Below, piece after piece: positions 1-64,000 of a DNA stretch of 64,000 nucleotides (its first letter is position 1; every line of letters starts with the position of its first letter). The stretch comes from Exiguobacterium acetylicum DSM 20416 (lineage in GTDB: Bacteria; Bacillota; Bacilli; Exiguobacteriales; Exiguobacteriaceae). The DNA lies in the NCBI RefSeq assembly GCF_000702605.1, contig NZ_JNIR01000001.1, positions 672,501 through 736,500 of the forward strand. The letters run 5' to 3'. A program made the translations under genes and the position numbers. The notes under the pieces were generated by a model. It ran no database searches. It was given only the letters and a program-made list of their open reading frames with translations, and was not told where the DNA came from.

Positions 1-2
1 CG

Positions 3-941
3 TTACTCGCCCTTTGGATATTAGGGGATAATCCGGCGAATCCGCTTGCAATCGGAATCGTCATCATGGCAGCAATCTCGATTTTGCTAGCCTTTGGTTT
101 CGGGCGGACGATTCCACACGTCGTCTTGATGATCATTGTCATTCTCGAAAGTGTGGCGACAGCGACCGAACCACTTTGGCAAGTCGTCTTGATCCGTTAC
201 TTGCTCGTCATGCTCGGGATTGGCTGTGCGCTCGGCATCAATGCGTTGATCTTCCCGCCGCGTTACGGCAATGTCTATTACCAGAAAGCGACGAAACTCT
301 TCGAGAAACTGCTCGTCGTCACGCGAGCGATTGCCTTCGAAGGAAAGGTCGCCCCATATCGGGCGGCGATTGATAAAATGTCAAATTCGCTCCTTGAGAC
401 ACAAAATCTGTTCAACCTACACAAGGAAGAGATTCGAGGAACGCGTCAAAAGCACGCCTCGCTCTTACGGAACCTCTTGATTCTCAAACATATGCAATCG
501 TGCCTCGAACGTGGTGTCGCGACGGCAGAGCGCTTCAGAGAGCGAGAGAAGGCCCTTGACTCGATTGCGGACGATCTTCGGAGTGAATTGTTTTATCACT
601 TGATGCATATCGCACAGCGACAAGAGAAGGTCTTGCTGACATATGATCTCTTGTTGACGGAAGAACCACTCGCGATGGAGGATCTCGTCAAAGAGAACAT
701 CGCCTTCGTCAAGCACTCTTTCCTTGACCGCGATGAACTCGAGGAAGAAGTCATCATGGAAATCTTACCGATCGTCGTCTCGATGAATGAGTGGATCCAA
801 GAGCTTGAAGCATTCGAAAAACGGCTCAACGGTGCGCTTCGTCGTCATATCACATCACTGACGATCGAACAAAAATCAGTCCGTGATAAAACATTTAATC
901 GATTTAAACGTAAAAAAGCCATTGACGAAAGTAAAAAGTAA
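3..941 (+). CDS. Aromatic acid exporter / FUSC-like membrane protein, 5' truncated
   Basis: The reading frame is open from the first bases of the window, so the true start lies upstream. The visible N-terminal part (about 85 residues) is hydrophobic and looks like the last membrane segments of an exporter. It is followed by about 210 residues of charged, helical cytoplasmic domain. This layout (membrane block, then helical tail) matches the YqjA / ArAE_1 group of predicted aromatic-acid exporters in Bacillales. The substrate is not shown by the sequence. It sits just upstream of the phenylalanine hydroxylase gene but is separated from it by a T-box leader with its own terminator, so co-transcription is not required. 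The family call rests on overall layout and composition, not on a motif. Confidence 0.6.
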   Translation, partial: LLALWILGDNPANPLAIGIVIMAAISILLAFGFGRTIPHVVLMIIVILESVATATEPLWQVVLIRYLLVMLGIGCALGINALIFPPRYGNVYYQKATKLFEKLLVVTRAIAFEGKVAPYRAAIDKMSNSLLETQNLFNLHKEEIRGTRQKHASLLRNLLILKHMQSCLERGVATAERFREREKALDSIADDLRSELFYHLMHIAQRQEKVLLTYDLLLTEEPLAMEDLVKENIAFVKHSFLDRDELEEEVIMEILPIVVSMNEWIQELEAFEKRLNGALRRHITSLTIEQKSVRDKTFNRFKRKKAIDESKK

Positions 942-979
942 GCGTATAGTCCTCCTTAACGATACTTTACTTGCTAAAA

Positions 980-1003
980 GCATAACAGTATAACAGCATA
1001 ACA
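980..1003 (+). repeat. Three tandem 8-bp repeats (GMATAACA-like)
   Basis: Three consecutive copies, GCATAACA, GTATAACA and GCATAACA, lie at the start of the T-box leader region. They may sit in the promoter or the extreme 5' end of the leader. No function is evident. Confidence 0.6.
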
Positions 1004-1009
1004 GAACGA

Positions 1010-1245
1010 AAGATTAAGCGGTGATGAAACCGAAGTAAAGACCATCTCCCTGTTTCAGAGAGCACGTGGCGCTGCGAACGTGTACACAGATGGTGTTGAA
1101 TTACAGTTTCTGAGCTTCTTGCGTAAGCGAGCGGAGCAAACCGTTATCCCGATCATGAGTGACTCAGTCGACGACTGGGTAATCAGGGTGGTACCGCGGC
1201 TTTCGTCGCCCCTGTCGAACGATACGTTCGGCAGGGGCTTTTTTG
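1010..1245 (+). promoter_or_regulatory. T-box riboswitch, probably tyrosine specific, controlling phhA
   Basis: The canonical T-box AGGGTGGTACCGCG lies at 1185-1198. It is followed by a GC-rich terminator hairpin (about 1208-1238, gcccctg paired with caggggc) with a T run. The upstream part has a long stem I: accatct near 1040-1050 pairs with agatggt near 1087-1094. The specifier loop reads gttgaattacag, so the specifier is either UAC (Tyr, 1102-1104) or UUA (Leu, 1101-1103). UAC is followed by a purine, as is usual in T-boxes, and tyrosine is the product of the downstream enzyme. Uncharged tRNA-Tyr would therefore switch on conversion of Phe to Tyr. The T-box identity is certain; the amino-acid assignment is inference. 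Confidence 0.93.
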
Positions 1246-1276
1246 TTATCTATCATTCATTCAAGGGGGAACTCAT

Positions 1277-2926
1277 ATGTCTACACCAATCATTCCAAGT
1301 CACTTACGTCCACACGTCGCACCACAGCACTACGAAGACTACACACCAACGGATCATGCCGTTTGGAGATACGTCATGCGACTGAATCTAAATACGTTAC
1401 AAGATACAGCACACCCGGCATACCTCGAAGGGCTTGCTGCATCGGGCATCAGCCCGGAACGGATTCCGGATGTACGTGAAATGACAGCGAACCTAAGCCG
1501 TGGAGGCTGGGGAACAGTCGCTGTTGATGGTCTCATTCCTGGCGTCGCCTTCTTCGATTTCCAAGGGCACGGACTCTTGCCGATCGCGACCGACATCCGG
1601 AAGGTCGATAACATTCTTTACACACCAGCGCCAGATATCTTGCATGAAGCAGCGGGGCACGCACCAATCTTGATGAATCCGGTCTACGCGGAATTCGTTC
1701 GTCGCTTCGGTGAGATTGGGGCACATGCCTTTAACCATAAAGCAGAGCATGACGTGTTCAAGGCACTGAAGAAATTGACAATCGTCAAAGAGAGCCCATT
1801 CTCGACGCCAGCCGATATCGAACAAGCTGAAATTGAGCTCGCGGAGACACGGACACACGTCAAAGGGATTTCGGAAGCGAACGAAATCTCACGTCTGTTC
1901 TGGTGGACGGTTGAATTCGGTCTGATTGGTGATATCGACAATCCACAAATCTACGGGGCAGGTCTTCTATCATCAGTCGGTGAAAGCCGTCACTGCTTAA
2001 CGGACGCGGTCGTTAAACATCCATTCTCGCTTGAGAAAGCACTTGCGACGAAACATGACGTGACGAGCATGCAAAAAGAACTCTTCGTTTGTGAATCGTT
2101 CGAACAGCTCCGCGATGCACTTGAAGAATTCGCACAGTCGATGTCTTACATCCGCGGTGGTATTCACGGACTGACGAAAGCGGTCGAATCGGGTAACCTA
2201 TCGACGCTCGTCTTCGACAGTGGTCTCTCGCTCGTCGGTGTTCCTGAAACGCAAGAGATCCACGATTCGCTGCATCTCGTCAAACTAACAGGTCCGACAG
2301 CGCTTGCTGCGAACGGTGAAGTGTTGACAGGTCAAGGACTTGCAGATCATCCGGAAGGCTTTACATTCCTTCACGGCAAGGAATTGAACGAAGTATTGAT
2401 GCAAGTCAAAATCGGTGAACGTCTCGACTGGGCGGAAGGAAATGTTCGCGTCACAGGGAACATCACAGCGATTCAAAACGTCAATGGAAACCGGGCGCTC
2501 ATCGTCTTAGAGGCAGCGACGCTTGCAAACGACGGAAAAACGATGACGATGGACCGGATGGAATTAATCGTCGGTGACATCACGTCAGCATTCCCGGGAA
2601 CGGAAGTTGAAGCACTGAAGCCGATTCCAGAAACGGTCGAGTTCGAACGAATCGAACGTCCGTTGACAGCGGCCGATCCGATCTTCGAAGTCGTCCGCGA
2701 GATTCGCGAAGGACGTGCCGGACGAGAACGGTTACCGCAACTGATCGATCAGACACTCGTCCAGTTACCGGACGCATGGTTACTCCGTCTTGAATTACTT
2801 GAGTTAGCGGATGAAGTCGATCAACCACGTCTGATTTCAGATCTCGAGCGCTTAAAAGCAACGTCTGAGCAGCGAGATGAATTGATTACGCGTGGAATGG
2901 CTTTACTCGACGTCGTTCATCAATGA
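1277..2926 (+). CDS. phhA: Phenylalanine 4-monooxygenase (pterin-dependent, long form)
   Basis: Hydroxylates L-phenylalanine to L-tyrosine using tetrahydropterin, O2 and non-haem iron. The iron site is visible: His123 and His128 in ILHEAAGHAP, and Glu213 in WWTVEFGL, the aromatic amino acid hydroxylase facial triad. The protein is 549 residues, whereas proteobacterial enzymes have about 260-300. Residues after about 310 form the C-terminal extension also found in Bacillus homologues. It has no N-terminal ACT domain. The start is set by AAGGGGGA seven bases before the ATG. It lies directly behind a T-box leader, so it should be induced when charged tRNA, probably tRNA-Tyr, is scarce. No pterin-recycling gene is adjacent. 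Confidence 0.93.
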   Translation: MSTPIIPSHLRPHVAPQHYEDYTPTDHAVWRYVMRLNLNTLQDTAHPAYLEGLAASGISPERIPDVREMTANLSRGGWGTVAVDGLIPGVAFFDFQGHGLLPIATDIRKVDNILYTPAPDILHEAAGHAPILMNPVYAEFVRRFGEIGAHAFNHKAEHDVFKALKKLTIVKESPFSTPADIEQAEIELAETRTHVKGISEANEISRLFWWTVEFGLIGDIDNPQIYGAGLLSSVGESRHCLTDAVVKHPFSLEKALATKHDVTSMQKELFVCESFEQLRDALEEFAQSMSYIRGGIHGLTKAVESGNLSTLVFDSGLSLVGVPETQEIHDSLHLVKLTGPTALAANGEVLTGQGLADHPEGFTFLHGKELNEVLMQVKIGERLDWAEGNVRVTGNITAIQNVNGNRALIVLEAATLANDGKTMTMDRMELIVGDITSAFPGTEVEALKPIPETVEFERIERPLTAADPIFEVVREIREGRAGRERLPQLIDQTLVQLPDAWLLRLELLELADEVDQPRLISDLERLKATSEQRDELITRGMALLDVVHQ

Positions 2927-2987
2927 GTCGAACTCCGGTTCTGAACCTGTTAGAATGGAGACATTCGGTAAAAGGGGATGATCGGTT

Positions 2988-3509
2988 ATGACAAATTATT
3001 ATCAAGACGTAAAGGAATTCCACCGTGTGTTTTCACACCCTGGCGCAACGACGCCAACACCTATGACGGTCGATCGTGGAATCAAACGATCGACTTGGAC
3101 GGCGGAAGAAGCGGTCGTTGAGTTTCTGCATCAATCAGCGACGAGTGAAGCAGAATTTCTCGAAGCGATCGAACGTTTCAAGTCAGGGCTTGATACAGCA
3201 GTTGAAAAATCGCTCCAGATGAAACAACCCGACACAGATGTCGAACGGCTCGTCGGACAAGGGGATGCCTTGACGGACGCCCTCTACTTCATCATGGGAA
3301 GCTTCGTTGAGATCGGGCTTGATCCGGCTCCATTGTTCGAGATCGTCCAGCGTGCGAACATGGCGAAGCTTGGACCGGACGGAAAACCAATCTTCCGGGA
3401 ATCGGACCAAAAGGTCATGAAACCGGAAGGCTGGCAACCACCGGAACCACAACTGGAAGCAGAAGTACGTCGACAAATCGCTGTAGCTTCGAGTACGTCG
3501 AAGGCTTGA
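2988..3509 (+). CDS. MazG/HisE-like nucleotide pyrophosphohydrolase family protein
   Basis: 173 residues. The sequence matches the family usually annotated as phosphoribosyl-ATP-pyrophosphohydrolase-like or HAD superfamily Cof-like in bacilli. It carries an all-alpha NTP-pyrophosphatase core with acidic metal-binding positions around ERLVGQGDALTDALYF (about residues 85-100). A conserved tail (LGPDGKPIFRESDQKVMKPEGW) follows. It should hydrolyse a nucleotide-type pyrophosphate, but the substrate cannot be read from the sequence. The gene starts 61 bp after phhA with the ribosome site AAAGGGGATG and ends before a strong terminator. It is probably read through from phhA, though it is not known to function in Phe/Tyr metabolism. 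Confidence 0.75.
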   Translation: MTNYYQDVKEFHRVFSHPGATTPTPMTVDRGIKRSTWTAEEAVVEFLHQSATSEAEFLEAIERFKSGLDTAVEKSLQMKQPDTDVERLVGQGDALTDALYFIMGSFVEIGLDPAPLFEIVQRANMAKLGPDGKPIFRESDQKVMKPEGWQPPEPQLEAEVRRQIAVASSTSKA

Positions 3510-3520
3510 TTCATTACGAT

Positions 3521-3569
3521 AAAAAGAGAGGGATGACTGGTCTGCGAACCGGTCATCCCTCTCTTTTTG
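3521..3569. terminator. Strong bidirectional terminator
   Basis: Near-perfect hairpin (aaagagagggatgaccggt-type arms) with A and T runs on both sides. It serves the converging genes ending at 3509 (+) and 3573 (-). Confidence 0.9.
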
Positions 3570-3572
3570 TAT

Positions 3573-3869
3573 CTATTCGCTTTTGACTTGATAATGCGAT
3601 AAATCGAGTTGACGGGCGGTGAGGAACTCGACACCTTCTGCTTCAAGCGCAAGTCGCTGTTCATCGCCTTCAAGCGATAGTTTTCCACCAGCAGCAAGCA
3701 CGCGGTGCCACGGTAGACGTTCCGTCTTACTCATGCTGTGAAGAATCCGCGCTACTTGTCGTGCGCTACGCGGATGACCGGCGAGTCGAGCGACTTGCCC
3801 GTAAGTCATGACTCGACCAGCAGGGATCGAACGAATGATAGTCAGGACATCTTGCGTGAATGGTGTCAT
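3573..3869 (-). CDS. Alkyltransferase-like protein (MGMT family without catalytic Cys)
   Basis: 98 residues, the size of the isolated C-terminal DNA-binding domain of O6-alkylguanine-DNA alkyltransferases. The active-site motif PCHRV is replaced by PWHRV (about residue 53), the hallmark of ATL proteins. ATLs bind O6-alkylguanine, flip it out and hand it to nucleotide excision repair instead of removing the alkyl group. The Tyr and Arg used in base flipping are plausible in MTYGQVARLAG and SARQVARIL. The start codon overlaps the stop of the upstream CDF transporter gene in an ATGA arrangement, so the two are translationally coupled. Confidence 0.88.
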   Translation of the reverse strand: MTPFTQDVLTIIRSIPAGRVMTYGQVARLAGHPRSARQVARILHSMSKTERLPWHRVLAAGGKLSLEGDEQRLALEAEGVEFLTARQLDLSHYQVKSE

Positions 3870-4834
3870 GTTTCGTCCGTAGCAACGACATACTGTTGAA
3901 TCTTATCGTCTTCATCAAAGCCGATCGTCACATCGATGATGCCTTGCTGCAAACGAATCTGGAGTTCGAGACGGTCCTTGATATCGTCCGCTTGTGCGAT
4001 CGTCAACGTCGGGTCGACTTCAATCTCGACTTCGACATGGAAATGATCGCCTTCCTTAATGACTTCTAGTTTACTAATGTCCTTGACGTCAGGGTCCTTC
4101 ATGATTAGTCCGCCGAGACGTGCTGCCATCGTCTCATCGGCTTCACCCAGTGCACCAGCTGCGTTTTGCAGGAAGACATTCCCGACGACATAAAACATCA
4201 TCAGTCCGATGAGGATCGAAGCAATTCCTTCTGCCTGATGGAACGGTGTTACATGCGAGATGATGACGGCGATCATCGCGACGACACCACCAGCCGTTGC
4301 GACCAAATCTTCCAGGAACACAAGGCGTGTGGCTGGTTTTGCTTGTTTGAGTGAGCGGAAGCTGTCAAGAATCAAGCGTGGTCCTTTCGAGTCTAACTTC
4401 GCATCGTGTGCGATCTCTTGCATCGCTTTAACAAATACGCCACTCTCTAAGACGACACCGACGAACAAGACAGACAACGTGATCCAAAAGCCAGTTGATT
4501 CCGTCGGTTCGATGATGTGGGCGATCCCTTCATGAATCGTTTCGTACGCCATGATGCCGACGAAGAGGATGGCGCCGAGCAACACGAGATTGACGAGACG
4601 ACCGAAGCCGTTCGGGAATCGTTTCGTTGGTGCCTTTTTACTGAGGGCAGAACCGATGAAGACGAAAAATTGGTTGGCAGCGTCCCCGAGCGTATGCATC
4701 ATCTCCGCGAACATCGCGACATTTCCCGTCAGGACGTAGGCAATTGCCTTGATGATGGCGATGACAGAGTTAACGATGCCTGCCGTCAGCGCCGACCGGT
4801 TTCCCCGGCGTAATAACGTAAAAAATTCTCCCAT
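3866..4834 (-). CDS. Cation diffusion facilitator (CDF) family transporter
   Basis: 322 residues: about six membrane segments in the first 220, then a cytoplasmic ferredoxin-like domain (about 230-310) with alternating beta/alpha pattern, as in CDF antiporters. TM2 carries HTLGDAANQ, the HxxxD half of the metal site. TM5 carries an acidic FLEDLVATAGG motif in place of the usual HxxxD, more like the ZnT9 branch. Zn, Mn or another divalent metal could be the substrate. The ATG is preceded by AAAAGGAGT. It overlaps the downstream ATL gene by 4 bp, forming a two-gene operon whose functional link is not obvious. Confidence 0.88.
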   Translation of the reverse strand: MGEFFTLLRRGNRSALTAGIVNSVIAIIKAIAYVLTGNVAMFAEMMHTLGDAANQFFVFIGSALSKKAPTKRFPNGFGRLVNLVLLGAILFVGIMAYETIHEGIAHIIEPTESTGFWITLSVLFVGVVLESGVFVKAMQEIAHDAKLDSKGPRLILDSFRSLKQAKPATRLVFLEDLVATAGGVVAMIAVIISHVTPFHQAEGIASILIGLMMFYVVGNVFLQNAAGALGEADETMAARLGGLIMKDPDVKDISKLEVIKEGDHFHVEVEIEVDPTLTIAQADDIKDRLELQIRLQQGIIDVTIGFDEDDKIQQYVVATDET

Positions 4835-4917
4835 GATTGTACTCCTTTTAGTTAAGTTACGTATTAGTTCACTTTCTTATGTTAACTTAATTTTTCTGAA
4901 ACGACCACTCCGACACA

Positions 4918-4946
4918 TAAAACCCCCACGCTTTTCGCGTAGGGGT
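4918..4946 (-). terminator. Terminator of the general-stress flavin-fold gene
   Basis: The hairpin CCCC-ACGC / GCGT-GGGG is followed on the minus strand by TTTTATG, immediately after the gene ending at 4954. Confidence 0.8.
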
Positions 4947-4953
4947 TAAGAGG

Positions 4954-5439
4954 TTAAGACAAGTCGACTGTTTTATTGATTTCGTTCTCATCGTCTTTGC
5001 CGACGACTTTCTTCAATACTTGTTTGACGGATTTAGCAGTATTTCCAGTTTCCCAGTACTCGGCTGCTTCCGTGTTGACTTTAATCAAGACGACTTTCGG
5101 ATCTTCATATGTCGTTCCGAGATAGGCTTCATAGCGTGGACTCCAGAGTTCTTTCTTCCGTTCGATGTCTTCAACGAGTTCCGCTGTTCCGCGGATCGAG
5201 ACATATGATTTGTCAACATATGCGACATTGACGCTCGGATTCTTAAGTAGTTCTTGATATTTGTCTGTTTCTTTTGAAGTGAGGAACCAGAGGTCGCCAT
5301 CAAATTCGATATCCTGTGTTTGCATCGGACGCGATACGAGTCCTTCTGCTGAAATCGTCGTCAGCATCGCTGTTTCGATTTTATCAATCAGTTTCTTGAC
5401 CGTTTCGACTGCTTCTTGATTCGTAGTATGCGTTGACAT
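4954..5439 (-). CDS. Pyridoxamine 5'-phosphate oxidase-fold general stress protein (YdaG-like)
   Basis: 161 residues with the split-barrel FMN-binding fold of general stress protein 26 and PNPOx-like proteins. The order is N-terminal helix, AMLTTISAEGLVSRPMQ strand pair, DLWFLTSKETDKYQEL, and YVSIRGTAELV. An ATG 15 bp further upstream overlaps the ribosome site. GAGGTGG sits six bases before the ATG of MSTHTT, so I start there. Members bind flavin or F420 and act in stress responses; the substrate here is unknown. It is divergent from the luciferase-like gene at 5603, with the promoter region 5440-5602 shared. Confidence 0.85.
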   Translation of the reverse strand: MSTHTTNQEAVETVKKLIDKIETAMLTTISAEGLVSRPMQTQDIEFDGDLWFLTSKETDKYQELLKNPSVNVAYVDKSYVSIRGTAELVEDIERKKELWSPRYEAYLGTTYEDPKVVLIKVNTEAAEYWETGNTAKSVKQVLKKVVGKDDENEINKTVDLS

Positions 5440-5602
5440 GTAACTCCACCTCATTCGTTAGATTTTTATGCTCACTTAGGCATTGTTCCCTGAATCTCAA
5501 AATGAAAACGTCCCCATGATGGAAAGAAGCAGTTTCGTTGCACGGTACAACGAGGAGGCGTACAGTGTAGGTACGCATTCGAAAGAAAAAGGAGAGACAT
5601 AC

Positions 5603-6613
5603 ATGAAACTTAGTATTTTAGACCAATCCCCGGTCTCTAAAGGACAATCCCCATCTGATGCCTTACACGAAACGGTCGAGCTCGCGAAAATCGCGGACGA
5701 ACTCGGCTATCATCGCCTGTGGGTATCCGAGCACCACTTCGCTAAAACACTGGCTGGTTCGAGCCCAGAAGTCTTGATCGCCTACATGGCGGCAGTGACG
5801 AAACAGATTCGCCTCGGTTCAGGCGGTGTCATGCTGCCGCATTACAGTGCCTATAAAGTCGCAGAGAACTTCCGTGTCCTTGAAGGGCTTGCACCAAACC
5901 GGATCGACCTTGGACTCGGTCGGGCACCAGGCGGTATGCCGCTTGCGACACGTGCGTTGCAGGAAGGTTCGTCCCCACGTTTTGGTGGAGCCGATTACGG
6001 CGAACAACTCGATGATCTCGTCGATTACTTGAAAGACGGTGCTCCTGCCGGACACCGGTTCGCAGGACTCGTTGCAACACCAGAAGTCGATACGACACCA
6101 GAGGGCTGGTTGCTTGGATCAAGTGGGGGCAGTGCCTTGAACGCCGCACAACGCGGGTTCGGATTTGCATTTGCTCACTTCATCAATGGACAAGGTGGTC
6201 AGGAAGTGATGGATTACTACCGTCATAATTTCATGGCGACGTCGTTCAATGAGACACCACAAACGCTCGTTTCGATCTTCGTGACGTGTGCTGAAACGAC
6301 GGAAGAAGCAGAACGTTTGGCGTCAAGCCTGGATTTGTCCCTACTCTTACTGGAAAAAGGGGTCTCGTCGACAGGAACGCCAACTCCGGAAGAGGCAGCG
6401 GCGTATCCGTATACGTTCCAAGACCAATTCCGGATCGCTGAAAACCGGAAGCGGATGATCGTCGGTAATCCGGAATCCGTTGCAAAACAATTGCAAGAGC
6501 TCGCCGATTCCTACGGCACAGACGAAGTGATGATCGCTTCGATGATCGCAGACAAGGAAGCAAAACAACAATCATTGAAATTAATCATGGACGCCGTCAA
6601 AGCGACGGTCTGA
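5603..6613 (+). CDS. LLM-class flavin-dependent oxidoreductase (luciferase-like, MsnO8 type)
   Basis: 336 residues forming a TIM-barrel luciferase-like monooxygenase without the non-homologous insert of LuxA. The family pattern is clear: MKLSILDQSPVSKG at the N terminus, WVSEHHF, SGGVMLPHYSAYKVAE, and RIDLGLGRAPG. The frame is open 120 bp further upstream, but AAAGGAG lies nine bases before this ATG and the homologous N terminus begins here. It is expected to use reduced FMN and O2; the substrate is unknown. It lies alone between a divergent PNPOx-fold gene and a convergent MFS gene. Confidence 0.88.
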   Translation: MKLSILDQSPVSKGQSPSDALHETVELAKIADELGYHRLWVSEHHFAKTLAGSSPEVLIAYMAAVTKQIRLGSGGVMLPHYSAYKVAENFRVLEGLAPNRIDLGLGRAPGGMPLATRALQEGSSPRFGGADYGEQLDDLVDYLKDGAPAGHRFAGLVATPEVDTTPEGWLLGSSGGSALNAAQRGFGFAFAHFINGQGGQEVMDYYRHNFMATSFNETPQTLVSIFVTCAETTEEAERLASSLDLSLLLLEKGVSSTGTPTPEEAAAYPYTFQDQFRIAENRKRMIVGNPESVAKQLQELADSYGTDEVMIASMIADKEAKQQSLKLIMDAVKATV

Positions 6614-6621
6614 CCGATACG

Positions 6622-6660
6622 CACGTCCTTTCTCACGAAGTGAGGGAGGACGTGTTTTTT
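6622..6660 (+). terminator. Terminator after the luciferase-like gene
   Basis: A hairpin with arms cacgtcct / aggacgtg plus an inner ctcac/gtgag stem is followed by six T. It overlaps the 3' end of the convergent MFS gene. Confidence 0.85.
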
Positions 6661-7901
6661 GCGTCTGCTACAGGAATGCTCTCGGACAAGATGTCTTTAC
6701 GAAGTCGGAGGAATCCGAATGATGCCGCACCGAATAAGCCGACTGTACCGACTCCAAGTAGCACGATGATAGACACATGATCACTGAGTAAACCAAACAA
6801 TAGGGTACCGATCGGCATCATCGCCATCGCGACCGATTCCAAAACACCGATGACACGTCCGAGATAAGCCGGATCGGTCTGTTTTTGGACGATGAGCTGT
6901 AGTGGAATGTTCATCCGTAAGACGAGCATGCCGTCGATGAACAATAGGATCATGAAAAAAGGTAGTAGTAGAGCAGATGGAACATAGCCGAGTAGCGCAA
7001 GTGTAGGAAGCGCATAACAAGAGGCGATTAAAAAGAGCGACTCGAATATCGTTCGTAACGGACGTTTCACCGTAAAGCGAGGTAAGGCAAGAAGCAACGA
7101 AGCGACAAGAAGACCGGCACCTAGTGCGGACTCGACCACTCCAAACCGAAATGGTGTGAATTGTAGTCGATCGAGCAAAATGATCGGTAACAAGATTTCG
7201 AAAGCGACAAAAAAGAAGTTCAGGACGATCGCCATCAGGACGAGTGTCGTCAATACTGGTTGACGGAACAGATAGCGGTATCCTTCTTTAAACGCCGAGA
7301 CGAAAGACGGAGTATCGGTAGTAGCTAGAGGAGAGGTATCCATTGCAAGAAAGCGGAGACGGCTATTCCACCAGGCAGCAGAAGCAAACAAGAGAAACGG
7401 TAAAACCAAAAATTGCGTGATGGAGACAGCGGCGATGAGCAATCCCGCAACGAGTGGAGCGGTGATCGTTGAGGTCGATTGAATCGTCGAGAAGAGGGCG
7501 TTCCCGCGTTGTAACTCCTCTTCTTGTACGAGTTGCGGTAACGAGCTTGATAAGGTGACGGACAGGAACGTCGACAGGCTCGTCAAGAGGACACTTGCGA
7601 TGATATAATGAACGGTATGTAGAGGGGCTTGTAGCGAATAGAGCAAAAGTCCGAACAAGACGAGTGCGCTTAAGCTCTCGGTCATGACGATGATTCGTTT
7701 GCGGTTCCATCGATCAGCGAAGACACCAGCAACCGGTGATAGCAAAATCCGTGGCACCGATCCTGCAAGCAATACGAGCGCGAACTGAAAACCAGACGAT
7801 GTTTCCCGTAAGACGGTCAGTCCGGCGACAAACGTAAAGAGACTAGCCGCGAACAATGAACAAAACTTTCCGAATAAGACACGCTTTAAATTAAATGACA
7901 T
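6633..7901 (-). CDS. MFS efflux transporter
   Basis: About 422 residues with some 12 hydrophobic segments. The motif-A-like loop GVFADRWNRKRIIV between TM2 and TM3 is typical of the major facilitator superfamily, and the overall pattern fits the EntS-like/macrolide-type exporters. A GTG lies in frame nine bases upstream but overlaps the ribosome site; AAGGAG is eight bases before the ATG used here. It is divergent from an HTH-TPR regulator, with two palindromes between them, so it is probably the regulator's main target. The substrate is unknown; drug or secondary-metabolite export is the default expectation. Confidence 0.85.
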   Translation of the reverse strand: MSFNLKRVLFGKFCSLFAASLFTFVAGLTVLRETSSGFQFALVLLAGSVPRILLSPVAGVFADRWNRKRIIVMTESLSALVLFGLLLYSLQAPLHTVHYIIASVLLTSLSTFLSVTLSSSLPQLVQEEELQRGNALFSTIQSTSTITAPLVAGLLIAAVSITQFLVLPFLLFASAAWWNSRLRFLAMDTSPLATTDTPSFVSAFKEGYRYLFRQPVLTTLVLMAIVLNFFFVAFEILLPIILLDRLQFTPFRFGVVESALGAGLLVASLLLALPRFTVKRPLRTIFESLFLIASCYALPTLALLGYVPSALLLPFFMILLFIDGMLVLRMNIPLQLIVQKQTDPAYLGRVIGVLESVAMAMMPIGTLLFGLLSDHVSIIVLLGVGTVGLFGAASFGFLRLRKDILSESIPVADAKNTSSLTS

Positions 7902-7919
7902 CCTGTTCACTCCTTCAGA

Positions 7920-7936
7920 GTTAAATTTTATTGAAC
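7920..7936. promoter_or_regulatory. Operator-like palindrome 1
   Basis: An imperfect palindrome, GTTAAATTTTATTGAAC, just upstream of the MFS start. It matches a better copy 60 bp away. Probably the binding site of the divergently encoded HTH regulator (inference). Confidence 0.6.
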
Positions 7937-7979
7937 TTTAGTGTAGAATAAAGGAGTGGAAGAAAAATGTAAAGAAAAA

Positions 7980-7996
7980 GTTAAATTTAATTTAAC
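7980..7996. promoter_or_regulatory. Operator-like palindrome 2
   Basis: The near-perfect palindrome GTTAAATTTAATTTAAC lies 26 bp before the regulator's start codon. Its centre is 60 bp from the first copy (about six helical turns), a spacing that suits cooperative binding and control of both divergent genes. Confidence 0.65.
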
Positions 7997-8021
7997 TTTT
8001 ATGATAAAAGGAGTGACCAGT

Positions 8022-9212
8022 GTGTTAGGGGAACGTATCAAACAGATCCGAAAACAGAAAAAAATGACACAAACGGACGTTGCGACCGGTATCATCACGA
8101 AGTCGATGCTCAGTATGGTCGAGAATGGGAAAGCGACACCGTCTGTACCCGCACTACAGGCGATTGCTAGGCGATTACAGGTGACGGTCGAAGAATTGAT
8201 GCTTGATCCGCGGGATGTTCAGATGCGGGAACTCATCGAAACAATCCGTTCGCGGCATACCCCATATTTTTCAGACGAAAAAATTCAGGAACTGCTAAAA
8301 CCTTACTTGGTTCCGGAAACGACTTCTTATTGGCAAGGGCAGGTCTACCATAAATACGGCGATGCCCTCCGAACGAAGAATCCGGAGCTTGGTTTGACGT
8401 ATTACGACCAAGCGGAGCAGATTTTTCGACAGCTCGGTCGTCAAGATGAGCAGTTGCTCGCTCAGATCTCGAAAGTCTATTTTTTATTCAATCTCAAACG
8501 GACAAAGGAAGCATACGAGCTGATCGAAGCAATGGATGTACCACGCGAGATTCCACTTGCGCCAAAAACCTATTTAAATTTCCAAATCTTGCGTGCACTT
8601 CGAGCAAGTTTGTTCGATGATCACTACACAGAAGCGATCGCCTTATTGCGTGAAGGGGTTCAGTATATGCGGGAGCAAGATGTCTATTATCATGTCATTT
8701 CGTTTCAACGTTTTCTCGGACTGTTTTTATATCTAGAAGGGGAAATCGAACAATCACAGCAAGAGTTTGATCGATTGGAGCAGTTTTTTGCATTTAGTGA
8801 AACGACTGCCGTTGGACGGATTGAAGTCGATTTGACGAAAGGACTCATCGCGATTTTTGAAAACGATACGACCGGCATGCAGATGGCGTGGGAAAAACTC
8901 GTTACTGTGGCGATCGACGACGCGAAACATTACATCGGACAACTCGAAGTCCATCTCCTTGTGAACGGCATCGAATTACCGAATCAGACGCTTCAGCAGA
9001 GCGTCGATAAGATATGGGAGATGCAAGATGACTGGCTTGCGGCGAGTGGGTTCGACCAAGCGATGATGTTGCGGACGCTCGTACTGGCGATGCAACAAGG
9101 TGTCGGTCAGGAACGGCTGAATGATGTCTTGCGATTGAAGGATGATCTTCAAAGTGACCGCCTCAAAGGCGATCTTGAGCGAGAGATACAAACATTGGTT
9201 AATATTCAATGA
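8022..9212 (+). CDS. HTH (XRE) - TPR transcriptional regulator, RRNPP-like
   Basis: 396 residues. An XRE-type helix-turn-helix occupies residues 1-60 (LGERIKQIRKQKKMTQTDVA, then SMLSMVENGKATPSVPALQ). A long all-helical region with TPR-like repeats fills the rest. This matches the layout of PlcR/Rgg-type regulators that bind signalling peptides through the TPRs. The frame extends 66 bp upstream, but AAAGGAG is eight bases before this GTG and the HTH begins immediately, so I start here. Two palindromes in the 120-bp divergent region point to control of itself and the MFS gene. No obvious pro-peptide gene was found beside it, so peptide sensing is only a possibility. Confidence 0.82.
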   Translation: MLGERIKQIRKQKKMTQTDVATGIITKSMLSMVENGKATPSVPALQAIARRLQVTVEELMLDPRDVQMRELIETIRSRHTPYFSDEKIQELLKPYLVPETTSYWQGQVYHKYGDALRTKNPELGLTYYDQAEQIFRQLGRQDEQLLAQISKVYFLFNLKRTKEAYELIEAMDVPREIPLAPKTYLNFQILRALRASLFDDHYTEAIALLREGVQYMREQDVYYHVISFQRFLGLFLYLEGEIEQSQQEFDRLEQFFAFSETTAVGRIEVDLTKGLIAIFENDTTGMQMAWEKLVTVAIDDAKHYIGQLEVHLLVNGIELPNQTLQQSVDKIWEMQDDWLAASGFDQAMMLRTLVLAMQQGVGQERLNDVLRLKDDLQSDRLKGDLEREIQTLVNIQ

Positions 9213-9213
9213 C

Positions 9214-9252
9214 GAAAAAACAGGCATGAAGCGAGTGCGCTTCATGCCTGTT
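9214..9252. terminator. Bidirectional terminator between convergent genes
   Basis: Perfect hairpin (aacaggcatgaagc / gcttcatgcctgtt). The A run at 9214-9220 gives a T run on the minus strand, where it ends the small membrane protein gene, whose last codons lie in the hairpin. Confidence 0.85.
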
Positions 9253-9421
9253 CGTGTGAGGATGTCGTTCTTCTGAAGATCAATAAGACGCATGCGACGA
9301 CGGAAACAATCAAGTGACCGACATAGACGTCTCCCGTCTGGATATAATGCAAGATCATCGAGCCACCAAAAATCAATAAGGCAAGAAAGAGGAGCCGAAC
9401 ATAAAGTGTTTTATAAGACAT
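9242..9421 (-). CDS. Small membrane protein of unknown function
   Basis: 59 residues with two hydrophobic stretches (YVRLLFLALLIFGGSMIL and VGHLIVSVVACVLLIF) joined by a short loop, so probably a two-TM protein. The frame is open further upstream, but GGAAAGGA lies nine bases before the ATG of MSYKTLY. It has its own terminator. No family recognised. Confidence 0.6.
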   Translation of the reverse strand: MSYKTLYVRLLFLALLIFGGSMILHYIQTGDVYVGHLIVSVVACVLLIFRRTTSSHEQA

Positions 9422-9472
9422 GCAGACACATCCTTTCCATATCCAGTATATCCCAAAGTAAAGTGAGAAGAC

Positions 9473-9500
9473 AAAAAACATCCATCCTAAGGGATGGATG
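9473..9500 (-). terminator. Terminator of the NlpC/P60 gene
   Basis: The hairpin catccatcc-taa-gggatggatg is followed on the minus strand by six T. Confidence 0.85.
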
Positions 9501-9509
9501 AGGAAATGT

Positions 9510-10943
9510 TTAAAGTGATTTAAACCCTAACAGTTTTTGTGTCCAGTAACGTTCCGATACACGGCTGATGCCGAGTGCCGGTGTATTGGCATGAATGAAC
9601 TGATCGTTGTTCAGCATGATTCCGATATGCGTCGGACCAGCAGCATATGTGTTTTCGAAGAAGATGATATCGCCGCGCTTCGGTTGACGTAATTTTGATA
9701 ACTTCGCTCCGAGGTACCGATCATCGTTCCAGTAGCCGTTGACGTTCGTTCGTCCGACTGCATAGCCAGCGGCATTCAACGTATAGTTAATGAATCCAGA
9801 GCAGTCGAATCCACCATTAACGGGGCTGCTTGATCCCCAGACGTATGGTGTACCGAGATATTGTTGACCAATCGAGATGGCACGTTCCATCAATGTCGAA
9901 CCAGGAACGGTCGTCACAGGAGGTGTCGTCGGAGTGACCGGAGGCGTCGTCGTGACGGATCCCGTCGTGATGTAACTCTTCGCGACATAGTAGAGACCCG
10001 TTCCGATCTTGATCTGGTACCAGCCGCTATCTTTACCTGTCGTTTCACCTGTGACATTGACTGTCGAACCGTGTCCGACTTGTGTGAAGACTTTAGACGA
10101 CGTCGAAGGCAATGTGCGGACGTTCAGCCCGGTTGGTGCATTGACGCGATACGTCTTCGAGGCATCAACTGGCGTCAAAGAGACTCCGGGAGTCGTCGGT
10201 GTTGTTGGTGGTGATGCTTTTGTTGAAGCTTTGACATAGGTCGAAGCGACATATGCTTCTTTTCCGTCAAGCTTGACTTGGTACCACGAATCAACGGCAC
10301 CTGTGACATCGAGCACCGTCTGATGCGGTAATGTCTTGTAGATTTTTGCGTTCGTCGCTGCAGCAGTCCGTGCGTTCAAGCCTTCCTTCGCATTGACCGT
10401 GTAGACTTTCGATCGATCAACCGCTTTAACGACTTTTTTGACGGGAGTCGTCGCTGGTGGCTTGGAGTCCGTCGTGACGTTCGAGGTCTTTTTGCTGACT
10501 AACGTCGCATGGACGTAAGCCGTTTGCTTTTTATACGTGATTTGGTACCAATCTCCTGTTTTTTTCTTAACAGATAAGATTGTGTTCTTTGCCAGTTTTC
10601 CGAGTGATTTCGAACTCGTCGTTGCTTTTTGGCGAATGTTGACGGCATCGGTGTTCGTTATGTAGGTCGTAGTTGTTGGAGCCTTTTCCGTCGTCGCTTT
10701 GACATATGCTGAAGTGATGAAGGCTGGTTTGGACTGATAGCGGATTTCATACCAGCTGTTGACTTTCTTGACAGCTGTCAGCTTCGTGCCTTTTTTTAGC
10801 GTCGTGATGACCTTCGCGGAAGTCGAGGCAGCCGTGCGAATGTTGACGTTATCCGTCAAAGTCAGTGTCGTTGACGCGGCTGAAACCGGAACCGTGGTAC
10901 CGATCAAAGCGAGCGTCGTGAGGGCGAGAACAGTCTTTTTCAC
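9510..10943 (-). CDS. Secreted cell-wall hydrolase: four SH3b domains plus NlpC/P60
   Basis: 477 residues. A signal peptide (MKKTVLALTTLALIGTTVPVS, AxA-type cleavage near 23) is followed by four bacterial SH3 repeats, each with a V/LNIR or LNVRT motif (about 24-88, 92-150, 173-238, 258-330). A Pro/Thr linker leads to a C-terminal NlpC/P60 peptidase. Catalytic residues are visible: Cys381 in FDCSGF, His439 in THIGIML and His451 in FIHAN. It should cut gamma-D-Glu-diaminoacid bonds in peptidoglycan stem peptides, with the SH3b domains binding the wall. The start is GTG, nine bases after AAGGAG. Monocistronic, divergent from an ABC exporter. Confidence 0.93.
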   Translation of the reverse strand: MKKTVLALTTLALIGTTVPVSAASTTLTLTDNVNIRTAASTSAKVITTLKKGTKLTAVKKVNSWYEIRYQSKPAFITSAYVKATTEKAPTTTTYITNTDAVNIRQKATTSSKSLGKLAKNTILSVKKKTGDWYQITYKKQTAYVHATLVSKKTSNVTTDSKPPATTPVKKVVKAVDRSKVYTVNAKEGLNARTAAATNAKIYKTLPHQTVLDVTGAVDSWYQVKLDGKEAYVASTYVKASTKASPPTTPTTPGVSLTPVDASKTYRVNAPTGLNVRTLPSTSSKVFTQVGHGSTVNVTGETTGKDSGWYQIKIGTGLYYVAKSYITTGSVTTTPPVTPTTPPVTTVPGSTLMERAISIGQQYLGTPYVWGSSSPVNGGFDCSGFINYTLNAAGYAVGRTNVNGYWNDDRYLGAKLSKLRQPKRGDIIFFENTYAAGPTHIGIMLNNDQFIHANTPALGISRVSERYWTQKLLGFKSL

Positions 10944-11137
10944 GTGACATAGCTCCTTCCAATAGATAGGTAAAAATCGTTGTTACCATTTTGTCATAAA
11001 AAGCGCTGATTCCCCTGATTTAAAAATATAATTTTTGTCTGGAAAACTGTAATACCGTTTTTCAAAAAACGAATAGGTAGAATGAGTATTTTCAAAAAAG
11101 TTCAAGTACACTAGAAGTACTCGGAAGGAGGCTACAC

Positions 11138-12850
11138 ATGTTACGCCGTTTTTATCAGTATTATATCCCGCACAAACGATTATTCTGGCTCGATTTCATA
11201 TCTGCCTTATTCGTCGGGGTTTTAGAACTTGCTTTTCCACTCGCTGTCCAATGGTTCATCGACTCCTTGTTGCCAAACGGTGAGATGAACTGGATCATCC
11301 TCGTCAGCGTCGGACTATTAGCACTCTACATCATCAGCACGTTGATGCAGTTCGTCGTCAACTATTTTGGACATAAGCTCGGGATCAATATCGAGACCGA
11401 TATGCGTCGTCAACTGTTCAGCCATGTGCAGAAACAGTCGTTTCGCTTCTTCGATAATACGAAGACGGGTCATATCATGAGTCGGATCACGAATGATTTG
11501 TTTGATATCGGGGAACTTGCCCATCACGGTCCTGAAGATGCATTCATTGCCGTCATGACATTGCTTGGTGCATTCTCGATCATGTTGACGATCAACGTAC
11601 CACTCGCGCTCGTGACAATCATCGCCGTACCATTCCTGATCTGGCTGATCAGTTATGCGAACGTCCGGATGAATAAATCATGGGACCGGATGTATGGCAA
11701 CATCGCGGAAGTCAATTCACGCGTCGAGGACAGTGTCTCTGGTGTCCGTGTCGTTCAGTCATTCACAAACGAAGCTTACGAAATCGAGCGTTTTGAAAAA
11801 GACAACGCGACGTTCCGGCAGTCGAAGATCAATGCCTACAAGGTCATGAGTAAGAGTCTATCCGGCATCTACTTGACGACCCGTGTGATGACGCTTGCCG
11901 TCTTAGTCGTCGGTGCCTACTTGACGTATCGCGAAGCTTTAACGGCAGGGGAACTCGTCGGATTCATTCTTTATATGAACATCCTGCTGAAGCCAATCGA
12001 CAAGATCACCGCATTACTTGAGATGTATCCAAAAGGGATGGCTGGCTTCAAACGCTTCCTCTCGATGATTGATGAGGATGCATCGATTCCGGATGCGCCA
12101 GACGCACTCGTCGTTGATCGGTTGAACGGTGGCATCACATTCAAGGATGTGGCGTTCGGTTATGAAGCCGATCGTCTCATTCTAGAGAATATCAATCTGA
12201 CGGTCGAACCGGGTCAGACAGTCGCGTTCGTCGGAACATCAGGGGCAGGGAAGACGACGATCTGTTCGTTGATTCCACGTTTTTACGATGTTCTAGATGG
12301 CGCAATCACGATTGACGGAATCGATATCCGGCAGATGACGAAGGAGTCTCTGCGACAACAAATCGGGATCGTCCAGCAGGATGTCTTCTTGTTCTCAGGG
12401 ACGATCGCTGAAAACATCGCCTACGGTGACCTGAATGCGACGCACGAAGACATCGTGCAAGCGGCAGAACGTGCCCATCTCGGTCCGATGATCGCGGATC
12501 TGCCTGATGGGTATGCGACACAAATCGGCGAACGGGGACTCAAGTTATCGGGTGGGCAGAAGCAACGACTTGCCATTGCACGGATGTTCCTTAAGAATCC
12601 GCCGATTTTGATTCTCGATGAAGCGACGTCGGCGCTCGACACGGAAACGGAAGCACTGATCCAAGAATCGCTCGCCGAGTTGTCCGAGAACCGGACGACG
12701 CTCGTCATTGCCCATCGTTTAGCGACGATCCGGAATGCAGATAAGATTTTCGTCGTCACGAAGGACGGCATCGTCGAAGAAGGCTCGCATGACGAACTGA
12801 TGGATCAAGGTGGTTATTTCTCCCGGTTGTTAGAGAGACAACGAGTTTGA
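11138..12850 (+). CDS. ABC exporter half-transporter (permease-ATPase fusion)
   Basis: 570 residues: six-helix exporter domain (about 1-310) then a nucleotide-binding domain with Walker A GTSGAGKTT, signature LSGGQKQR and Walker B ILDEATSALD, all canonical. Both ATP sites of a homodimer would therefore be active, in contrast to the heterodimeric pair at 40.7-44.2 kb. Such proteins export drugs, lipids or peptides. AAGGAGG is eight bases before the ATG. It stands alone between the divergent wall hydrolase gene and a terminator. Confidence 0.88.
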   Translation: MLRRFYQYYIPHKRLFWLDFISALFVGVLELAFPLAVQWFIDSLLPNGEMNWIILVSVGLLALYIISTLMQFVVNYFGHKLGINIETDMRRQLFSHVQKQSFRFFDNTKTGHIMSRITNDLFDIGELAHHGPEDAFIAVMTLLGAFSIMLTINVPLALVTIIAVPFLIWLISYANVRMNKSWDRMYGNIAEVNSRVEDSVSGVRVVQSFTNEAYEIERFEKDNATFRQSKINAYKVMSKSLSGIYLTTRVMTLAVLVVGAYLTYREALTAGELVGFILYMNILLKPIDKITALLEMYPKGMAGFKRFLSMIDEDASIPDAPDALVVDRLNGGITFKDVAFGYEADRLILENINLTVEPGQTVAFVGTSGAGKTTICSLIPRFYDVLDGAITIDGIDIRQMTKESLRQQIGIVQQDVFLFSGTIAENIAYGDLNATHEDIVQAAERAHLGPMIADLPDGYATQIGERGLKLSGGQKQRLAIARMFLKNPPILILDEATSALDTETEALIQESLAELSENRTTLVIAHRLATIRNADKIFVVTKDGIVEEGSHDELMDQGGYFSRLLERQRV

Positions 12851-12868
12851 ATCGATTTGAAAGAATGG

Positions 12869-12898
12869 AAAGCAATGGACATGTTCCGTTGCTTTTTT
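12869..12898 (+). terminator. Terminator after the ABC exporter
   Basis: The hairpin agcaatgga / tccgttgct is followed by eight T. Confidence 0.85.
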
Positions 12899-12974
12899 TT
12901 GTTCGTTCAAAAATAAGATTGTGTATGCTAATTTTAGGGAAAACGATTTATAGAAAAGAAGGCGAGGTGGAAGG

Positions 12975-13835
12975 ATGTACGGTCAATTCTGTGAGAACTA
13001 TGATGAGAGTTATCCCGTCTTGCGGGAAGAGACGTCACATGATTTCCATCGTTTTTTTGCACTGTCCTACACGATTCATGATACTGTCTTTGAACAAACT
13101 GTATATGAAAGATTGATGCGGACAATCAAACACAAGACATCGCGTTTTTCAGCGCTTCGGAGCCGTTATACGCCGTTACTTGTCGCCCATGTTCAATTGA
13201 ATAGCACGGATCCCGATGTTCTCATCGAAGAGATCATCGTTGCGGAAAAGAAAATTAAACATCGCCTGATTCGTGATAAAGGGGTTCGTCCATTTTTTGC
13301 GCTCAACGAAGTATTGAATCGGCGACAAGGAATTGATGCGTTCCCTTACATGGAACGATTGCATGCGACACGCCCGCATTTGAATGCAGCAAAGCAGTAC
13401 GTCGTGACATCGACCTTGCTTGAACAGCAGCCATTACCAGAGGAATTTCTAGAGCGGGTCAATACATCGGAAGAATGGCTCGCGCAATATATGGAACGGA
13501 CGAGTGAACGTGTCATTACAGCGCAAATCTTAGCGGCGCATCCAGATCCTTCAGCGCAACAGGAACGAATCATTGCGTGGCGGGAACTGTTAGAGCGGCG
13601 AGAAATCATCATCTGGGATCGCTTGATGCCAATCCTTGCGTTACTGCCTACAATGGAACGTGTCGACTGGATTTATGTGACTCGGATTGTCGACCGGGAG
13701 CGGGCACGGAATCGATTTTCAGACGAAGTCAACTGGTTGATTGCCTTTCATTTGTTGCTTGCTAAAACGGGTGTGACACGAGTTCAAGCCACGTTGCTAT
13801 TGCTGGCTGCACTAGAGTTGACGAAAAAACCGTAA
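12975..13835 (+). CDS. Helical protein of unknown function (DUF4003-like)
   Basis: 286 residues, no signal peptide or membrane segment, mostly alpha-helical by composition. The layout and phrases such as LRSRYTPLLVAHV and a DUF4003-type repeat of short helices resemble an uncharacterised Bacillales family, but I cannot confirm membership. AGGTGGAAGG precedes the ATG directly. Monocistronic between two terminators. Confidence 0.6.
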   Translation: MYGQFCENYDESYPVLREETSHDFHRFFALSYTIHDTVFEQTVYERLMRTIKHKTSRFSALRSRYTPLLVAHVQLNSTDPDVLIEEIIVAEKKIKHRLIRDKGVRPFFALNEVLNRRQGIDAFPYMERLHATRPHLNAAKQYVVTSTLLEQQPLPEEFLERVNTSEEWLAQYMERTSERVITAQILAAHPDPSAQQERIIAWRELLERREIIIWDRLMPILALLPTMERVDWIYVTRIVDRERARNRFSDEVNWLIAFHLLLAKTGVTRVQATLLLLAALELTKKP

Positions 13836-13842
13836 AACGAAA

Positions 13843-13881
13843 AACGAACGAGGAGTGGCGCGCGCCATTCCTCGTTCGTTT
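13843..13881. terminator. Bidirectional terminator
   Basis: Perfect hairpin (acgaacgaggagtggcg / cgccattcctcgttcgt) between converging genes ending at 13835 (+) and 13893 (-). Confidence 0.85.
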
Positions 13882-13892
13882 GGTTTAGTGAC

Positions 13893-15140
13893 TTAATCGA
13901 ACGTCGTAAACGTCGCATGTCGTTCGACCGGATACAGTTCCGTACCGGCGACAGCGTTCAAGATCAACTGGTTCCGCGAGACGGACATCCCGAGATTATC
14001 CGCAGCCGGACCGTGTGACAGCTCTAAATTAGCAGTTGCGTAAAGATGATGGGCTGTCTCGACCGAACGCACGATTTGGTAGTCGGCATCGACTTTCCAG
14101 GCAATCGGTGCTTCGAATACAATATCAAGTCGGTCGATGAAGCTCGGAAGGGATGGCGAAAAACCAGTTGCTGCAATGACGGCATCTGTTACAGACGAGC
14201 GCTCGTCCTCAAGTTCTTGATGTTGCATTGCAATCGTGAACCGCTCATCATAGGTGATTTCTTTTACTTCGAGATTCGCGCGGATCGCGACCTGTCGTTG
14301 TTCCTCTTCCGTCAAATCATAGAGATGGGCATAGATTGATTGAAGTGTCTCCGGACTGATACCGTTCTGAGAGCGGGCAAACTTCTTGACCGACTCTTGT
14401 CGTACTTCGAGTGGAAGTTGGTTGAAATACGTGACGTAGCTCGGTGAAAAAATTTCTTCTCCGAGTTTGCCGGTCTCAAGTGTCTCAAACAGTGTCGAAC
14501 GCGCGATCCACTCGAGTTCAGGACGCTCTGGAGCAGGCGTCGTCAAGAGATCAAGGAAAATCTCGGCGGCACTTTGACCGGAGCCGACGATGCTGATTTT
14601 GTTGCGCTGAAGTAAATCTGCCTTGTTCATGACATATTGCGTATTGTGGATGACGCGTTCGTCAAACGTATCCGGGATGGCGGGTTTTGAACCAGTGCCG
14701 ATGACGACGTTTCGTGCTTCGAACGTTTCGCGTTTGCCGGTTGAGACATCTTCGACGAGGACTTCAAAACTATCACCGGTGTCTTGCACGTCGATGACGC
14801 GCGTCGAAAAGCGGAGATCTTCAAGTTGTGTCGCGACCCAGCGTAAGTAATCGTTGTAACCTTGTCTTGAGATCAGAAGTTTTTCATAGAAGTAAAACGT
14901 GTGGAGACGGTGAATCGATCGTAAGTAATTGAGGTAGGAAAACGAACTTGTCGGATCGGCGAGTGTGACGAGATCGGAGATGAAGCTTGTTTGCATCATC
15001 GAGTCCTGAATCATCATGCCGGGATGCCATGAAAATTGTTCGCTTTCGTCAAAAAATAACGTCTTTAAATCTGTCGGATGCGCAAGTGCACTCAATCCTA
15101 AATTCATCGGACCAATGCCAATGCCGATTAAGTCATACAT
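13893..15140 (-). CDS. Lysine/ornithine N-monooxygenase (siderophore type, IucD/SidA family)
   Basis: 415 residues. The FAD-binding motif GIGIGPMNLGL opens the protein and the NADPH motif VGSGQSAAE lies near residue 195. ATGFSPSLP near residue 325 is the characteristic flavin-proximal motif of N-hydroxylating monooxygenases. The enzyme would hydroxylate the side-chain amine of lysine (IucD-like) or ornithine as the first step of a hydroxamate siderophore. No siderophore synthetase or transporter lies beside it, so it is an orphan here; distant partners or a scavenging role are possible. The ribosome site GGGAGG precedes the ATG. A 16-bp inverted repeat lies 23 bp upstream. Confidence 0.85.
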   Translation of the reverse strand: MYDLIGIGIGPMNLGLSALAHPTDLKTLFFDESEQFSWHPGMMIQDSMMQTSFISDLVTLADPTSSFSYLNYLRSIHRLHTFYFYEKLLISRQGYNDYLRWVATQLEDLRFSTRVIDVQDTGDSFEVLVEDVSTGKRETFEARNVVIGTGSKPAIPDTFDERVIHNTQYVMNKADLLQRNKISIVGSGQSAAEIFLDLLTTPAPERPELEWIARSTLFETLETGKLGEEIFSPSYVTYFNQLPLEVRQESVKKFARSQNGISPETLQSIYAHLYDLTEEEQRQVAIRANLEVKEITYDERFTIAMQHQELEDERSSVTDAVIAATGFSPSLPSFIDRLDIVFEAPIAWKVDADYQIVRSVETAHHLYATANLELSHGPAADNLGMSVSRNQLILNAVAGTELYPVERHATFTTFD

Positions 15141-15162
15141 AGAAAAAGCCTCCCAATTCGAT

Positions 15163-15178
15163 ATTGTTCTAAAACAAT
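15163..15178. promoter_or_regulatory. Inverted repeat in the N-hydroxylase promoter region
   Basis: ATTGTT-CTAA-AACAAT, a perfect 6+6 inverted repeat in the expected promoter position. It could be an iron-responsive (Fur-like) operator, but it matches the Fur consensus only loosely. Confidence 0.4.
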
Positions 15179-15217
15179 ACCCGAAAAGGAAGGCGGACGA
15201 AACGTCAGGCTAAAGCT

Positions 15218-16348
15218 TTACAGCTGGTCGGTTGTCGTTGTTTTGGTTTCGACCGTCATCGTTTTCCCATCACGGATGATCGTCAAGGAGAGCGGTCCAT
15301 CTGATTTGATCAGTGCCGTTTTGATATCAACGAATGCTTTGATTTCGGAGTCATTGATTTTCGTGATGACATCACCTGTTTTCAGTTTAGCCGCAGCAGC
15401 TGGACTGTTCGGTTCGACCGACATGACGACGACACCTGTTTTTTGACTGTCTGGTAGTTTGACTTGATCTTTTAGATAACCGGCAGGGAACGCCGCGACG
15501 TCTTGTAAGGACACACCGAGCGTCGGATGCTCAACTTTACCGTTTGTTTCAAGCTGTTTGAGGATTGGTAATGCATCATCGATCGGGATACTGAAGCCGA
15601 CGCCTTCAACACCAGACTCAGCGATTTTCATCGAGTTGATTCCGACGAGTTGTCCTTGTTCATTGATCAAGGCACCACCCGAGTTCCCGGGGTTAATGGC
15701 AGCATCGGTCTGGATGACCGTCGTATTGAAGTCGTCTTGTCCGTCACTGTTCGTATCGACCGGTACGGTCCGGTCTTTCGAACTGACGATTCCGCGTGTG
15801 ACGGAGTTTTGGAACTCACCGAGCGGGTTACCGATTGCGAGGACGGTTTGTCCGGCTTTTAAGTCCGCTGATTTTCCAAGTGTGATGACACCCGGAACAT
15901 CGCTTGCGTCAACTTCAAGCACAGCTAAGTCATAGGTTTCGTCGCTACCAAGCAACTTGGCTGAGAGTGTCTTGCCGTCATTCAACGTTACATCGAGTTT
16001 TGATGCCCCGTCGACGACGTGATGGTTCGTAATGATGTATGCTTTGCCGTCCTCTTTCTTATAGATGACACCGGACCCTGAACCAGCCGCTGCTTCTTGT
16101 TGCGACATTGAGTTGCCCGCTTGATAGTTCGTTACGGTCACGACGGATTTTTGAGCCGTGGCGACTGCGTTCGTCACCGGATCATTCGTCGTCGTTGAGA
16201 CTTGTTTGGGCATACCATTTGATAGTGGTGTATCAGCGACTTGTTGTTCTTGATCGAGTAGGATCGGAAAGGCAACCGTAGCCGTCAAGACCGCGCCGAT
16301 GATGCCTCCAGTCAATCCAGGTAAAAGTGCTTTCGTTTTTCCAGCCAT
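15218..16348 (-). CDS. htrA: HtrA-type membrane-anchored serine protease
   Basis: 376 residues: a single N-terminal membrane anchor (about 9-30), an S1C trypsin-like protease domain and one C-terminal PDZ domain (about 275-365). The triad is visible: His110 in ITNHHVVDG, Asp140 in TYDLAVLEVD and Ser223 in GNSGGAL. It degrades or refolds damaged exported proteins at the membrane-wall interface. Bacillus has three paralogues (htrA, htrB, yyxA); which one this corresponds to is unclear. Divergent from a DoxX-like gene. Confidence 0.92.
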   Translation of the reverse strand: MAGKTKALLPGLTGGIIGAVLTATVAFPILLDQEQQVADTPLSNGMPKQVSTTTNDPVTNAVATAQKSVVTVTNYQAGNSMSQQEAAAGSGSGVIYKKEDGKAYIITNHHVVDGASKLDVTLNDGKTLSAKLLGSDETYDLAVLEVDASDVPGVITLGKSADLKAGQTVLAIGNPLGEFQNSVTRGIVSSKDRTVPVDTNSDGQDDFNTTVIQTDAAINPGNSGGALINEQGQLVGINSMKIAESGVEGVGFSIPIDDALPILKQLETNGKVEHPTLGVSLQDVAAFPAGYLKDQVKLPDSQKTGVVVMSVEPNSPAAAAKLKTGDVITKINDSEIKAFVDIKTALIKSDGPLSLTIIRDGKTMTVETKTTTTDQL

Positions 16349-16543
16349 AAGTCATCATTCCTCTCTGTATGATTTCTGACTTCATCATAGCAAATGAAGC
16401 AACCTCTTCTCTGATTACGGGAGACATTCCGAAATGACTCATCATTCCCCATAATTCGACGACAATTTCTAAAAGTTGAGATAATCAGGTCATTTCGATA
16501 CACTGAAGCTGTCTCGAACATATATTTCATTAACAGAAAGAGA

Positions 16544-16906
16544 GTGTGGAACATAATGCTATTGCGTCTAGTCTATGGAGCAGGATTACTGTTTGCGGGA
16601 GTTGGTCATTTCCGCAATGAAAAAGGGTTCGTCAGCATCATGCCGTCGTTCATTCCGTTCAAGCGCTTCTTCGTCCAAGTGACAGGGGTCATCGAAATCG
16701 CTTACGGTGTCATGTTGTTGACAGGAAAAGGGGTGCACCTCGTTCGTAAGACTCTTCCTGCCTTCTTATATGCTGTCTTACCCGCAAACGTCAACATGGC
16801 AGTCAATCCGAAGCCGATTAATGGGAAACGTCTTCCGTCTTGGTTGCTTTGGACACGGTTGCCGCTCCAATGGGGGCTCGTCTCTCTTGCGAAACGTCTG
16901 AAATGA
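16544..16906 (+). CDS. DoxX-like small membrane protein
   Basis: 120 residues with four hydrophobic segments. RLVYGAGLLFAGVGHF near the N terminus and a following GVIEIAYGVMLL segment fit the DoxX/MauE-like superfamily of quinone- or redox-linked membrane proteins. The start may be the GTG at 16544 or the ATG at 16556; neither has a strong ribosome site. Function unknown. Confidence 0.7.
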   Translation: MWNIMLLRLVYGAGLLFAGVGHFRNEKGFVSIMPSFIPFKRFFVQVTGVIEIAYGVMLLTGKGVHLVRKTLPAFLYAVLPANVNMAVNPKPINGKRLPSWLLWTRLPLQWGLVSLAKRLK

Positions 16907-16914
16907 ATCGGAAC

Positions 16915-16940
16915 AAAAAGCCGCCTAAATGGCGGCTTTT
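16915..16940. terminator. Bidirectional terminator
   Basis: The hairpin agccgcc-taaat-ggcggct has an A run before and a T run after, between converging genes. Confidence 0.9.
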
Positions 16941-16944
16941 ATTG

Positions 16945-17709
16945 TTAGAAACGTTTGTTGACAGCAAGTAAGGAAGCTTTTGCAATCTCTTCGTAGGTAG
17001 AATCGTTCGGGTGGAATTGGTCACTCGACAAATCACGTTTGACGTCACGCACGAGATTGAATGTGTCGATGATCTCGACATCGTACTCGATACCGAGCGT
17101 CCGTGATTTTGCGTTCCAATCTTGGACGATGGCATCGAATGCTTCACCGTTTTCCGTCGCGCGGAAAGGATTATAGAGCCCGACGTAGAAAATGACAGCA
17201 TCCGGATTTTGTTCTCGTAGGATACTGAACGTCTTTTTCAAGTTCGCTTGTGCCGTCGTGACGGTTTCGGCTGTCTTCTTCGCATTGAAGTTCGCGACGC
17301 CTTCACCACGGTTGAATAAGTCATTTCCGCCAATCGTCACCGAGATGACTTTTGCTTGTTTGATTGAGCGTAAGACTTCTTTTTGTTCTAGTTGTTTCAG
17401 TAAATCTTCCGTCCGGGCACCACTGACGGCAAGATTCTGGAAGCGCTCGACAGTGTTATCTTTGACAAGATCGCGTCCGACGATTGCGGCGTAACTATTG
17501 CCGTTTGATGCTCCGACACCACGTGTCAAGGAATCACCAAGCGCGACGTACGTCCCGCCTTTTTTGACAGGCTCTTCCTTCGTAGGTGTCAGGACGGCAC
17601 GTTTTGGTGGGTTGACGACGTCACTATAGGCACTGACGAAGCCGTATCCAAAGATTGCCGTCAAAACGAGTGAGACGGTTAAAAACAGGGGCCAGCGTAA
17701 TCGCTTCAT
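16945..17709 (-). CDS. SGNH/GDSL-family lipase or esterase, membrane-anchored or secreted
   Basis: 254 residues. An N-terminal hydrophobic segment (about 6-26) serves as signal or anchor. The SGNH blocks follow: Ser60 in ALGDSLTRG, Gly in the VSGARTEDL block, Asn in IGGNDLF, and the Asp230/His233 pair in SDQFHPND. This resembles extracytoplasmic YpmR-type lipases of bacilli. The substrate is unknown (lipid, acetylated polymer or ester). Monocistronic; the ATG is preceded by GGAGGAACG. Confidence 0.88.
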   Translation of the reverse strand: MKRLRWPLFLTVSLVLTAIFGYGFVSAYSDVVNPPKRAVLTPTKEEPVKKGGTYVALGDSLTRGVGASNGNSYAAIVGRDLVKDNTVERFQNLAVSGARTEDLLKQLEQKEVLRSIKQAKVISVTIGGNDLFNRGEGVANFNAKKTAETVTTAQANLKKTFSILREQNPDAVIFYVGLYNPFRATENGEAFDAIVQDWNAKSRTLGIEYDVEIIDTFNLVRDVKRDLSSDQFHPNDSTYEEIAKASLLAVNKRF

Positions 17710-17835
17710 GAACGTTCCTCCTTCTAGGTTCTAACCTGATTGTAGCAAAAGTTGAAAGAATGTGCGGAAATGAAGTGTTCTGACAAGTCAAATGATTCAT
17801 TATTCCGCTAGAATAGACAATAAGAGGTGAGAGAC

Positions 17836-18756
17836 GTGAAACCAACAGTGAAATTAGAAGGTGTAACAAAGGTGATCGGAAAAAAGACGATCATTGATAA
17901 TATCTCGTTTGAGATCCAACCAGGTGAAGTCTTTGGCTTCCTTGGACCGAACGGGGCAGGAAAAACGACGACGATCCGGATGCTTGTCGGCTTGATCAAA
18001 CCGACGTCCGGTAAAATCACGGTCTGTGACTTCGACGTCCGCAAACAGTTCGTCCAAGCGATGGAGCGGATTGGCTCGATCGTTGAAAATCCAGAGTTGT
18101 ATAAGTATTTGACGGGTCGCGAAAATCTACAAGTCTTTGCCCGGATGTTACCGAATGTCGATGATGCCCGGATTCAGGAAGTCATCGATCTCGTCGATTT
18201 GACGGCGCGTGTTGATGATCAAGTCCGGACATACTCGCTCGGGATGCGGCAGCGTCTCGGAATCGCACAAGCATTACTCGGACGACCAAGCGTCTTGATT
18301 CTCGACGAACCGACGAATGGTCTCGATCCGATGGGGATTCGGGATTTACGTCAATTCATCCGCCGGCTCGTCGAGGAAACGGGACTGTCGGTCCTCGTCT
18401 CGAGTCATATCTTGGCTGAGATCGAAATGCTTGCCGATCGAGTTGCAATCATGAGTTATGGCAAAATCGTTCAAGTCGGAACGGTCAAGGAACTGGTCGA
18501 GTCGCTCGCACCAGGCGTTGACTGGCGTGTTGATGATGCCTTTAAGGCAAATGAGATTTTATCAGCATCGGATCAAGTCCAAGTGTCCGAAGTCGTCGAT
18601 GCCAATACGGTTCATACTTTGATGGATGCAAGCAAGACACCAGCACTCAACAAACAGTTGCTCGAAGCAGGTGTCGAAGTCTGGACGATTGAACGGAAAG
18701 TCCAAACGCTCGAAGATCTGTTCATCACGTTAACGGGAGGCGATCACATTGCGTAA
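17836..18756 (+). CDS. ABC transporter ATP-binding protein (BcrA/CcmA-like)
   Basis: 306 residues: Walker A GPNGAGKTTT, signature YSLGMRQRLGIAQ and Walker B VLILDEPTNGLDP, then about 90 C-terminal residues typical of ABC-2 drug or bacteriocin exporter ATPases. Of two in-frame GTGs, the second (used here) has AGAGG eight bases upstream. It overlaps the permease gene by 8 bp, so the two form an operon. Confidence 0.9.
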   Translation: MKPTVKLEGVTKVIGKKTIIDNISFEIQPGEVFGFLGPNGAGKTTTIRMLVGLIKPTSGKITVCDFDVRKQFVQAMERIGSIVENPELYKYLTGRENLQVFARMLPNVDDARIQEVIDLVDLTARVDDQVRTYSLGMRQRLGIAQALLGRPSVLILDEPTNGLDPMGIRDLRQFIRRLVEETGLSVLVSSHILAEIEMLADRVAIMSYGKIVQVGTVKELVESLAPGVDWRVDDAFKANEILSASDQVQVSEVVDANTVHTLMDASKTPALNKQLLEAGVEVWTIERKVQTLEDLFITLTGGDHIA

Positions 18757-19747
18757 TCCGAACATGATCGGTCTCGTTCGAAATGAAGTGACGAAAATCG
18801 CTTCAAAACGTCGTTTTGCTGTCGTTGCGATCATTTTGATCGTCCTTGTCTCGATGTTTACGTACGCACAGTACCGAGACATCCAAGAACAAATCAAAAA
18901 GCAGGGAACGCTCGATTGGCGGGTTGAGTTACAACAAGACATCGTCGACACGCAGAACCGTCTTGCTTCCAGCAGTATTCAAGATGAGTTCCGTCAGTTC
19001 CTTGAGTTTGACCTAAAACAAAATCAATACTATCTCGACAATGACATCAACCCGAACTATCCGGGAGCCCCGACGTTCATCCGGATCTTCTTCTCGCAAG
19101 GATTGACGCTGATCTTACCGCTGTTCATCATCGTCATCATGGCGGATATCGTCAGTGGGGAGCAAAATGACGGAACGATCAAGACGCTACTGTCGCGACC
19201 AGTCCGGCGCTGGAAGATCCTGATGGCGAAATGGTTGACGGTGTTGCTCTATACGTCGATGCTGATGGCATTGACCGTCGCCGTCTGTTACGCGATATCC
19301 GGGATCGTCCTCGGCTATGACGGCTGGACCGCACCGATCTTGACCGGTTTCCAAGCTTCACCGAGCGGTACGTTCTCGACGGAGTTCGTGCATACGTTAC
19401 CGATGTGGGAGTACCTCTTGATGGCAGTCGGTCTAGCGTGGATCGTTACAGCTGTCGTTGGAACGATTGCCTTGATGGTCTCTGTTCTCGTCAAAAACAC
19501 AGCGACAGGGATCGGGATCATGATGGCAGTCTTGATTTCCGGTACGTTACTGACGACACTCGGTTCAAGTTGGACGAGCTCGAAATATCTCGTCAACGTC
19601 AACTTCGGACTGATCAACTATCTCGATGGACAAGCACCACCGATCGAAGGGATGACGCTTCCGTTCTCCCTTGCCGTCCTCGGTTGTTGGACGGTCGCGG
19701 CACTAGTCGTTGCGTTCTGGAACTTCACACAAAAAGATATGTATTAA
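18749..19747 (+). CDS. ABC-2 type permease
   Basis: 332 residues with about six membrane segments and a long extracytoplasmic loop after TM1 (about 40-105). The motif SGEQNDGTIKTLLSRPVRRW is characteristic of ABC-2 permeases partnered with BcrA-like ATPases. The start is TTG, with GGGAGG eight bases upstream. Its partner is the ATPase immediately before. Exported substrate unknown; peptide antibiotic resistance or Na+ export are the known roles of relatives. Confidence 0.88.
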   Translation: MRNPNMIGLVRNEVTKIASKRRFAVVAIILIVLVSMFTYAQYRDIQEQIKKQGTLDWRVELQQDIVDTQNRLASSSIQDEFRQFLEFDLKQNQYYLDNDINPNYPGAPTFIRIFFSQGLTLILPLFIIVIMADIVSGEQNDGTIKTLLSRPVRRWKILMAKWLTVLLYTSMLMALTVAVCYAISGIVLGYDGWTAPILTGFQASPSGTFSTEFVHTLPMWEYLLMAVGLAWIVTAVVGTIALMVSVLVKNTATGIGIMMAVLISGTLLTTLGSSWTSSKYLVNVNFGLINYLDGQAPPIEGMTLPFSLAVLGCWTVAALVVAFWNFTQKDMY

Positions 19748-19752
19748 GACGA

Positions 19753-19784
19753 ACGGGTCCACCTATAGAGGGGGACCCGTTTTT
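19753..19784 (+). terminator. Terminator of the ABC-2 operon
   Basis: The hairpin acgggtcc / gggacccgt is followed by five T. It overlaps the end of the convergent kinase gene. Confidence 0.85.
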
Positions 19785-20311
19785 CATGGATGAAGCGACA
19801 AACGATCGTATGTCTCGATTATTTTTTGATACTGAAGTTGTGTCGATAACGAAGCATCTACTATGAGAATCGGGGAAATTGACCGGTCCATTTGATACTG
19901 GTGTTCTGCGAACGTACCGATCATCGATGGGTCCGTCGCCGTATGATACGTCCGGCACCAGTCAAGGAATTCATTGGAGCCTGTAAAATCTGGGTATCGT
20001 GCTGCTTCGCGTGCGATGAGACGTTCCATCCGAACCGATTCGTCGAGCGACAGGAAGACAAGCAAGTCCCGATTGATGAAACCGTCCGGATGCCAGGCGA
20101 AGACAGAACCGGAGACGATGTAATCGTTGTAAGACATAAGATCTGCTTCATACATGGAAAATCGCTCGGAGACGTCTCGCTTTTCAGTGAACGTCGTATC
20201 TTTCCAAAGATAATGGTCTGTATCAATCCAGGGAATCTGTTCAGCTTGCCCGATGAAGGCGCCCAGTGTACTTTTTCCGGTACCTGATCCACCAATGATT
20301 TGAATACGCAC
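19784..20311 (-). CDS. P-loop nucleotide kinase-like protein (DNA topology modulation/FlaR type)
   Basis: About 175 residues. A P-loop IIGGSGTGKSTLG opens the protein, followed by WIDTDHYLWKD and a later RLIAREAARYP lid-like arginine segment. This is the pattern of adenylate-kinase-like proteins annotated as topology modulation proteins. An in-frame extension upstream exists, but AAAGGAG nine bases before this GTG sets the start. It lies downstream of a promoter and a structured RNA of about 160 nt on the same strand, which would be its 5' leader. The true phosphate acceptor is unknown. Confidence 0.8.
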   Translation of the reverse strand: MRIQIIGGSGTGKSTLGAFIGQAEQIPWIDTDHYLWKDTTFTEKRDVSERFSMYEADLMSYNDYIVSGSVFAWHPDGFINRDLLVFLSLDESVRMERLIAREAARYPDFTGSNEFLDWCRTYHTATDPSMIGTFAEHQYQMDRSISPILIVDASLSTQLQYQKIIETYDRLSLHP

Positions 20312-20339
20312 GATAATCGGCTCCTTTCGAAATAATGTA

Positions 20340-20498
20340 TCGGCACGCAGAACAGGCCCGGGCATGATGCCGGACCTGTCGCTTGGAAGTACGAATTCTT
20401 CCTATGTCGCCTCGTGCAAGCACAAGACATGGAATCGAGAGGCAGTGCCTCTAATAGGAAGCCGATGCAGGTCAGCTTCCGCGCTACGTACCAATCGT
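20340..20498 (-). ncRNA. Structured RNA or leader of unknown class, upstream of the P-loop kinase gene
   Basis: Read on the minus strand, the region folds as a closed structure. P1 pairs 20484-20494 with 20340-20350 (11 bp, some G-U). P2 pairs GACCTG (20468-20473) with CAGGTC (20373-20378). P3 pairs CTTCCTAT (20454-20461) with ATAGGAAG (20398-20405). Inside lie two hairpins (20438-20452 and about 20404-20430), and a further hairpin, ccggcatcatgcccgg, lies near 20357-20373. A consensus promoter lies just upstream. There is no terminator before the kinase gene. I do not recognise a riboswitch class. A 6S-like RNA (rod with paired ends, upstream of a gene) or a new cis-regulatory RNA are the main options. 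Confidence 0.5.
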
Positions 20499-20504
20499 AC
20501 TTTT

Positions 20505-20533
20505 ATCATACTGATTCCAAGAATTGGTGTCAA
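20505..20533 (-). promoter_or_regulatory. Consensus sigma-A promoter of the structured RNA
   Basis: TTGACA (20528-20533), a 17-bp spacer, then TATGAT (20505-20510), reading on the minus strand. The predicted start is near 20498, right at the 5' arm of the closing helix. Confidence 0.75.
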
Positions 20534-20607
20534 ACCTGCTCGAAAGGGTTTACAAACCGTTCAAACCGTCAAAAGAGAGAATAACGATGACTAGAGGAGG
20601 AACGACC

Positions 20608-20700
20608 ATGGCAGATTGGGGCATCATGCTGACAGGCGTCGTCATTTGTGGGTGGTGCATCTTTAGTGCCATCTATGACGATTTCATCCGTCGGGTATAA
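20608..20700 (+). CDS. Putative 30-residue membrane peptide
   Basis: A short frame with an excellent ribosome site (GAGGAGG seven bases before ATG). The product has one hydrophobic segment (IMLTGVVICGWCIFSAIY) and a basic C terminus. A terminator follows 16 bp later. The ribosome site and terminator support a real small gene; function unknown. Confidence 0.55.
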   Translation: MADWGIMLTGVVICGWCIFSAIYDDFIRRV

Positions 20701-20716
20701 GAAATACAAATGGGAG

Positions 20717-20739
20717 CCGTCCGGAATGGGCGGTTTTTT
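20717..20739 (+). terminator. Terminator before miaA
   Basis: The hairpin ccgtcc-ggaat-gggcgg is followed by six T. Confidence 0.75.
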
Positions 20740-20817
20740 CGTGGATTTTTTTAATCCATCGAAGTGGCTGTGGTACACTCGAATCAGAATGAAAAGATAG
20801 AGAATGGGTGAAGAAAA

Positions 20818-21744
20818 ATGAAGAAACAACCAGTCATCGTCATCGTCGGACCGACGGCAGTCGGAAAAACGAAGACGGGCATTGAACTAGCCAAGCGATT
20901 AAACGGAGAAGTCTTATCTGGAGACTCTGTCCAAGTCTATCAAGGGATGGATATCGGATCGGCAAAAGTGACGACCGAAGAGATGGAAGGGGTGCCGCAT
21001 CATCTGCTTGATCTCGTTACACCGGATGATGAGATGAGTGTAGCGCGTTTCCAGACGGTTGCCCGAGCGACGATCGATGAGATCGCAAGTCGGGGGAAGT
21101 TACCGATCATCGTCGGTGGAACAGGGCTTTATATCCGTTCGATTTTATATGATTATCAGTTCACCGAGCAGGCAGAAGATCCAGCCTTACGGGCTGAACT
21201 CGAAGCGTATGCAGCGACACATGGAGCGAATGCGCTACATGATCAGTTGAAGGAACTTGATCCGGTGCGTGCCGAAGCGATTCATCCGAATAACATTCAG
21301 CGGGTCGTGCGGGCGATCGAGGTCGCGCGGACGGGTCAGACACAAACGACCGGTAGTAAGCCTGCACTTTACGAGAGTCTACTGTTCGTCCTACACATGG
21401 AAGACCGGGATCGCTTGTATGATCGGATCGATCAGCGAGTAGATATGATGGTCGAAAGTGGGCTTCTTGAGGAAGTGGCGCGTCTGGATGCTGCCGGATA
21501 TCGACAGACGAAGGCCTTACAGGCAATTGGTTACAAAGAGATGTTACCAGTCCTTGACGGGGCACCACTCGATCCTGCTGTCGACATGCTGAAACGGAAC
21601 ACACGACGCTTCGCGAAACGTCAATTGACATGGTTCCGTCATCAATTTGATGGCGTTTGGGTAGATATGGGAAAGTTTTCATTTGAAGAAACGTTCAAAA
21701 TTATCTATGATAGAACTGTAGAGTTTCTGAAAGCGGTTAAATAA
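20818..21744 (+). CDS. miaA: tRNA dimethylallyltransferase MiaA
   Basis: 308 residues. P-loop IVGPTAVGKTKTG at residues 9-21, then SGDSVQVYQGMDIGSAK and TGLYIRSILYDY, all typical of MiaA. It transfers a dimethylallyl group from DMAPP to A37 of tRNAs reading UNN codons. hfq follows 48 bp later on the same strand, the conserved miaA-hfq order. Normal family length. Confidence 0.96.
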   Translation: MKKQPVIVIVGPTAVGKTKTGIELAKRLNGEVLSGDSVQVYQGMDIGSAKVTTEEMEGVPHHLLDLVTPDDEMSVARFQTVARATIDEIASRGKLPIIVGGTGLYIRSILYDYQFTEQAEDPALRAELEAYAATHGANALHDQLKELDPVRAEAIHPNNIQRVVRAIEVARTGQTQTTGSKPALYESLLFVLHMEDRDRLYDRIDQRVDMMVESGLLEEVARLDAAGYRQTKALQAIGYKEMLPVLDGAPLDPAVDMLKRNTRRFAKRQLTWFRHQFDGVWVDMGKFSFEETFKIIYDRTVEFLKAVK

Positions 21745-21792
21745 GAGTTGCCCGAAGACAGAAACAGATAAAAAGAGGGGGCACGGGGAATC

Positions 21793-22041
21793 ATGAAAGC
21801 GACATACAACATTCAGGACGTCTTTTTAAATCAATTACGGAAAGATGCAGTCCCGACAACAGTTTTCTTAATCAGCGGGTATCAATTACGGGGGCTGATC
21901 AAGTCATTCGATAACTTCACAGTCATCTTGGAGTCGGAAGGTAAACAGCAATTGATCTACAAACACGCGATCTCGACGTTCGCACCAGCGCGCAACGTGA
22001 CGTTATATGAGCAAGAAGAGACACAAGAAGTCTCTCGCTAA
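21793..22041 (+). CDS. hfq: RNA-binding protein Hfq
   Basis: 82 residues. Sm1 region ([32 protein letters not shown]) and Sm2 signature with YKHAIS at residues 56-61, as in all Hfq hexamers; the distal and rim regions are short, as usual in Firmicutes. Binds sRNAs and A-rich mRNAs. In an operon with miaA; a terminator follows. Confidence 0.97.
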
Positions 22042-22043
22042 TG

Positions 22044-22073
22044 AAAAAGACGACCGGGGGGTCGTCTTTTTTT
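22044..22073 (+). terminator. Terminator after hfq
   Basis: The hairpin agacgacc-ggg-ggtcgtct is followed by a long T run. Confidence 0.9.
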
Positions 22074-22083
22074 GTTCACTTCA

Positions 22084-22488
22084 TTATTTATACGCTGACT
22101 GAGCAAGCGTGCGAAGAACGTCGACAGGGTACCGTTCCAAGTCGAGGATATCAAGTCCGATGAATCCGGTATGGTCGGGTTCAGCAAAGTAGAACGTAAC
22201 TCCTTGGAGGTGACACGAACTTTTCGGAATCGTGTTTTGCAATCGGAGCGAGAAACGATCTGTATGTTCTGCGTATAAGAATGCTTGTGAATGGACGGCG
22301 CGGATCACATTCGCTTCTTCATTGAAAAATTCGATTCCGACGATGCGTCCCTCTTGATCAACGTCTACGTTGAGGAATTCATTTTCTTCTAGCTCGTCAG
22401 TTTCTTCAATCGCGGGAGTAAATGTTTCTGGGAAGAGATATAGATATCCCATTTCTGCTTCTTGATCATAAGTCATTCGAATCGTCAT
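22084..22488 (-). CDS. DUF2283 domain protein
   Basis: 134 residues. The N-terminal 60 residues (MTYDQEAEMGYLYLF, then NVDVDQEGRIVGIEFFNEE) match the DUF2283 pattern, a small beta-strand domain of unknown role, often beside toxin-antitoxin genes. The C-terminal 70 residues are not recognised. It follows the integrase-like gene on the same strand after 29 bp, so the two may be co-transcribed. Confidence 0.7.
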   Translation of the reverse strand: MTIRMTYDQEAEMGYLYLFPETFTPAIEETDELEENEFLNVDVDQEGRIVGIEFFNEEANVIRAVHSQAFLYAEHTDRFSLRLQNTIPKSSCHLQGVTFYFAEPDHTGFIGLDILDLERYPVDVLRTLAQSAYK

Positions 22489-22517
22489 CTATGTCACATC
22501 CAAGCCTAATGATTTTT

Positions 22518-23489
22518 TTACAACAACGGTGTCAGTTCCTCGACCGCCTCTTCATAACGTCGGAGCGAGACATCCTTATAGAGGCATGTCTTCTGCAGAC
22601 GTTCTTCCTTCGTCATCTCGTCCTGATACGTTTTTAAGATGAAACTGTTGCGTAACATCGACGGTGTCAAGATCCGCTTGTTATCGGACCGTTCATTCAG
22701 CTGACGCATCATCTTCGTGATCATGACGATCGATAGTTGCTTCGGTGCATTTTTGCTGTAGACCCAGCGGAATGTCATCCGAGCAAAGTCGAAGGCGACG
22801 AAAAAGGGGTCGGTACTGTTATAACGGGGGCGGACCGGCTCCGGAATCGTCTTCAAGTAACGCAACATGATGTCTTGATCTTCCCGCTCGAGGTGAAGCA
22901 GGTAACGGTTGCCGAGTCGGTCATGAACGGTCATCTCTTGCTGGGCGAAATTGAGATCGTGCATCTTCAAACCAATGATGTGATGGACACGTAGACCGTA
23001 ACGATAAAACAGACGGAGAATCAATTCGTTTCGATCGATCAAATACGGACGTGCCTTCAATTGATGTTCCGTCAAGCCGCGATCGGATTGATTCGTCCGG
23101 ACCAATTGTTCATATTCCTTGAAGGAAGCGACGTGTTTTGCCGTCAATTCGTGCGACGGTTGTGCGTATTCAATCAGCTTCGCCTTCGTTTGTCGAATCT
23201 GATAATTGACTTGATTGATGACGGTGACGATCCGGGCAACCGTTGCTTGCTGGTAGAGTTTCTCTTCGATCAAGTATTCATTGATGAACGTCTTCCACGT
23301 CTCGATCGAAATCGCCTTGAAATCGTCGATCTTCTCGAGTGGTTGGTCGACATCGGTCATGTAGCGATGGACTTCGATTAAATCATAGCGATAGCGGCGG
23401 ACGGTCGAAAGTTGCCGTCCACTTGTCGTTAGATAAAACAAATAGCGTTCAATGAACTCTGGAAGCGTATACGACTGTTCGCGTGCCAT
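22518..23489 (-). CDS. Tyrosine-recombinase-like protein with altered active site
   Basis: 323 residues with the two-domain layout of phage-type integrases: SAM-like N-terminal core-binding domain (about 8-100) and catalytic-like domain (about 150-320). The first catalytic Arg is present in YRYGLRVHHI. The HxxR box reads TPSMLRNSF, keeping the Arg but replacing both His residues. A Tyr is in place in SLRRYEEA near the C terminus. The beta-hairpin Lys is not evident. It lies between hfq and hflX, where no mobile element boundaries are visible, so it looks like a resident gene. Activity as a recombinase is uncertain; DNA binding is likely. Confidence 0.7.
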   Translation of the reverse strand: MAREQSYTLPEFIERYLFYLTTSGRQLSTVRRYRYDLIEVHRYMTDVDQPLEKIDDFKAISIETWKTFINEYLIEEKLYQQATVARIVTVINQVNYQIRQTKAKLIEYAQPSHELTAKHVASFKEYEQLVRTNQSDRGLTEHQLKARPYLIDRNELILRLFYRYGLRVHHIIGLKMHDLNFAQQEMTVHDRLGNRYLLHLEREDQDIMLRYLKTIPEPVRPRYNSTDPFFVAFDFARMTFRWVYSKNAPKQLSIVMITKMMRQLNERSDNKRILTPSMLRNSFILKTYQDEMTKEERLQKTCLYKDVSLRRYEEAVEELTPLL

Positions 23490-23627
23490 GGTTTTCCTCC
23501 CCTTATCGTAATCTTTCTTCCATCATAAACCGAACGGATGTTTCCTGTCCAAAAAAGTTCAGACGAACCGGTGCCTGTGGTATGATAAAGGGCGCAGTAC
23601 GTCTTTACTCGTGAAAGGAATGATATT

Positions 23628-24869
23628 ATGTCAGAACGCGTCATCGTCGTTGGTTGCCAGCTCCCCGGTGTCCCGGACCATGTCTATGAAGAATCGGTCG
23701 CGGAGCTCGAAGCACTCGTAACGACTGCGCATGGTGTCGTCGTCGGTCGTCTGGATCAAAAACGACAAGCGATTGATCGCCGTACGTTCATCGGAAAAGG
23801 AAAGGTTGAAGAACTCGTTGCTTTAGCAGACGAACTTGAACCTGATTTAATCATATTCAATGCCGAGGTCACGCCCGGTCAGATGAAGAATATCCGGATC
23901 GCCTTGTCGGACCCGGAAGCCATCAAATTGATTGACCGGACGCAGTTGATCCTCGATATCTTCGCTGGCCGAGCCCAGTCACGCGAAGGGAAATTGCAGG
24001 TCGAACTGGCACAGATGAGTTATCTCTTACCACGTCTTGCCGGGCAGGGAACACAACTGTCACGTCTTGGTGGCGGAATCGGGACGCGTGGACCAGGTGA
24101 ATCGAAACTCGAGACGGACCGCCGTCATATCCGGCGTCGGGTCGATGAGATCTCGAAACAACTCGAGACATCCGTCGCGCACCGTGCCCGTTACCGGGAA
24201 CGTCGCAAAGAGAACCAGACATTCCAAATCGCGCTCGTCGGTTATACGAATGCCGGCAAATCAACGATCTTCAACCGGTTGACACAAGCCGACACATACG
24301 AGAAGGATGAGTTGTTCGCGACGCTTGATCCGTTGACACGTCAAGTCGATTTGCCGGAAGGTGGTCAAATCCTCCTGACGGATACGGTCGGTTTCATTCA
24401 AGATCTCCCGACGAAGTTGATCGCGGCGTTCCGTTCGACACTCGAGGAAGTGCTGGAAGCCGACTTGATCCTCCATGTCGTTGATGCGTCGAGTGAGCAT
24501 TACTTGAATCAGATGCAGACGACGAACGATGTCCTCGATGAACTCGGTGCCGGTGACATTCCGCAACTGGAAGTCTACAACAAGAAGGATCAATTGAACC
24601 GCTTGTTCACAGGTGGAAAACTGCTGATTTCTGCGCTTGACCCGCAGGATATCGAGCGCTTGATCGAAGAGATCGAACGTTCGATCAGCGAAATTCTCGA
24701 GTATCTCGAGATTCGTATTCCAGTTGACGGATTTGCTCATTACAATCCGGCGAAAGAAGTCATGATGAATTTGAAGGAATCGTTCGAAGAAGATGGTTCC
24801 GTCATTCTAAAAGGTTACTTGCGTAAAGATACGCGTCTATACGCGACATTGAAACAATACGAGGTGTAA
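23628..24869 (+). CDS. hflX: GTPase HflX
   Basis: 413 residues. The N-terminal HflX domain has RQAIDRRTFIGKGKVEEL and the glycine-rich GGGIGTRGPGESKLETDRR motif. The GTPase domain has G1 GYTNAGKST, G3 DTVGFIQDLP and G4 NKKD. HflX binds the 50S subunit and splits stalled ribosomes. The ynbB gene follows after 2 bp, the conserved Bacillus arrangement. Confidence 0.95.
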   Translation: MSERVIVVGCQLPGVPDHVYEESVAELEALVTTAHGVVVGRLDQKRQAIDRRTFIGKGKVEELVALADELEPDLIIFNAEVTPGQMKNIRIALSDPEAIKLIDRTQLILDIFAGRAQSREGKLQVELAQMSYLLPRLAGQGTQLSRLGGGIGTRGPGESKLETDRRHIRRRVDEISKQLETSVAHRARYRERRKENQTFQIALVGYTNAGKSTIFNRLTQADTYEKDELFATLDPLTRQVDLPEGGQILLTDTVGFIQDLPTKLIAAFRSTLEEVLEADLILHVVDASSEHYLNQMQTTNDVLDELGAGDIPQLEVYNKKDQLNRLFTGGKLLISALDPQDIERLIEEIERSISEILEYLEIRIPVDGFAHYNPAKEVMMNLKESFEEDGSVILKGYLRKDTRLYATLKQYEV

Positions 24870-24871
24870 AC

Positions 24872-26149
24872 ATGTTTTCAGAATTAACCCATTACGAAAC
24901 GCTCCGTCCGCTCATTGACCGGGCGGAGGAACAAATCGCCCCGTACGTCAAGAAAGCGCAAGAGGTCGCGGAATACAATCAATTCCGTGTCCTCGATGCG
25001 TTCCGACGTCACAAGGTCAGTGATTTTCACTTCATGCCGTCAACAGGGTACGGCTACAACGATGAAGGACGCGATACGCTCGAACGGATCTATGCCGATG
25101 TCTTCGGTGCGGAAGCCGGTCTTTGTCGTCCGCAAATCATCAGCGGAACCCATGCGATCGGTATCGCGTTGTTCGGTTTGTTATTGCCAGGAGACGAATT
25201 GCTCTATATCACAGGAAAACCATACGACACGCTTGAAGAGATCGTCGGAATTCGTGGTGACGGACGCGGTTCATTAAAGGAACTGGGCGTCCAGTATGAT
25301 GTCGTCGAGATGAAAAACGCCGAGACGATCGACGTACCGGCCGTTCTCGAACGGATCACACCGCAGACGAAGGTCGTCGGGATTCAGCGTTCAAAAGGGT
25401 ATGCGACGCGACGCAGTCTGCCGGTCAACGAGATCGGAGAAGCGATTGCCACCATCAAAGCTGTCCATCCGCACGTACTGATCTTCGTCGATAACTGCTA
25501 CGGTGAATTCGTCGAGACAATCGAACCGACGCACGTCGGGGCAGACTTGATGGCAGGGTCGTTGATTAAGAATCCGGGTGGTGGTCTTGCGAAGACTGGC
25601 GGTTATCTCGTCGGTCGAACGGACTTGATCGAACGGGCATCGTTCCGGATGACGACGCCAGGGATTGGCGCCGAAGCCGGTCCATCGTTATCCGCACTTC
25701 CGGATATGTATCAAGGTTTCTATATGGCACCACATACGGTGAGCCAAGCGTTGATGGGCGCGATGTTCACGTCGAGCATGCTCGGTCAGTTCGGCTTTGA
25801 TACGGCACCGCATCATACGGCAGAACGGACGGATTTGATTCAATCGGTTTCGTTCCATGCGCCGGAGCCGATGATTGCCTTCTGTCAAGCGATTCAAGCT
25901 GCTTCACCCGTCAATGCACATGCGTTACCGATTCCGGATTATATGCCGGGATATGCGGACGATGTCATCATGGCAGCAGGAACATTCGTACAAGGATCAT
26001 CGATTGAGTTGTCAGCGGATGGTCCGATCCGTGCGCCCTATACCGCGTACGTCCAAGGTGGTTTGACGTATAGCCACGTTAAGATTGCCATCATCTCAGC
26101 CGTCAATCACTTGATGGAAAAACAATTAATTCCAGAAAAAAACGTTTAA
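24872..26149 (+). CDS. ynbB: Methionine gamma-lyase family / aluminium resistance protein YnbB
   Basis: 425 residues, PLP-dependent fold type I enzyme. The N-terminal FHFMPSTGYGYNDEGRDTLE and the SLIKNPGGGLAKTGGYLVG segment (PLP-lysine region near 235) are characteristic of the YnbB family. The biochemical role is not established despite the aluminium-resistance name. Translationally close to hflX. Confidence 0.9.
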   Translation: MFSELTHYETLRPLIDRAEEQIAPYVKKAQEVAEYNQFRVLDAFRRHKVSDFHFMPSTGYGYNDEGRDTLERIYADVFGAEAGLCRPQIISGTHAIGIALFGLLLPGDELLYITGKPYDTLEEIVGIRGDGRGSLKELGVQYDVVEMKNAETIDVPAVLERITPQTKVVGIQRSKGYATRRSLPVNEIGEAIATIKAVHPHVLIFVDNCYGEFVETIEPTHVGADLMAGSLIKNPGGGLAKTGGYLVGRTDLIERASFRMTTPGIGAEAGPSLSALPDMYQGFYMAPHTVSQALMGAMFTSSMLGQFGFDTAPHHTAERTDLIQSVSFHAPEPMIAFCQAIQAASPVNAHALPIPDYMPGYADDVIMAAGTFVQGSSIELSADGPIRAPYTAYVQGGLTYSHVKIAIISAVNHLMEKQLIPEKNV

Positions 26150-26210
26150 TACTAGAATATCTCGTGAAAAGACCTCTGAACGACTTCATGTAAAGTGATT
26201 AAAAAAGTTG

Positions 26211-26227
26211 TGTTAACTTTTCTTACA
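26211..26227 (+). promoter_or_regulatory. GlnR/TnrA operator upstream of glnRA
   Basis: TGTTA-ACTTTTC-TTACA is a perfect match to the TGTNA-N7-TNACA consensus. It lies four bases upstream of the -35 element. Confidence 0.9.
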
Positions 26228-26231
26228 TCGC

Positions 26232-26261
26232 TTGACAAGTTGCCTGACAGAGGTTTATTCT
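26232..26261 (+). promoter_or_regulatory. glnRA promoter
   Basis: TTGACA (26232-26237), an 18-bp spacer, then TATTCT (26256-26261), immediately downstream of the GlnR box. Confidence 0.65.
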
Positions 26262-26289
26262 CATGGAGTAAGGAAAAAGGAGGAACCAC

Positions 26290-26688
26290 ATGGCAGACTC
26301 ATCACGCCAGTCCAAGCCACTATTTCCCATCGGAGTCGTTCAAGAGTTGACCGCGTTATCTGCCCGCCAGATCCGATACTACGAAGAACAGGGACTGATC
26401 AAGCCGGAGCGGACAGAGACGAAACGTCGCCTCTATTCGTTCAACGATGTCGATCGCCTGTTGTCGATTAAGGAATACCTGGATCAGGGACTGAATATCG
26501 CAGGGATCAAATTGATTTTTGAAAACGATCTCGTCAAACGCGAACGCGTTGCGGAGAGCGTCGTCGAGACGCGCCCGGAATTATCTGACGGCGAATTGTA
26601 TAAACTCCTGAAAAATGAATTGAAGGAAGCAGGACGACATGGAAAGACGTCGCTTATACAAGGTGAGCTCGGGCGTTTCTTCAAGTAA
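26290..26688 (+). CDS. glnR: MerR-family nitrogen repressor GlnR
   Basis: 132 residues. MerR-type winged helix (GVVQELTALSARQIRYYEEQGLI at about 17-39, then RLYSFNDVDRLLSIKEYL) and a short C-terminal tail as in GlnR, which senses feedback-inhibited glutamine synthetase. AAAGGAGG precedes the ATG. First gene of glnRA, with its own operator site upstream. Confidence 0.95.
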   Translation: MADSSRQSKPLFPIGVVQELTALSARQIRYYEEQGLIKPERTETKRRLYSFNDVDRLLSIKEYLDQGLNIAGIKLIFENDLVKRERVAESVVETRPELSDGELYKLLKNELKEAGRHGKTSLIQGELGRFFK

Positions 26689-26733
26689 GGACCTGTAACC
26701 ATATAAAAACGAATCGGAGAGGGGATTTGTCAC

Positions 26734-28080
26734 ATGACACGTCGCAACATTACACGAGAAGACATTTTGAAAATCGCTAAAGCTGAGGATGTACGCTTCA
26801 TTCGCTTACAGTTCACAGATATCCTCGGAACGATCAAGAACGTTGAGATTCCAGTAAGCCAATTGGAAAAAGCACTTGATAACAAAATGATGTTCGATGG
26901 TTCATCGATCGAAGGATTCGTCCGAATCGAAGAATCAGATATGTATCTCTTCCCAGACTTAAACACATGGGTCGTCTTCCCATGGACAGAAGATGGAACA
27001 GGGAAAGTTGCACGTTTAATCTGTGACATCCACAATCCGGATGGCACGCCGTTCGCAGGAGACCCACGTGGTCAGCTCAAACGGGTACTTAAAGAGATGG
27101 AAGAACTCGGTTTCTCATCATTCAACGTTGGACCAGAGCCAGAATTCTTCCTCTTCAAGAAAGATGAAAAAGGTCGTCCGACACTTGAATTGAACGACCA
27201 AGGTGGATACTTCGACCTCGCACCAGTCGACCTCGGCGAAAACTGCCGTAAAGAGATTGTCATCGAGCTCGAGAACATGGGCTTTGAAATCGAAGCATCA
27301 CACCACGAAGTCGCACCAGGTCAACATGAAATCGACTTCAAATATGCCGATGCGATCACGACTGCGGATAACATCCAAACGTTCAAACTCGTCGTCAAGA
27401 CGATTGCTGCGAAGCACAACTTGCACGCGACATTCATGCCAAAACCACTCTTCGGTGTCAACGGATCAGGAATGCACGCGAACATGTCGCTCTTCAAAGG
27501 CAACGAGAACGTCTTCTTCGATGAAAGCAACGAAGATATGCAATTGTCGGATGATGCACGTGCTTTCACGGCAGGTATCCTCAAACACGCTCGTGCGTTC
27601 ACAGCGGTTTGTAACCCGACAGTCAACTCTTACAAACGTCTTGTTCCTGGCTACGAAGCACCTTGCTACGTCGCATGGTCAGCACGTAACCGTTCACCAC
27701 TCGTCCGTGTTCCTGCAGCACGTGGACTCTCGACTCGGATCGAAGTCCGTTCAGTCGACCCAGCAGCGAACCCGTACCTCGCGCTTGCGACATTGCTCGC
27801 TTCAGGTCTTGACGGAATCAAGAACAACTTGAAAGCACCGGCTCCAATCGATCGTAACATCTACGTCATGGACAAACCGGAACGTGTTGCAAACGGAATT
27901 GATGATCTTCCATCAACACTCAGCCACGCACTCGAAGTCTTGAAAGCGGATGACGTCGTCATGCACGCTCTCGGCGATCACATCGCAGAGCACTTCGTTG
28001 AATTGAAAGAAATCGAATGGGATATGTTCCGGACGCAAGTCACGGAATGGGAACGCGATCAGTACATGGTCTTGTTCTAA
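26734..28080 (+). CDS. glnA: Glutamine synthetase, type I-alpha
   Basis: 448 residues. [14 protein letters not shown], the beta-grasp [20 protein letters not shown], the ATP-loop [12 protein letters not shown] and [17 protein letters not shown] are all GS signatures. There is no adenylylation-tyrosine segment, as expected for the Bacillus I-alpha type regulated by feedback inhibition with GlnR. Makes glutamine from glutamate and ammonia. Confidence 0.98.
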
Positions 28081-28088
28081 TCCAACTT

Positions 28089-28124
28089 AAGCACTTCTGG
28101 ACTTCTGTCCGGAAGTGCTTTTTT
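28089..28124 (+). terminator. Terminator of glnRA
   Basis: The hairpin aagcacttctgga / tccggaagtgctt is followed by six T. Confidence 0.9.
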
Positions 28125-28196
28125 CATGTCCGCGACAGGGAATGAGTCGAGGATGTGGAAAGATACAAGAGTACAAAGAAAGGGAGACGATACATC

Positions 28197-28418
28197 ATGA
28201 AAAAAGGATATGAAGGCAAAGAAATCACGGTCTATTTTGATTCGGAAGTCTGCATTCACTCTGGTCATTGTGTACAAAGTCTACCAACTGTCTTTGATGT
28301 CAAACGACGTCCGTGGATTGAAGCGGACGGGGCACCGGTGGAAGACGTAATGCGGGTCGTCGACGGTTGTCCGAGCGGCGCCTTATCTTACGAACGGAGG
28401 GAAACAAATGGAGCTTAA
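28197..28418 (+). CDS. YjdI-like (4Fe-4S)-binding mono-cluster protein
   Basis: 73 residues. CIHSGHCVQSLPTVFD and CPSGALSYE match the divergent YjdI/Fer4_19 family. Only three cysteines are visible, which is usual for the family, so the fourth cluster ligand is unclear. GGGAG nine bases before this ATG sets the start, 42 bp inside a longer frame. It overlaps the next gene (YjdJ-like acetyltransferase) by 11 bp, as in the conserved yjdI-yjdJ pair. Confidence 0.8.
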   Translation: MKKGYEGKEITVYFDSEVCIHSGHCVQSLPTVFDVKRRPWIEADGAPVEDVMRVVDGCPSGALSYERRETNGA

Positions 28419-28683
28419 ACGAGCAGAACGTAAAATCGAAGCCCATCACGAGGGTGCAGTCATCGGGGAAATCACCTACAGCGACACGAACAACGGCATG
28501 TGGATCATCGATCACACATACGTCGATCCCGCGCACCGGAATCAACAGATCGGGGAACAACTCGTTGCCGAGATCGTCAACTGGGCACGCGAAGCAAACG
28601 TCAAGCTATTGCCGTTATGTCCCTTTGCGAAAAAAGAGTTTGAACAACAGCCTTCCTATCAGGATGTACAAGCGAATACGTGA
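28408..28683 (+). CDS. Small GNAT-like N-acetyltransferase (YjdJ-like)
   Basis: 91 residues, the shortened GNAT fold of the YjdJ/NATD1 group: WIIDHTYVDPAHRNQQIGEQLV is the acetyl-CoA-binding segment (pattern RxQxIG) and LLPLCPFAKKEFE closes the fold. The substrate is unknown. Translated with the upstream Fe-S protein. Confidence 0.8.
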   Translation: MELKRAERKIEAHHEGAVIGEITYSDTNNGMWIIDHTYVDPAHRNQQIGEQLVAEIVNWAREANVKLLPLCPFAKKEFEQQPSYQDVQANT

Positions 28684-28687
28684 ACAC

Positions 28688-28727
28688 AAAAATCTCCTCT
28701 AGTCTCTTAAGACTAGAGGAGATTTTT
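28688..28727. terminator. Bidirectional terminator
   Basis: Long hairpin (aatctcctctagtc / gactagaggagatt) flanked by A and T runs, between converging genes. Confidence 0.9.
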
Positions 28728-28731
28728 TAAA

Positions 28732-28908
28732 TCATTGTTTATGATCCCTGATTTTCATTTTGCGAGAAACCATCATCGCACCGAAATAGGCGACGACGTA
28801 CAGCACGATCAGTCCTTGTTTTAGCATATAAGGTAGATCCATTTGACTCGCGATTATAAAAATGGCGCACAGCAATATCAAATAGGGTATAAACCGCTTA
28901 TTTGGCAT
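28732..28908 (-). CDS. Small membrane protein of unknown function
   Basis: 58 residues with two hydrophobic stretches (FIPYLILLCAIFIIAS and GLIVLYVVAYFGAMMV) and a basic C terminus (SRKMKIRDHKQ). AAAGGAGG eight bases before the ATG of MPNKRF sets the start inside a longer frame. No family recognised. Confidence 0.6.
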   Translation of the reverse strand: MPNKRFIPYLILLCAIFIIASQMDLPYMLKQGLIVLYVVAYFGAMMVSRKMKIRDHKQ

Positions 28909-29000
28909 ATCAGGACCTCCTTTACTATCCATTTATTTCTATTTAAGGATAGCACAAGATGGATATCAAATTGTGCTACATAAAAGAAATAGTAGATTTG

Positions 29001-29326
29001 TTATAGATACAATCGTAGAAACGCCATCGTGACAACACCAGTCACGACCGTCCAGGATAAACTTTTACTGAAAATCGCGACCGCCATGGTCGGTAATGCT
29101 GCGAAGACATGAAGCGTCGAAACCGTCGGAAACGCCTCATCTTGAGCGATGAGGAGATTTTGAAAGAAGAGGGCACCAAGCAGACAGACTGGAATGAACG
29201 AGAGCCATTCTGTTACGAGGCGCGGTAACGTCAGTCCATGAAGGACGAGAAACGGTAAGACGCGTGGAATCCAAGTGACGAGTCCACAAGCTAAAAAAGA
29301 GCAATTAATTCTGGGCGGATTTCCAT
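29001..29326 (-). pseudogene. azlD: AzlD family branched-chain amino acid transporter subunit, frameshifted
   Basis: The gene would start at ATG 29326 (MEIRPELIALF), overlapping azlC by 22 bp as is usual, but meets TAG after 11 codons. One base is missing in a run of six T (29293-29298). With seven T the frame continues as LACGLVTWIPRVLPFLVLH and on to the stop at 29001, a full-length AzlD of about 108 residues with the expected membrane segments. Either a sequencing error, a recent mutation, or slippage at T6 followed by a stop. AzlC and AzlD together export branched-chain amino acids or analogues. Confidence 0.85.
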
Positions 29327-30006
29327 CGTGTGATCACGACTCCTATACTTGCACCACCGAGCGTCGCGCAAAGAACGGCGACTTCTGGAGAAAAGTAGCG
29401 CATGGTTATGTAAAGCAATAGTAAGACAATCAGTAAAAGAAAACTATTCACGGCAATACGGGAACGTTCCCCTTCAAACTGTAAGTATAATAAGCCGATG
29501 AACATCGCTGTCAGGGCAAAATCGAGACCGAAGCGCTCGGGATCAGGGAACCAGCTGCCAACAAGGGCGCCGAGAACGGTTGCGACGATCCAACTAAAGT
29601 AAGCAGTCAGATTCAAGCCATGCATAAACGACGGGGAGAGCTTCCCTTTTTGGGCAGTATTCATCGCGACAGCGAACGACTCATCCGTCAGTAGCGTTCC
29701 AGTACCGAGGCGGTCGCGGAGATGGCGTGTCTCGACATGTGGCGCAAGCGTCAGACTCATTAACAAGTGCCTGAGATTGACGATGAACGTCGTCAGAATG
29801 ATGGCAGAAGCAGGACTATTTAATAGTAAGAGACTCGTGATGATGAACTGAGCGGCGCCGGCATAGATGAAGACGGACATGAATCCGACTTCAAGAGGGG
29901 ATAAGCCGGAGGCACGACCGACGATCCCGGCTGAGAAGCCGATGCCGATATATCCGAGGACAGTGGGTAGACAGGCACGGACACCTGCTTGAAAGGCTGA
30001 TGACAT
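29305..30006 (-). CDS. azlC: AzlC family branched-chain amino acid exporter, large subunit
   Basis: 233 residues with about seven membrane segments. The N-terminal GVRACLPTVLGYIGIGFSAG and the NLRHLLMSLTLAPH segment are AzlC signatures. GAGGAGG precedes the ATG. Works with AzlD, whose gene overlaps downstream but is frameshifted here; without AzlD the exporter is probably inactive. Confidence 0.92.
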   Translation of the reverse strand: MSSAFQAGVRACLPTVLGYIGIGFSAGIVGRASGLSPLEVGFMSVFIYAGAAQFIITSLLLLNSPASAIILTTFIVNLRHLLMSLTLAPHVETRHLRDRLGTGTLLTDESFAVAMNTAQKGKLSPSFMHGLNLTAYFSWIVATVLGALVGSWFPDPERFGLDFALTAMFIGLLYLQFEGERSRIAVNSFLLLIVLLLLYITMRYFSPEVAVLCATLGGASIGVVITRWKSAQN

Positions 30007-30159
30007 TCGAATCCTCCTCTTTTTTTAGAGCATAGCATTCATGCGGGATATCGTCACCAACTGGTCAATATTTTCATCATTTTTTCGACATATTCGACTT
30101 GATTTGGTGGTAAAGTCTAAGTGGTACGGCAAAATCAGTTAGGTAAAGGAGCGTTTTTC

Positions 30160-31128
30160 ATGCACAAATTAATGGAAGATTCAAACCGGTTCGTTTCAGA
30201 CATGGTCGACGGACTCGTACTAGCTCACCCTGATTTGTATAAAAAGGTCGAAGGGGTCAATGTCGTCGCGCGGAAAGTGCCGCTTGACGGAAAAGTTGGT
30301 CTTGTCTCTGGTGGGGGAAGTGGGCATGAACCGGCGCACGCGGGATTCGTTGGTGACGGTATGCTTGCTGCGGCTGTTTGTGGAGAAGTCTTCACGTCAC
30401 CGACACCGGACATGGTGCTTGAAGGCATCAAAGCAGCCCATGGTGGAAAAGGTGTGTTACTCGTCGTCAAGAACTACTCGGGTGACGTCATGAACTTCGA
30501 TATGGCGAAGGAACTCGCTGAACTCGAGGACATCGAAGTCGACACGGTCATCGTCAATGATGACATTGCTATCAAAAAAGAGGAAGACCGTCGTGGTGTC
30601 GCGGGAACCGTCTTCGTCCATAAGATTGCTGGTGCTGCAGCTGCAGATGGAAAATCACTGAGTGAAGTCAAGGCAGTCGCAGAAAAAGTCATCCAGGGCG
30701 TTCGTTCGATCGGAATGGCACTCTCGCCATGTTACATGCCGGAGAGTGGCAAGCCAGGTTTTGAGTTGCATGATGACGAGATGGAAATCGGAATCGGGAT
30801 CCATGGTGAAAAAGGACTTGAACGAAAAGCGGTCGCTTCCGTTGATGCGATCGTTAAAGAGTTGCTCGATCGTCTGACGAAAGAGGTACCAGACAAAAAA
30901 GTCGCCGTCATGGTGAACGGAATGGGTGGAACACCAGAATCCGAACTGTATATCACGTATAAATACGTTGCGGAAGAACTTCAGGCGCATGGGTACGAGA
31001 TTGCCCGTTCGTTCGTCGGAAACTATATGACGTCGCTCGAGATGCACGGATTCTCAATCACGCTCTTACCAGTGGATGATGAACTGCTTGGTTATCTCGA
31101 TGCAGAAACGAAAGCGATTGGATTCTAA
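30160..31128 (+). CDS. dhaK: Dihydroxyacetone kinase subunit DhaK (PTS-dependent)
   Basis: 322 residues. The family N terminus (ANxxV-type start MHKLMEDSNRFVSDMVDGL), GLVSGGGSGHEPAHAGFVG, and the substrate-binding His in IGIGIHGEKGLER mark it as DhaK, which binds dihydroxyacetone covalently through that His. AAAGGAG eight bases before this ATG sets the start, 39 bp inside a longer frame. First gene of dhaKLM. Confidence 0.95.
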   Translation: MHKLMEDSNRFVSDMVDGLVLAHPDLYKKVEGVNVVARKVPLDGKVGLVSGGGSGHEPAHAGFVGDGMLAAAVCGEVFTSPTPDMVLEGIKAAHGGKGVLLVVKNYSGDVMNFDMAKELAELEDIEVDTVIVNDDIAIKKEEDRRGVAGTVFVHKIAGAAAADGKSLSEVKAVAEKVIQGVRSIGMALSPCYMPESGKPGFELHDDEMEIGIGIHGEKGLERKAVASVDAIVKELLDRLTKEVPDKKVAVMVNGMGGTPESELYITYKYVAEELQAHGYEIARSFVGNYMTSLEMHGFSITLLPVDDELLGYLDAETKAIGF

Positions 31129-31152
31129 TTCAGATAAACGGGGTGTACAAAG

Positions 31153-31755
31153 ATGAAGTTGACGACGGAACAGTTACGAAGCGCGCTCATTAAAGCAGCG
31201 GAACAGATCGAACAGCACAAGGATGAATTGACGGACCTTGACCGGGAAATCGGCGATGGGGACCACGGAATCAATATGTCACGCGGCTTCCAAGCAGTCC
31301 AAAAGACGTTAGAAGAACACGGTGAATATGAGGACTTAGGGGCTTTATCGAAAGAAGTCGGGATGACGCTGATCAAGACGGTCGGTGGAGCATCCGGTCC
31401 TTTATACGGAACAGCCTTCGTTAAGTTCGCTGGTGCGTTCAAAGGGAAAACGGAAGTCGAAGGTGCGGAACTCGCGGATGCTTTTCATGAAGCGACGGAA
31501 GGCATCAAATCGCGTGGAAAATCGGAATTCGGTCAAAAGACGATGGTCGATATCTGGACACCGTTCCAAGAGGCGCTCTCGCAAGAAGGGGATTTGAAAG
31601 CGGCAATCGATCAAGCGCTTGCTGATACGAAAGCGCGTATCGCAACGAAAGGGCGCGCGTCTTACTTCGGTGAAGCGACGGAAGGCGTCCAGGACCCAGG
31701 TAGTCTATCGAGTGCGTTGTTACTCGGCGAAATCGCGGAGGTGCTTCATGGTTAA
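31153..31755 (+). CDS. dhaL: Dihydroxyacetone kinase ADP-binding subunit DhaL
   Basis: 200 residues. The Mg-ADP motif REIGDGDHGINMSRGF (about 35-50) and GGASGPLYGTAF are DhaL signatures. DhaL holds a permanently bound ADP that is rephosphorylated by DhaM and donates to DHA on DhaK. 24 bp after dhaK; overlaps dhaM by 8 bp. Confidence 0.95.
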   Translation: MKLTTEQLRSALIKAAEQIEQHKDELTDLDREIGDGDHGINMSRGFQAVQKTLEEHGEYEDLGALSKEVGMTLIKTVGGASGPLYGTAFVKFAGAFKGKTEVEGAELADAFHEATEGIKSRGKSEFGQKTMVDIWTPFQEALSQEGDLKAAIDQALADTKARIATKGRASYFGEATEGVQDPGSLSSALLLGEIAEVLHG

Positions 31756-32116
31756 TCTTGTACTCGTTTCCCATAGTGAAAAACTTGCGACTGGACTAAA
31801 GGAACTGTTAGCAGAGATGGCGCCGGATACGCCAGTCTTAGTAGCGGCAGGTCTTGAGGACGGTAGCATTGGAACGGACGCGACGCGAATCGAAGAAACA
31901 CTAAATACACTGGACGATGATGGAGTCGTCTTAACGGATATCGGTTCTGCGACTATGAACACGGAATTGGCCCTTGAACTATATAGTGGCGAACGGACAG
32001 TTCGGTTTATCGACGCACCACTCGTCGAAGGCGCGTTTTTAGCAGCTGTTCTTAGCGGGCAGTCGAAATCCGTTGATGAGATTGAAGACGGATTGAAAAA
32101 AGAGTTTAGCAAATAA
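31748..32116 (+). CDS. dhaM: Dihydroxyacetone kinase phosphotransfer subunit DhaM (single EIIA domain)
   Basis: 122 residues, EIIA-mannose-like fold. The phosphorylated His lies near residue 9 in VLVSHSEKL; DGVVLTDIGSATMNTELA follows. The short form lacks the fused HPr and EI domains of enterobacterial DhaM, as in other Firmicutes, so phosphate should come from general HPr. The start ATG lies within the end of dhaL, coupling the two. Confidence 0.93.
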   Translation: MVNLVLVSHSEKLATGLKELLAEMAPDTPVLVAAGLEDGSIGTDATRIEETLNTLDDDGVVLTDIGSATMNTELALELYSGERTVRFIDAPLVEGAFLAAVLSGQSKSVDEIEDGLKKEFSK

Positions 32117-32122
32117 GGATCA

Positions 32123-32152
32123 AATCCCCTTTGCTTCAATGCAATGGGGATT
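32123..32152 (+). terminator. Probable terminator of dhaKLM
   Basis: The hairpin aatcccc / ggggatt is followed by a weak T tract (tcttt). Confidence 0.6.
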
Positions 32153-32248
32153 CTTTCATATCTGAATGAAATGGTGCTATGAAAATTGTTATCATAATGC
32201 ATGTACATAAATAGGACAGTAATAGAATGTAAAGAATGAGGTGAGTTC

Positions 32249-32662
32249 TTGAGTTATACGTTAAGGAAAGCAGACACTGAAATCAAAAAGCGGACATTCA
32301 TCCCCTTATTATTACTGGCTGATGAATCTATCGATAAGATTTATGAATATTTACCTAACGGTGACCTGTATTATCTCGAAGATTCATCTGGGAATGTAGT
32401 GGGTGTTATTGTTATGACCAAAATTAATCAAGATACAATGGAAATAAAAAACGTCGCCATCAAAAAAGAACAACAGGGTCAAGGGTTAGGAAAGAGGATC
32501 ATCTCATTAACGCTCGAACAATATAAGGAACAAGAGTATCATCATTTCATCGTAGGAACGGCTAATTCGAGTATTGATAATTTAGCTTTCTACCAAAAGC
32601 TTGGTTTCCGGCTATACGATATAAAAAAAGATTTTTTTCGGTCGTATCCAGAGGAAATCTGA
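32249..32662 (+). CDS. GNAT family N-acetyltransferase
   Basis: 137 residues. The acetyl-CoA motif IKKEQQGQGLGKRII (about 70-84) and the terminal NLAFYQKLGFRLYDIKKDFF are GNAT signatures. Starts with TTG after GAGGTGAG. The gene and its flanks (about 32.15-32.86 kb) are visibly more AT-rich than their neighbours, which suggests later acquisition. Substrate unknown. Confidence 0.85.
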   Translation: MSYTLRKADTEIKKRTFIPLLLLADESIDKIYEYLPNGDLYYLEDSSGNVVGVIVMTKINQDTMEIKNVAIKKEQQGQGLGKRIISLTLEQYKEQEYHHFIVGTANSSIDNLAFYQKLGFRLYDIKKDFFRSYPEEI

Positions 32663-32856
32663 GAGAACGGAATATAGGCGATCGACATGATCATGCTAGA
32701 GAAAAATGAGTGATCCACATTATAAATGGAAAGGAATACATGTGAACTCCTCTATGCGAAAGAGTAGCACAAAGAATTATGATGTATGTGCTGAGGCGTT
32801 TGGTGTTAGAAAAATGACTTTAAAAATGACTTTATTGTAGTTTTTATAAGACAGTG

Positions 32857-32889
32857 AAAACCCGGTCCCTCTGCAAAAGGGACCGGGTC
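32857..32889 (-). terminator. Terminator of glpFK
   Basis: The hairpin acccggtccc / gggaccgggt is followed by TTTT on the minus strand, after glpK. Confidence 0.85.
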
Positions 32890-32896
32890 AATTGTT

Positions 32897-34426
<1,530 letters not shown>

Positions 34427-34442
34427 TTAGTGAGATGTGATC

Positions 34443-35144
34443 TTAGTAGATCAATTGATAGATGAACACGGCAATCGCTCCACCGATGATCGGACCGACG
34501 ACAGGAATCCATGAATAGCCCCAGTCAGATGAACCTTTATTCGGAATCGGTAGGATAGCGTGCGCGATACGCGGTCCAAGGTCACGAGCCGGGTTGATGG
34601 CATACCCTGTTGTACCACCGAGCGAGAGACCGATGACGACGACGAGTAAACCGACGATGAGTGGTTTTAAGCCATCTCCGAACGTTGTTAAACCAAGTGC
34701 CAAGATACCGAAGACGAGAACAAATGTCCCGATGATCTCAGAAATCAAGTTCGACGGCGTATGACGAATCGCTGGACCTGTTGCGAACACACCGAGTTTT
34801 GCAGCTTGATCATCAGTCGCTTCAAAATGTTTCATGTAATGAAGCCAAACGAGAATGGCGCCGATGAAAGCTCCGACAAGTTGTCCGGCAATGTAGATCG
34901 GAACGTCTGCCCACGGTAGGTCAGAGTTCAAAGCAAGTGCAATCGTCAATGCGGGGTTCAAGTGTGCTCCACTTTCAGCAGCGACGAATGCTGCTGTCAT
35001 GACGGCAAGACCCCAAGCGAATGTGATGACGATCCATCCGCTGTTTTCCGATTTCGTCTTTTTCAAGACGACACCGGCGACGACTCCATCCCCGAGCAGG
35101 ATGAGGATCATCGTACCGATCATTTCCAATACAAAGTTATTCAT
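34443..35144 (-). CDS. glpF: Glycerol uptake facilitator (aquaglyceroporin)
   Basis: 233 residues with six membrane segments and both aquaporin half-helices: HLNPALT and [13 protein letters not shown]. The Arg of the second motif and surrounding small residues fit a glycerol channel. GGGAGGG precedes the ATG. First gene of glpFK. Confidence 0.95.
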
Positions 35145-35206
35145 GCAAAAACCCTCCCTTTGGATTAAAGCAGATAATGGCCTTTCTACTTTAAATTACT
35201 CCGAAT

Positions 35207-35220
35207 TGAGAACGTTTTCA
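35207..35220 (-). promoter_or_regulatory. cre site (CcpA operator) over the glpF promoter
   Basis: On the minus strand TGAAAACGTTCTCA matches the cre consensus TGWAANCGNTNWCA exactly. It overlaps the probable -35 (TTGAAA, 35216-35221; TAATTT follows after 17 bp), so CcpA should repress glpFK when better sugars are present. Confidence 0.8.
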
Positions 35221-35295
35221 ATACATATAATTGAAATATAGGAATGGAAATTTTTTATTTTGATGTTTAAAGATACGAAAAAGTGGATAAGAAAA

Positions 35296-35332
35296 CACCT
35301 CATTCTGCTTGCAAGCAAGCAAAAGAGGTGTT
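35296..35332 (-). terminator. Terminator of the DUF2227 gene
   Basis: The hairpin aacacctc / gaggtgtt encloses a cttgcaagcaag stem and is followed on the minus strand by TTTTCTT. The stop codon lies at its edge. Confidence 0.75.
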
Positions 35333-35801
35333 ACCGACGACGTTTTTTTCTTTTTTTAGGTCGAAACCAACTGCTGGAATAATCTAGTAGGATATGAATC
35401 GTACTTGCCACCATGATACCGACGACGAATGCAGGCAAGGAAGCGAACCACGAATCAATCGTAGCAGAATCAAGAATCTGAAAGTACAAACTTAGAAACA
35501 GCAGTGGAATCAGAATAGCAGCACTATAAAGAAGTCGGATGATGTCTCCGATGATCAGTCCATGCGACCAGATCGAGCGGTGGGGCATGATTTTGACGTA
35601 CGGCATCCAAAGGACTCGAAATGGTCCAAAGCGATAATACGGTTCTGACTTTAAATCGAGGTCGGGTGACAACCAAAGGGTACCGACAGCGATACCGATG
35701 GCGGTTGGTAACCAATCGGTTTGTTGCGTTGCGACCGAATACGCAACGTAACCCGTCAGTGCGACGGTATTGACGGTATCATGTACATTTCCTGAAGGCA
35801 T
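35331..35801 (-). CDS. DUF2227-type metal-binding membrane protein
   Basis: 156 residues. MPSGNVHDTVN with an early His, WLSPDLDLKSEPYYRFGP, HRSIWSHGLIIG and a late TIHILLDYSS repeat the His/Asp pattern of the YdjM/DUF2227 membrane-bound metal-dependent hydrolases. The C terminus is strongly basic (FRPKKRKKRRR). The product's activity is not established. Confidence 0.8.
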   Translation of the reverse strand: MPSGNVHDTVNTVALTGYVAYSVATQQTDWLPTAIGIAVGTLWLSPDLDLKSEPYYRFGPFRVLWMPYVKIMPHRSIWSHGLIIGDIIRLLYSAAILIPLLFLSLYFQILDSATIDSWFASLPAFVVGIMVASTIHILLDYSSSWFRPKKRKKRRR

Positions 35802-35832
35802 GAAAAAAGACCAGTCGCGACTGGTCCCTCCG

Positions 35833-36447
35833 TCAATGAATCGTCCGATACACGCCGATTACCTTACCAAGAATGGAGACATTATCGAAATACATCGGAT
35901 CCATCGAGTCATTTTCTGGTTGTAGACGTACCTGTTGATCTTCTAAGAAGAACCGTTTCACCGTCGCTTCACTATCTTCGGTCATAGCTACGACGATTTC
36001 TCCGTTTTCTGCTGTGTTTTGTTGGCGCACGATGACACGATCGCCGTCAAGAATACCTGCGTTAATCATCGATTCACCATCGATCGTCAACATGAAGACC
36101 GTCTCATTTCCTACATAATGTGCAGGGAGCGGGAACTGTTCTTCGATGTTTTCAATCGCTGTAATCGGAAGACCCGCTGTGACTTTCCCGATGACGGGAA
36201 CATGGACGATGGCTTCCGTGATTTCTTCAGGCTTATCAAGCAATATCTCAATCGCACGTGGTTTCGTCGGGTCACGGCGAATCATTCCCCGTTTCTCGAG
36301 TCGATCCAAATGACCGTGTACCGTCGAGCTAGACGCGAGTCCGACTGCTTCTCCGATTTCACGAACTGATGGTGGATACCCCTTCAGTTTCACTTCAGAG
36401 ACGATGTAGTCGAGAATCTCTTGTTGGCGCTTAGACATTTTCCGCAT
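35833..36447 (-). CDS. lexA: SOS repressor LexA
   Basis: 204 residues. Winged-helix DNA-binding domain ([33 protein letters not shown]), self-cleavage bond Ala91-Gly92 in KVTAGLP, and the Ser126/Lys164 dyad in DGESMI and TVKRFF. A longer frame extends 123 bp upstream, but GAGGTGG eight bases before this ATG sets the start. RecA-stimulated autocleavage relieves repression of the SOS regulon, including the divergent yneA-yneB. Confidence 0.97.
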
Positions 36448-36534
36448 ACGAATTGCCACCTCTTTCTGGATTGAAGTTTGAAATGTAAGAATATATGTTT
36501 CTAGATTCACTATAACATAGAACAAATGAGCGTA

Positions 36535-36548
36535 CAAACAATTGTTCG
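36535..36548. promoter_or_regulatory. LexA box 1
   Basis: CAAACAATTGTTCG, a close match to the Gram-positive LexA (Cheo) box read on the minus strand (CGAAC-AATT-GTTTG). Nearest to lexA. Confidence 0.75.
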
Positions 36549-36563
36549 ACATTTTGTGTTGAC

Positions 36564-36577
36564 CGAACACGGGTTCT
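36564..36577. promoter_or_regulatory. LexA box 2
   Basis: CGAACACGGGTTCT, a close match to CGAACRNRYGTTYC. Middle site of three. Confidence 0.7.
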
Positions 36578-36596
36578 GTGTTTATTATGAGTTATG

Positions 36597-36610
36597 CGAA
36601 CAATTGTTCC
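36597..36610. promoter_or_regulatory. LexA box 3
   Basis: CGAACAATTGTTCC, nearly symmetrical and close to consensus, 49 bp before the yneA start. Likely covers the yneA promoter. Confidence 0.85.
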
Positions 36611-36658
36611 GCGAACATTTATTCTAACTCATTCATTTCATATTTGGAGGGATTCATG

Positions 36659-36946
36659 ATGATTCATACGATTCGTACTCATGCTTTTTCAATTCTCTTC
36701 TATGCATTAAGTATTGCCTTCGTGATCTTTTTACTCACACCACGCCCGGATGAAAAGGTAGCGCAACTGATGACCGCTTCCGTTACGGTCGATGAGAACG
36801 CTACAGTCGAACAAATTGCTGAAGTCTACAATGATGGTTCGATGTCAGATGAAGAATACGTCAACTGGTTGATCAAAAATAATGATGTCGAGACAAAACA
36901 CGTCATCTCAAAAAGCAAAATCGTTGTACCAATCGCACAACAATGA
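36659..36946 (+). CDS. yneA: SOS cell division inhibitor, YneA-like
   Basis: 95 residues. One N-terminal membrane segment (about 9-26, SILFYALSIAFVIFLL) is followed by an extracytoplasmic region with a LysM-like pattern (VTVDENATVEQIAEVYNDG). This layout and the position between lexA and yneB match B. subtilis YneA, which delays division during SOS. Sequence similarity is low, as is usual for YneA. Two adjacent ATGs; GGAGGG is seven bases before the second, which I use. Confidence 0.8.
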   Translation: MIHTIRTHAFSILFYALSIAFVIFLLTPRPDEKVAQLMTASVTVDENATVEQIAEVYNDGSMSDEEYVNWLIKNNDVETKHVISKSKIVVPIAQQ

Positions 36947-36985
36947 CAAAATGGAAAAGTTGTGAAAGAACGAACAGGGATGTGA

Positions 36986-37645
<660 letters not shown>

Positions 37646-37647
37646 AG

Positions 37648-37690
37648 AGCAAGTTACCCGTCGACTGACGCGGTTAACTTGCTTTTTTTT
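37648..37690 (+). terminator. Terminator after yneB
   Basis: The hairpin agcaagtta / taacttgct with an inner cccg/cggg-like stem is followed by eight T. Confidence 0.85.
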
Positions 37691-37758
37691 ATAGCCTCTT
37701 TTAAAGTAAGGATACAATTGAACAACTCAAGTTTGAGTCGTACAGAAAGAGGGATTCC

Positions 37759-37996
37759 ATGTTATCACAAGAACAATTAGATCGAATCAATGCATTAGCG
37801 AATAAATCAAAAGTCGAGCCGTTATCAGAAGCCGAAACGGCAGAGCAAAAAAGAGTTACGTGCAGCGTATCTCGCAGCATTCCGTGGATCGTTCAAAAAC
37901 CAACTCATGGGCATGAAAATCGTCGATGAAGAAGGAACGGACGTAACACCAGAGAAATTGAAACAAGCACAAGAAGAAGAACGGAATAAACAATAA
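37759..37996 (+). pseudogene. ynzC: YnzC (DUF896) with single-base frameshift
   Basis: ATG with AGAGGG upstream. The first 30 codons (MLSQEQLDRINALANKSK) match the DUF896 family. A run of six A at 37847-37852 then puts the ribosome out of frame. Removing one A restores ELRAAYLAAFRGSFKNQL and a full 78-residue product ending at 37996; as given, translation stops after 55 codons. YnzC is a small helical hairpin protein of unknown role, in the SOS locus of Bacillus. The rest of the coding sequence is intact, so a sequencing error is likely. Confidence 0.85.
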
Positions 37997-38022
37997 TCGT
38001 TTATTTCTTCTATAGTAAGGAA

Positions 38023-38050
38023 GAGGTCCCCAATCGGTGGATCTCTTTTT
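38023..38050 (+). terminator. Terminator after ynzC
   Basis: The hairpin gaggtcc / ggatctc is followed by six T. Confidence 0.8.
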
Positions 38051-38193
38051 TGTTAGATTGGTTAGATAGGAAACATTGTACGATAGCAATACATCTTAAT
38101 AGAGATCTTTCATCGATTCATACATCCTGTATGAGTCGGAAGAACGGCTATAGATAGCGCATTCATTTTAATGTGACATACTATTTAGAAAAG

Positions 38194-38222
38194 TTGTATC
38201 ACATTTGAGAGTGTGCTAAAAT
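38194..38222 (+). promoter_or_regulatory. Promoter of tkt
   Basis: TTGTAT (38194-38199), a 17-bp spacer, then TAAAAT (38217-38222), 38 bp before the proposed start. The rest of the 38050-38190 gap holds only a small hairpin (tcataca-tcc-tgtatga, 38118-38134). Confidence 0.65.
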
Positions 38223-38259
38223 GAGTAGGAATTTGTGAAAAAGAGAGAGGATGATTGTT

Positions 38260-40239
38260 TTGACGAACATGACGACAGTAGAACAATTAGCAATTAATAC
38301 GATTCGTACCTTATCGATTGATGCCGTACAAAAGGCGAACTCGGGTCACCCAGGGATGCCAATGGGAGCAGCGCCGATGGCATTCTCGCTTTGGGCGGAT
38401 CATATGAACCACAACCCTAAAAATCCAGAATGGTTCAACCGCGACCGTTTTGTACTTTCAGCCGGACACGGTTCGATGCTTCTCTACTCACTCCTCCACC
38501 TATCGGGATATGATCTATCAATGGATGATCTTAAATCATTCCGTCAATGGGGATCAAAAACACCAGGTCACCCGGAATACCGTCACACGGCTGGTGTAGA
38601 CGCAACGACAGGTCCACTTGGTCAAGGGATTGCAATGGCAGTTGGTATGGCGATGGCAGAGCGTCATCTTGAAGCAAAATACAACCGTGACGATCTCAAC
38701 GTCGTCGATCACTTCACATACGGAATCTGTGGAGACGGAGACTTGATGGAAGGTGTCTCAGCTGAAGCGGCTTCACTCGCAGGTCACCTTGGTCTTGGTA
38801 AATTGGTCGTATTGTATGATTCAAACGATATCTCACTTGATGGCGATCTCGATAAATCATTCTCTGAAAACGTCCAGAAGCGCTTCGAAGCGTACAACTG
38901 GCAAGTCATTCGCGTAGAAGACGGAACGGATATCGATTCGATTTCGAAAGCAATCGCGGCGGCACAAGCAGAGACGACAAAACCAACATTGATCGAAGTC
39001 AAGACAGTCATCGGTTTCGGTTCACCGAACAAATCAGGTAAATCGGCTTCTCACGGTGCACCACTCGGTGAAGCGGAAATCAAATTAACGAAAGCAAGCT
39101 ACATTTGGGATCACGAAGAGTTCTACGTGCCTGAAGAAGTTAAGTCATTGTTTGACGAGCGGATCGTCCAACGTGGTGCTTCTGCAGAAGACGCATGGAA
39201 CGAGACGATGAAACAATACGAAGCAGCTCATCCAGAATTGCATGCTGAACTCGTTCGCGCGATCGCAAACGAATTGCCAAGCAACTGGGAAGCAGATCTT
39301 CCGACGTACGACTTGTCATCGAAAAAAGCGACACGCCAAACGAGCGGTGAAGTCTTGAATGGTCTTGCGAAGAACGTTCCGACATTGTTCGGTGGTTCAG
39401 CTGACCTTGCAGGATCGAATAACACGATGCTCAAAGGCGAAGCAGATTTCGATATCGAACCAAGCGGTCGTAACATCTGGTTCGGTGTACGTGAATTCGC
39501 AATGGCTGCGGCTGTCAACGGTATGGCACTTCACGGCGGCGTCATTCCTTACGGCGCGACATTCTTCGTCTTCTCGGATTACCTCCGTCCAGCGGTTCGT
39601 CTTGCTGCGTTAATGGGACTTCCATCAATCTTCGTCTTGACGCACGATTCGATTGCTGTTGGTGAAGATGGTCCAACACACGAGCCAGTCGAACACTTGA
39701 TGAGTTTCCGTGCAATGCCGAACGTCACGATTTACCGTCCTGCAGACGGAAAAGAGACGATCGCAGCATGGAAAACAGCGGTTCAAGCGAAAGACAAACC
39801 GACACTTCTGGTCTTGACACGTCAAGGTCTTCCTGAACTTGAAGGTACGACGACAGAGGGCGCTGAAAAAGGTGGTTATGTCATCGCTGGTGATGTGACG
39901 AAAGCTGATACACTCTTGCTCGGTACAGGTTCAGAAGTTCACCTTCTTGTCGAAGCACAAAAAGAACTTGGTGAGTCAGCAGCTGTCGTTTCTCTTCCAT
40001 CATGGGAAGTATTCGAAGCACAGTCAGCAGAGTACAAAGAATCAGTTCTTCCAAAACACATCACGAAGCGTGTCGCAATCGAAGCAGGCGCTTCACTCGG
40101 TTGGTACAAATATGTAGGAACAGAAGGACAAGTCATCGGAATCGATCGTTTCGGCGCATCTGCTCCTGGGGACTTCCTCTTGAAAGAATACGGCATGTCT
40201 GTTGAAAACGTATTAGCAACAGTCAAGCAACTCGGATAA
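38260..40239 (+). CDS. tkt: Transketolase
   Basis: About 660 residues. [39 protein letters not shown], the ThDP motif [19 protein letters not shown] and the later [16 protein letters not shown] are transketolase signatures. Transfers two-carbon units in the pentose phosphate pathway. An ATG at 38251 lies directly against the ribosome site; the TTG at 38260 has GAGAGG nine bases upstream, so I start there. Confidence 0.96.
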
Positions 40240-40254
40240 TCACTTCCGGAGAAA

Positions 40255-40285
40255 ACGGGTCCGATCTTACGTCGGGCTCGTTTTT
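40255..40285 (+). terminator. Terminator after tkt
   Basis: The hairpin acgggtccga / tcgggctcgt is followed by five T. Confidence 0.8.
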
Positions 40286-40363
40286 CATCTATTATCATCT
40301 ATGCAAACAATTGGAATTATAGTATAGTAAAAAGCGACGTTTTAAGTTAGAGGAGGAAGCAAC

Positions 40364-40594
40364 TTGGCTACATGGATTTGGATTTTAATTGCCCTTCTTT
40401 GCTTGGTAGCAGGTGTCGCCCTTGGTTTCTATATCGCTCGTCGATACATGATGAACTACTTGGAGCAAAACCCACCAATCAACGAAGATATGATTAAGAC
40501 ATTGATGATGCAAATGGGTCAAAAGCCATCACAAAAGAAAGTCAACCAAGTGATGCGTTCAATGAGTGGTTCAATGAAATCACCTAAAAAATAA
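40364..40594 (+). CDS. yneF: YneF family membrane protein (UPF0154)
   Basis: 76 residues. One N-terminal membrane segment ([20 protein letters not shown]) then the family pattern [20 protein letters not shown] and [17 protein letters not shown]. Starts with TTG after AGAGGAGG. Function unknown; position after tkt is conserved in Bacillus. Confidence 0.93.
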
Positions 40595-40602
40595 GCTGTA
40601 CG

Positions 40603-40627
40603 AAAGGGGACCGAATGGTCTCCTTTT
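40603..40627 (+). terminator. Terminator after yneF
   Basis: The hairpin aggggacc-gaat-ggtctcct is followed by five T. Confidence 0.8.
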
Positions 40628-40714
40628 TGTTTGCTATTTTTTAGAAAGAGAACTAATCTAAAATGTGAGACTATTTCAAATAATCATAGGATTTAAAAAA
40701 GGGGGGAGACTTGA

Positions 40715-42466
40715 ATGGGAGTCTTCAGGAAACTCGGTTGGTTTTTCCGACGAGAATGGAAAGCGTATAGTCTTGGGGTCGTCAGTTTGATTTTTGTGGC
40801 AGCGTTAGAACTCATTCCACCGAAGATCATCGGGACGACAGTCAACGGTCTGAGTGAGGGAAGCTTGACGAAAGATGATTTGATTCGTCTCGCAGGTACA
40901 TTGTTGCTCATCGGGGTCGCGACGTACATCATTCGTTATTTTTGGCGTTTTTATATCTTTGGGGCATCGATTCGTCTCGGTCGATTATTACGCAGCCAAC
41001 TGTATGGGCATTTTTCAGACTTAGATCAATCGTTCTATAAGAAATACCGGAGCGGGGATTTGATGGCGCATGCGACAAACGACGTACAAGCGGTATCGAT
41101 GACAGCGGGTGCCGGTATTCTAACACTCGTCGACTCGGTGACGATGGGGAGCTTTGTCATTATCACGATGGTCACGACGATCAGTTGGAAGTTGACGCTC
41201 GTATCACTCCTACCGATGCCGCTGATGGTCTATTTGACATCACGTTACGGTAAGATGTTGCATTCGCGTTTTCATGACGCACAGGAAGCCTTCTCCGATT
41301 TGAACGATAAGGTCGCGGAAAGCATTAGTGGTGTCCGTGTTTTAAAGGCAACAGGAGAAGTCGAGTCTGATGTACAGACGTTTACGGATCTATCGGATGA
41401 CGTCGTCCAAAAGAACCGTCGTGTCGCAAAAATCGATGCTTTATTTGACCCGACGATTTTTGGATTAGTCGGTCTATCGTACATCATCGCTGTCGGATAT
41501 GGTGCTTACTTATTACAACAAGGTGAAATCCGAATCGGTGACATTGTCTCATTCACTACATATCTTGGTTTATTGACATGGCCGATGCTCGCCTTCGGTT
41601 GGTTGTTCAACATCGTCGAACGGGGTCGTGCTTCTTACGATCGGATCGAGCGGATGCTTGCGATCGAACCGGAAATTAAAGACGCGAAGGAAGCAGCAAC
41701 GAGTGTTTCCTCACCAGAACTCCACGTTGGGATTGAGCGTTTCATCTATGATACGCAACCGGTCTTACAAGACATCGATGTGACGTTGGAGCCCGGTAAA
41801 TCGCTCGGCATCGTCGGGAAGACGGGTGCCGGGAAATCGACGTTCGTTCGCTTATTGTCTCGCGAATACGACGTCAAACAAGGCGCCATCACGATTGGTG
41901 GACGAGACATCAAACAATTGACACGTGACACCGTCCGTCGTCAAGTAGCGATTGTTCCACAGGATCATTTCTTATTCTCCGCGTCGATTGCCGACAATAT
42001 TGCCTTTGCAAAACCGGATGCATCAATGGAAGACATCATGGAAGCGGCACGTATTGCAGCAGTCCATGATGATATTCTCGGGTTTAAGGAAGGGTACGCG
42101 ACGATGGTCGGGGAGCGTGGGGTGACGTTATCCGGCGGTCAAAAACAACGGATCTCGATTGCCCGGGCATTATTAGCAGACTGTCCGATTTTAGTGCTCG
42201 ATGATGCCTTGTCAGCGGTCGATGCTAAAACCGAGGAAGCGATCATCCATCACTTCCGCACGGCGGATCACGATCAGGCACAAATCATCGTTGCCCATCG
42301 CCTGTCGGCTGTGTCGCATACCGATGAGATCATCGTCCTTGAAGACGGTCGGATCATCGAACGAGGCACACATGAGCAATTACTCGCTCATGACGGTTGG
42401 TATAAAGAGACGTACGATCGCCAGCAACTAGAATCACTTGTCGAACAAGGAGGGCGTTCCGAATGA
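40715..42466 (+). CDS. Heterodimeric ABC multidrug exporter, BmrC (YheI)-like subunit
   Basis: 583 residues: exporter membrane domain and ATPase. FRKLGWFFRREW at the N terminus and the EKNRTGDLMA-type segment (YKKYRSGDLMAHATNDVQAV) match BmrC. Walker A is GKTGAGKST and the signature is canonical LSGGQKQR, but Walker B is VLDDALSAVD, with Asp instead of the catalytic Glu. One composite ATP site is therefore degenerate, as in BmrCD. It overlaps its partner by 4 bp (ATGA). In B. subtilis bmrCD is under leader-peptide control; no leader is visible here. Confidence 0.88.
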   Translation: MGVFRKLGWFFRREWKAYSLGVVSLIFVAALELIPPKIIGTTVNGLSEGSLTKDDLIRLAGTLLLIGVATYIIRYFWRFYIFGASIRLGRLLRSQLYGHFSDLDQSFYKKYRSGDLMAHATNDVQAVSMTAGAGILTLVDSVTMGSFVIITMVTTISWKLTLVSLLPMPLMVYLTSRYGKMLHSRFHDAQEAFSDLNDKVAESISGVRVLKATGEVESDVQTFTDLSDDVVQKNRRVAKIDALFDPTIFGLVGLSYIIAVGYGAYLLQQGEIRIGDIVSFTTYLGLLTWPMLAFGWLFNIVERGRASYDRIERMLAIEPEIKDAKEAATSVSSPELHVGIERFIYDTQPVLQDIDVTLEPGKSLGIVGKTGAGKSTFVRLLSREYDVKQGAITIGGRDIKQLTRDTVRRQVAIVPQDHFLFSASIADNIAFAKPDASMEDIMEAARIAAVHDDILGFKEGYATMVGERGVTLSGGQKQRISIARALLADCPILVLDDALSAVDAKTEEAIIHHFRTADHDQAQIIVAHRLSAVSHTDEIIVLEDGRIIERGTHEQLLAHDGWYKETYDRQQLESLVEQGGRSE

Positions 42467-44226
42467 ATCATGATATCAATGAAAAAGCCGTCCTGAAGCG
42501 ATTGCTTGATTTCGTCAAACCGTTCAAAAAGCAAGTCAGCATCGCCTTCATCCTGCTGTTCATCACGACAGCAGCAAAACTCGGGGGACCGTATCTCGTC
42601 AAGATTTTCATTGATGAATACGTCGCACCGGGTATGTATCCAGTACAGGAAGTCGCACTCTTGTTTACAGCGTACTTGTTACTGCATACGACAGGGATCA
42701 TCGTCGATTACTTGCAGGCGTTCGAATTCCAAAAGATTGCACTGCAAGTCATTCAACGCTTACGCATTGATGTGTTCCGTCATGTCATGCACCTACGGCT
42801 TGCCTATTTTGACCGGACGCCTGCCGGAGTGCTCGTGTCCCGGATCACGAACGATACGGAAGCAATCAAGGAGCTCTACATCGGTGTCTTGTCGACATTC
42901 GTACAAAGCGGTGTTCAGTTGATTGGAACATATATCTTCCTCTATCTACTAGAGCCGCGACTCGCGACGATTGCATTACTGTTGTTACCATTGTTTTATT
43001 TCATCATTTGGATTTACCGAAAGTATTCGACGAAGTATTACGCGGAAGTCCGCGATTTACTATCGAAAATCAATGCCCAACTGAACGAATCCATTAACGG
43101 GATGGCGATCATTCAACAATTCCGCCAAGAAAAACGCTTGATGGCAGAATTCGAGGAGACGAACGTTGCCCACCAGAATGGACGTTATAAGAACTTGAAG
43201 CTCGATAGTTGGTTACTGCGACCAATCATTGAATTGTTACTCGCCATTTCAATTGCGACACTCGTGACGTATTTCGGTGTCCTATCGTTCTCACAAACGG
43301 TCCAAGTCGGTGTCGTCTATGCCTTCATCAGCTACATGGAGCGGATTTTCCAACCGGTTCAGCAAATCATGCAACGGTTGTCCGAGTTCCAACAAGCTGT
43401 CGTCTCAGCAGACCGTGTATTCAAGGTCCTCGATACGGATGAGCCAGAACCAACGAAACAGCTCGAAGGGGAGGCACGCGTATCGGAAGGACATATCGTC
43501 TTTGAAAACGTTCGCTTTAGCTATGACGGAGAAAAAGACGTCTTAAAAGGGATTTCGTTCGAGGCGAAAAAAGGACAGACGATCGCGCTCGTTGGTCATA
43601 CGGGAAGTGGGAAAAGTTCGATCATTAACATCTTGATGCGTTTTTACGCGTACCAATCGGGTCGGATCTTGATCGATGGTCAACCGCTCGAGCAGTTATC
43701 GGAAGAAGAACTACGACAGCACGTCGGACTCGTGTTGCAAGATTCATTCTTGTTCACGGGAACGGTCGCTGATAACATTCGATTATTCGATAGTTCGATT
43801 TCCTTTGATCGTGTCGAAGCGGCTGCCAAATTCGTACAAGCCGACGGATTCATCAATCAACTGGACCAGCAATATGATAGTCCCGTTGCGGAACGGGGCG
43901 CGACGTTCTCAGCTGGAGAACGTCAGTTGATCTCCTTCGCACGCACGATGGCGCGAGATCCGAAAATCCTGATTCTCGACGAAGCGACGAGTTCGATTGA
44001 TACGGAGACGGAAGAAAAAGTTCAAGTTGCACTTGAACGGATGCGTCAAGGACGGACGACGATTGCCATTGCTCACCGTCTATCAACGATTCAAGATGCT
44101 GATTTGATTCTTGTATTGCATCAAGGAGAAGTGATCGAGCAAGGCAATCACCAAGAATTGATTGCGCAAGATGGTCTGTATAAAAAGATGTACCAGTTGC
44201 AATCCGGTCATGTCACGGTTTCTTAA
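42463..44226 (+). CDS. Heterodimeric ABC multidrug exporter, BmrD (YheH)-like subunit
   Basis: 587 residues. Walker A GHTGSGKSS and Walker B LILDEATSSID keep the catalytic Glu, but the signature is FSAGERQ rather than LSGGQ. This complements the partner: its own Walker site combines with the partner's good signature (active site), while its poor signature meets the partner's Asp-substituted Walker B (degenerate site). It is about 85 residues shorter than B. subtilis BmrD. Likely multidrug exporter. Confidence 0.88.
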   Translation: MNHDINEKAVLKRLLDFVKPFKKQVSIAFILLFITTAAKLGGPYLVKIFIDEYVAPGMYPVQEVALLFTAYLLLHTTGIIVDYLQAFEFQKIALQVIQRLRIDVFRHVMHLRLAYFDRTPAGVLVSRITNDTEAIKELYIGVLSTFVQSGVQLIGTYIFLYLLEPRLATIALLLLPLFYFIIWIYRKYSTKYYAEVRDLLSKINAQLNESINGMAIIQQFRQEKRLMAEFEETNVAHQNGRYKNLKLDSWLLRPIIELLLAISIATLVTYFGVLSFSQTVQVGVVYAFISYMERIFQPVQQIMQRLSEFQQAVVSADRVFKVLDTDEPEPTKQLEGEARVSEGHIVFENVRFSYDGEKDVLKGISFEAKKGQTIALVGHTGSGKSSIINILMRFYAYQSGRILIDGQPLEQLSEEELRQHVGLVLQDSFLFTGTVADNIRLFDSSISFDRVEAAAKFVQADGFINQLDQQYDSPVAERGATFSAGERQLISFARTMARDPKILILDEATSSIDTETEEKVQVALERMRQGRTTIAIAHRLSTIQDADLILVLHQGEVIEQGNHQELIAQDGLYKKMYQLQSGHVTVS

Positions 44227-44237
44227 AAAATAGACAT

Positions 44238-44273
44238 AAAAAAAGCCTGCCAGGCGATCTCGCCCGGCAGGTT
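44238..44273 (-). terminator. Terminator of the 3D-domain gene
   Basis: The hairpin gcctgccaggcg / cgcccggcaggt is followed on the minus strand by seven T. It may also slow transcripts of the ABC genes. Confidence 0.8.
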
Positions 44274-44284
44274 GTTTGTTTTGA

Positions 44285-45181
44285 TTAGTAGACTGTGACT
44301 GTGACGTTTTGGCGTCCCCAGTTGAGTGCTTCTTGTTGTGAACCAACGAGAAGGTCAAGTTTGTTACCTTGGATTGCGCCACCACGGTCGAGTACGATTG
44401 CTTCACCAATGCCTTCGATGTGCATACGTGTACCGATTGGGTATTGTGAAGAAGCTGCTACGATACGCATACCATTGTACGTGATCGTATTTGTAACGTC
44501 ATAACCGCTTGCTGTCAACGCACGACCGTTGTAGAGTTGGCTACCGTTGTTAGACGGGTCGTTCGTGTAAGCAGTGACGTTCATTGTCACTTTCGTACCT
44601 GATTTTGCAGGTGTCGATTGTTTTGTTGCAGTTGCTGGTTTAGCAGCTGCTTTTGGTGCTGGCTTCGCAGCTGGTTTAGCAGCTGGTTGTGCTTGTGCTG
44701 CTGGTGCTTTCGATACGCCAGCGAGTGAAGTGTAGTCGCTGTGTACGTAGCGTGTTTTACCATCGATTGTTGTTTTGATCCATGCACCGACTTTACCTTC
44801 TACGTTGACTTTTTCGCCTTTGTAGAGGTTACCGACATCTTTCGAGCTTGTCGTTGGTTGTGTGCGGACGTTTAGTACTGCCGTAGTAACTGTCGCTTTT
44901 TTAAAGTCGAATGAGCCTGCTGCAGACGTATACGCGCCATGAACATAACGTTTTTGACCGTTAATGTGTGTTTGGATCCATGCGCCAGAACGTCCTTCGA
45001 CATTTAATGTTTGACCTTTATATACATTGCCTACGTCTGCTGATGCAGTTGTAGGTGCTGTGCGTACGTTGAGTACTGGTGTATTTACTGTTACCGTTTC
45101 TGAGGCAGCCTCTGTCTCTTGGGCAAATCCTACTGATAGAGCTGTTGCTGCAAGACCGGCAGCGAAAACTGCTTTTTTCAT
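44285..45181 (-). CDS. Secreted wall protein: two SH3b domains plus 3D domain (YocH-like)
   Basis: 298 residues: signal peptide (MKKAVFAAGLAATALSVGFA), two SH3b repeats each with VLNVRT (about 26-90 and 95-158), an Ala/Pro/Lys-rich linker (about 160-200), and a C-terminal 3D domain with conserved Asp residues (TAYTNDP, VLDRGGAI, LDLLVG). 3D domains are found in lytic transglycosylases and stationary-phase Rpf-type muralytic enzymes. B. subtilis yocH is a WalR target, and a WalR-like repeat lies upstream here. The ATG (AGGAGG nine bases upstream) is 54 bp inside a longer frame. Confidence 0.9.
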   Translation of the reverse strand: MKKAVFAAGLAATALSVGFAQETEAASETVTVNTPVLNVRTAPTTASADVGNVYKGQTLNVEGRSGAWIQTHINGQKRYVHGAYTSAAGSFDFKKATVTTAVLNVRTQPTTSSKDVGNLYKGEKVNVEGKVGAWIKTTIDGKTRYVHSDYTSLAGVSKAPAAQAQPAAKPAAKPAPKAAAKPATATKQSTPAKSGTKVTMNVTAYTNDPSNNGSQLYNGRALTASGYDVTNTITYNGMRIVAASSQYPIGTRMHIEGIGEAIVLDRGGAIQGNKLDLLVGSQQEALNWGRQNVTVTVY

Positions 45182-45249
45182 TATTGATGTCCTCCTGACA
45201 TATGCTGTGTTTACTGTTCCTACTTTACACGGCAAAACTGACCTGTGCG

Positions 45250-45277
45250 TTTACAGGTCAATGTCATTCGAGTTACA
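45250..45277 (-). promoter_or_regulatory. WalR-like operator, three hexamers at 11-bp spacing
   Basis: On the minus strand TGTAAC-N5-TGACAT-N5-TGTAAA. The outer hexamers fit the WalR half-site TGTWAH; the middle one differs at two positions. It lies 69 bp upstream of the 3D-domain gene. Fits control by the WalRK cell-wall system. Confidence 0.65.
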
Positions 45278-45485
45278 AACCGGGCTATTGTGACAACGAG
45301 ATTGCAAAAGGTCGGTTTTTGTCATCGATAGGACATACTGATTATGAAAAACGGATGTTTATAGGTCTTTTGGATTACTTTTGCTGAAAGATTCGCACAA
45401 TTCAACAGAAAAAAGTCTTAAAAATAGAAACTATGTCATCCTTCTATCGTCTATTGATGAAAAAGTGAAATGGAGGATACGCAGA

Positions 45486-45905
45486 TCAATACTTGACGAT
45501 CGTCGTCACGCCGAACGCTGTCAGGTAAGAACGATGGAACAATTCCTGCATCCAATCTTTAGCGGAAAGCTGAAACGTGCCGTGAATCGTTTGGTACGTT
45601 CGCTGTCGAATATTGATTTCAATCGGCTCTAGTAAGGGGACGGATGGTAGATGGTCATGCATGCTGTCATTTTGATTTTCAATATAAAGCAACTCGAGGA
45701 CATCTCCTTCTTCCATATAATGCTGTAAGTAAATCATGAACTCCCACTGATCAGCACCTTCGATCGTGTACAGGTAAGGCATCGTGAACCTTCCTCGCTT
45801 CAATGATACGTATTCAATCGCTTCGACTTCATGTACGTATAATTGGGGGAGATCGTCAGGCATATAGAGGAGACGAGAACTAGCAATGAATGTAAGAGCG
45901 GACAT
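45486..45905 (-). CDS. Hypothetical protein, 139 residues
   Basis: ATG with GGAGGTG six bases upstream. No signal peptide or membrane segment; mixed alpha/beta, acidic N-terminal half (EEGDVLELLYIENQND). Not recognised. The terminator following the Spo0E-like gene separates the two, so this gene has its own promoter. The interval 45278-45485 between it and the WalR site holds nothing else recognisable. Confidence 0.6.
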   Translation of the reverse strand: MSALTFIASSRLLYMPDDLPQLYVHEVEAIEYVSLKRGRFTMPYLYTIEGADQWEFMIYLQHYMEEGDVLELLYIENQNDSMHDHLPSVPLLEPIEINIRQRTYQTIHGTFQLSAKDWMQELFHRSYLTAFGVTTIVKY

Positions 45906-45935
45906 AAAGCACCTCCATCAGAAATAAGAAACCAT

Positions 45936-45967
45936 AAAAAAGTCAGCATTCGCACTCGAATGCTGAC
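45936..45967 (-). terminator. Terminator after the Spo0E-like gene
   Basis: The hairpin gtcagcattcg / cgaatgctgac is followed by six T on the minus strand. Confidence 0.85.
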
Positions 45968-45978
45968 CAGATCGTGCA

Positions 45979-46173
45979 TTAAGATAAAAGCGGTTCATTC
46001 GAACCGTGAATGGTATAGTTTTGGACGATGCGTGAATATTCTAAAAGCAAGACATCGAGTTCATGACTAAGTTGTAGAACACGCGGGGAGGTAAAGCTGG
46101 ACTGGTCAGCTTGATGATATAGTTCGCTACGTTTGGCTTCGATCGCTAACGTCAATAGTTGTTGTGTCGTCAT
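45979..46173 (-). CDS. Spo0E-like aspartyl-phosphate phosphatase
   Basis: 64 residues forming a helical hairpin. The signature LSHELDVLLLEYSRI matches the SxELDxLI motif of Spo0E/YnzD-type phosphatases, preceded by IEAKRSELYHQAD. These remove phosphate from response regulators such as Spo0A. GGGAG six bases before this ATG sets the start, inside a longer frame. Exiguobacterium does not sporulate, so the target is not the sporulation phosphorelay. Confidence 0.8.
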   Translation of the reverse strand: MTTQQLLTLAIEAKRSELYHQADQSSFTSPRVLQLSHELDVLLLEYSRIVQNYTIHGSNEPLLS

Positions 46174-46392
46174 AGCAGTCTCCCTTACATTGGTGTCGTA
46201 TCCATATTCTAGCAAGTCCATTTACTAGGTGCAACGAGATTTCAGTAAAATCGACGAAATGTAATTTTTTTGTAATTTTGGCGGACACGAATCTTTTGCA
46301 ACTTTCTGTGAGATAATAGGTGCTAAATGCAGAGGAGTTTGGCAAAATAGAGGAGGAACTTCTTCTATAGTAGTAAAGGAAAGGGGATGCTC

Positions 46393-47094
46393 ATGATGGA
46401 GCTCTCGTTATGGTTAGCGTTTGGAGCAGGATTGTTATCTTTCGTCTCTCCGTGTACGCTACCACTGTATCCTGTGTTTCTTTCATACATCACAGGCGTG
46501 GCGGTAACGGATTTAAAAGAACGGGGCGTACGAGAAAAGCGATCCTTGTTTCATACGTTAGCGTTCCTCGTTGGTTTTGCGATGGTATTCGTTGTACTCG
46601 GTTTATCGACATCGTTATTCGCAGATGTCTTTATCACCTATCGGGATACGTTACGGATGGTTGGGGCGCTCGTCATCTTCGTCTTCGGGATTGTTCTCGT
46701 CGGATTATGGCAACCGACATTCTTGATGCGTGAAAAGAAACTGAATCTCGGGGAACGAAAAGGAGGATACGTCGGAACGGTACTCGTCGGAATCGGTTTT
46801 GCAGCCGGTTGGACACCGTGTACAGGTCCGATTCTCGCAGGAGTCATCGGATTAGCTGCGACCAATCCAAGTCAAGGTATGTTCTACATGCTTGCTTACG
46901 TACTTGGGTTCTCAATTCCTTTCTTATTAATGGCGTTCTTCGTCGGTCGTTCGCGCTTGTTCGTGCAGTATAGTCTGAAATTAACGAAATTCGGGGGAGC
47001 CTTGATGATGGTCTTCGGAGTCATGCTGTATTTTGATGGCTTGAGTAAATTCGCAGCATGGATGAGTGACATCGTCGGATTCACTGGATTTTAA
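46393..47094 (+). CDS. ccdA: Thiol-disulfide electron transfer membrane protein CcdA
   Basis: About 233 residues, six membrane segments. The two redox Cys are visible in FVSPCTLPLYP and TPCTGPILAG. CcdA carries electrons from thioredoxin across the membrane for cytochrome c maturation. Four in-frame starts; AGGGG is six bases before the one used. ccdC follows 16 bp later, as in Bacillus. Confidence 0.95.
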   Translation: MMELSLWLAFGAGLLSFVSPCTLPLYPVFLSYITGVAVTDLKERGVREKRSLFHTLAFLVGFAMVFVVLGLSTSLFADVFITYRDTLRMVGALVIFVFGIVLVGLWQPTFLMREKKLNLGERKGGYVGTVLVGIGFAAGWTPCTGPILAGVIGLAATNPSQGMFYMLAYVLGFSIPFLLMAFFVGRSRLFVQYSLKLTKFGGALMMVFGVMLYFDGLSKFAAWMSDIVGFTGF

Positions 47095-47110
47095 TCAAGG
47101 AAGTGATCGG

Positions 47111-47590
47111 ATGATTTGGATATCAACTGGGGTAGCGCTCGTCATGGGATTGCTGATCAGCTTCATTCGTGTGAAGGCATCAGCAAAACCGACGAATGCT
47201 AAAAAAATCTTGATCCCGCCCTTTGCGATGTCGACGGGGATGCTACAGTTTTTATACCCGGCATCCCGTCTGACATGGACGGAAGTGGCGGAAGCATTGC
47301 TCATTGGAGCCATCTTCAGCATCTTTTTGATCAAGACATCCAATTTTTATGAAGCAGAAGGGCAAATTTATTTGCAACGTTCGAAAGCTTTTTTCATCGT
47401 CTTATTCGGTATCTTATTCATTCGGACGGTTGCGAAGTTCTTCATCGGCGGGCAGATTGATATTTTCGAAACGGGCGGCATTTTTTATCTCGTCGCTTTT
47501 GGAATGATCGTCCCTTGGCGCTTCGCGATGTATTTGAAATACAAACGAGTCAAGTCGGGCACCGTACCGGTCGCTCACTTACCTCACTAA
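47111..47590 (+). CDS. ccdC: CcdC (YneJ) family membrane protein
   Basis: 159 residues with about five membrane segments and the pattern ILIPPFAMSTGMLQFL. AAGGAAGTG precedes this ATG, inside a longer frame. Position after ccdA is conserved. Role in cytochrome c maturation is assumed from context. Confidence 0.9.
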   Translation: MIWISTGVALVMGLLISFIRVKASAKPTNAKKILIPPFAMSTGMLQFLYPASRLTWTEVAEALLIGAIFSIFLIKTSNFYEAEGQIYLQRSKAFFIVLFGILFIRTVAKFFIGGQIDIFETGGIFYLVAFGMIVPWRFAMYLKYKRVKSGTVPVAHLPH

Positions 47591-47593
47591 AAA

Positions 47594-47622
47594 AACCGCT
47601 GAAGGTGACTTCGGCGGTTTTT
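47594..47622. terminator. Bidirectional terminator
   Basis: The hairpin aaccgctgaag / cttcggcggtt has A and T runs on the two sides, between ccdC and yneK. Confidence 0.85.
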
Positions 47623-47632
47623 CGTGCATCTT

Positions 47633-48058
47633 TCAATTTTGGAAGTATAATGCGTAGTCTCGCCAGTCGATAGCGTGCTCCGTTAGTGCTTTTTTCAAGA
47701 ATTTATGATCGCGTTTCGGCGTAGCGGAAATATATCCTTTGACAACCAGTTCAGATGTCATCTCTGTCGCTTGTTCCTCAAGTGCGAACTGTCCGATCCG
47801 CCCGGCAATCTTGCGGCGTGCGACATCGCGAAATGCCGATGGAACCGGCATGACGAGAGCGTTCAACAATTCCATCGTCTCATCCGTCCAAAGATGTCGT
47901 GTCTGGTCGATGTATTCATCTTCCCAGTCCATCATCGATTTACCGTCTTCTTTCGGTAACTTTTTGAGGAACTTCCGGAACATGAAAAACCCGCCAATTG
48001 CCATGAGTGTAATCATGATAAAGCCCCAGAGCAGAATCCCGTTCATGAACCATTCCAT
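47633..48058 (-). CDS. yneK: YneK (DUF2621) membrane-anchored protein
   Basis: 141 residues: one N-terminal membrane segment (WGFIMITLMAIGGFFMF) and a cytoplasmic helical domain (DDxMDWEDEYIDQTRHLW, ARRKIAGRIGQFALEE). Matches B. subtilis YneK. Function unknown. Confidence 0.88.
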   Translation of the reverse strand: MEWFMNGILLWGFIMITLMAIGGFFMFRKFLKKLPKEDGKSMMDWEDEYIDQTRHLWTDETMELLNALVMPVPSAFRDVARRKIAGRIGQFALEEQATEMTSELVVKGYISATPKRDHKFLKKALTEHAIDWRDYALYFQN

Positions 48059-48149
48059 GCGCGACTCATCCCCCTTTCACATCAAATATAGATTAGCATA
48101 AATCAGGTGGACGTGCTATGATGAATGACGGAGAAAGTGAGGCGAAAGA

Positions 48150-48473
48150 ATGCTGCAACCATACGTACAATTGGACGAGACCGGACAGCCCCGTAAAGGT
48201 GTCTTACCTGAAACAGCGGACGGTCGGATCGTTGAATTCTATTATGATACGAAGGGCGAAGAGATCACGGTCATCTTCGTCACCGTTCCGGCAGAAGATG
48301 CGAGCCGGAAGCGTGCGTTTACGGTCGGGAAAACGTTCAAGACGGTCTCGACACTCGAAGACTTCACGTTACTTCACTATGAATGGGAAAATGACCAGAT
48401 TTTCGCAACACTTGAGATGTTCGCGGATGGGTCGAAACGTCAAATCGACGCTTCGAGATTGCTCGACTATTAA
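48150..48473 (+). CDS. Hypothetical protein, 107 residues
   Basis: AGGCGAAAG precedes the ATG directly. A small beta-rich protein, no signal peptide or membrane segment. Not recognised. Monocistronic, followed by a strong terminator. Confidence 0.6.
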   Translation: MLQPYVQLDETGQPRKGVLPETADGRIVEFYYDTKGEEITVIFVTVPAEDASRKRAFTVGKTFKTVSTLEDFTLLHYEWENDQIFATLEMFADGSKRQIDASRLLDY

Positions 48474-48512
48474 AAAAGAAGGAGATGCGGATTGCCGCGT
48501 CTCCTTCTTTTA
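48472..48512. terminator. Bidirectional terminator
   Basis: The hairpin agaaggagatgcgg / ccgcgtctccttct is flanked by A and T runs. Confidence 0.9.
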
Positions 48513-48516
48513 TTAT

Positions 48517-49821
48517 TCAGGAAATATGAAGTCGGATGACCTCGTCATGCAGTTCCACCTGACCACCGATCGGGAACGTGAATAAAGGACTCGTATGTCC
48601 GAAGTCGACATTCGCAAGCACTGGTACGTGCTCTAGGAATGGATAGAGCGAAATCAGATATCGCAGATGCTCTTCCGTCATCTTCGTTGCGAGTTGGAAG
48701 CGCCCGAAGACGATCCCGCGAACCGTCTCCGCACCTGGTTGCGCCATCAACGAGGCGAAATCACGGGCAAACGTCGCTGGATGGACTTCGTAATCGTCTT
48801 CAAGGAATAAGATCGCATCCCGTAAATCAGGGAAGTGCGGTGTGCCTTGCAGAAGGTTCAACGTACAAAGGTTTCCACCAATCAGTCGACCGCTCGCTTG
48901 TCCCGGCGATAAGAGAAGTGGACCTTTATTCGGTAACGTGATGACGTGTCCACGATCAGAATCCCGCCAATGGACAGAGGGCTTAATCGTAACGGGTTCT
49001 GTTCCAAACAATACTTGCTTGAAGTAATCGATCGTATAGGCATCACGATCCCGGAAAGCCCGTAACATCGGTCCGGAGTAAGTGATTAATCCGGTATTCG
49101 TTAGAATAGCATGACTGAGTGCTGTGATATCGGAGAAGCCACAAAGAATCTTCGGATGTGTCCGAATCAATTCGTAGTCGAGTAAGTCGACAAGTTCATT
49201 TGTACTGAACCCACCACGAACGCACAGAATCGCATCGACGTTTGGATCAGCGAATGCAGCATGAAGGTCTGCGACGCGTAACTCAGGATCACTGGAACCG
49301 AACGGATTGATGGCACGTGCATGTTGACTGATCGAGACACGTAACCCGAGTGATTCGAGCGTCTGGATCGCACCATCGATGATCTTCATCTCGACCGTCG
49401 AGAGGCTAGAAGCGGGTGCGATTAAACGAACATGTGAACCATCCGTTAATTTTTTCGGCGTTAACGTTGGCAGGTGGGCGGCGATGATTTCTAACCGGTT
49501 ACCGAAGGGATCAGCTGTGAAGAAACGACGACGTGGCGCAAGGCGGGTGTCATGCTCAACCGGATAACCGGCAGCTTGAAGAGCATCGCTCAACGCTTCG
49601 AACGCAGCGACGGTTAATCCAGGGTGCGCTTTTTTAGCAGGAACGAATGGATCCTCGATTCCGAGATGAAGTGCTACACCATGATCTTCGAACCAAACAC
49701 CACCACTAGCTTGAACACCAGCGGGTTTTTCGACTTCCTTCATATGTAAAAGCCCGGCATAAAATGCACGGGCGCGATCTTCTTCGTTTTTCGGCATAGC
49801 GAGCTGGACATGATCTAACAT
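48517..49821 (-). CDS. Fusion of VOC (glyoxalase) domain and S66 LD-carboxypeptidase (MccF-like)
   Basis: 434 residues in one uninterrupted frame. Residues 1-116 are a VOC-fold domain (MLDHVQLAMP, GVWFEDHGVALHLG, FFTADPFGNRLEII). Residues 128-434 are an S66 peptidase: VRLIAPASS, RGGFSTNELVDLLDY, nucleophile Ser230 in CGFSDITAL, Glu341 in LEDDYE, His409 in DFGHTSP. MccF-type enzymes cleave microcin C or similar peptidyl-nucleotides; LD-carboxypeptidases recycle peptidoglycan. The VOC part may bind or detoxify a linked compound such as a peptide antibiotic (compare bleomycin resistance folds). An SD-like sequence precedes the ATG. Activity of either half not proven. Confidence 0.88.
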   Translation of the reverse strand: MLDHVQLAMPKNEEDRARAFYAGLLHMKEVEKPAGVQASGGVWFEDHGVALHLGIEDPFVPAKKAHPGLTVAAFEALSDALQAAGYPVEHDTRLAPRRRFFTADPFGNRLEIIAAHLPTLTPKKLTDGSHVRLIAPASSLSTVEMKIIDGAIQTLESLGLRVSISQHARAINPFGSSDPELRVADLHAAFADPNVDAILCVRGGFSTNELVDLLDYELIRTHPKILCGFSDITALSHAILTNTGLITYSGPMLRAFRDRDAYTIDYFKQVLFGTEPVTIKPSVHWRDSDRGHVITLPNKGPLLLSPGQASGRLIGGNLCTLNLLQGTPHFPDLRDAILFLEDDYEVHPATFARDFASLMAQPGAETVRGIVFGRFQLATKMTEEHLRYLISLYPFLEHVPVLANVDFGHTSPLFTFPIGGQVELHDEVIRLHIS

Positions 49822-49847
49822 GAAGACACTTCCTTTACGAATGAGAT

Positions 49848-50861
49848 TCAGGCAACGAACTGGGTGATTCGTTTCAATTCACGTTCGACGAGGTTCAAGT
49901 AGAAGACACCTTCGATCCGGCGATCGAGGGATTGTGCGATCTCATACAGATTCGTCCGCAGCGCTGCGAGATACGACGCTTCCTCACCAAGAGATTGCCG
50001 ATGAGCAAATGCATAGTGAGCGAGTAAGAACTGAAGATACCCACGGTCGGTCAAGAACGGAATCAATTGTTTTTTCTCTTCCATCGACCACGTATAGTTC
50101 GTATCGTAATACATCTTCGCATACAGGTGGTACGGCTCGTCACCGCCTGTAAAGAGGGTTTCACTCCGTTTGACTTCTTCGATCAAGCGTTCGCTCCAAT
50201 CGAAGCGTTCTTTTTTGCGACTGAGGAACAACGGTAGGATGTATGGATGAGCCTGATCCGGCATCCGCGAGCAACCGCGTTCATGCCGCAGTGCTGCATA
50301 AAGTAGCAAGGCACGATCTTCGAAGCCACGTTCAATCGCATACGTCATTCGGCTGAATGCTTCACAAGATGGGCAATCACTGAGTTCGTCGCTTGGCGCG
50401 TCGATCCATTCTGATAAATAGTGATCGGCTTGTTCCTCGTCACCGAGTTTGCTGTAGACCATGAAGCTGATATAGTCACGTGTCCGAATAAAGCCATGCG
50501 CGTCACAGAAGTCGATGAAGCGATCAAGATCTTCTTCGAGAAGCGAGACCGTCACGTCTTCTTGTTCTGCCATATAGATCAAATAGGACTTGTAGTTCCA
50601 GTACAAATCAAGTTCTTGTTTTGGAGTCAGTGTCATCTCATCTTTTCGGATCCATTCCATCAAGAGCGTGAAGGACACGAGAAACGATCGGAAGTGTCCT
50701 AAATCAAATTGATTTTGTGAAAATGCCCATAAGGAGAGGAAGCGGAGTGAATCATCAGCTGTTTCCTCAAAGATGGCCCATAAGGCCTCACCGCGTGCAA
50801 CGGAGGGTTCTTCTTCCTTTAAGCGAAGATATAAGAGATGGAGTTCTTCTTGAGGGTTCAT
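49848..50861 (-). CDS. Hypothetical TPR-like helical protein
   Basis: 337 residues, acidic and helical, with repeated 35-40-residue helix pairs resembling TPRs. A CPSC pair near residue 170 might be redox-active or bind metal. GGAGGGG seven bases before this ATG sets the start inside a longer frame. Not recognised. It follows the terminator of the NsrR-like gene. Confidence 0.6.
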   Translation of the reverse strand: MNPQEELHLLYLRLKEEEPSVARGEALWAIFEETADDSLRFLSLWAFSQNQFDLGHFRSFLVSFTLLMEWIRKDEMTLTPKQELDLYWNYKSYLIYMAEQEDVTVSLLEEDLDRFIDFCDAHGFIRTRDYISFMVYSKLGDEEQADHYLSEWIDAPSDELSDCPSCEAFSRMTYAIERGFEDRALLLYAALRHERGCSRMPDQAHPYILPLFLSRKKERFDWSERLIEEVKRSETLFTGGDEPYHLYAKMYYDTNYTWSMEEKKQLIPFLTDRGYLQFLLAHYAFAHRQSLGEEASYLAALRTNLYEIAQSLDRRIEGVFYLNLVERELKRITQFVA

Positions 50862-50933
50862 CTGTACCCCTCCTTTCTTATATAAGTATACCACGAGCGT
50901 TTTGAGAAATCGCAATTGAGCGAGGATGGAATA

Positions 50934-50972
50934 AAAAAAGATTCCGAACCGGCTCAATCGCGGTTCGGAATC
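50934..50972 (-). terminator. Terminator overlapping the end of the NsrR-like gene
   Basis: Perfect hairpin (gattccgaaccg / cggttcggaatc) with seven T on the minus strand. The gene's stop codon lies in the loop. Confidence 0.9.
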
Positions 50973-51394
50973 ATTTCAAGTATTTGTGGATGAGTATCAG
51001 CTGTCGGATGTAGCAAATCATGTACTGTGTAACTATTGAGTACTTGATGGAACGCCGCAATGGCATCATCGAAGGCATCACGTGCCGGATTGAGCGAAGG
51101 GACCTCGTGAATGCCTTCTTGCGGATCGAGAAAATGAACGGTTGGTTCAAACAGTTGTACGACGTCACCGATATGAATTGCATCCGGAGGGCCTGCTAAG
51201 CGGAAACCACCTCCACGACCACGGACAGAATCAATCAGACCACTCTGTCCTAAACGATAGACTACTTTCATTAAATGATTCTTAGAAATGTCGTAACAAT
51301 CCGCTACTTCCTGGATTCGGACTAAACGATCGGGGTGAGCTGCTGCGAACAGCAGGGACCGAATCGCGTAATCCGTATAACGTGTCATGCGCAT
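50954..51394 (-). CDS. Rrf2-family regulator, NsrR-like but lacking the Fe-S cysteines
   Basis: 146 residues. The winged helix (MRMTRYTDYAIRSLLF, YDISKNHLMKVVYRLGQSG, VRGRGGGFRLA) closely matches NsrR. In NsrR the region after the dimer helix has three Cys ligating a [4Fe-4S] cluster that senses NO; here that stretch reads FLDPQEGIHEVPSLNP with no Cys. It therefore cannot sense NO that way. GGTG lies six bases before this ATG. Divergent from a flavohemoglobin-like gene, the classic NsrR target. Confidence 0.85.
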   Translation of the reverse strand: MRMTRYTDYAIRSLLFAAAHPDRLVRIQEVADCYDISKNHLMKVVYRLGQSGLIDSVRGRGGGFRLAGPPDAIHIGDVVQLFEPTVHFLDPQEGIHEVPSLNPARDAFDDAIAAFHQVLNSYTVHDLLHPTADTHPQILEMIPNRD

Positions 51395-51464
51395 TTTCAT
51401 CACCTACTTAACACACATACTAGGGGGCGACGCAAGCATTATCAACTCTCAATGTGCAAAAAAT

Positions 51465-51477
51465 AAGATGCATTTTA
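51465..51477. promoter_or_regulatory. Half NsrR-type operator in the divergent region
   Basis: AAGATGCATTTTA corresponds to the left half of the B. subtilis NsrR site (AAGATGCATTT-). A second partial half, AATGTGCA, lies 11 bp upstream (51451-51458). Suggests the regulator still acts here. Confidence 0.5.
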
Positions 51478-51534
51478 CAGATTGTTTTTATGAGGCGATT
51501 ATCGCATAATGGACGGTGAAAGGTAGGTTAAATT

Positions 51535-52332
51535 ATGCATTTCGATCAGGCATTACACCTTTTGCAACAGCTCGGTCCATCGATGGAGCAAAAGGGATTG
51601 CGGATCGCGACGCGCTTCTATGACTCGCTCGAGGCGACGTATGAAGAAGAATTGCGCGCGCTTCGAGAAGCGGGGGCTCAGGATGGAACTCGCGCATTAC
51701 GGATTTTACGCCTGAGTCAATTATTGAATCAGATTACTAACCAACATGAATCGAGTGAACTGTTTAAATTGATTTTATTGAACGAAATCAATCAGACGAA
51801 ATCGTTTCTGCTGACATACCCGGACATCATCAGTCATGAAATTCTAAAAGCCATCCAGATCGAATATGCACTTGAAGAAGATGCACCGTTGCTTCAAGCA
51901 TGGAGTATCGTCCATCATCAACTCGTCGATACGTGCCGGCATTTTTGTAAATACCGCCATGCTGAAAACTGGCGTCAACAAGATATTTTATTAATTGCTG
52001 AAGACCATCACCTCGGGTCCGTCATCGATGAAGCCCGGCATGCGCTCCTGAGCGGTCGCAAAACGACTTTATTACATGTATCGGCTGAGGAACTGGCGGA
52101 ACGCATGTTAGCGAATGTCCTCTCTTTGACGACGAAAGGGATGGTCGTCCACCACATTCGTCAAGAAGGATGGGAACAGCAGATGCACGAGTTCCTGACG
52201 ATGATCACAGCAAATGATCCGATCGTCTTCGTCAGTGGATCGACAAATTTCATTGAAGAAATCCAGCAACGACTTGATCCGTTACCGGTCCTGTTTGGTC
52301 CGTTCGTAGCGGCAAATCAATTACCCTCTTAA
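51535..52332 (+). CDS. Reduced flavohemoglobin-like protein (globin-like plus partial reductase domain)
   Basis: 265 residues against about 400 for Hmp. The N-terminal half follows the Hmp globin: GLRIATRFYDSL keeps the B10 Tyr; the F-helix region reads LNEINQTKSFLLTYPDIISHEILKAI with Thr where the haem-binding His should be; DAPLLQAWSIVHHQLVD matches the G/H helices. The C-terminal half resembles the NAD-binding subdomain (DILLIAEDHHLGSVIDEA, IVFVSGSTNFIEEIQQRL, FGPFVAAN), but the FAD barrel is missing. Haem binding and NO dioxygenase activity are thus unlikely. The assignment is by residue-pattern comparison. Confidence 0.6.
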   Translation: MHFDQALHLLQQLGPSMEQKGLRIATRFYDSLEATYEEELRALREAGAQDGTRALRILRLSQLLNQITNQHESSELFKLILLNEINQTKSFLLTYPDIISHEILKAIQIEYALEEDAPLLQAWSIVHHQLVDTCRHFCKYRHAENWRQQDILLIAEDHHLGSVIDEARHALLSGRKTTLLHVSAEELAERMLANVLSLTTKGMVVHHIRQEGWEQQMHEFLTMITANDPIVFVSGSTNFIEEIQQRLDPLPVLFGPFVAANQLPS

Positions 52333-52334
52333 TG

Positions 52335-52390
52335 AAAAAAGCGACGTGTAACGCTCTGACTGAAGTCGGAGCATGACACATCGCTTTTTT
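52335..52390. terminator. Bidirectional terminator
   Basis: Long hairpin with arms aaaaaagcga / tcgctttttt and inner gtgt/acac and gctc/ggagc stems, between converging genes. Confidence 0.85.
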
Positions 52391-52394
52391 AGCT

Positions 52395-53639
52395 TTAAGC
52401 TGATTTCGTTAAACGCTTCGCACGTTGAATCGACCGGTCGAGTGCGAGATAGACTCCACCCGAGACGCAACAGAGTAATCCGATGAATGCTAAGGCAAAG
52501 TCACCTTTTCCGGAATCAAGGAACAAAGATCCGAGAAGCGGTGCGGTAACGCCGCCAATTAACCACTGAAGACTCGCAGCACCGTTATACGTTCCGCGAA
52601 GATGTTCTGGTGCAATCAAAGCGATGAACGTCATCTGGACAGGGGACATAATCATCTCACCAAGCGTATAGAACGCATAAATCGCAAGCAATACCGTTAC
52701 GAGCACGACATAGTCTGTTCCGAGTGAGAACAGGTAGGACGGCACGAACGCGAGGAAAATCATACCGATGCCGAAAATCGATGCCCCGAGCAACATGACT
52801 TTTCCGAATGCTTTACCTGACAAACGAGCGGCGATCGGGAATTGGAATAAGACGACCATGATTCCGTTTAATGCCATCAAATAAGGGAAAGGATTTTGTT
52901 TCGTCGGCAAGCCCGGTAGTGCCTCCTTCAAGAAGACCGGTAACATGCTCTCAACGAGGGCAAATCCCATCGAGATGAAGACACCCGCACCGATGAAGAT
53001 TAAAAAGACATGGTCCTTCCGTAACACGGTGAGTGGGGACACTTTGACTTCGTCTGTCTTTTCAATATACTCCGGTTTCGTTTCTTCGATGAAGAAGTAG
53101 AGAACGAGTCCGTACAGGAAAAAGACGAAAGCGGCAGAGTAGAAGATGAGTGAACGGTCGACGAACAAGACGGCACTTCCGAGCAGTGGACCGAATGCTG
53201 CCCCGACGTTATGCCCCATCCGCAATAGACCGAACGATTCGTTCAGGCGTTCTGGTGGCGTGACGTCAGCGACCATTGCGCTTGCAGCCGGATGGAACAG
53301 TGAACTGGATAAACCGAGCAGCGCGTTCAAAGCGAGAAGCGGTCCGAATGAATCGGCGAACGAGAAGCCGATTAGCGCAATGACATCCCCGATGATCGAG
53401 AGGACCATCAGTGGTTTTCGACCGAATTTATCAGCGAAATGACCACCGAGGACGGCGCCGACGAGTGACATGATCGGTCCGGTCGCCATGATGACACCGA
53501 CCAAAAAGTAGGAATCGAGACGATCCGCATAATACAGAACTAAAAATGGTGCAATCATGAACATCATGATTCCCGTGATCGTTTCCCCGACGAACCGGAT
53601 CCAGATGTTACGATCAAGCTGTTTGAGTGCGTTAAACAT
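52395..53639 (-). CDS. MFS drug efflux transporter behind a leader-peptide attenuator
   Basis: 414 residues, about 12 membrane segments. Motif A reads GGHFADKFGRKP between TM2 and TM3, and GPLLGSAV fits the motif-C region of drug antiporters. AAGGGG eight bases before ATG. The 240-nt leader holds its own promoter, a 25-codon ORF, a hairpin and an intrinsic terminator (see those entries). That arrangement implies induction by a ribosome-targeting drug, which this pump would then export. Substrate unknown. Confidence 0.88.
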   Translation of the reverse strand: MFNALKQLDRNIWIRFVGETITGIMMFMIAPFLVLYYADRLDSYFLVGVIMATGPIMSLVGAVLGGHFADKFGRKPLMVLSIIGDVIALIGFSFADSFGPLLALNALLGLSSSLFHPAASAMVADVTPPERLNESFGLLRMGHNVGAAFGPLLGSAVLFVDRSLIFYSAAFVFFLYGLVLYFFIEETKPEYIEKTDEVKVSPLTVLRKDHVFLIFIGAGVFISMGFALVESMLPVFLKEALPGLPTKQNPFPYLMALNGIMVVLFQFPIAARLSGKAFGKVMLLGASIFGIGMIFLAFVPSYLFSLGTDYVVLVTVLLAIYAFYTLGEMIMSPVQMTFIALIAPEHLRGTYNGAASLQWLIGGVTAPLLGSLFLDSGKGDFALAFIGLLCCVSGGVYLALDRSIQRAKRLTKSA

Positions 53640-53675
53640 AGTGAAAACCCCTTATATTCCGTTTTTAGACAATAG

Positions 53676-53711
53676 AAAAGACGGATACGCACAAATATGG
53701 GCATACCCGTC
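53676..53711 (-). terminator. Attenuator terminator in the MFS leader
   Basis: On the minus strand GACGGGTATGC pairs with GCGTATCCGTC (11 bp, two G-U), then TTTTCT. It lies between the leader hairpin and the MFS start. Confidence 0.8.
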
Positions 53712-53721
53712 CTAATATAAG

Positions 53722-53756
53722 AGGGCAGCATGTACGTATACGCATACGCACACCCT
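53722..53756 (-). promoter_or_regulatory. Leader hairpin between leader peptide and attenuator
   Basis: Palindromic 35-nt segment closed by agggtg/agccct-type arms (AGGG / CCCT outer, gtatgcgtatac core). Its 5' arm (GGGTGTGCGTA) can also pair in part with GTACGTCACCC at the end of the leader ORF, an alternative structure typical of attenuators. Confidence 0.6.
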
Positions 53757-53769
53757 GCTTAATTAAAAA

Positions 53770-53847
53770 TTAAACGATTGGGTGACGTACAGTTGTAGCC
53801 AATACAAAGACAGTGTGGACAGATGTCCGAGCTTGATAGAATACCAT
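53770..53847 (-). CDS. Leader peptide, 25 residues, probable ribosome-stalling sensor
   Basis: Starts MVFYQARTSVH with a strong ribosome site (AGAAGGAGG eight to nine bases upstream) and ends TVFVLATTVRHPIV. The segment TVFVLATTV resembles the SIFVISTV stall motif of the ErmC leader. Bases 53848-53855, just before the ATG, are perfectly complementary (8 bp, GACGTACA/TGTACGTC) to 53784-53791 inside codons 19-21. Translation or stalling would thus alter the fold. A promoter, hairpin and terminator complete the unit. Stalling and the inducing drug are inference. Confidence 0.75.
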   Translation of the reverse strand: MVFYQARTSVHTVFVLATTVRHPIV

Positions 53848-53886
53848 TGTACGTCTCCTCCTTCTGTAATAGTGAACTTCCTAGTC

Positions 53887-53916
53887 ATCGTAAAGAAGAA
53901 GTAGAGGAATTGTCAA
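53887..53916 (-). promoter_or_regulatory. Promoter of the leader-MFS unit
   Basis: TTGACA (53911-53916), an 18-bp spacer, then TACGAT (53887-53892) on the minus strand. Transcription should start near 53880, about 33 nt before the leader ATG. Confidence 0.7.
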
Positions 53917-54041
53917 CTTTAAATCTGAAAATTAAGTCAATGAAGTGAAATGGACGAGACCTTGAAAATTCGGTATGATAGACTAGTTGCGAAAAAGATT
54001 GATCGGACTTTTGAATATATCGGTGAAAGGAACTACCATAC

Positions 54042-55622
54042 ATGACAAACATTCTACAAACGGAAGTCGAAAAGCGTCGGATTTTCGGCATCATTTCCCA
54101 CCCGGATGCGGGTAAGACGACATTAACTGAAAAATTCCTCCTACACGGAGGGGCAATCCGTGAAGCAGGTTCTGTCAAGGCACGGAAAAACTCGAAATTC
54201 GCGAAATCGGACTGGATGGAAATCGAAAAACAACGAGGCATCTCTGTTACGTCTTCGGTCATGCAATTCGAATACGATAAAAAAATCGTTTCCATCATGG
54301 ATACACCAGGTCACTCGGACTTCGGTGAAGATACGTATCGAATCCTGACAGCTGTTGACTCAGCAATCATGGTCATCGATGCAGCGAAAGGGATCGAGTC
54401 GCAAACGAAGAAACTCTTCCAAGTTTGTCGGATGCGCGGGATTCCAATCTTTACGTTCATCAACAAGATGGACCGTCAAGCACGTGATCCACTCGAATTG
54501 ATGGAAGAACTTGAAGAAGTACTCGGTATTCCGTCTGTTGCTGTGACGTGGCCAGCTGGTTCAGGGCAACAGTTCGAAGGGGTCTATGATCGCGTCAAAG
54601 GACAATTCCATTGTTTCAAGAACGATCGTAAGTCGATCGAACTCGGTGAGGAAGGTCTCGCGAACGAAGAACTCGCGACGACGATCAACTCGGAAATGTA
54701 CGAGACGTTGATGGATGAAGTTGACTTACTCGACGGCGCAGGTAACGAATACAATGAAGAATTGATTGCAAAAGGCGAATTGACTCCGGTCTTCTTCGGA
54801 TCAGCACTCGTTGATTTCGGTGTCACACCGCTCCTCGAGCATTACTTGAACCTGTCTCCTTCACCGACACCACGTGAGTCGAACAAAGGGAAGGTCGAAC
54901 CGGCGCAAGACTTCTTCAGTGGTTTCGTCTTCAAGATTCAAGCAAACATGAACCCGAACCACCGTGACCGGATCGCGTTCGTCCGTATTTGTACGGGTAA
55001 GTTTGATCGTGGAATGGACGTCGTCCTGACACGGACAGGGAAAAAGATGAAGTTGTCGCAATCGACACAATTCATGGCAGATGAGCGTGAAACGGTTAAC
55101 GAAGCGTTCGCGGGAGACGTCATCGGGCTATACGATTCAGGCAACTATCAAATCGGCGATACGATCACGAATGGTGATCCATCACTCCAATATGAAGCAC
55201 TCCCAACGTTCGCACCGGAACTCTTCTTGAAGGTCTATACGAAAAACGCCTTGAAGTCGAAACAGTTCCAAAAAGGTGTCGAGCAGCTCGCGCAAGAAGG
55301 AGCGATCCAAGTCTACAAGACGGAATACAACGAAATCATTCTTGGAGCGATCGGACAACTCCAATTCGAAGTCTTCGAGCACCGGCTCAAAGGTGAGTAT
55401 GGCGTTGACATCTTGAAGGATGCTGCGAACTTCCAAGTCGCGAAGTGGATCAAGCCGGCAGAAGTCGCTGCTGTCAAACAATTGACGGATTCACGGACGG
55501 TACTCGTCTACGACCGCTGGGAAAATGCTGTATTGCTGTTTGCGAACGATTTCGTTTACGAGCGATTCGTTCAGAAAAACGAAGGGACGATCACATTGGT
55601 CGATTCACCGCAACAACTCTAA
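54042..55622 (+). CDS. prfC: Peptide chain release factor 3
   Basis: 526 residues. GTPase motifs G1 SHPDAGKTT, G2 region EKQRGISVTSSV, G3 DTPGHSDFGEDT and G4 NKMDR are those of RF3 rather than EF-G or Tet(M). RF3 releases RF1/RF2 after termination and helps abort miscoded peptides. Monocistronic, divergent from the leader-controlled MFS gene. Confidence 0.95.
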   Translation: MTNILQTEVEKRRIFGIISHPDAGKTTLTEKFLLHGGAIREAGSVKARKNSKFAKSDWMEIEKQRGISVTSSVMQFEYDKKIVSIMDTPGHSDFGEDTYRILTAVDSAIMVIDAAKGIESQTKKLFQVCRMRGIPIFTFINKMDRQARDPLELMEELEEVLGIPSVAVTWPAGSGQQFEGVYDRVKGQFHCFKNDRKSIELGEEGLANEELATTINSEMYETLMDEVDLLDGAGNEYNEELIAKGELTPVFFGSALVDFGVTPLLEHYLNLSPSPTPRESNKGKVEPAQDFFSGFVFKIQANMNPNHRDRIAFVRICTGKFDRGMDVVLTRTGKKMKLSQSTQFMADERETVNEAFAGDVIGLYDSGNYQIGDTITNGDPSLQYEALPTFAPELFLKVYTKNALKSKQFQKGVEQLAQEGAIQVYKTEYNEIILGAIGQLQFEVFEHRLKGEYGVDILKDAANFQVAKWIKPAEVAAVKQLTDSRTVLVYDRWENAVLLFANDFVYERFVQKNEGTITLVDSPQQL

Positions 55623-55629
55623 TGTTTTT

Positions 55630-55660
55630 ACGGACTACTTTTCGAAGTGGTCCGTTTTTT
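55630..55660 (+). terminator. Terminator after prfC
   Basis: The hairpin acggactactt / aagtggtccgt is followed by six T. Confidence 0.85.
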
Positions 55661-55747
55661 CGTTCATGAAATCTCGTTTGATGACAATCGAACAAGGGTA
55701 AAAATAGAGCGTGTTTGAATTCATATGAAAAAGGACGGTGTCATGTG

Positions 55748-56221
55748 ATGGCGAAACGGTTTGTTGGGATCTATCAGGATCAATCGAGTCTGGAACGAAA
55801 AATCGAGGAATTGAAACAACAAGGACATCACGATTCAGATTTTTCTGTCGTGGGTCGGGATGACGCGGCAGACGAAGCATCAGGTGCGAGTTGGATTGAT
55901 CAAGTTAAATCAACGTTTTCTAAAGAACCACCGCTCCGCGAGACGTTAAAACGTGTCGGACATTCAGATGATGAGGCAGAACGGCATTACGCGGAAGTCG
56001 AGCGCGGCGGTCTTGCATTGTTCGTCAAGGATCGAGATCACGACCATGCTCATGACCACGATCACCATCATGACCATGAGCACCATCATCACCATGACCA
56101 CGACCATCGGCACGATGATAACAAGGTCGAAAATCCGGGGAACAATGCCTACGAGAGCAATCACCGTGAAGACGGTGAGAAGAGCGACCGGGCGAAATGG
56201 AAAGCAGACGATCTCGACTAA
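55748..56221 (+). CDS. YflT-like general stress protein with His/Asp-rich tail
   Basis: 157 residues. N-terminal 85 residues match the heat-induced stress protein YflT domain (RFVGIYQDQSSLERKIEELKQ, DFSVVGRDD). Then comes a run of about 30 residues almost entirely His and Asp (about 95-125), then an acidic tail. The tail probably binds Zn, Ni, Co or Cu ions. The start is the ATG of MAKRFV; an upstream in-frame ATG has no better ribosome site. Confidence 0.82.
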   Translation: MAKRFVGIYQDQSSLERKIEELKQQGHHDSDFSVVGRDDAADEASGASWIDQVKSTFSKEPPLRETLKRVGHSDDEAERHYAEVERGGLALFVKDRDHDHAHDHDHHHDHEHHHHHDHDHRHDDNKVENPGNNAYESNHREDGEKSDRAKWKADDLD

Positions 56222-56229
56222 TACCTAGA

Positions 56230-56267
56230 AGTGAAGGCGCCGATAACGGTGATCTTCACTTTTTTTC
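56230..56267 (+). terminator. Terminator after the His-rich stress protein
   Basis: The hairpin agtgaag / cttcact is followed by seven T. Confidence 0.75.
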
Positions 56268-56343
56268 TCGCGTCCGGAGTCGCAAAGCGAGATGTCTAAG
56301 GAATCGAGGTGCTATACTGAGAGCATCGAAGAGGTGATAAGAC

Positions 56344-57432
56344 ATGAAAAAAATAGTGACAGCTTTAGCAGGAATTGGTCTTGCGAGCGCTTGGTTCATC
56401 AACCGATACCCGGTGTTCGGGAAACGACCAAGCCGTGCAGAACGGCGAAGTTTCGAACGATCAGACCGTTTTGTCGACGGGAAGTTCAAAAATGAGATGG
56501 ATTTTCAGTTGAAGATGGAATGGGACTCGATGAAAAGCATTTTAAAGGATTACGGACGAAACATTCCAAATCTGCGTCCTGTCAAAGCGTTACCGACGCT
56601 TCCGTATCAGCGACGTCAAGACGATAGTGAAGCACCACGCGTCACATGGTTCGGACATTCGGCATTTTTAATCGAACTCGATGGACAAACGATTTTCTTT
56701 GACCCGATGCTCGGGCGCGCACCATCACCGTTCCCAAAACTGGGTGGAGGACGTTTTCAAACGACGCAGACGGTTGATCTCGAACGTTTACCGTTGATTG
56801 ATGTCGTCGTCTATTCGCATGATCATTATGATCATCTCGATTATCCATCCGTCCTCGCCTTGAAAAATCGAGTCGGTCGCTTCATCGTGCCGCTCGGTGT
56901 CGGGAGTCGTCTCCGTGGATGGGGCGTCTCAGCTGAGCGAATCACGGAACTCGACTGGCATGAATCGACACAAGTCGGTGGCATCAAACTGACAGCGGCT
57001 CCGTCGCGCCATTATTCAGGGCGAAATGGTCTTGATCAATTTTCAACGCTATGGGCGTCATGGGTCATCGAAGGCTCGCAAAAGGTCTTCTTTAGTGGCG
57101 ATAGTGGATATGGTCCACACTTCAAAGCAATCGGCGAACAATATGGTCCGTTTGATTTAACGATGATGGAATGTGGGCAGTACGATGTCCGGTGGTCCAA
57201 TTCGCATATGTTACCGGAACAAACAGTTCAAGCTCATCGAGATGTAAAAGGTCGTGTCCTGATGCCGATTCACTGGTCTGCCTTCATCCTCGCGTTTCAT
57301 GCCTGGTTCGAACCGGTCGAACGGTTGCTCAAGGAAGCGAAACGTGACGAGATTTCGGTTCTGACACCGATGATCGGGGAAAGTGTGACACCCGAGAGTA
57401 CTACACGAAAATGGTGGCGGGAAGTGCGTTGA
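56344..57432 (+). CDS. MBL-fold hydrolase, NAPE-PLD-like
   Basis: 362 residues. The N-terminal hydrophobic stretch (IVTALAGIGLASAWFI) may anchor it. The metallo-beta-lactamase fold has the zinc motif SHDHYDHLD, WFGHSAFLIELDG, SRHYSGR, FFSGDSGYG, and a final IHWSAF block of the NAPE-PLD/UlaG-like group. Probably a phosphodiesterase or lactonase; substrate unknown. GAGGTG precedes the ATG. Confidence 0.85.
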   Translation: MKKIVTALAGIGLASAWFINRYPVFGKRPSRAERRSFERSDRFVDGKFKNEMDFQLKMEWDSMKSILKDYGRNIPNLRPVKALPTLPYQRRQDDSEAPRVTWFGHSAFLIELDGQTIFFDPMLGRAPSPFPKLGGGRFQTTQTVDLERLPLIDVVVYSHDHYDHLDYPSVLALKNRVGRFIVPLGVGSRLRGWGVSAERITELDWHESTQVGGIKLTAAPSRHYSGRNGLDQFSTLWASWVIEGSQKVFFSGDSGYGPHFKAIGEQYGPFDLTMMECGQYDVRWSNSHMLPEQTVQAHRDVKGRVLMPIHWSAFILAFHAWFEPVERLLKEAKRDEISVLTPMIGESVTPESTTRKWWREVR

Positions 57433-57470
57433 GTAAGATAGCTTTTTGATTTTAATTGAATGAAATGAGA

Positions 57471-57514
57471 AAAAAGTAGCCTTTTCGAATCACATCGAAA
57501 AGGCTACTTTTTTA
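57471..57514. terminator. Bidirectional terminator
   Basis: The hairpin aaaagtagccttttcga / tcgaaaaggctactttt is flanked by A and T runs. Confidence 0.9.
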
Positions 57515-57596
57515 GGTGAATAAACAGACGAGATGTTCATCCTTGACTCTTACAGGAAAGCGAGGATGATGACATCGTCCGGTCGTACAATACAAT

Positions 57597-58835
57597 TTAG
57601 CTCGCCAATCGATCCGCTTGTTTCGCGCGACGAGAGCGAACTTTTTCGATGATTTCGAAACCGAGCACAAGCATCGTTCCGACAAGTAATCCGTTACTGA
57701 GGAACGGGCGAAGCGTCAAAGGCAGGACTTCCGCGATGACGGTCGATTGCAACAAGATACTGATGCCGATGACGGCACTGATCGCAAACGCATGGCGGCG
57801 ACGGCTGTTCTCCATGTTACTTTCCGCTGACTGCCAGGCAATCAGAAACATGTGCGGCAATGTCGCAAGCAACGCGGCACTCGCAACGCTACGCGGTAAT
57901 GTCGCGATGATCCCGATCAAGCTTGGGAAGAACCCGATCAACGCGATGACGAGTGAGGCGATCAAGAACGGGCGACGTTTCCGGCTACCGGTTTGCGCGA
58001 TGAAACCACTCGTGATGGGTAACGGCACCGGCACAAGCGTCGAGAATGTAGCAGCGAGTAAATGAATGACGCCTTCGATTGATAATCCTTGGTGCAGACG
58101 ACCTTGTTTTTGAAGCGTCGCTTCGACGGCACTTAAAGCGGCGATCAAATTGACGACGAGCAAGATCGCGAACGGAATCGCGACAAGGAATGCACTGCCG
58201 TCAAACTGCGGCCATCCGAACGGTAACGCTTGCGGTGGTGCAAACAAACTTGACGACGTAGGAAGTGACGGACGGCTGACGAGCCAACCAACGATGATCC
58301 CGATCATCAAGGCAAACGGGCGTAAGCGACTCGGACCGAATTGACTGAGTCCGAGCACGAGCAAGAATGTGATAATCCCGGCGAGACGTGTTGCTTCAAC
58401 AGCGAGGACGGCACCGAGCATGACACCTGTTAATTGAATACATAATAAGAGCAAAAATGTTCCGCTGACGAGCGGTGTGAAAACAGGTAATAAGTATTTC
58501 GTCCATCCTGTCAAACCAAGGATGATGAGGACAACACCAGCAATGACGACAGCTGCCATCGCAATCGTAAAGGCTGTTTTTGAATCGACCGGTAAGGCGG
58601 CGATGACGACGAAAATACTGACCCATGATCCGGCAGGTCCCGATACGATCGGAAGCCGGTGGCCGAAAGCGCCATGTAGGAAACAGGCAATCCCGCCTAC
58701 AAAGAACGACCGTTGGACAAGGGCAGCTGTCTCGACTGAGGAGAGGTCGAACAGACTGGCGACGACGATTGGTAAGGCAATCGTGTTCGCGAGTAAAAAG
58801 ACGATCCACTGGAAGGTAGAAGTCGTTTGTTTCAT
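57597..58835 (-). CDS. NCS2 family nucleobase permease
   Basis: 412 residues with about 12-14 membrane segments. FGHRLPIVSGPAGSW is the TM3 motif of uracil/xanthine permeases; the later NLIAALSAVEA segment near residue 235 corresponds to the substrate site. The specificity (uracil, xanthine or urate) is not clear. Divergent from a LysR-type regulator, which probably controls it. Confidence 0.82.
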   Translation of the reverse strand: MKQTTSTFQWIVFLLANTIALPIVVASLFDLSSVETAALVQRSFFVGGIACFLHGAFGHRLPIVSGPAGSWVSIFVVIAALPVDSKTAFTIAMAAVVIAGVVLIILGLTGWTKYLLPVFTPLVSGTFLLLLCIQLTGVMLGAVLAVEATRLAGIITFLLVLGLSQFGPSRLRPFALMIGIIVGWLVSRPSLPTSSSLFAPPQALPFGWPQFDGSAFLVAIPFAILLVVNLIAALSAVEATLQKQGRLHQGLSIEGVIHLLAATFSTLVPVPLPITSGFIAQTGSRKRRPFLIASLVIALIGFFPSLIGIIATLPRSVASAALLATLPHMFLIAWQSAESNMENSRRRHAFAISAVIGISILLQSTVIAEVLPLTLRPFLSNGLLVGTMLVLGFEIIEKVRSRRAKQADRLAS

Positions 58836-58897
58836 GAAAAAGCTCCTTTCTTTAACTTCAGATATTCCTGCATCATAGCATATGATTGATGTTATGA

Positions 58898-58919
58898 TTC
58901 ATATATCTTTATACATGAA
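58898..58919. promoter_or_regulatory. Inverted repeat between permease and LysR genes
   Basis: TTCAT-N12-ATGAA, compatible with a LysR-type T-N11-A operator, in the 89-bp divergent region. Confidence 0.55.
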
Positions 58920-58924
58920 AACAT

Positions 58925-59764
58925 ATGAAAGAGATGATGAATGTGGATTTACGTCAGTATCGTTATTTTTGTGCGGTCGTCGAGGAACAATCCGTTACGC
59001 GGGCGGCAGAGCGCTTACGGATGGCACAACCTGCCTTAACCCAGCAAATCCGGCGGATGGAAGAAGAACTCGGAGTTCGTCTGATCGAGCGGGCAGGACG
59101 TGGGATCAGGATTACCCCAAGCGGCAACCGCTTATATGAACGAGCGGTTTCGTTGTTGCAGTTCGAGCAGGAGACGCGAATGGAAGTGAGCGACATCGAA
59201 GCCGGTCGAACGGGGATCTTGCGGATTGGTGTCAACACGTTATCTGCCAGTCGGCTCGTCGAATGGATCGAACAGATGAAACGACGACATCCTGGCATTA
59301 TCTTACAAGTCCACCAAGGAGAATCGAGTGCGCTCATCGAACGGTTGAAAGAGCGGTCGCTTGACGCAGCGTTCGTCCTTCTGCCGATTGATGCGCAAGG
59401 GATCTCGATTGAATGGATGGAGGAAGAACCGTTTCATCAAGTCTGGCACCCCGATCACCCGACTGCGGATCTCATCATTCCGAGTCAAGAAGGACTGGGT
59501 GTCTTTCAGACGTTAAGTCAACGACTCGGTGTCGTATCGCAAGAAACATGTTCTGATGTCTTGACGCTAATCGGACTCGTCCGTAGTGGACAGGCGGTGA
59601 CTGTTTTGCCGGAAAGTACGTTGCGGGAACTGGATATGACAGGACTGCACCAGACATACCTACCAGGTGCCGCGAGTACGACAGCCTTCGTCTGGTTGAC
59701 GGAGGCCGGACCGACGACACTGACAAAACAATTCATTGAAATCATACAAGAAACAGCAGAATAA
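58925..59764 (+). CDS. LysR-family transcriptional regulator
   Basis: About 279 residues. N-terminal winged helix: VDLRQYRYFCAVVEE, TRAAERLRMAQPALTQQIRRME. The C-terminal 190 residues form the periplasmic-binding-like effector domain (LRIGVNTLSASRLVEW, DAAFVLLP). Several in-frame starts exist (58925, 58934, 58937); none has a clear ribosome site. Divergent from the NCS2 permease, so a purine or pyrimidine effector is plausible. Confidence 0.88.
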   Translation: MKEMMNVDLRQYRYFCAVVEEQSVTRAAERLRMAQPALTQQIRRMEEELGVRLIERAGRGIRITPSGNRLYERAVSLLQFEQETRMEVSDIEAGRTGILRIGVNTLSASRLVEWIEQMKRRHPGIILQVHQGESSALIERLKERSLDAAFVLLPIDAQGISIEWMEEEPFHQVWHPDHPTADLIIPSQEGLGVFQTLSQRLGVVSQETCSDVLTLIGLVRSGQAVTVLPESTLRELDMTGLHQTYLPGAASTTAFVWLTEAGPTTLTKQFIEIIQETAE

Positions 59765-59804
59765 CCAAATGGATAGGATAGATAGGATGGAAAGGAACGA
59801 TCGT

Positions 59805-60989
59805 ATGAAAACAATTCAAGGCACGTATGGGGAAGCAAAGATTTTCACGGATAACGTCGACGACCTGACGATTAAGCAAGTCACAGCCATGCTAGAGGAA
59901 CAATTTGCGACAGGTAGTCGCGTTCGAATCATGCCGGATTGCCATGCTGGAAAAGGATCTGTCATCGGAACGACGATGCATGTGACGGACGAGGTCGTAC
60001 CGAATCTCGTCGGAGTCGATATTGGTTGTGGGATGTTGTGTACACGACTCGCTGAAAAGGGACCAATCGACTTTGCAGAGCTTGACGCAACGATCCAGCG
60101 TCTCGTTCCAAGTGGCATGTCGGTACGTCAAAAAGCCCATCCATTATCAGAACAGGTACCATTTGATCAAGTGCTTGCACCGTTCAACGAGACACGGGCA
60201 CGATTATCGATCGGTACGCTCGGTGGAGGAAATCACTTCATCGAACTGAACCAGGACGCAGCAGGCGAGCTTTATCTTGTGATTCATTCCGGAAGCCGAA
60301 ATCTTGGGAAAACGATCGCTGAACATTATCAGGCAGAAGCGGAAACGGCACGCTTCCAATTTGATGCGGATCAAGTCATCGGGGAATTAAAGAAAGCGGG
60401 GCGTGAGTCGGAGATTCAAGCGACTTTACAGCAATTGAAAGCAACACGCTCTATGTTTAACAAAGACTTAGCATCTGTTTCCGGAGAAGCGATGGAGCGC
60501 TACCTGCATGATCTCAAGATTGCGCAACGCTACGCCGCGCTGAACCGTCAGGCGATGACTCAAGTTATTTTTGAAGCGATGGGGTGGACGGTTGCGGATC
60601 AGTTCGATACGATCCACAACTACATCGATCTTGACGCGATGATTCTACGAAAAGGTGCCATCTCTGCGAAAGCGGGTGAGCAGGCAATCATTCCGATGAA
60701 CATGCGTGACGGCTCTTTGATCGTCGTCGGAAAAGGAAATCCCGATTGGAACTATTCCGCACCACATGGAGCAGGACGTATCATGTCACGATCAAAAGCA
60801 TTCAAAACAGTTGAACTGGATGCATTTGAAAAGACGATGACCGATGTCTGGTCAAGTTCTGTCGTCGCATCGACGCGTGACGAATCACCGTTCGTCTACA
60901 AACCGATGGACGAAATCATCCGAAACACAAAAGAAACAGTCGATGTCGTTGAGATCATTAAACCGCTGTACAACTTTAAGGCAAAATGA
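59805..60989 (+). CDS. rtcB: RtcB family RNA ligase
   Basis: 394 residues. Metal and nucleotide sites visible: PDCHAGKGSVIGTT, GVDIGCGM with the metal-binding Cys, GGGNHFIEL, HSGSRN and the guanylated His in SAPHGAGRIMSRS. Joins 2',3'-cyclic phosphate or 3'-phosphate to 5'-OH RNA ends using GTP. AAAGGAA eight bases before this ATG sets the start inside a longer frame. No rtcA or archease gene nearby. Just upstream (59771-59790) is a short GATAG-rich simple repeat. Confidence 0.9.
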   Translation: MKTIQGTYGEAKIFTDNVDDLTIKQVTAMLEEQFATGSRVRIMPDCHAGKGSVIGTTMHVTDEVVPNLVGVDIGCGMLCTRLAEKGPIDFAELDATIQRLVPSGMSVRQKAHPLSEQVPFDQVLAPFNETRARLSIGTLGGGNHFIELNQDAAGELYLVIHSGSRNLGKTIAEHYQAEAETARFQFDADQVIGELKKAGRESEIQATLQQLKATRSMFNKDLASVSGEAMERYLHDLKIAQRYAALNRQAMTQVIFEAMGWTVADQFDTIHNYIDLDAMILRKGAISAKAGEQAIIPMNMRDGSLIVVGKGNPDWNYSAPHGAGRIMSRSKAFKTVELDAFEKTMTDVWSSSVVASTRDESPFVYKPMDEIIRNTKETVDVVEIIKPLYNFKAK

Positions 60990-61023
60990 TGTGTAAGATA
61001 CTTTCAATATGGGAGGATACAGT

Positions 61024-61602
61024 ATGAACTATAAGGGGACTATGTTAATTCTGTTTTCAAGTGTGTTTTTAATTGCTGGATGCACGGATGAGGCGGTCAC
61101 GACGGAACAGAAAAAAGTAGTCAAAACCACTACTCATACGGATCAGAAGACGAATCAGACGAAACATCCCATCTTAAATCCTGTTCAGTATGAAAAGCTG
61201 TTCAAGCATATGGATGAACACTTGAAGATGGATCAGTTTCAGTTGAAGAGAAGCACGATAGGTGCAGACTTTACAGCTGTGGATCAATCCTTGAGTTTTG
61301 GGAAGAGACGTTGGTTAACGGTTGACGGAACGATTGACACGTCCTCGACACAGGAGGCACTTTATTTTGAAAACCAAAAACAAGATACGCAATTAGCGAT
61401 CCATTTTGCGTATACGGATCGATACATAGGCAATGATCTGATTCAATATCAATCAAACGGTGATTACGGTGAGCTCCTCATCATCAGCTACAAAAATATC
61501 CTCATATCCGTGCAACACAATTATTTACAGAAAGTCGATTCAGACACGACGCAGGAAGCAGCAAAACAGGTGATCCACGAATTAAAAAACGTTCCCGTTT
61601 AA
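61024..61602 (+). CDS. Lipoprotein of unknown function
   Basis: 192 residues. Lipobox LIAGC after a 19-residue signal sequence makes Cys about residue 20 the lipidated residue. A Thr/Lys-rich linker (about 25-50) leads to a mixed alpha/beta domain with no recognised family. GGGAGG seven bases before the ATG sets the start. Confidence 0.75.
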   Translation: MNYKGTMLILFSSVFLIAGCTDEAVTTEQKKVVKTTTHTDQKTNQTKHPILNPVQYEKLFKHMDEHLKMDQFQLKRSTIGADFTAVDQSLSFGKRRWLTVDGTIDTSSTQEALYFENQKQDTQLAIHFAYTDRYIGNDLIQYQSNGDYGELLIISYKNILISVQHNYLQKVDSDTTQEAAKQVIHELKNVPV

Positions 61603-61613
61603 AACGAGAACGT
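61584..61613. terminator. Hairpin serving convergent genes
   Basis: The hairpin aacgttcccgttt / aaacgagaacgt, followed on the minus strand by TTTTTT. Best as terminator of the DUF1269 gene; it also overlaps the lipoprotein stop. Confidence 0.75.
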
Positions 61614-61635
61614 AAAGGAGACAACTCTGATTTGA

Positions 61636-62130
61636 TTAGACCGTACCATCCGGCAATGTCTCACCTGTCCGGCGAATTGTCGCTCCGAGTTCAGCAGCGA
61701 TCGCATTGACGGCTTCTGAATCTTCGTTGACCTCACTGATCAAGATGACACCGTAATGGTCGGGATCGATTTGATTCAGCGTCCGGTTGAATAAATCAAA
61801 CGACTCCCGTTCATTCTTCTCATCCCGGTTCGCTCCGATCAAGTAACCAGCAACGGAACCTACGAGCATACCGAACGGACCACCGACGACACCAATCGCC
61901 ATGCCAATCAATGAACCTTTGAAGGATTGGTCCTGTTGTGTGAAGTCGATCGCATCGATGAAAGAGAAGCCCTCTGCTTCGTCACGTTTTGCGAGAACCA
62001 TCTGATCCATCTCGATTTCCTTGATTGCTTCGAGATCCTTAATCATCGCAAAGCCTGTTTTTGCTTTTTCTACATCACTAAAAATGATTGTCGTAATGAC
62101 GTGCGTTGCATCGCTTTTATATTTCGCCAT
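61636..62130 (-). CDS. DUF1269-type membrane-associated protein
   Basis: 164 residues. The ferredoxin-like N-terminal half (VITTIIFSDVEKAKTGFAMIKDL) and glycine-rich hydrophobic hairpin (LIGMAIGVVGGPFGMLVGSVAGYLIG, about 78-102) are typical of DUF1269 proteins. GGAGGCG eight bases before this ATG sets the start. Function unknown. Confidence 0.78.
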   Translation of the reverse strand: MAKYKSDATHVITTIIFSDVEKAKTGFAMIKDLEAIKEIEMDQMVLAKRDEAEGFSFIDAIDFTQQDQSFKGSLIGMAIGVVGGPFGMLVGSVAGYLIGANRDEKNERESFDLFNRTLNQIDPDHYGVILISEVNEDSEAVNAIAAELGATIRRTGETLPDGTV

Positions 62131-62257
62131 AATAAACGCCTCCACAAGAATCGGTTATCGTACTACACTTTTTAAGTACCCTGAACATTCTAAATGGAAA
62201 CGCGAGACTGGAAATATGAAAAAAACAGGACAACAGAATAATTTTTTAATATCGGCA

Positions 62258-62272
62258 ATAAGTAAAACTTAT
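62258..62272 (+). promoter_or_regulatory. CcpC operator upstream of aconitase
   Basis: ATAAGTAAAACTTAT, an exact ATAA-N7-TTAT dyad. Its centre lies about 66 bp before the predicted start of transcription, the same distance as the CcpC site of B. subtilis citB. CcpC represses in the absence of citrate. Confidence 0.8.
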
Positions 62273-62295
62273 CGAAAGTCTTTTGTTCTTTCAAA

Positions 62296-62324
62296 TTGTA
62301 ACGGAATCCATATTATACTATGAT
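62296..62324 (+). promoter_or_regulatory. acnA promoter
   Basis: TTGTAA (62296-62301), a 17-bp spacer, then TATGAT (62319-62324). Predicted start near 62331. Confidence 0.7.
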
Positions 62325-62387
62325 AGAACTGTACAAGTAAGCGGTATCAGGGGCTTGATGTCGTGAACACTTAAAGGGGGAATCACC

Positions 62388-64000
62388 ATGAAGCAAACAG
62401 ATGTGTCGCAAGATATCTTTGGCGCACGCCGTTCGTTTGAAGCAAACGGTAAGAATTATCAGTACTATAGTCTTGAAAAATTGGAAGAACTCGGATTGAC
62501 AGAAGTCAAACGTCTTCCATACTCGATTCGTGTCCTACTCGAGTCAGTGCTTCGTCAACAAGATGGTCGTTCGATCACACGTGAACACGTCGAGAACTTG
62601 GCGAAATGGGGAACAGCTCAAGTTTCGAACGATGTCGATGTTCCGTTCAAACCGTCACGCGTCATCCTTCAGGATTTCACAGGTGTTCCAACGGTCGTTG
62701 ACCTCGCGTCACTTCGTAAAGCGATGCAAGATCTCGGTGGAGACCCATCGGTCATCAACCCAGAAGTACCAGTCGACCTCGTCGTTGACCACTCGGTTCA
62801 AGTCGATGCTTACGGTTTTGCTGGAGCACTTGCAGAAAACATGGATCTCGAATTCGAACGTAACGAAGAGCGTTACAAATTACTTCGCTGGGCGACATCG
62901 GCATTCGATAACTACCGTGCCGTACCACCAGCAACAGGGATCGTCCACCAAGTTAACCTCGAGTACTTGGCATCTGTTGTCCTTGAAAAGGAAACAGCAG
63001 ACGGTACAGTTGATGTGTATCCGGATACACTCGTCGGAACAGACTCACACACGACGATGATCAACGGTCTCGGCGTCCTCGGTTGGGGAGTCGGTGGGAT
63101 CGAAGCGGAAGCGGGCATGCTCGGACAGCCGTCATTCTTCCCAGTGCCTGAAGTCATCGGTGTACGCATCACAGGTGAGATGCACCCAGGAACGACAGCA
63201 ACAGACGTTGCCCTTCGTGTAACGGAAATGCTCCGTCAAGAGAACGTCGTCGGTAAATTCGTCGAGTTCTTCGGTCCATCACTCCACTTGATGTCACTTT
63301 CTGACCGGGCAACAATCGCGAACATGGCACCAGAATACGGTGCGACATGTGGGTTCTTCCCAGTCGACACAGAAACATTGACGTACCTTCGTCTGACAGG
63401 TCGCGATGAAGAATTGATCGAAAAAGTCGAGAACTACTCGAAAGCAAACGGTTTGTTCTACACACCACAAAACGAAGATCCAACATTCACGAAAACAGTC
63501 GAACTCGATCTTTCAACAATCGTTCCTGCCCTTGCTGGACCAAAACGTCCACAAGACCGGATCGATTTGACGGATGTTCATACATCATTCAAAAAAGCGT
63601 TAACGGCTCCACAAGGAAACGCTGGATTCGGCTTAGCGGAAGAAGAAGCGAACAAAGTCGCTGTCGTTCAGTTCGAAGACGAAGCAGTTGAAATGCGTAC
63701 GGGTGACGTGGCGATCGCTGCGATCACGAGCTGTACGAACACATCAAACCCATACGTCATGATCGGTGCGGGACTCGTCGCGAAAAAAGCGATCGAACTC
63801 GGTCTATCGGTTCCAAAATACGTCAAGACATCACTTGCGCCAGGATCGAAGGTCGTTACGGATTACCTCGAGAAATCAGGACTCCAAACGTACCTTGACG
63901 AACTCGGCTTCAACACAGTCGGTTACGGCTGTACGACATGTATCGGTAACTCCGGTCCACTCGACCGCGCTGTCGAAGACGCGATCCTCGGTTCAGACTT
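62388..64000 (+). CDS. acnA: Aconitate hydratase A, 3' end outside window
   Basis: 537 codons visible of about 900. Opens with [49 protein letters not shown] is the hallmark block; Fe-S ligands are Cys in [10 protein letters not shown] and two in [10 protein letters not shown]. Interconverts citrate and isocitrate and, without its cluster, may act as RNA-binding regulator. GGGGGAATC precedes the ATG. No stop codon before the window end. Confidence 0.97.

Follow-up and report, generated by a model that had tools for sequence, protein, structure and literature searches.

A conserved leader ORF and competing RNA helices suggest a ribosome-mediated attenuator ahead of an LmrP-like efflux pump gene in Exiguobacterium

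What might the leader of an efflux pump gene sense when it carries a short open reading frame (ORF), an intrinsic terminator, and RNA strands with more than one potential partner? The question is raised by a locus in Exiguobacterium acetylicum DSM 20416, within the 64,000-nucleotide stretch of DNA analyzed here (hereafter, the window). A preliminary description had proposed drug-induced ribosome-stalling attenuation, with an Erm-like stall motif in the leader peptide as the sensor. On the minus strand, the parts follow one another as that description had it, each at its reported place: a promoter (53887–53916; TTGACA at 53916–53911 and TACGAT at 53892–53887, 18 bp apart), a leader ribosome site, AAGGAGG (53863–53857), a leader ORF of 25 codons (53770–53847; MVFYQARTSVHTVFVLATTVRHPIV), a palindromic hairpin, an intrinsic terminator (53676–53712), and the pump gene (52395–53639, with its ATG at 53639) behind a Shine–Dalgarno sequence of its own, AAGGGG (53648–53653). 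The ORF is taken from the ORF listing and backed by its conservation; the promoter, both ribosome sites, and the hairpin were read from the sequence, and the terminator was placed by pattern. The hairpin, which follows the leader stop (53758–53725), is present as described but spans 34 nucleotides rather than 35. The terminator is likewise present, formed by strands D (53712–53701) and D' (53692–53680) and a U run that in the window strain is just UUUU (53679–53676).

Several strands of this leader can be drawn in alternative helices. Element A (53848–53863) comprises the leader ribosome-binding site and the spacer, and element B (53780–53791) consists of the late leader codons TGTACGTCACCC, with either A or C as its partner. 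The GACGTACA portion of A (53855–53848), just 5' of the leader ATG, is the perfect complement of TGTACGTC (53791–53784); the 8-bp complementarity reported earlier therefore stands, but it extends from the last base of codon 19 to the first base of codon 22 and is not confined to codons 19–21. Element C (53741–53758) is the 5' arm of the 34-nucleotide hairpin, within which GGGTGTGCGTA (53755–53745) can alternatively pair with B, and element E (53723–53739), the 3' arm, is a possible antiterminator partner of D. A further strand, CCCTCTTATATT (53714–53725), is complementary to the pump ribosome site (53658–53648) and takes part in a long helix in the leader fold. As a whole, the 251-nucleotide leader folds at −74.1 kcal/mol, compared with −57.1 (sd 4.6) for shuffled sequences (z −3.69), and none of 200 shuffles folded as well. 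Simple scans of the window were uninformative for this leader: with 4 promoters found where 3.6 were expected, the promoter on its own was not beyond chance, and the leader terminator was absent from the list produced by the terminator scan. An Rfam search of 53400–54100 returned four matches, none of which reached the gathering score (best E 1.1).

The downstream gene encodes a 414-amino-acid protein of the MFS_1 family (Pfam E 6.4e-51). Among 25 PDB sequences its best match is LmrP (6t1z, E 4.1e-14, residues 7–372), an exporter of macrolides, lincosamides, streptogramins, and tetracyclines in Lactococcus. In NCBIfam, the 25 listed matches were to general MFS, multidrug, and tetracycline-pump families, and every one fell below its cut-off. 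An ortholog is present in a single copy (E ≤ 1e-150) in each of the 38 genomes of the family, with 98–100% identity in the nearest nine genomes, 73–85% in the other ten of the genus, and 66–68% in the sister genus. The genes adjoining the pump, compared in the window, L056, and L040, differ between the window and L040: the gene for RF3 (prfC; 54042–55622 in the window) faces away from the pump in the window and, judging by sequence, in L056, while in L040 a 366-amino-acid protein, which we take to be an AI-2E/YtvI-like permease, precedes the pump instead. On the other side, the pump gene converges with an ORF (51535–52332, plus strand; 265 amino acids) that has no Pfam match at 1e-5, and between the two lies a hairpin that has a run of T whichever strand is read (about 52334–52391), probably a shared bidirectional terminator. 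A plasmid search with the leader plus pump (megablast) gave no match.

If the leader is functional, its parts should recur where the pump recurs. The 55 loci collected, from overlapping genomes in two collections, reduce to 34 distinct 230-nucleotide upstream regions, of which 16 belong to the organism's own genus (g1) and 18 to a sister genus (g2); in both groups, the records that have a name carry that of Exiguobacterium. L057 and the distant loci L059–L102 stand outside these counts, as do L054 and L055, whose match begins inside the gene. In all 34 regions, judged by sequence, a leader ORF of 18–25 codons lies behind its own ribosome site (a 31-codon reading for L016 in the script output reflects an earlier in-frame ATG), TTGACA is intact at six of six positions, and a terminator, hairpin plus U run, can be placed by pattern. 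The leader ORF and the terminator are therefore both conserved in relatives across two genus-level groups; a lack of such conservation would, according to the preliminary description, have refuted it. The ribosome site, the ATG, the frame into B, and a stop soon after B are all retained in 34 of 34, and the distance from ATG to B, whether 42, 45, 51, or 57, is in every case a multiple of three. For the outgroup pumps at about 50% identity (L054, L055), a filter for leader ORFs gave none in the upstream stretch covered. The L054 contig (JAFWCB010000029.1, 3063 bases; its pump 47% identical) is labelled Sediminibacterium, from a metagenome-assembled genome of sheep duodenum, and may be mis-binned.

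Covariance models of the leader point to a single location in each genome. The g1 model (R1) has a single strong match, immediately ahead of the pump, in 19 of 19 g1 genomes (E 3.4e-34 or better), and the g2 model (R2) does the same in the 18 of 18 g2 genomes examined (E 7.8e-30 or better; G061, a further genome with the pump, stood outside this search). Because the models were built from such leaders, the informative part of this result is the absence of a second place: under stricter filters, neither model found a second strong copy in 61 genomes, and in 24 genomes from other families neither gave any match at E ≤ 1. R1 additionally recognizes the leader of G020, a g2 genome (E 0.014), and every g1 genome has a weak R1 match on the opposite strand of the leader itself. 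Weak R2 matches occur in six g1 genomes, at comparable distances from the pump (the best in G012, E 0.008). One of these six (L119, 1470–1566; G000, E 0.275) lies where another MFS gene, of 390 amino acids, begins; no leader is seen there, and the match was dismissed as chance. In two g2 promoters, L040 (about 2750–2780) and L047, the −35 box lies inside a dyad, TTGACACATT...AATGTGTCA; from its sequence, this could possibly be a repressor site in addition to the attenuator.

Five helices compete in these leaders: A:B, B:C, C:E, E:D (the antiterminator), and D:D' (the terminator). The sequences of A, B, and C differ between the two groups, yet pair within each; B reads GTACGTCACCC in most g1 leaders and GGCAGGCGCC, or nearly so, in most g2 leaders. 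Among 12 representatives, elements matched from the same leader paired better than mismatched elements for A:B (−16.9 vs −12.7, p 0.00045) and B:C (−16.9 vs −12.1, p 0.00025), as well as for C:E (p 0.00075) and D:D' (0 of 20000). The same 12 showed no gain from matching for E:D (p 0.68), and unpredicted combinations likewise gained nothing (A:C p 0.20, A:E 0.28, B:E 0.79, B:D 0.84). Much of this signal reflects a single difference, that between the two genera: with g2 taken by itself, the corresponding values are 0.066 for A:B, 0.035 for B:C, 0.84 for C:E, 0.63 for E:D, and 0.012 for D:D', and among the four g1 representatives no helix was informative. A comparison with shuffled elements (p < 0.05) supports A:B in 10 and B:C in all 12 of the representatives, C:E in 4 of 4 from g1 and 2 of 8 from g2, and E:D in 0 of 4 and 6 of 8, respectively. 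The pairing of the leader end with the next hairpin, as proposed in the preliminary description, is thus upheld by both kinds of test. E:D is the weakest helix of the leader (p = 0.16 against shuffled elements for L001). In L049, A, B, and C are unlike those of the other g2 representatives, and A:B (−20.9) and B:C (−15.4) are nonetheless preserved; its peptide at B reads DRSGSS, where 17 of 18 g2 leaders have D-x-x-A-P. For a mutually exclusive anti-antiterminator, antiterminator, and terminator set, the picture is mixed: A:B, B:C, C:E, and D:D' are kept across the clades, and E:D and the single-length folding test described below are uneven. Column-wise covariation of the hairpins, which had been suggested as a check, did not bear out the expectation: counts in g2 were not above those of shuffles, the D:D' and A:B counts suffering from register shifts between subclades, so that the covariation is suggestive, not decisive.

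Pairing over the pump ribosome site may add a possible second, translational layer to such a switch. In the window strain, CCCTCTTATATT compared with shuffled pump ribosome sites gives p = 0.094; across representatives the corresponding values range from 0.088 to 0.246 in the four from g1 and from 0.000 to 0.264 in the eight from g2, six of the eight lying below 0.05. In several g2 leaders, strand C is itself able to pair with the pump ribosome site GCAGGTG.

How these helices might respond to a ribosome was approached by folding. With the ribosome placed on codon 2 or codon 8, modelled by removing A by construction at nascent transcript lengths, B:C pairing rose at several lengths in seven of eight representatives; L022 prefers B:C already while its terminator is still incomplete, and B:C drops back at full length in the four representatives from g1. 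At full length, all eight representatives tested favor the terminator whatever the ribosome state. Any induction would therefore need to be kinetic, and full-length equilibrium folding is unable to show a switch. In single-length folding of 14 representatives, occupancy of codon 2 raised the upstream pairing of D by 2.60 nucleotides on average; among 30 shuffled sets the rise was 0.51 (sd 0.75) and never more than 2.30. Individual leaders vary: D pairing falls from 4.1 to 3.3 in the window's own leader and from 5.7 to 4.1 in L030 when codon 2 is occupied, and is hardly altered in L042, L045, and L049. Mean D pairing is 3.20 with no ribosome (shuffled 3.21), 5.80 with codon 2 occupied (3.72), and 5.06 with the ribosome on B (6.08); in 8 of the 14, D pairing is lower with the ribosome on B than on codon 2. 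These means support a rise on early occupancy; a return to termination with the ribosome on B is not shown by them. When the ribosome was moved along the ORF, the result for the 16 g1 leaders depended on whether A:B can form around it: if not, their mean favored the antiterminator from codon 1 to about codon 17, and if so, at codons 1–5 only. The mean of the 18 g2 leaders in block mode was 4.1 with no ribosome, 5.2–5.9 at codons 1–10, 3.3 at codon 12, and 5–6 again at codons 17–20, a smaller contrast than in g1.

The constraint on the leader peptide itself bears on what a ribosome might be sensing. Outside B, dN/dS is 0.47, 1.07, 0.49, and 0.54 in four subclades, and a fifth shows 48:0 non-synonymous to synonymous pairwise differences; these subclades cover 29 of the 34 leaders and rest on few independent changes. 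In the same strains the pump has a dN/dS of 0.02–0.05. The conservation of the peptide, another suggested check, thus came out against the expectation, the peptide being weakly constrained outside B, and the RNA strands are more tightly conserved than the peptide; values below 1 in three subclades leave room for some peptide constraint. A retained frame into B combined with a replacement-rich peptide indicates that leaders preserve translation through B but their peptide only weakly. All 18 g2 leader peptides begin with MSV, codon 3 varying synonymously and much of the remainder varying, a pattern from which early codons may matter in g2.

The direction of a switch, which we infer from the anatomy and from nascent folding, would be as follows. 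With no ribosome on the leader, A would pair with B, C would fold on E, and the terminator would form. A ribosome held early would cover A and leave B free to take C; E, released by B:C, could then pair with the terminator 5' arm D, allowing RNA polymerase to read into the pump gene. A ribosome finishing the ORF would briefly cover B and so bring back C:E and termination, although the folding test does not, on average, bear this step out. On balance, we slightly favor the view that the leader is a ribosome-mediated transcription attenuator reporting ribosomes arrested at or soon after the leader start codon. The signal would be arrest rather than slow translation in general, the inducers would be drugs that halt ribosomes at initiation or as the first peptide bonds are made (pleuromutilins, lincosamides, streptogramin A, tetracyclines), with some of these inducers also being exported by the pump. 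It is also possible, though we hold this more tentatively, that the leader is a peptide-independent gauge, distinguishing no ribosome from one stuck early and one that has finished, with only the stuck-early state turning the pump on. Were this the case, the leader would answer any drug class arresting initiation or early elongation; its ribosome site would serve as one switch strand and its last codons as the other, and the RNA would lock off when the leader goes untranslated.

The main competing account is nascent-peptide arrest of the ErmC type, in which a macrolide-bound ribosome stalls at TVFVLA (about codon 16) and opens the antiterminator. The likeness of TVFVLATTV to the ErmC segment SIFVISTV, as the preliminary description had it, does exceed that of shuffled peptides in the window strain (p = 0.007), and the same holds for L010 (p 0.0016); the pump resembles LmrP, which exports macrolides; dN/dS is near 0.5 in three subclades; and in the g1 block-mode mean a ribosome as far along as codon 17 or so favors the antiterminator. 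However, the resemblance is not conserved. A loose match is found in 13 of 16 g1 leaders, is missing in L017–L019, and occurs in 0 of 18 g2 leaders, and even near relatives carry S or H at core positions of the segment (FVSA, IHVL). The weak constraint on the peptide when set against that on the pump, and the restriction of the g1 open-mode rise to codons 1–5, also argue against a stall at this position. Conservation and dN/dS do not support the motif as a conserved sensor, and, judged from the sequences, the apparent Erm motif would be at most a clade-specific extra. We therefore regard arrest at TVFVLA as unlikely. Ribosome-stalling attenuation before an MFS pump, as originally proposed, keeps its layout, its conserved leader ORF, and its A:B and B:C helices, but loses TVFVLA as the stall site.

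Weak conservation of the peptide is equally what would be expected if any delay before B would do, as in a general translation-rate sensor in which scarce charged tRNA, (p)ppGpp, or slow ribosomes, and not a drug, set read-through; vmlR is described as inducible by ribosome assembly defects without drug (PMC9226507). But the leader has no run of one codon kind, and the downstream gene resembles a drug pump, not a biosynthetic gene, so this account appears quite improbable. The tighter conservation of the RNA strands and the unevenness of the ribosome-switch folding tests would also suit an RNA that terminates transcription constitutively, or one that is bound by a protein or ligand, with the ORF incidental. 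Such a reading would leave unexplained why ribosome site, ATG, frame to B, and stop after B persist in 34 of 34 leaders at four different lengths, and no Rfam match better than E 1 was found; we give it the least credence of the alternatives. For arrest at or near the start codon, our preferred explanation, precedents exist among characterized leaders.

The closest logic, by analogy, would be that of vmlR in Bacillus, here placed before an LmrP-like MFS pump. The Bacillus subtilis system is described as working by arrest during initiation on a 3-codon upstream ORF (uORF) whose sequence is of little importance (PMC9226507). The two leaders share a uORF with its own ribosome site and an intrinsic terminator, and would share an anti-antiterminator, an antiterminator, a hairpin over the gene's own Shine–Dalgarno sequence (comparable to the pump ribosome-site pairing described above), and initiation arrest as the signal (PMC9226507). 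They also have in common a uORF peptide tolerant of change, as the dN/dS values of 0.47–1.07, against 0.02–0.05 for the pump, suggest in Exiguobacterium. The likeness is one of layout, and the downstream gene of vmlR is an ABC-F factor where here it is an MFS pump; moreover, the vmlR Shine–Dalgarno sequence is single-stranded in the repressed fold (PMC9226507), whereas the ribosome site of the Exiguobacterium leader is predicted to be paired. vmlR-type uORFs also have 3–4 codons, compared with the 18–25 found here. Short uORFs of ABC-F genes are more broadly portrayed as being stalled by drugs with little context-specificity (PMC10201436).

Other leaders share part of this design. The ermC leader resembles that of some strains in its short hydrophobic segment, SIFVISTV; it differs in that the motif is not conserved in Exiguobacterium leaders and that the switch here would act on a terminator. 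The streptococcal mef(E) efflux protein, like the present pump, is an MFS protein. The mef(E)/mel leader is similar in placing leader-peptide transcription attenuation before a macrolide-efflux gene, but its peptide, MTASMRLR, resembles known macrolide stall peptides, unlike the Exiguobacterium leader peptides (PMC4335068). No RLR-type stall peptide lies near the start of any of the 34, the nearest being APLRL near some g2 ends. The bmrB leader of bmrCD in B. subtilis requires leader ORF translation for drug-induced transcription of a multidrug pump, with a terminator, antiterminator, and anti-antiterminator predicted; its ORF, however, has 53 codons with the terminator inside, and its pump is an ABC transporter (PMC4191407). 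The toiL uORF of topAI in Escherichia coli senses several drug classes, tetracycline and retapamulin being sensed at the start codon, but in the model described it controls translation and Rho termination of a toxin–antitoxin operon, with no intrinsic terminator (PMC12121999). What looks particular to the Exiguobacterium leader is a uORF of 18–25 codons whose 3' end is paired and whose own ribosome site acts as a switch strand.

A literature search, with subscription papers outside its reach, found no description of the Exiguobacterium pump leader, which looks like a known kind of antibiotic sensor on a new gene. The fate of the TVFVLA motif is a warning against stall motifs read from single sequences. 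The two diverged leader versions, in the organism's own genus and its sister genus, amount to a natural swap experiment. If the proposed reading is true, attenuation by initiation arrest, known from ABC-F factors (vmlR, cplR), would extend to an LmrP-like MFS pump, and the leader codons of Exiguobacterium would owe their conservation more to RNA pairing than to the peptide that they encode.
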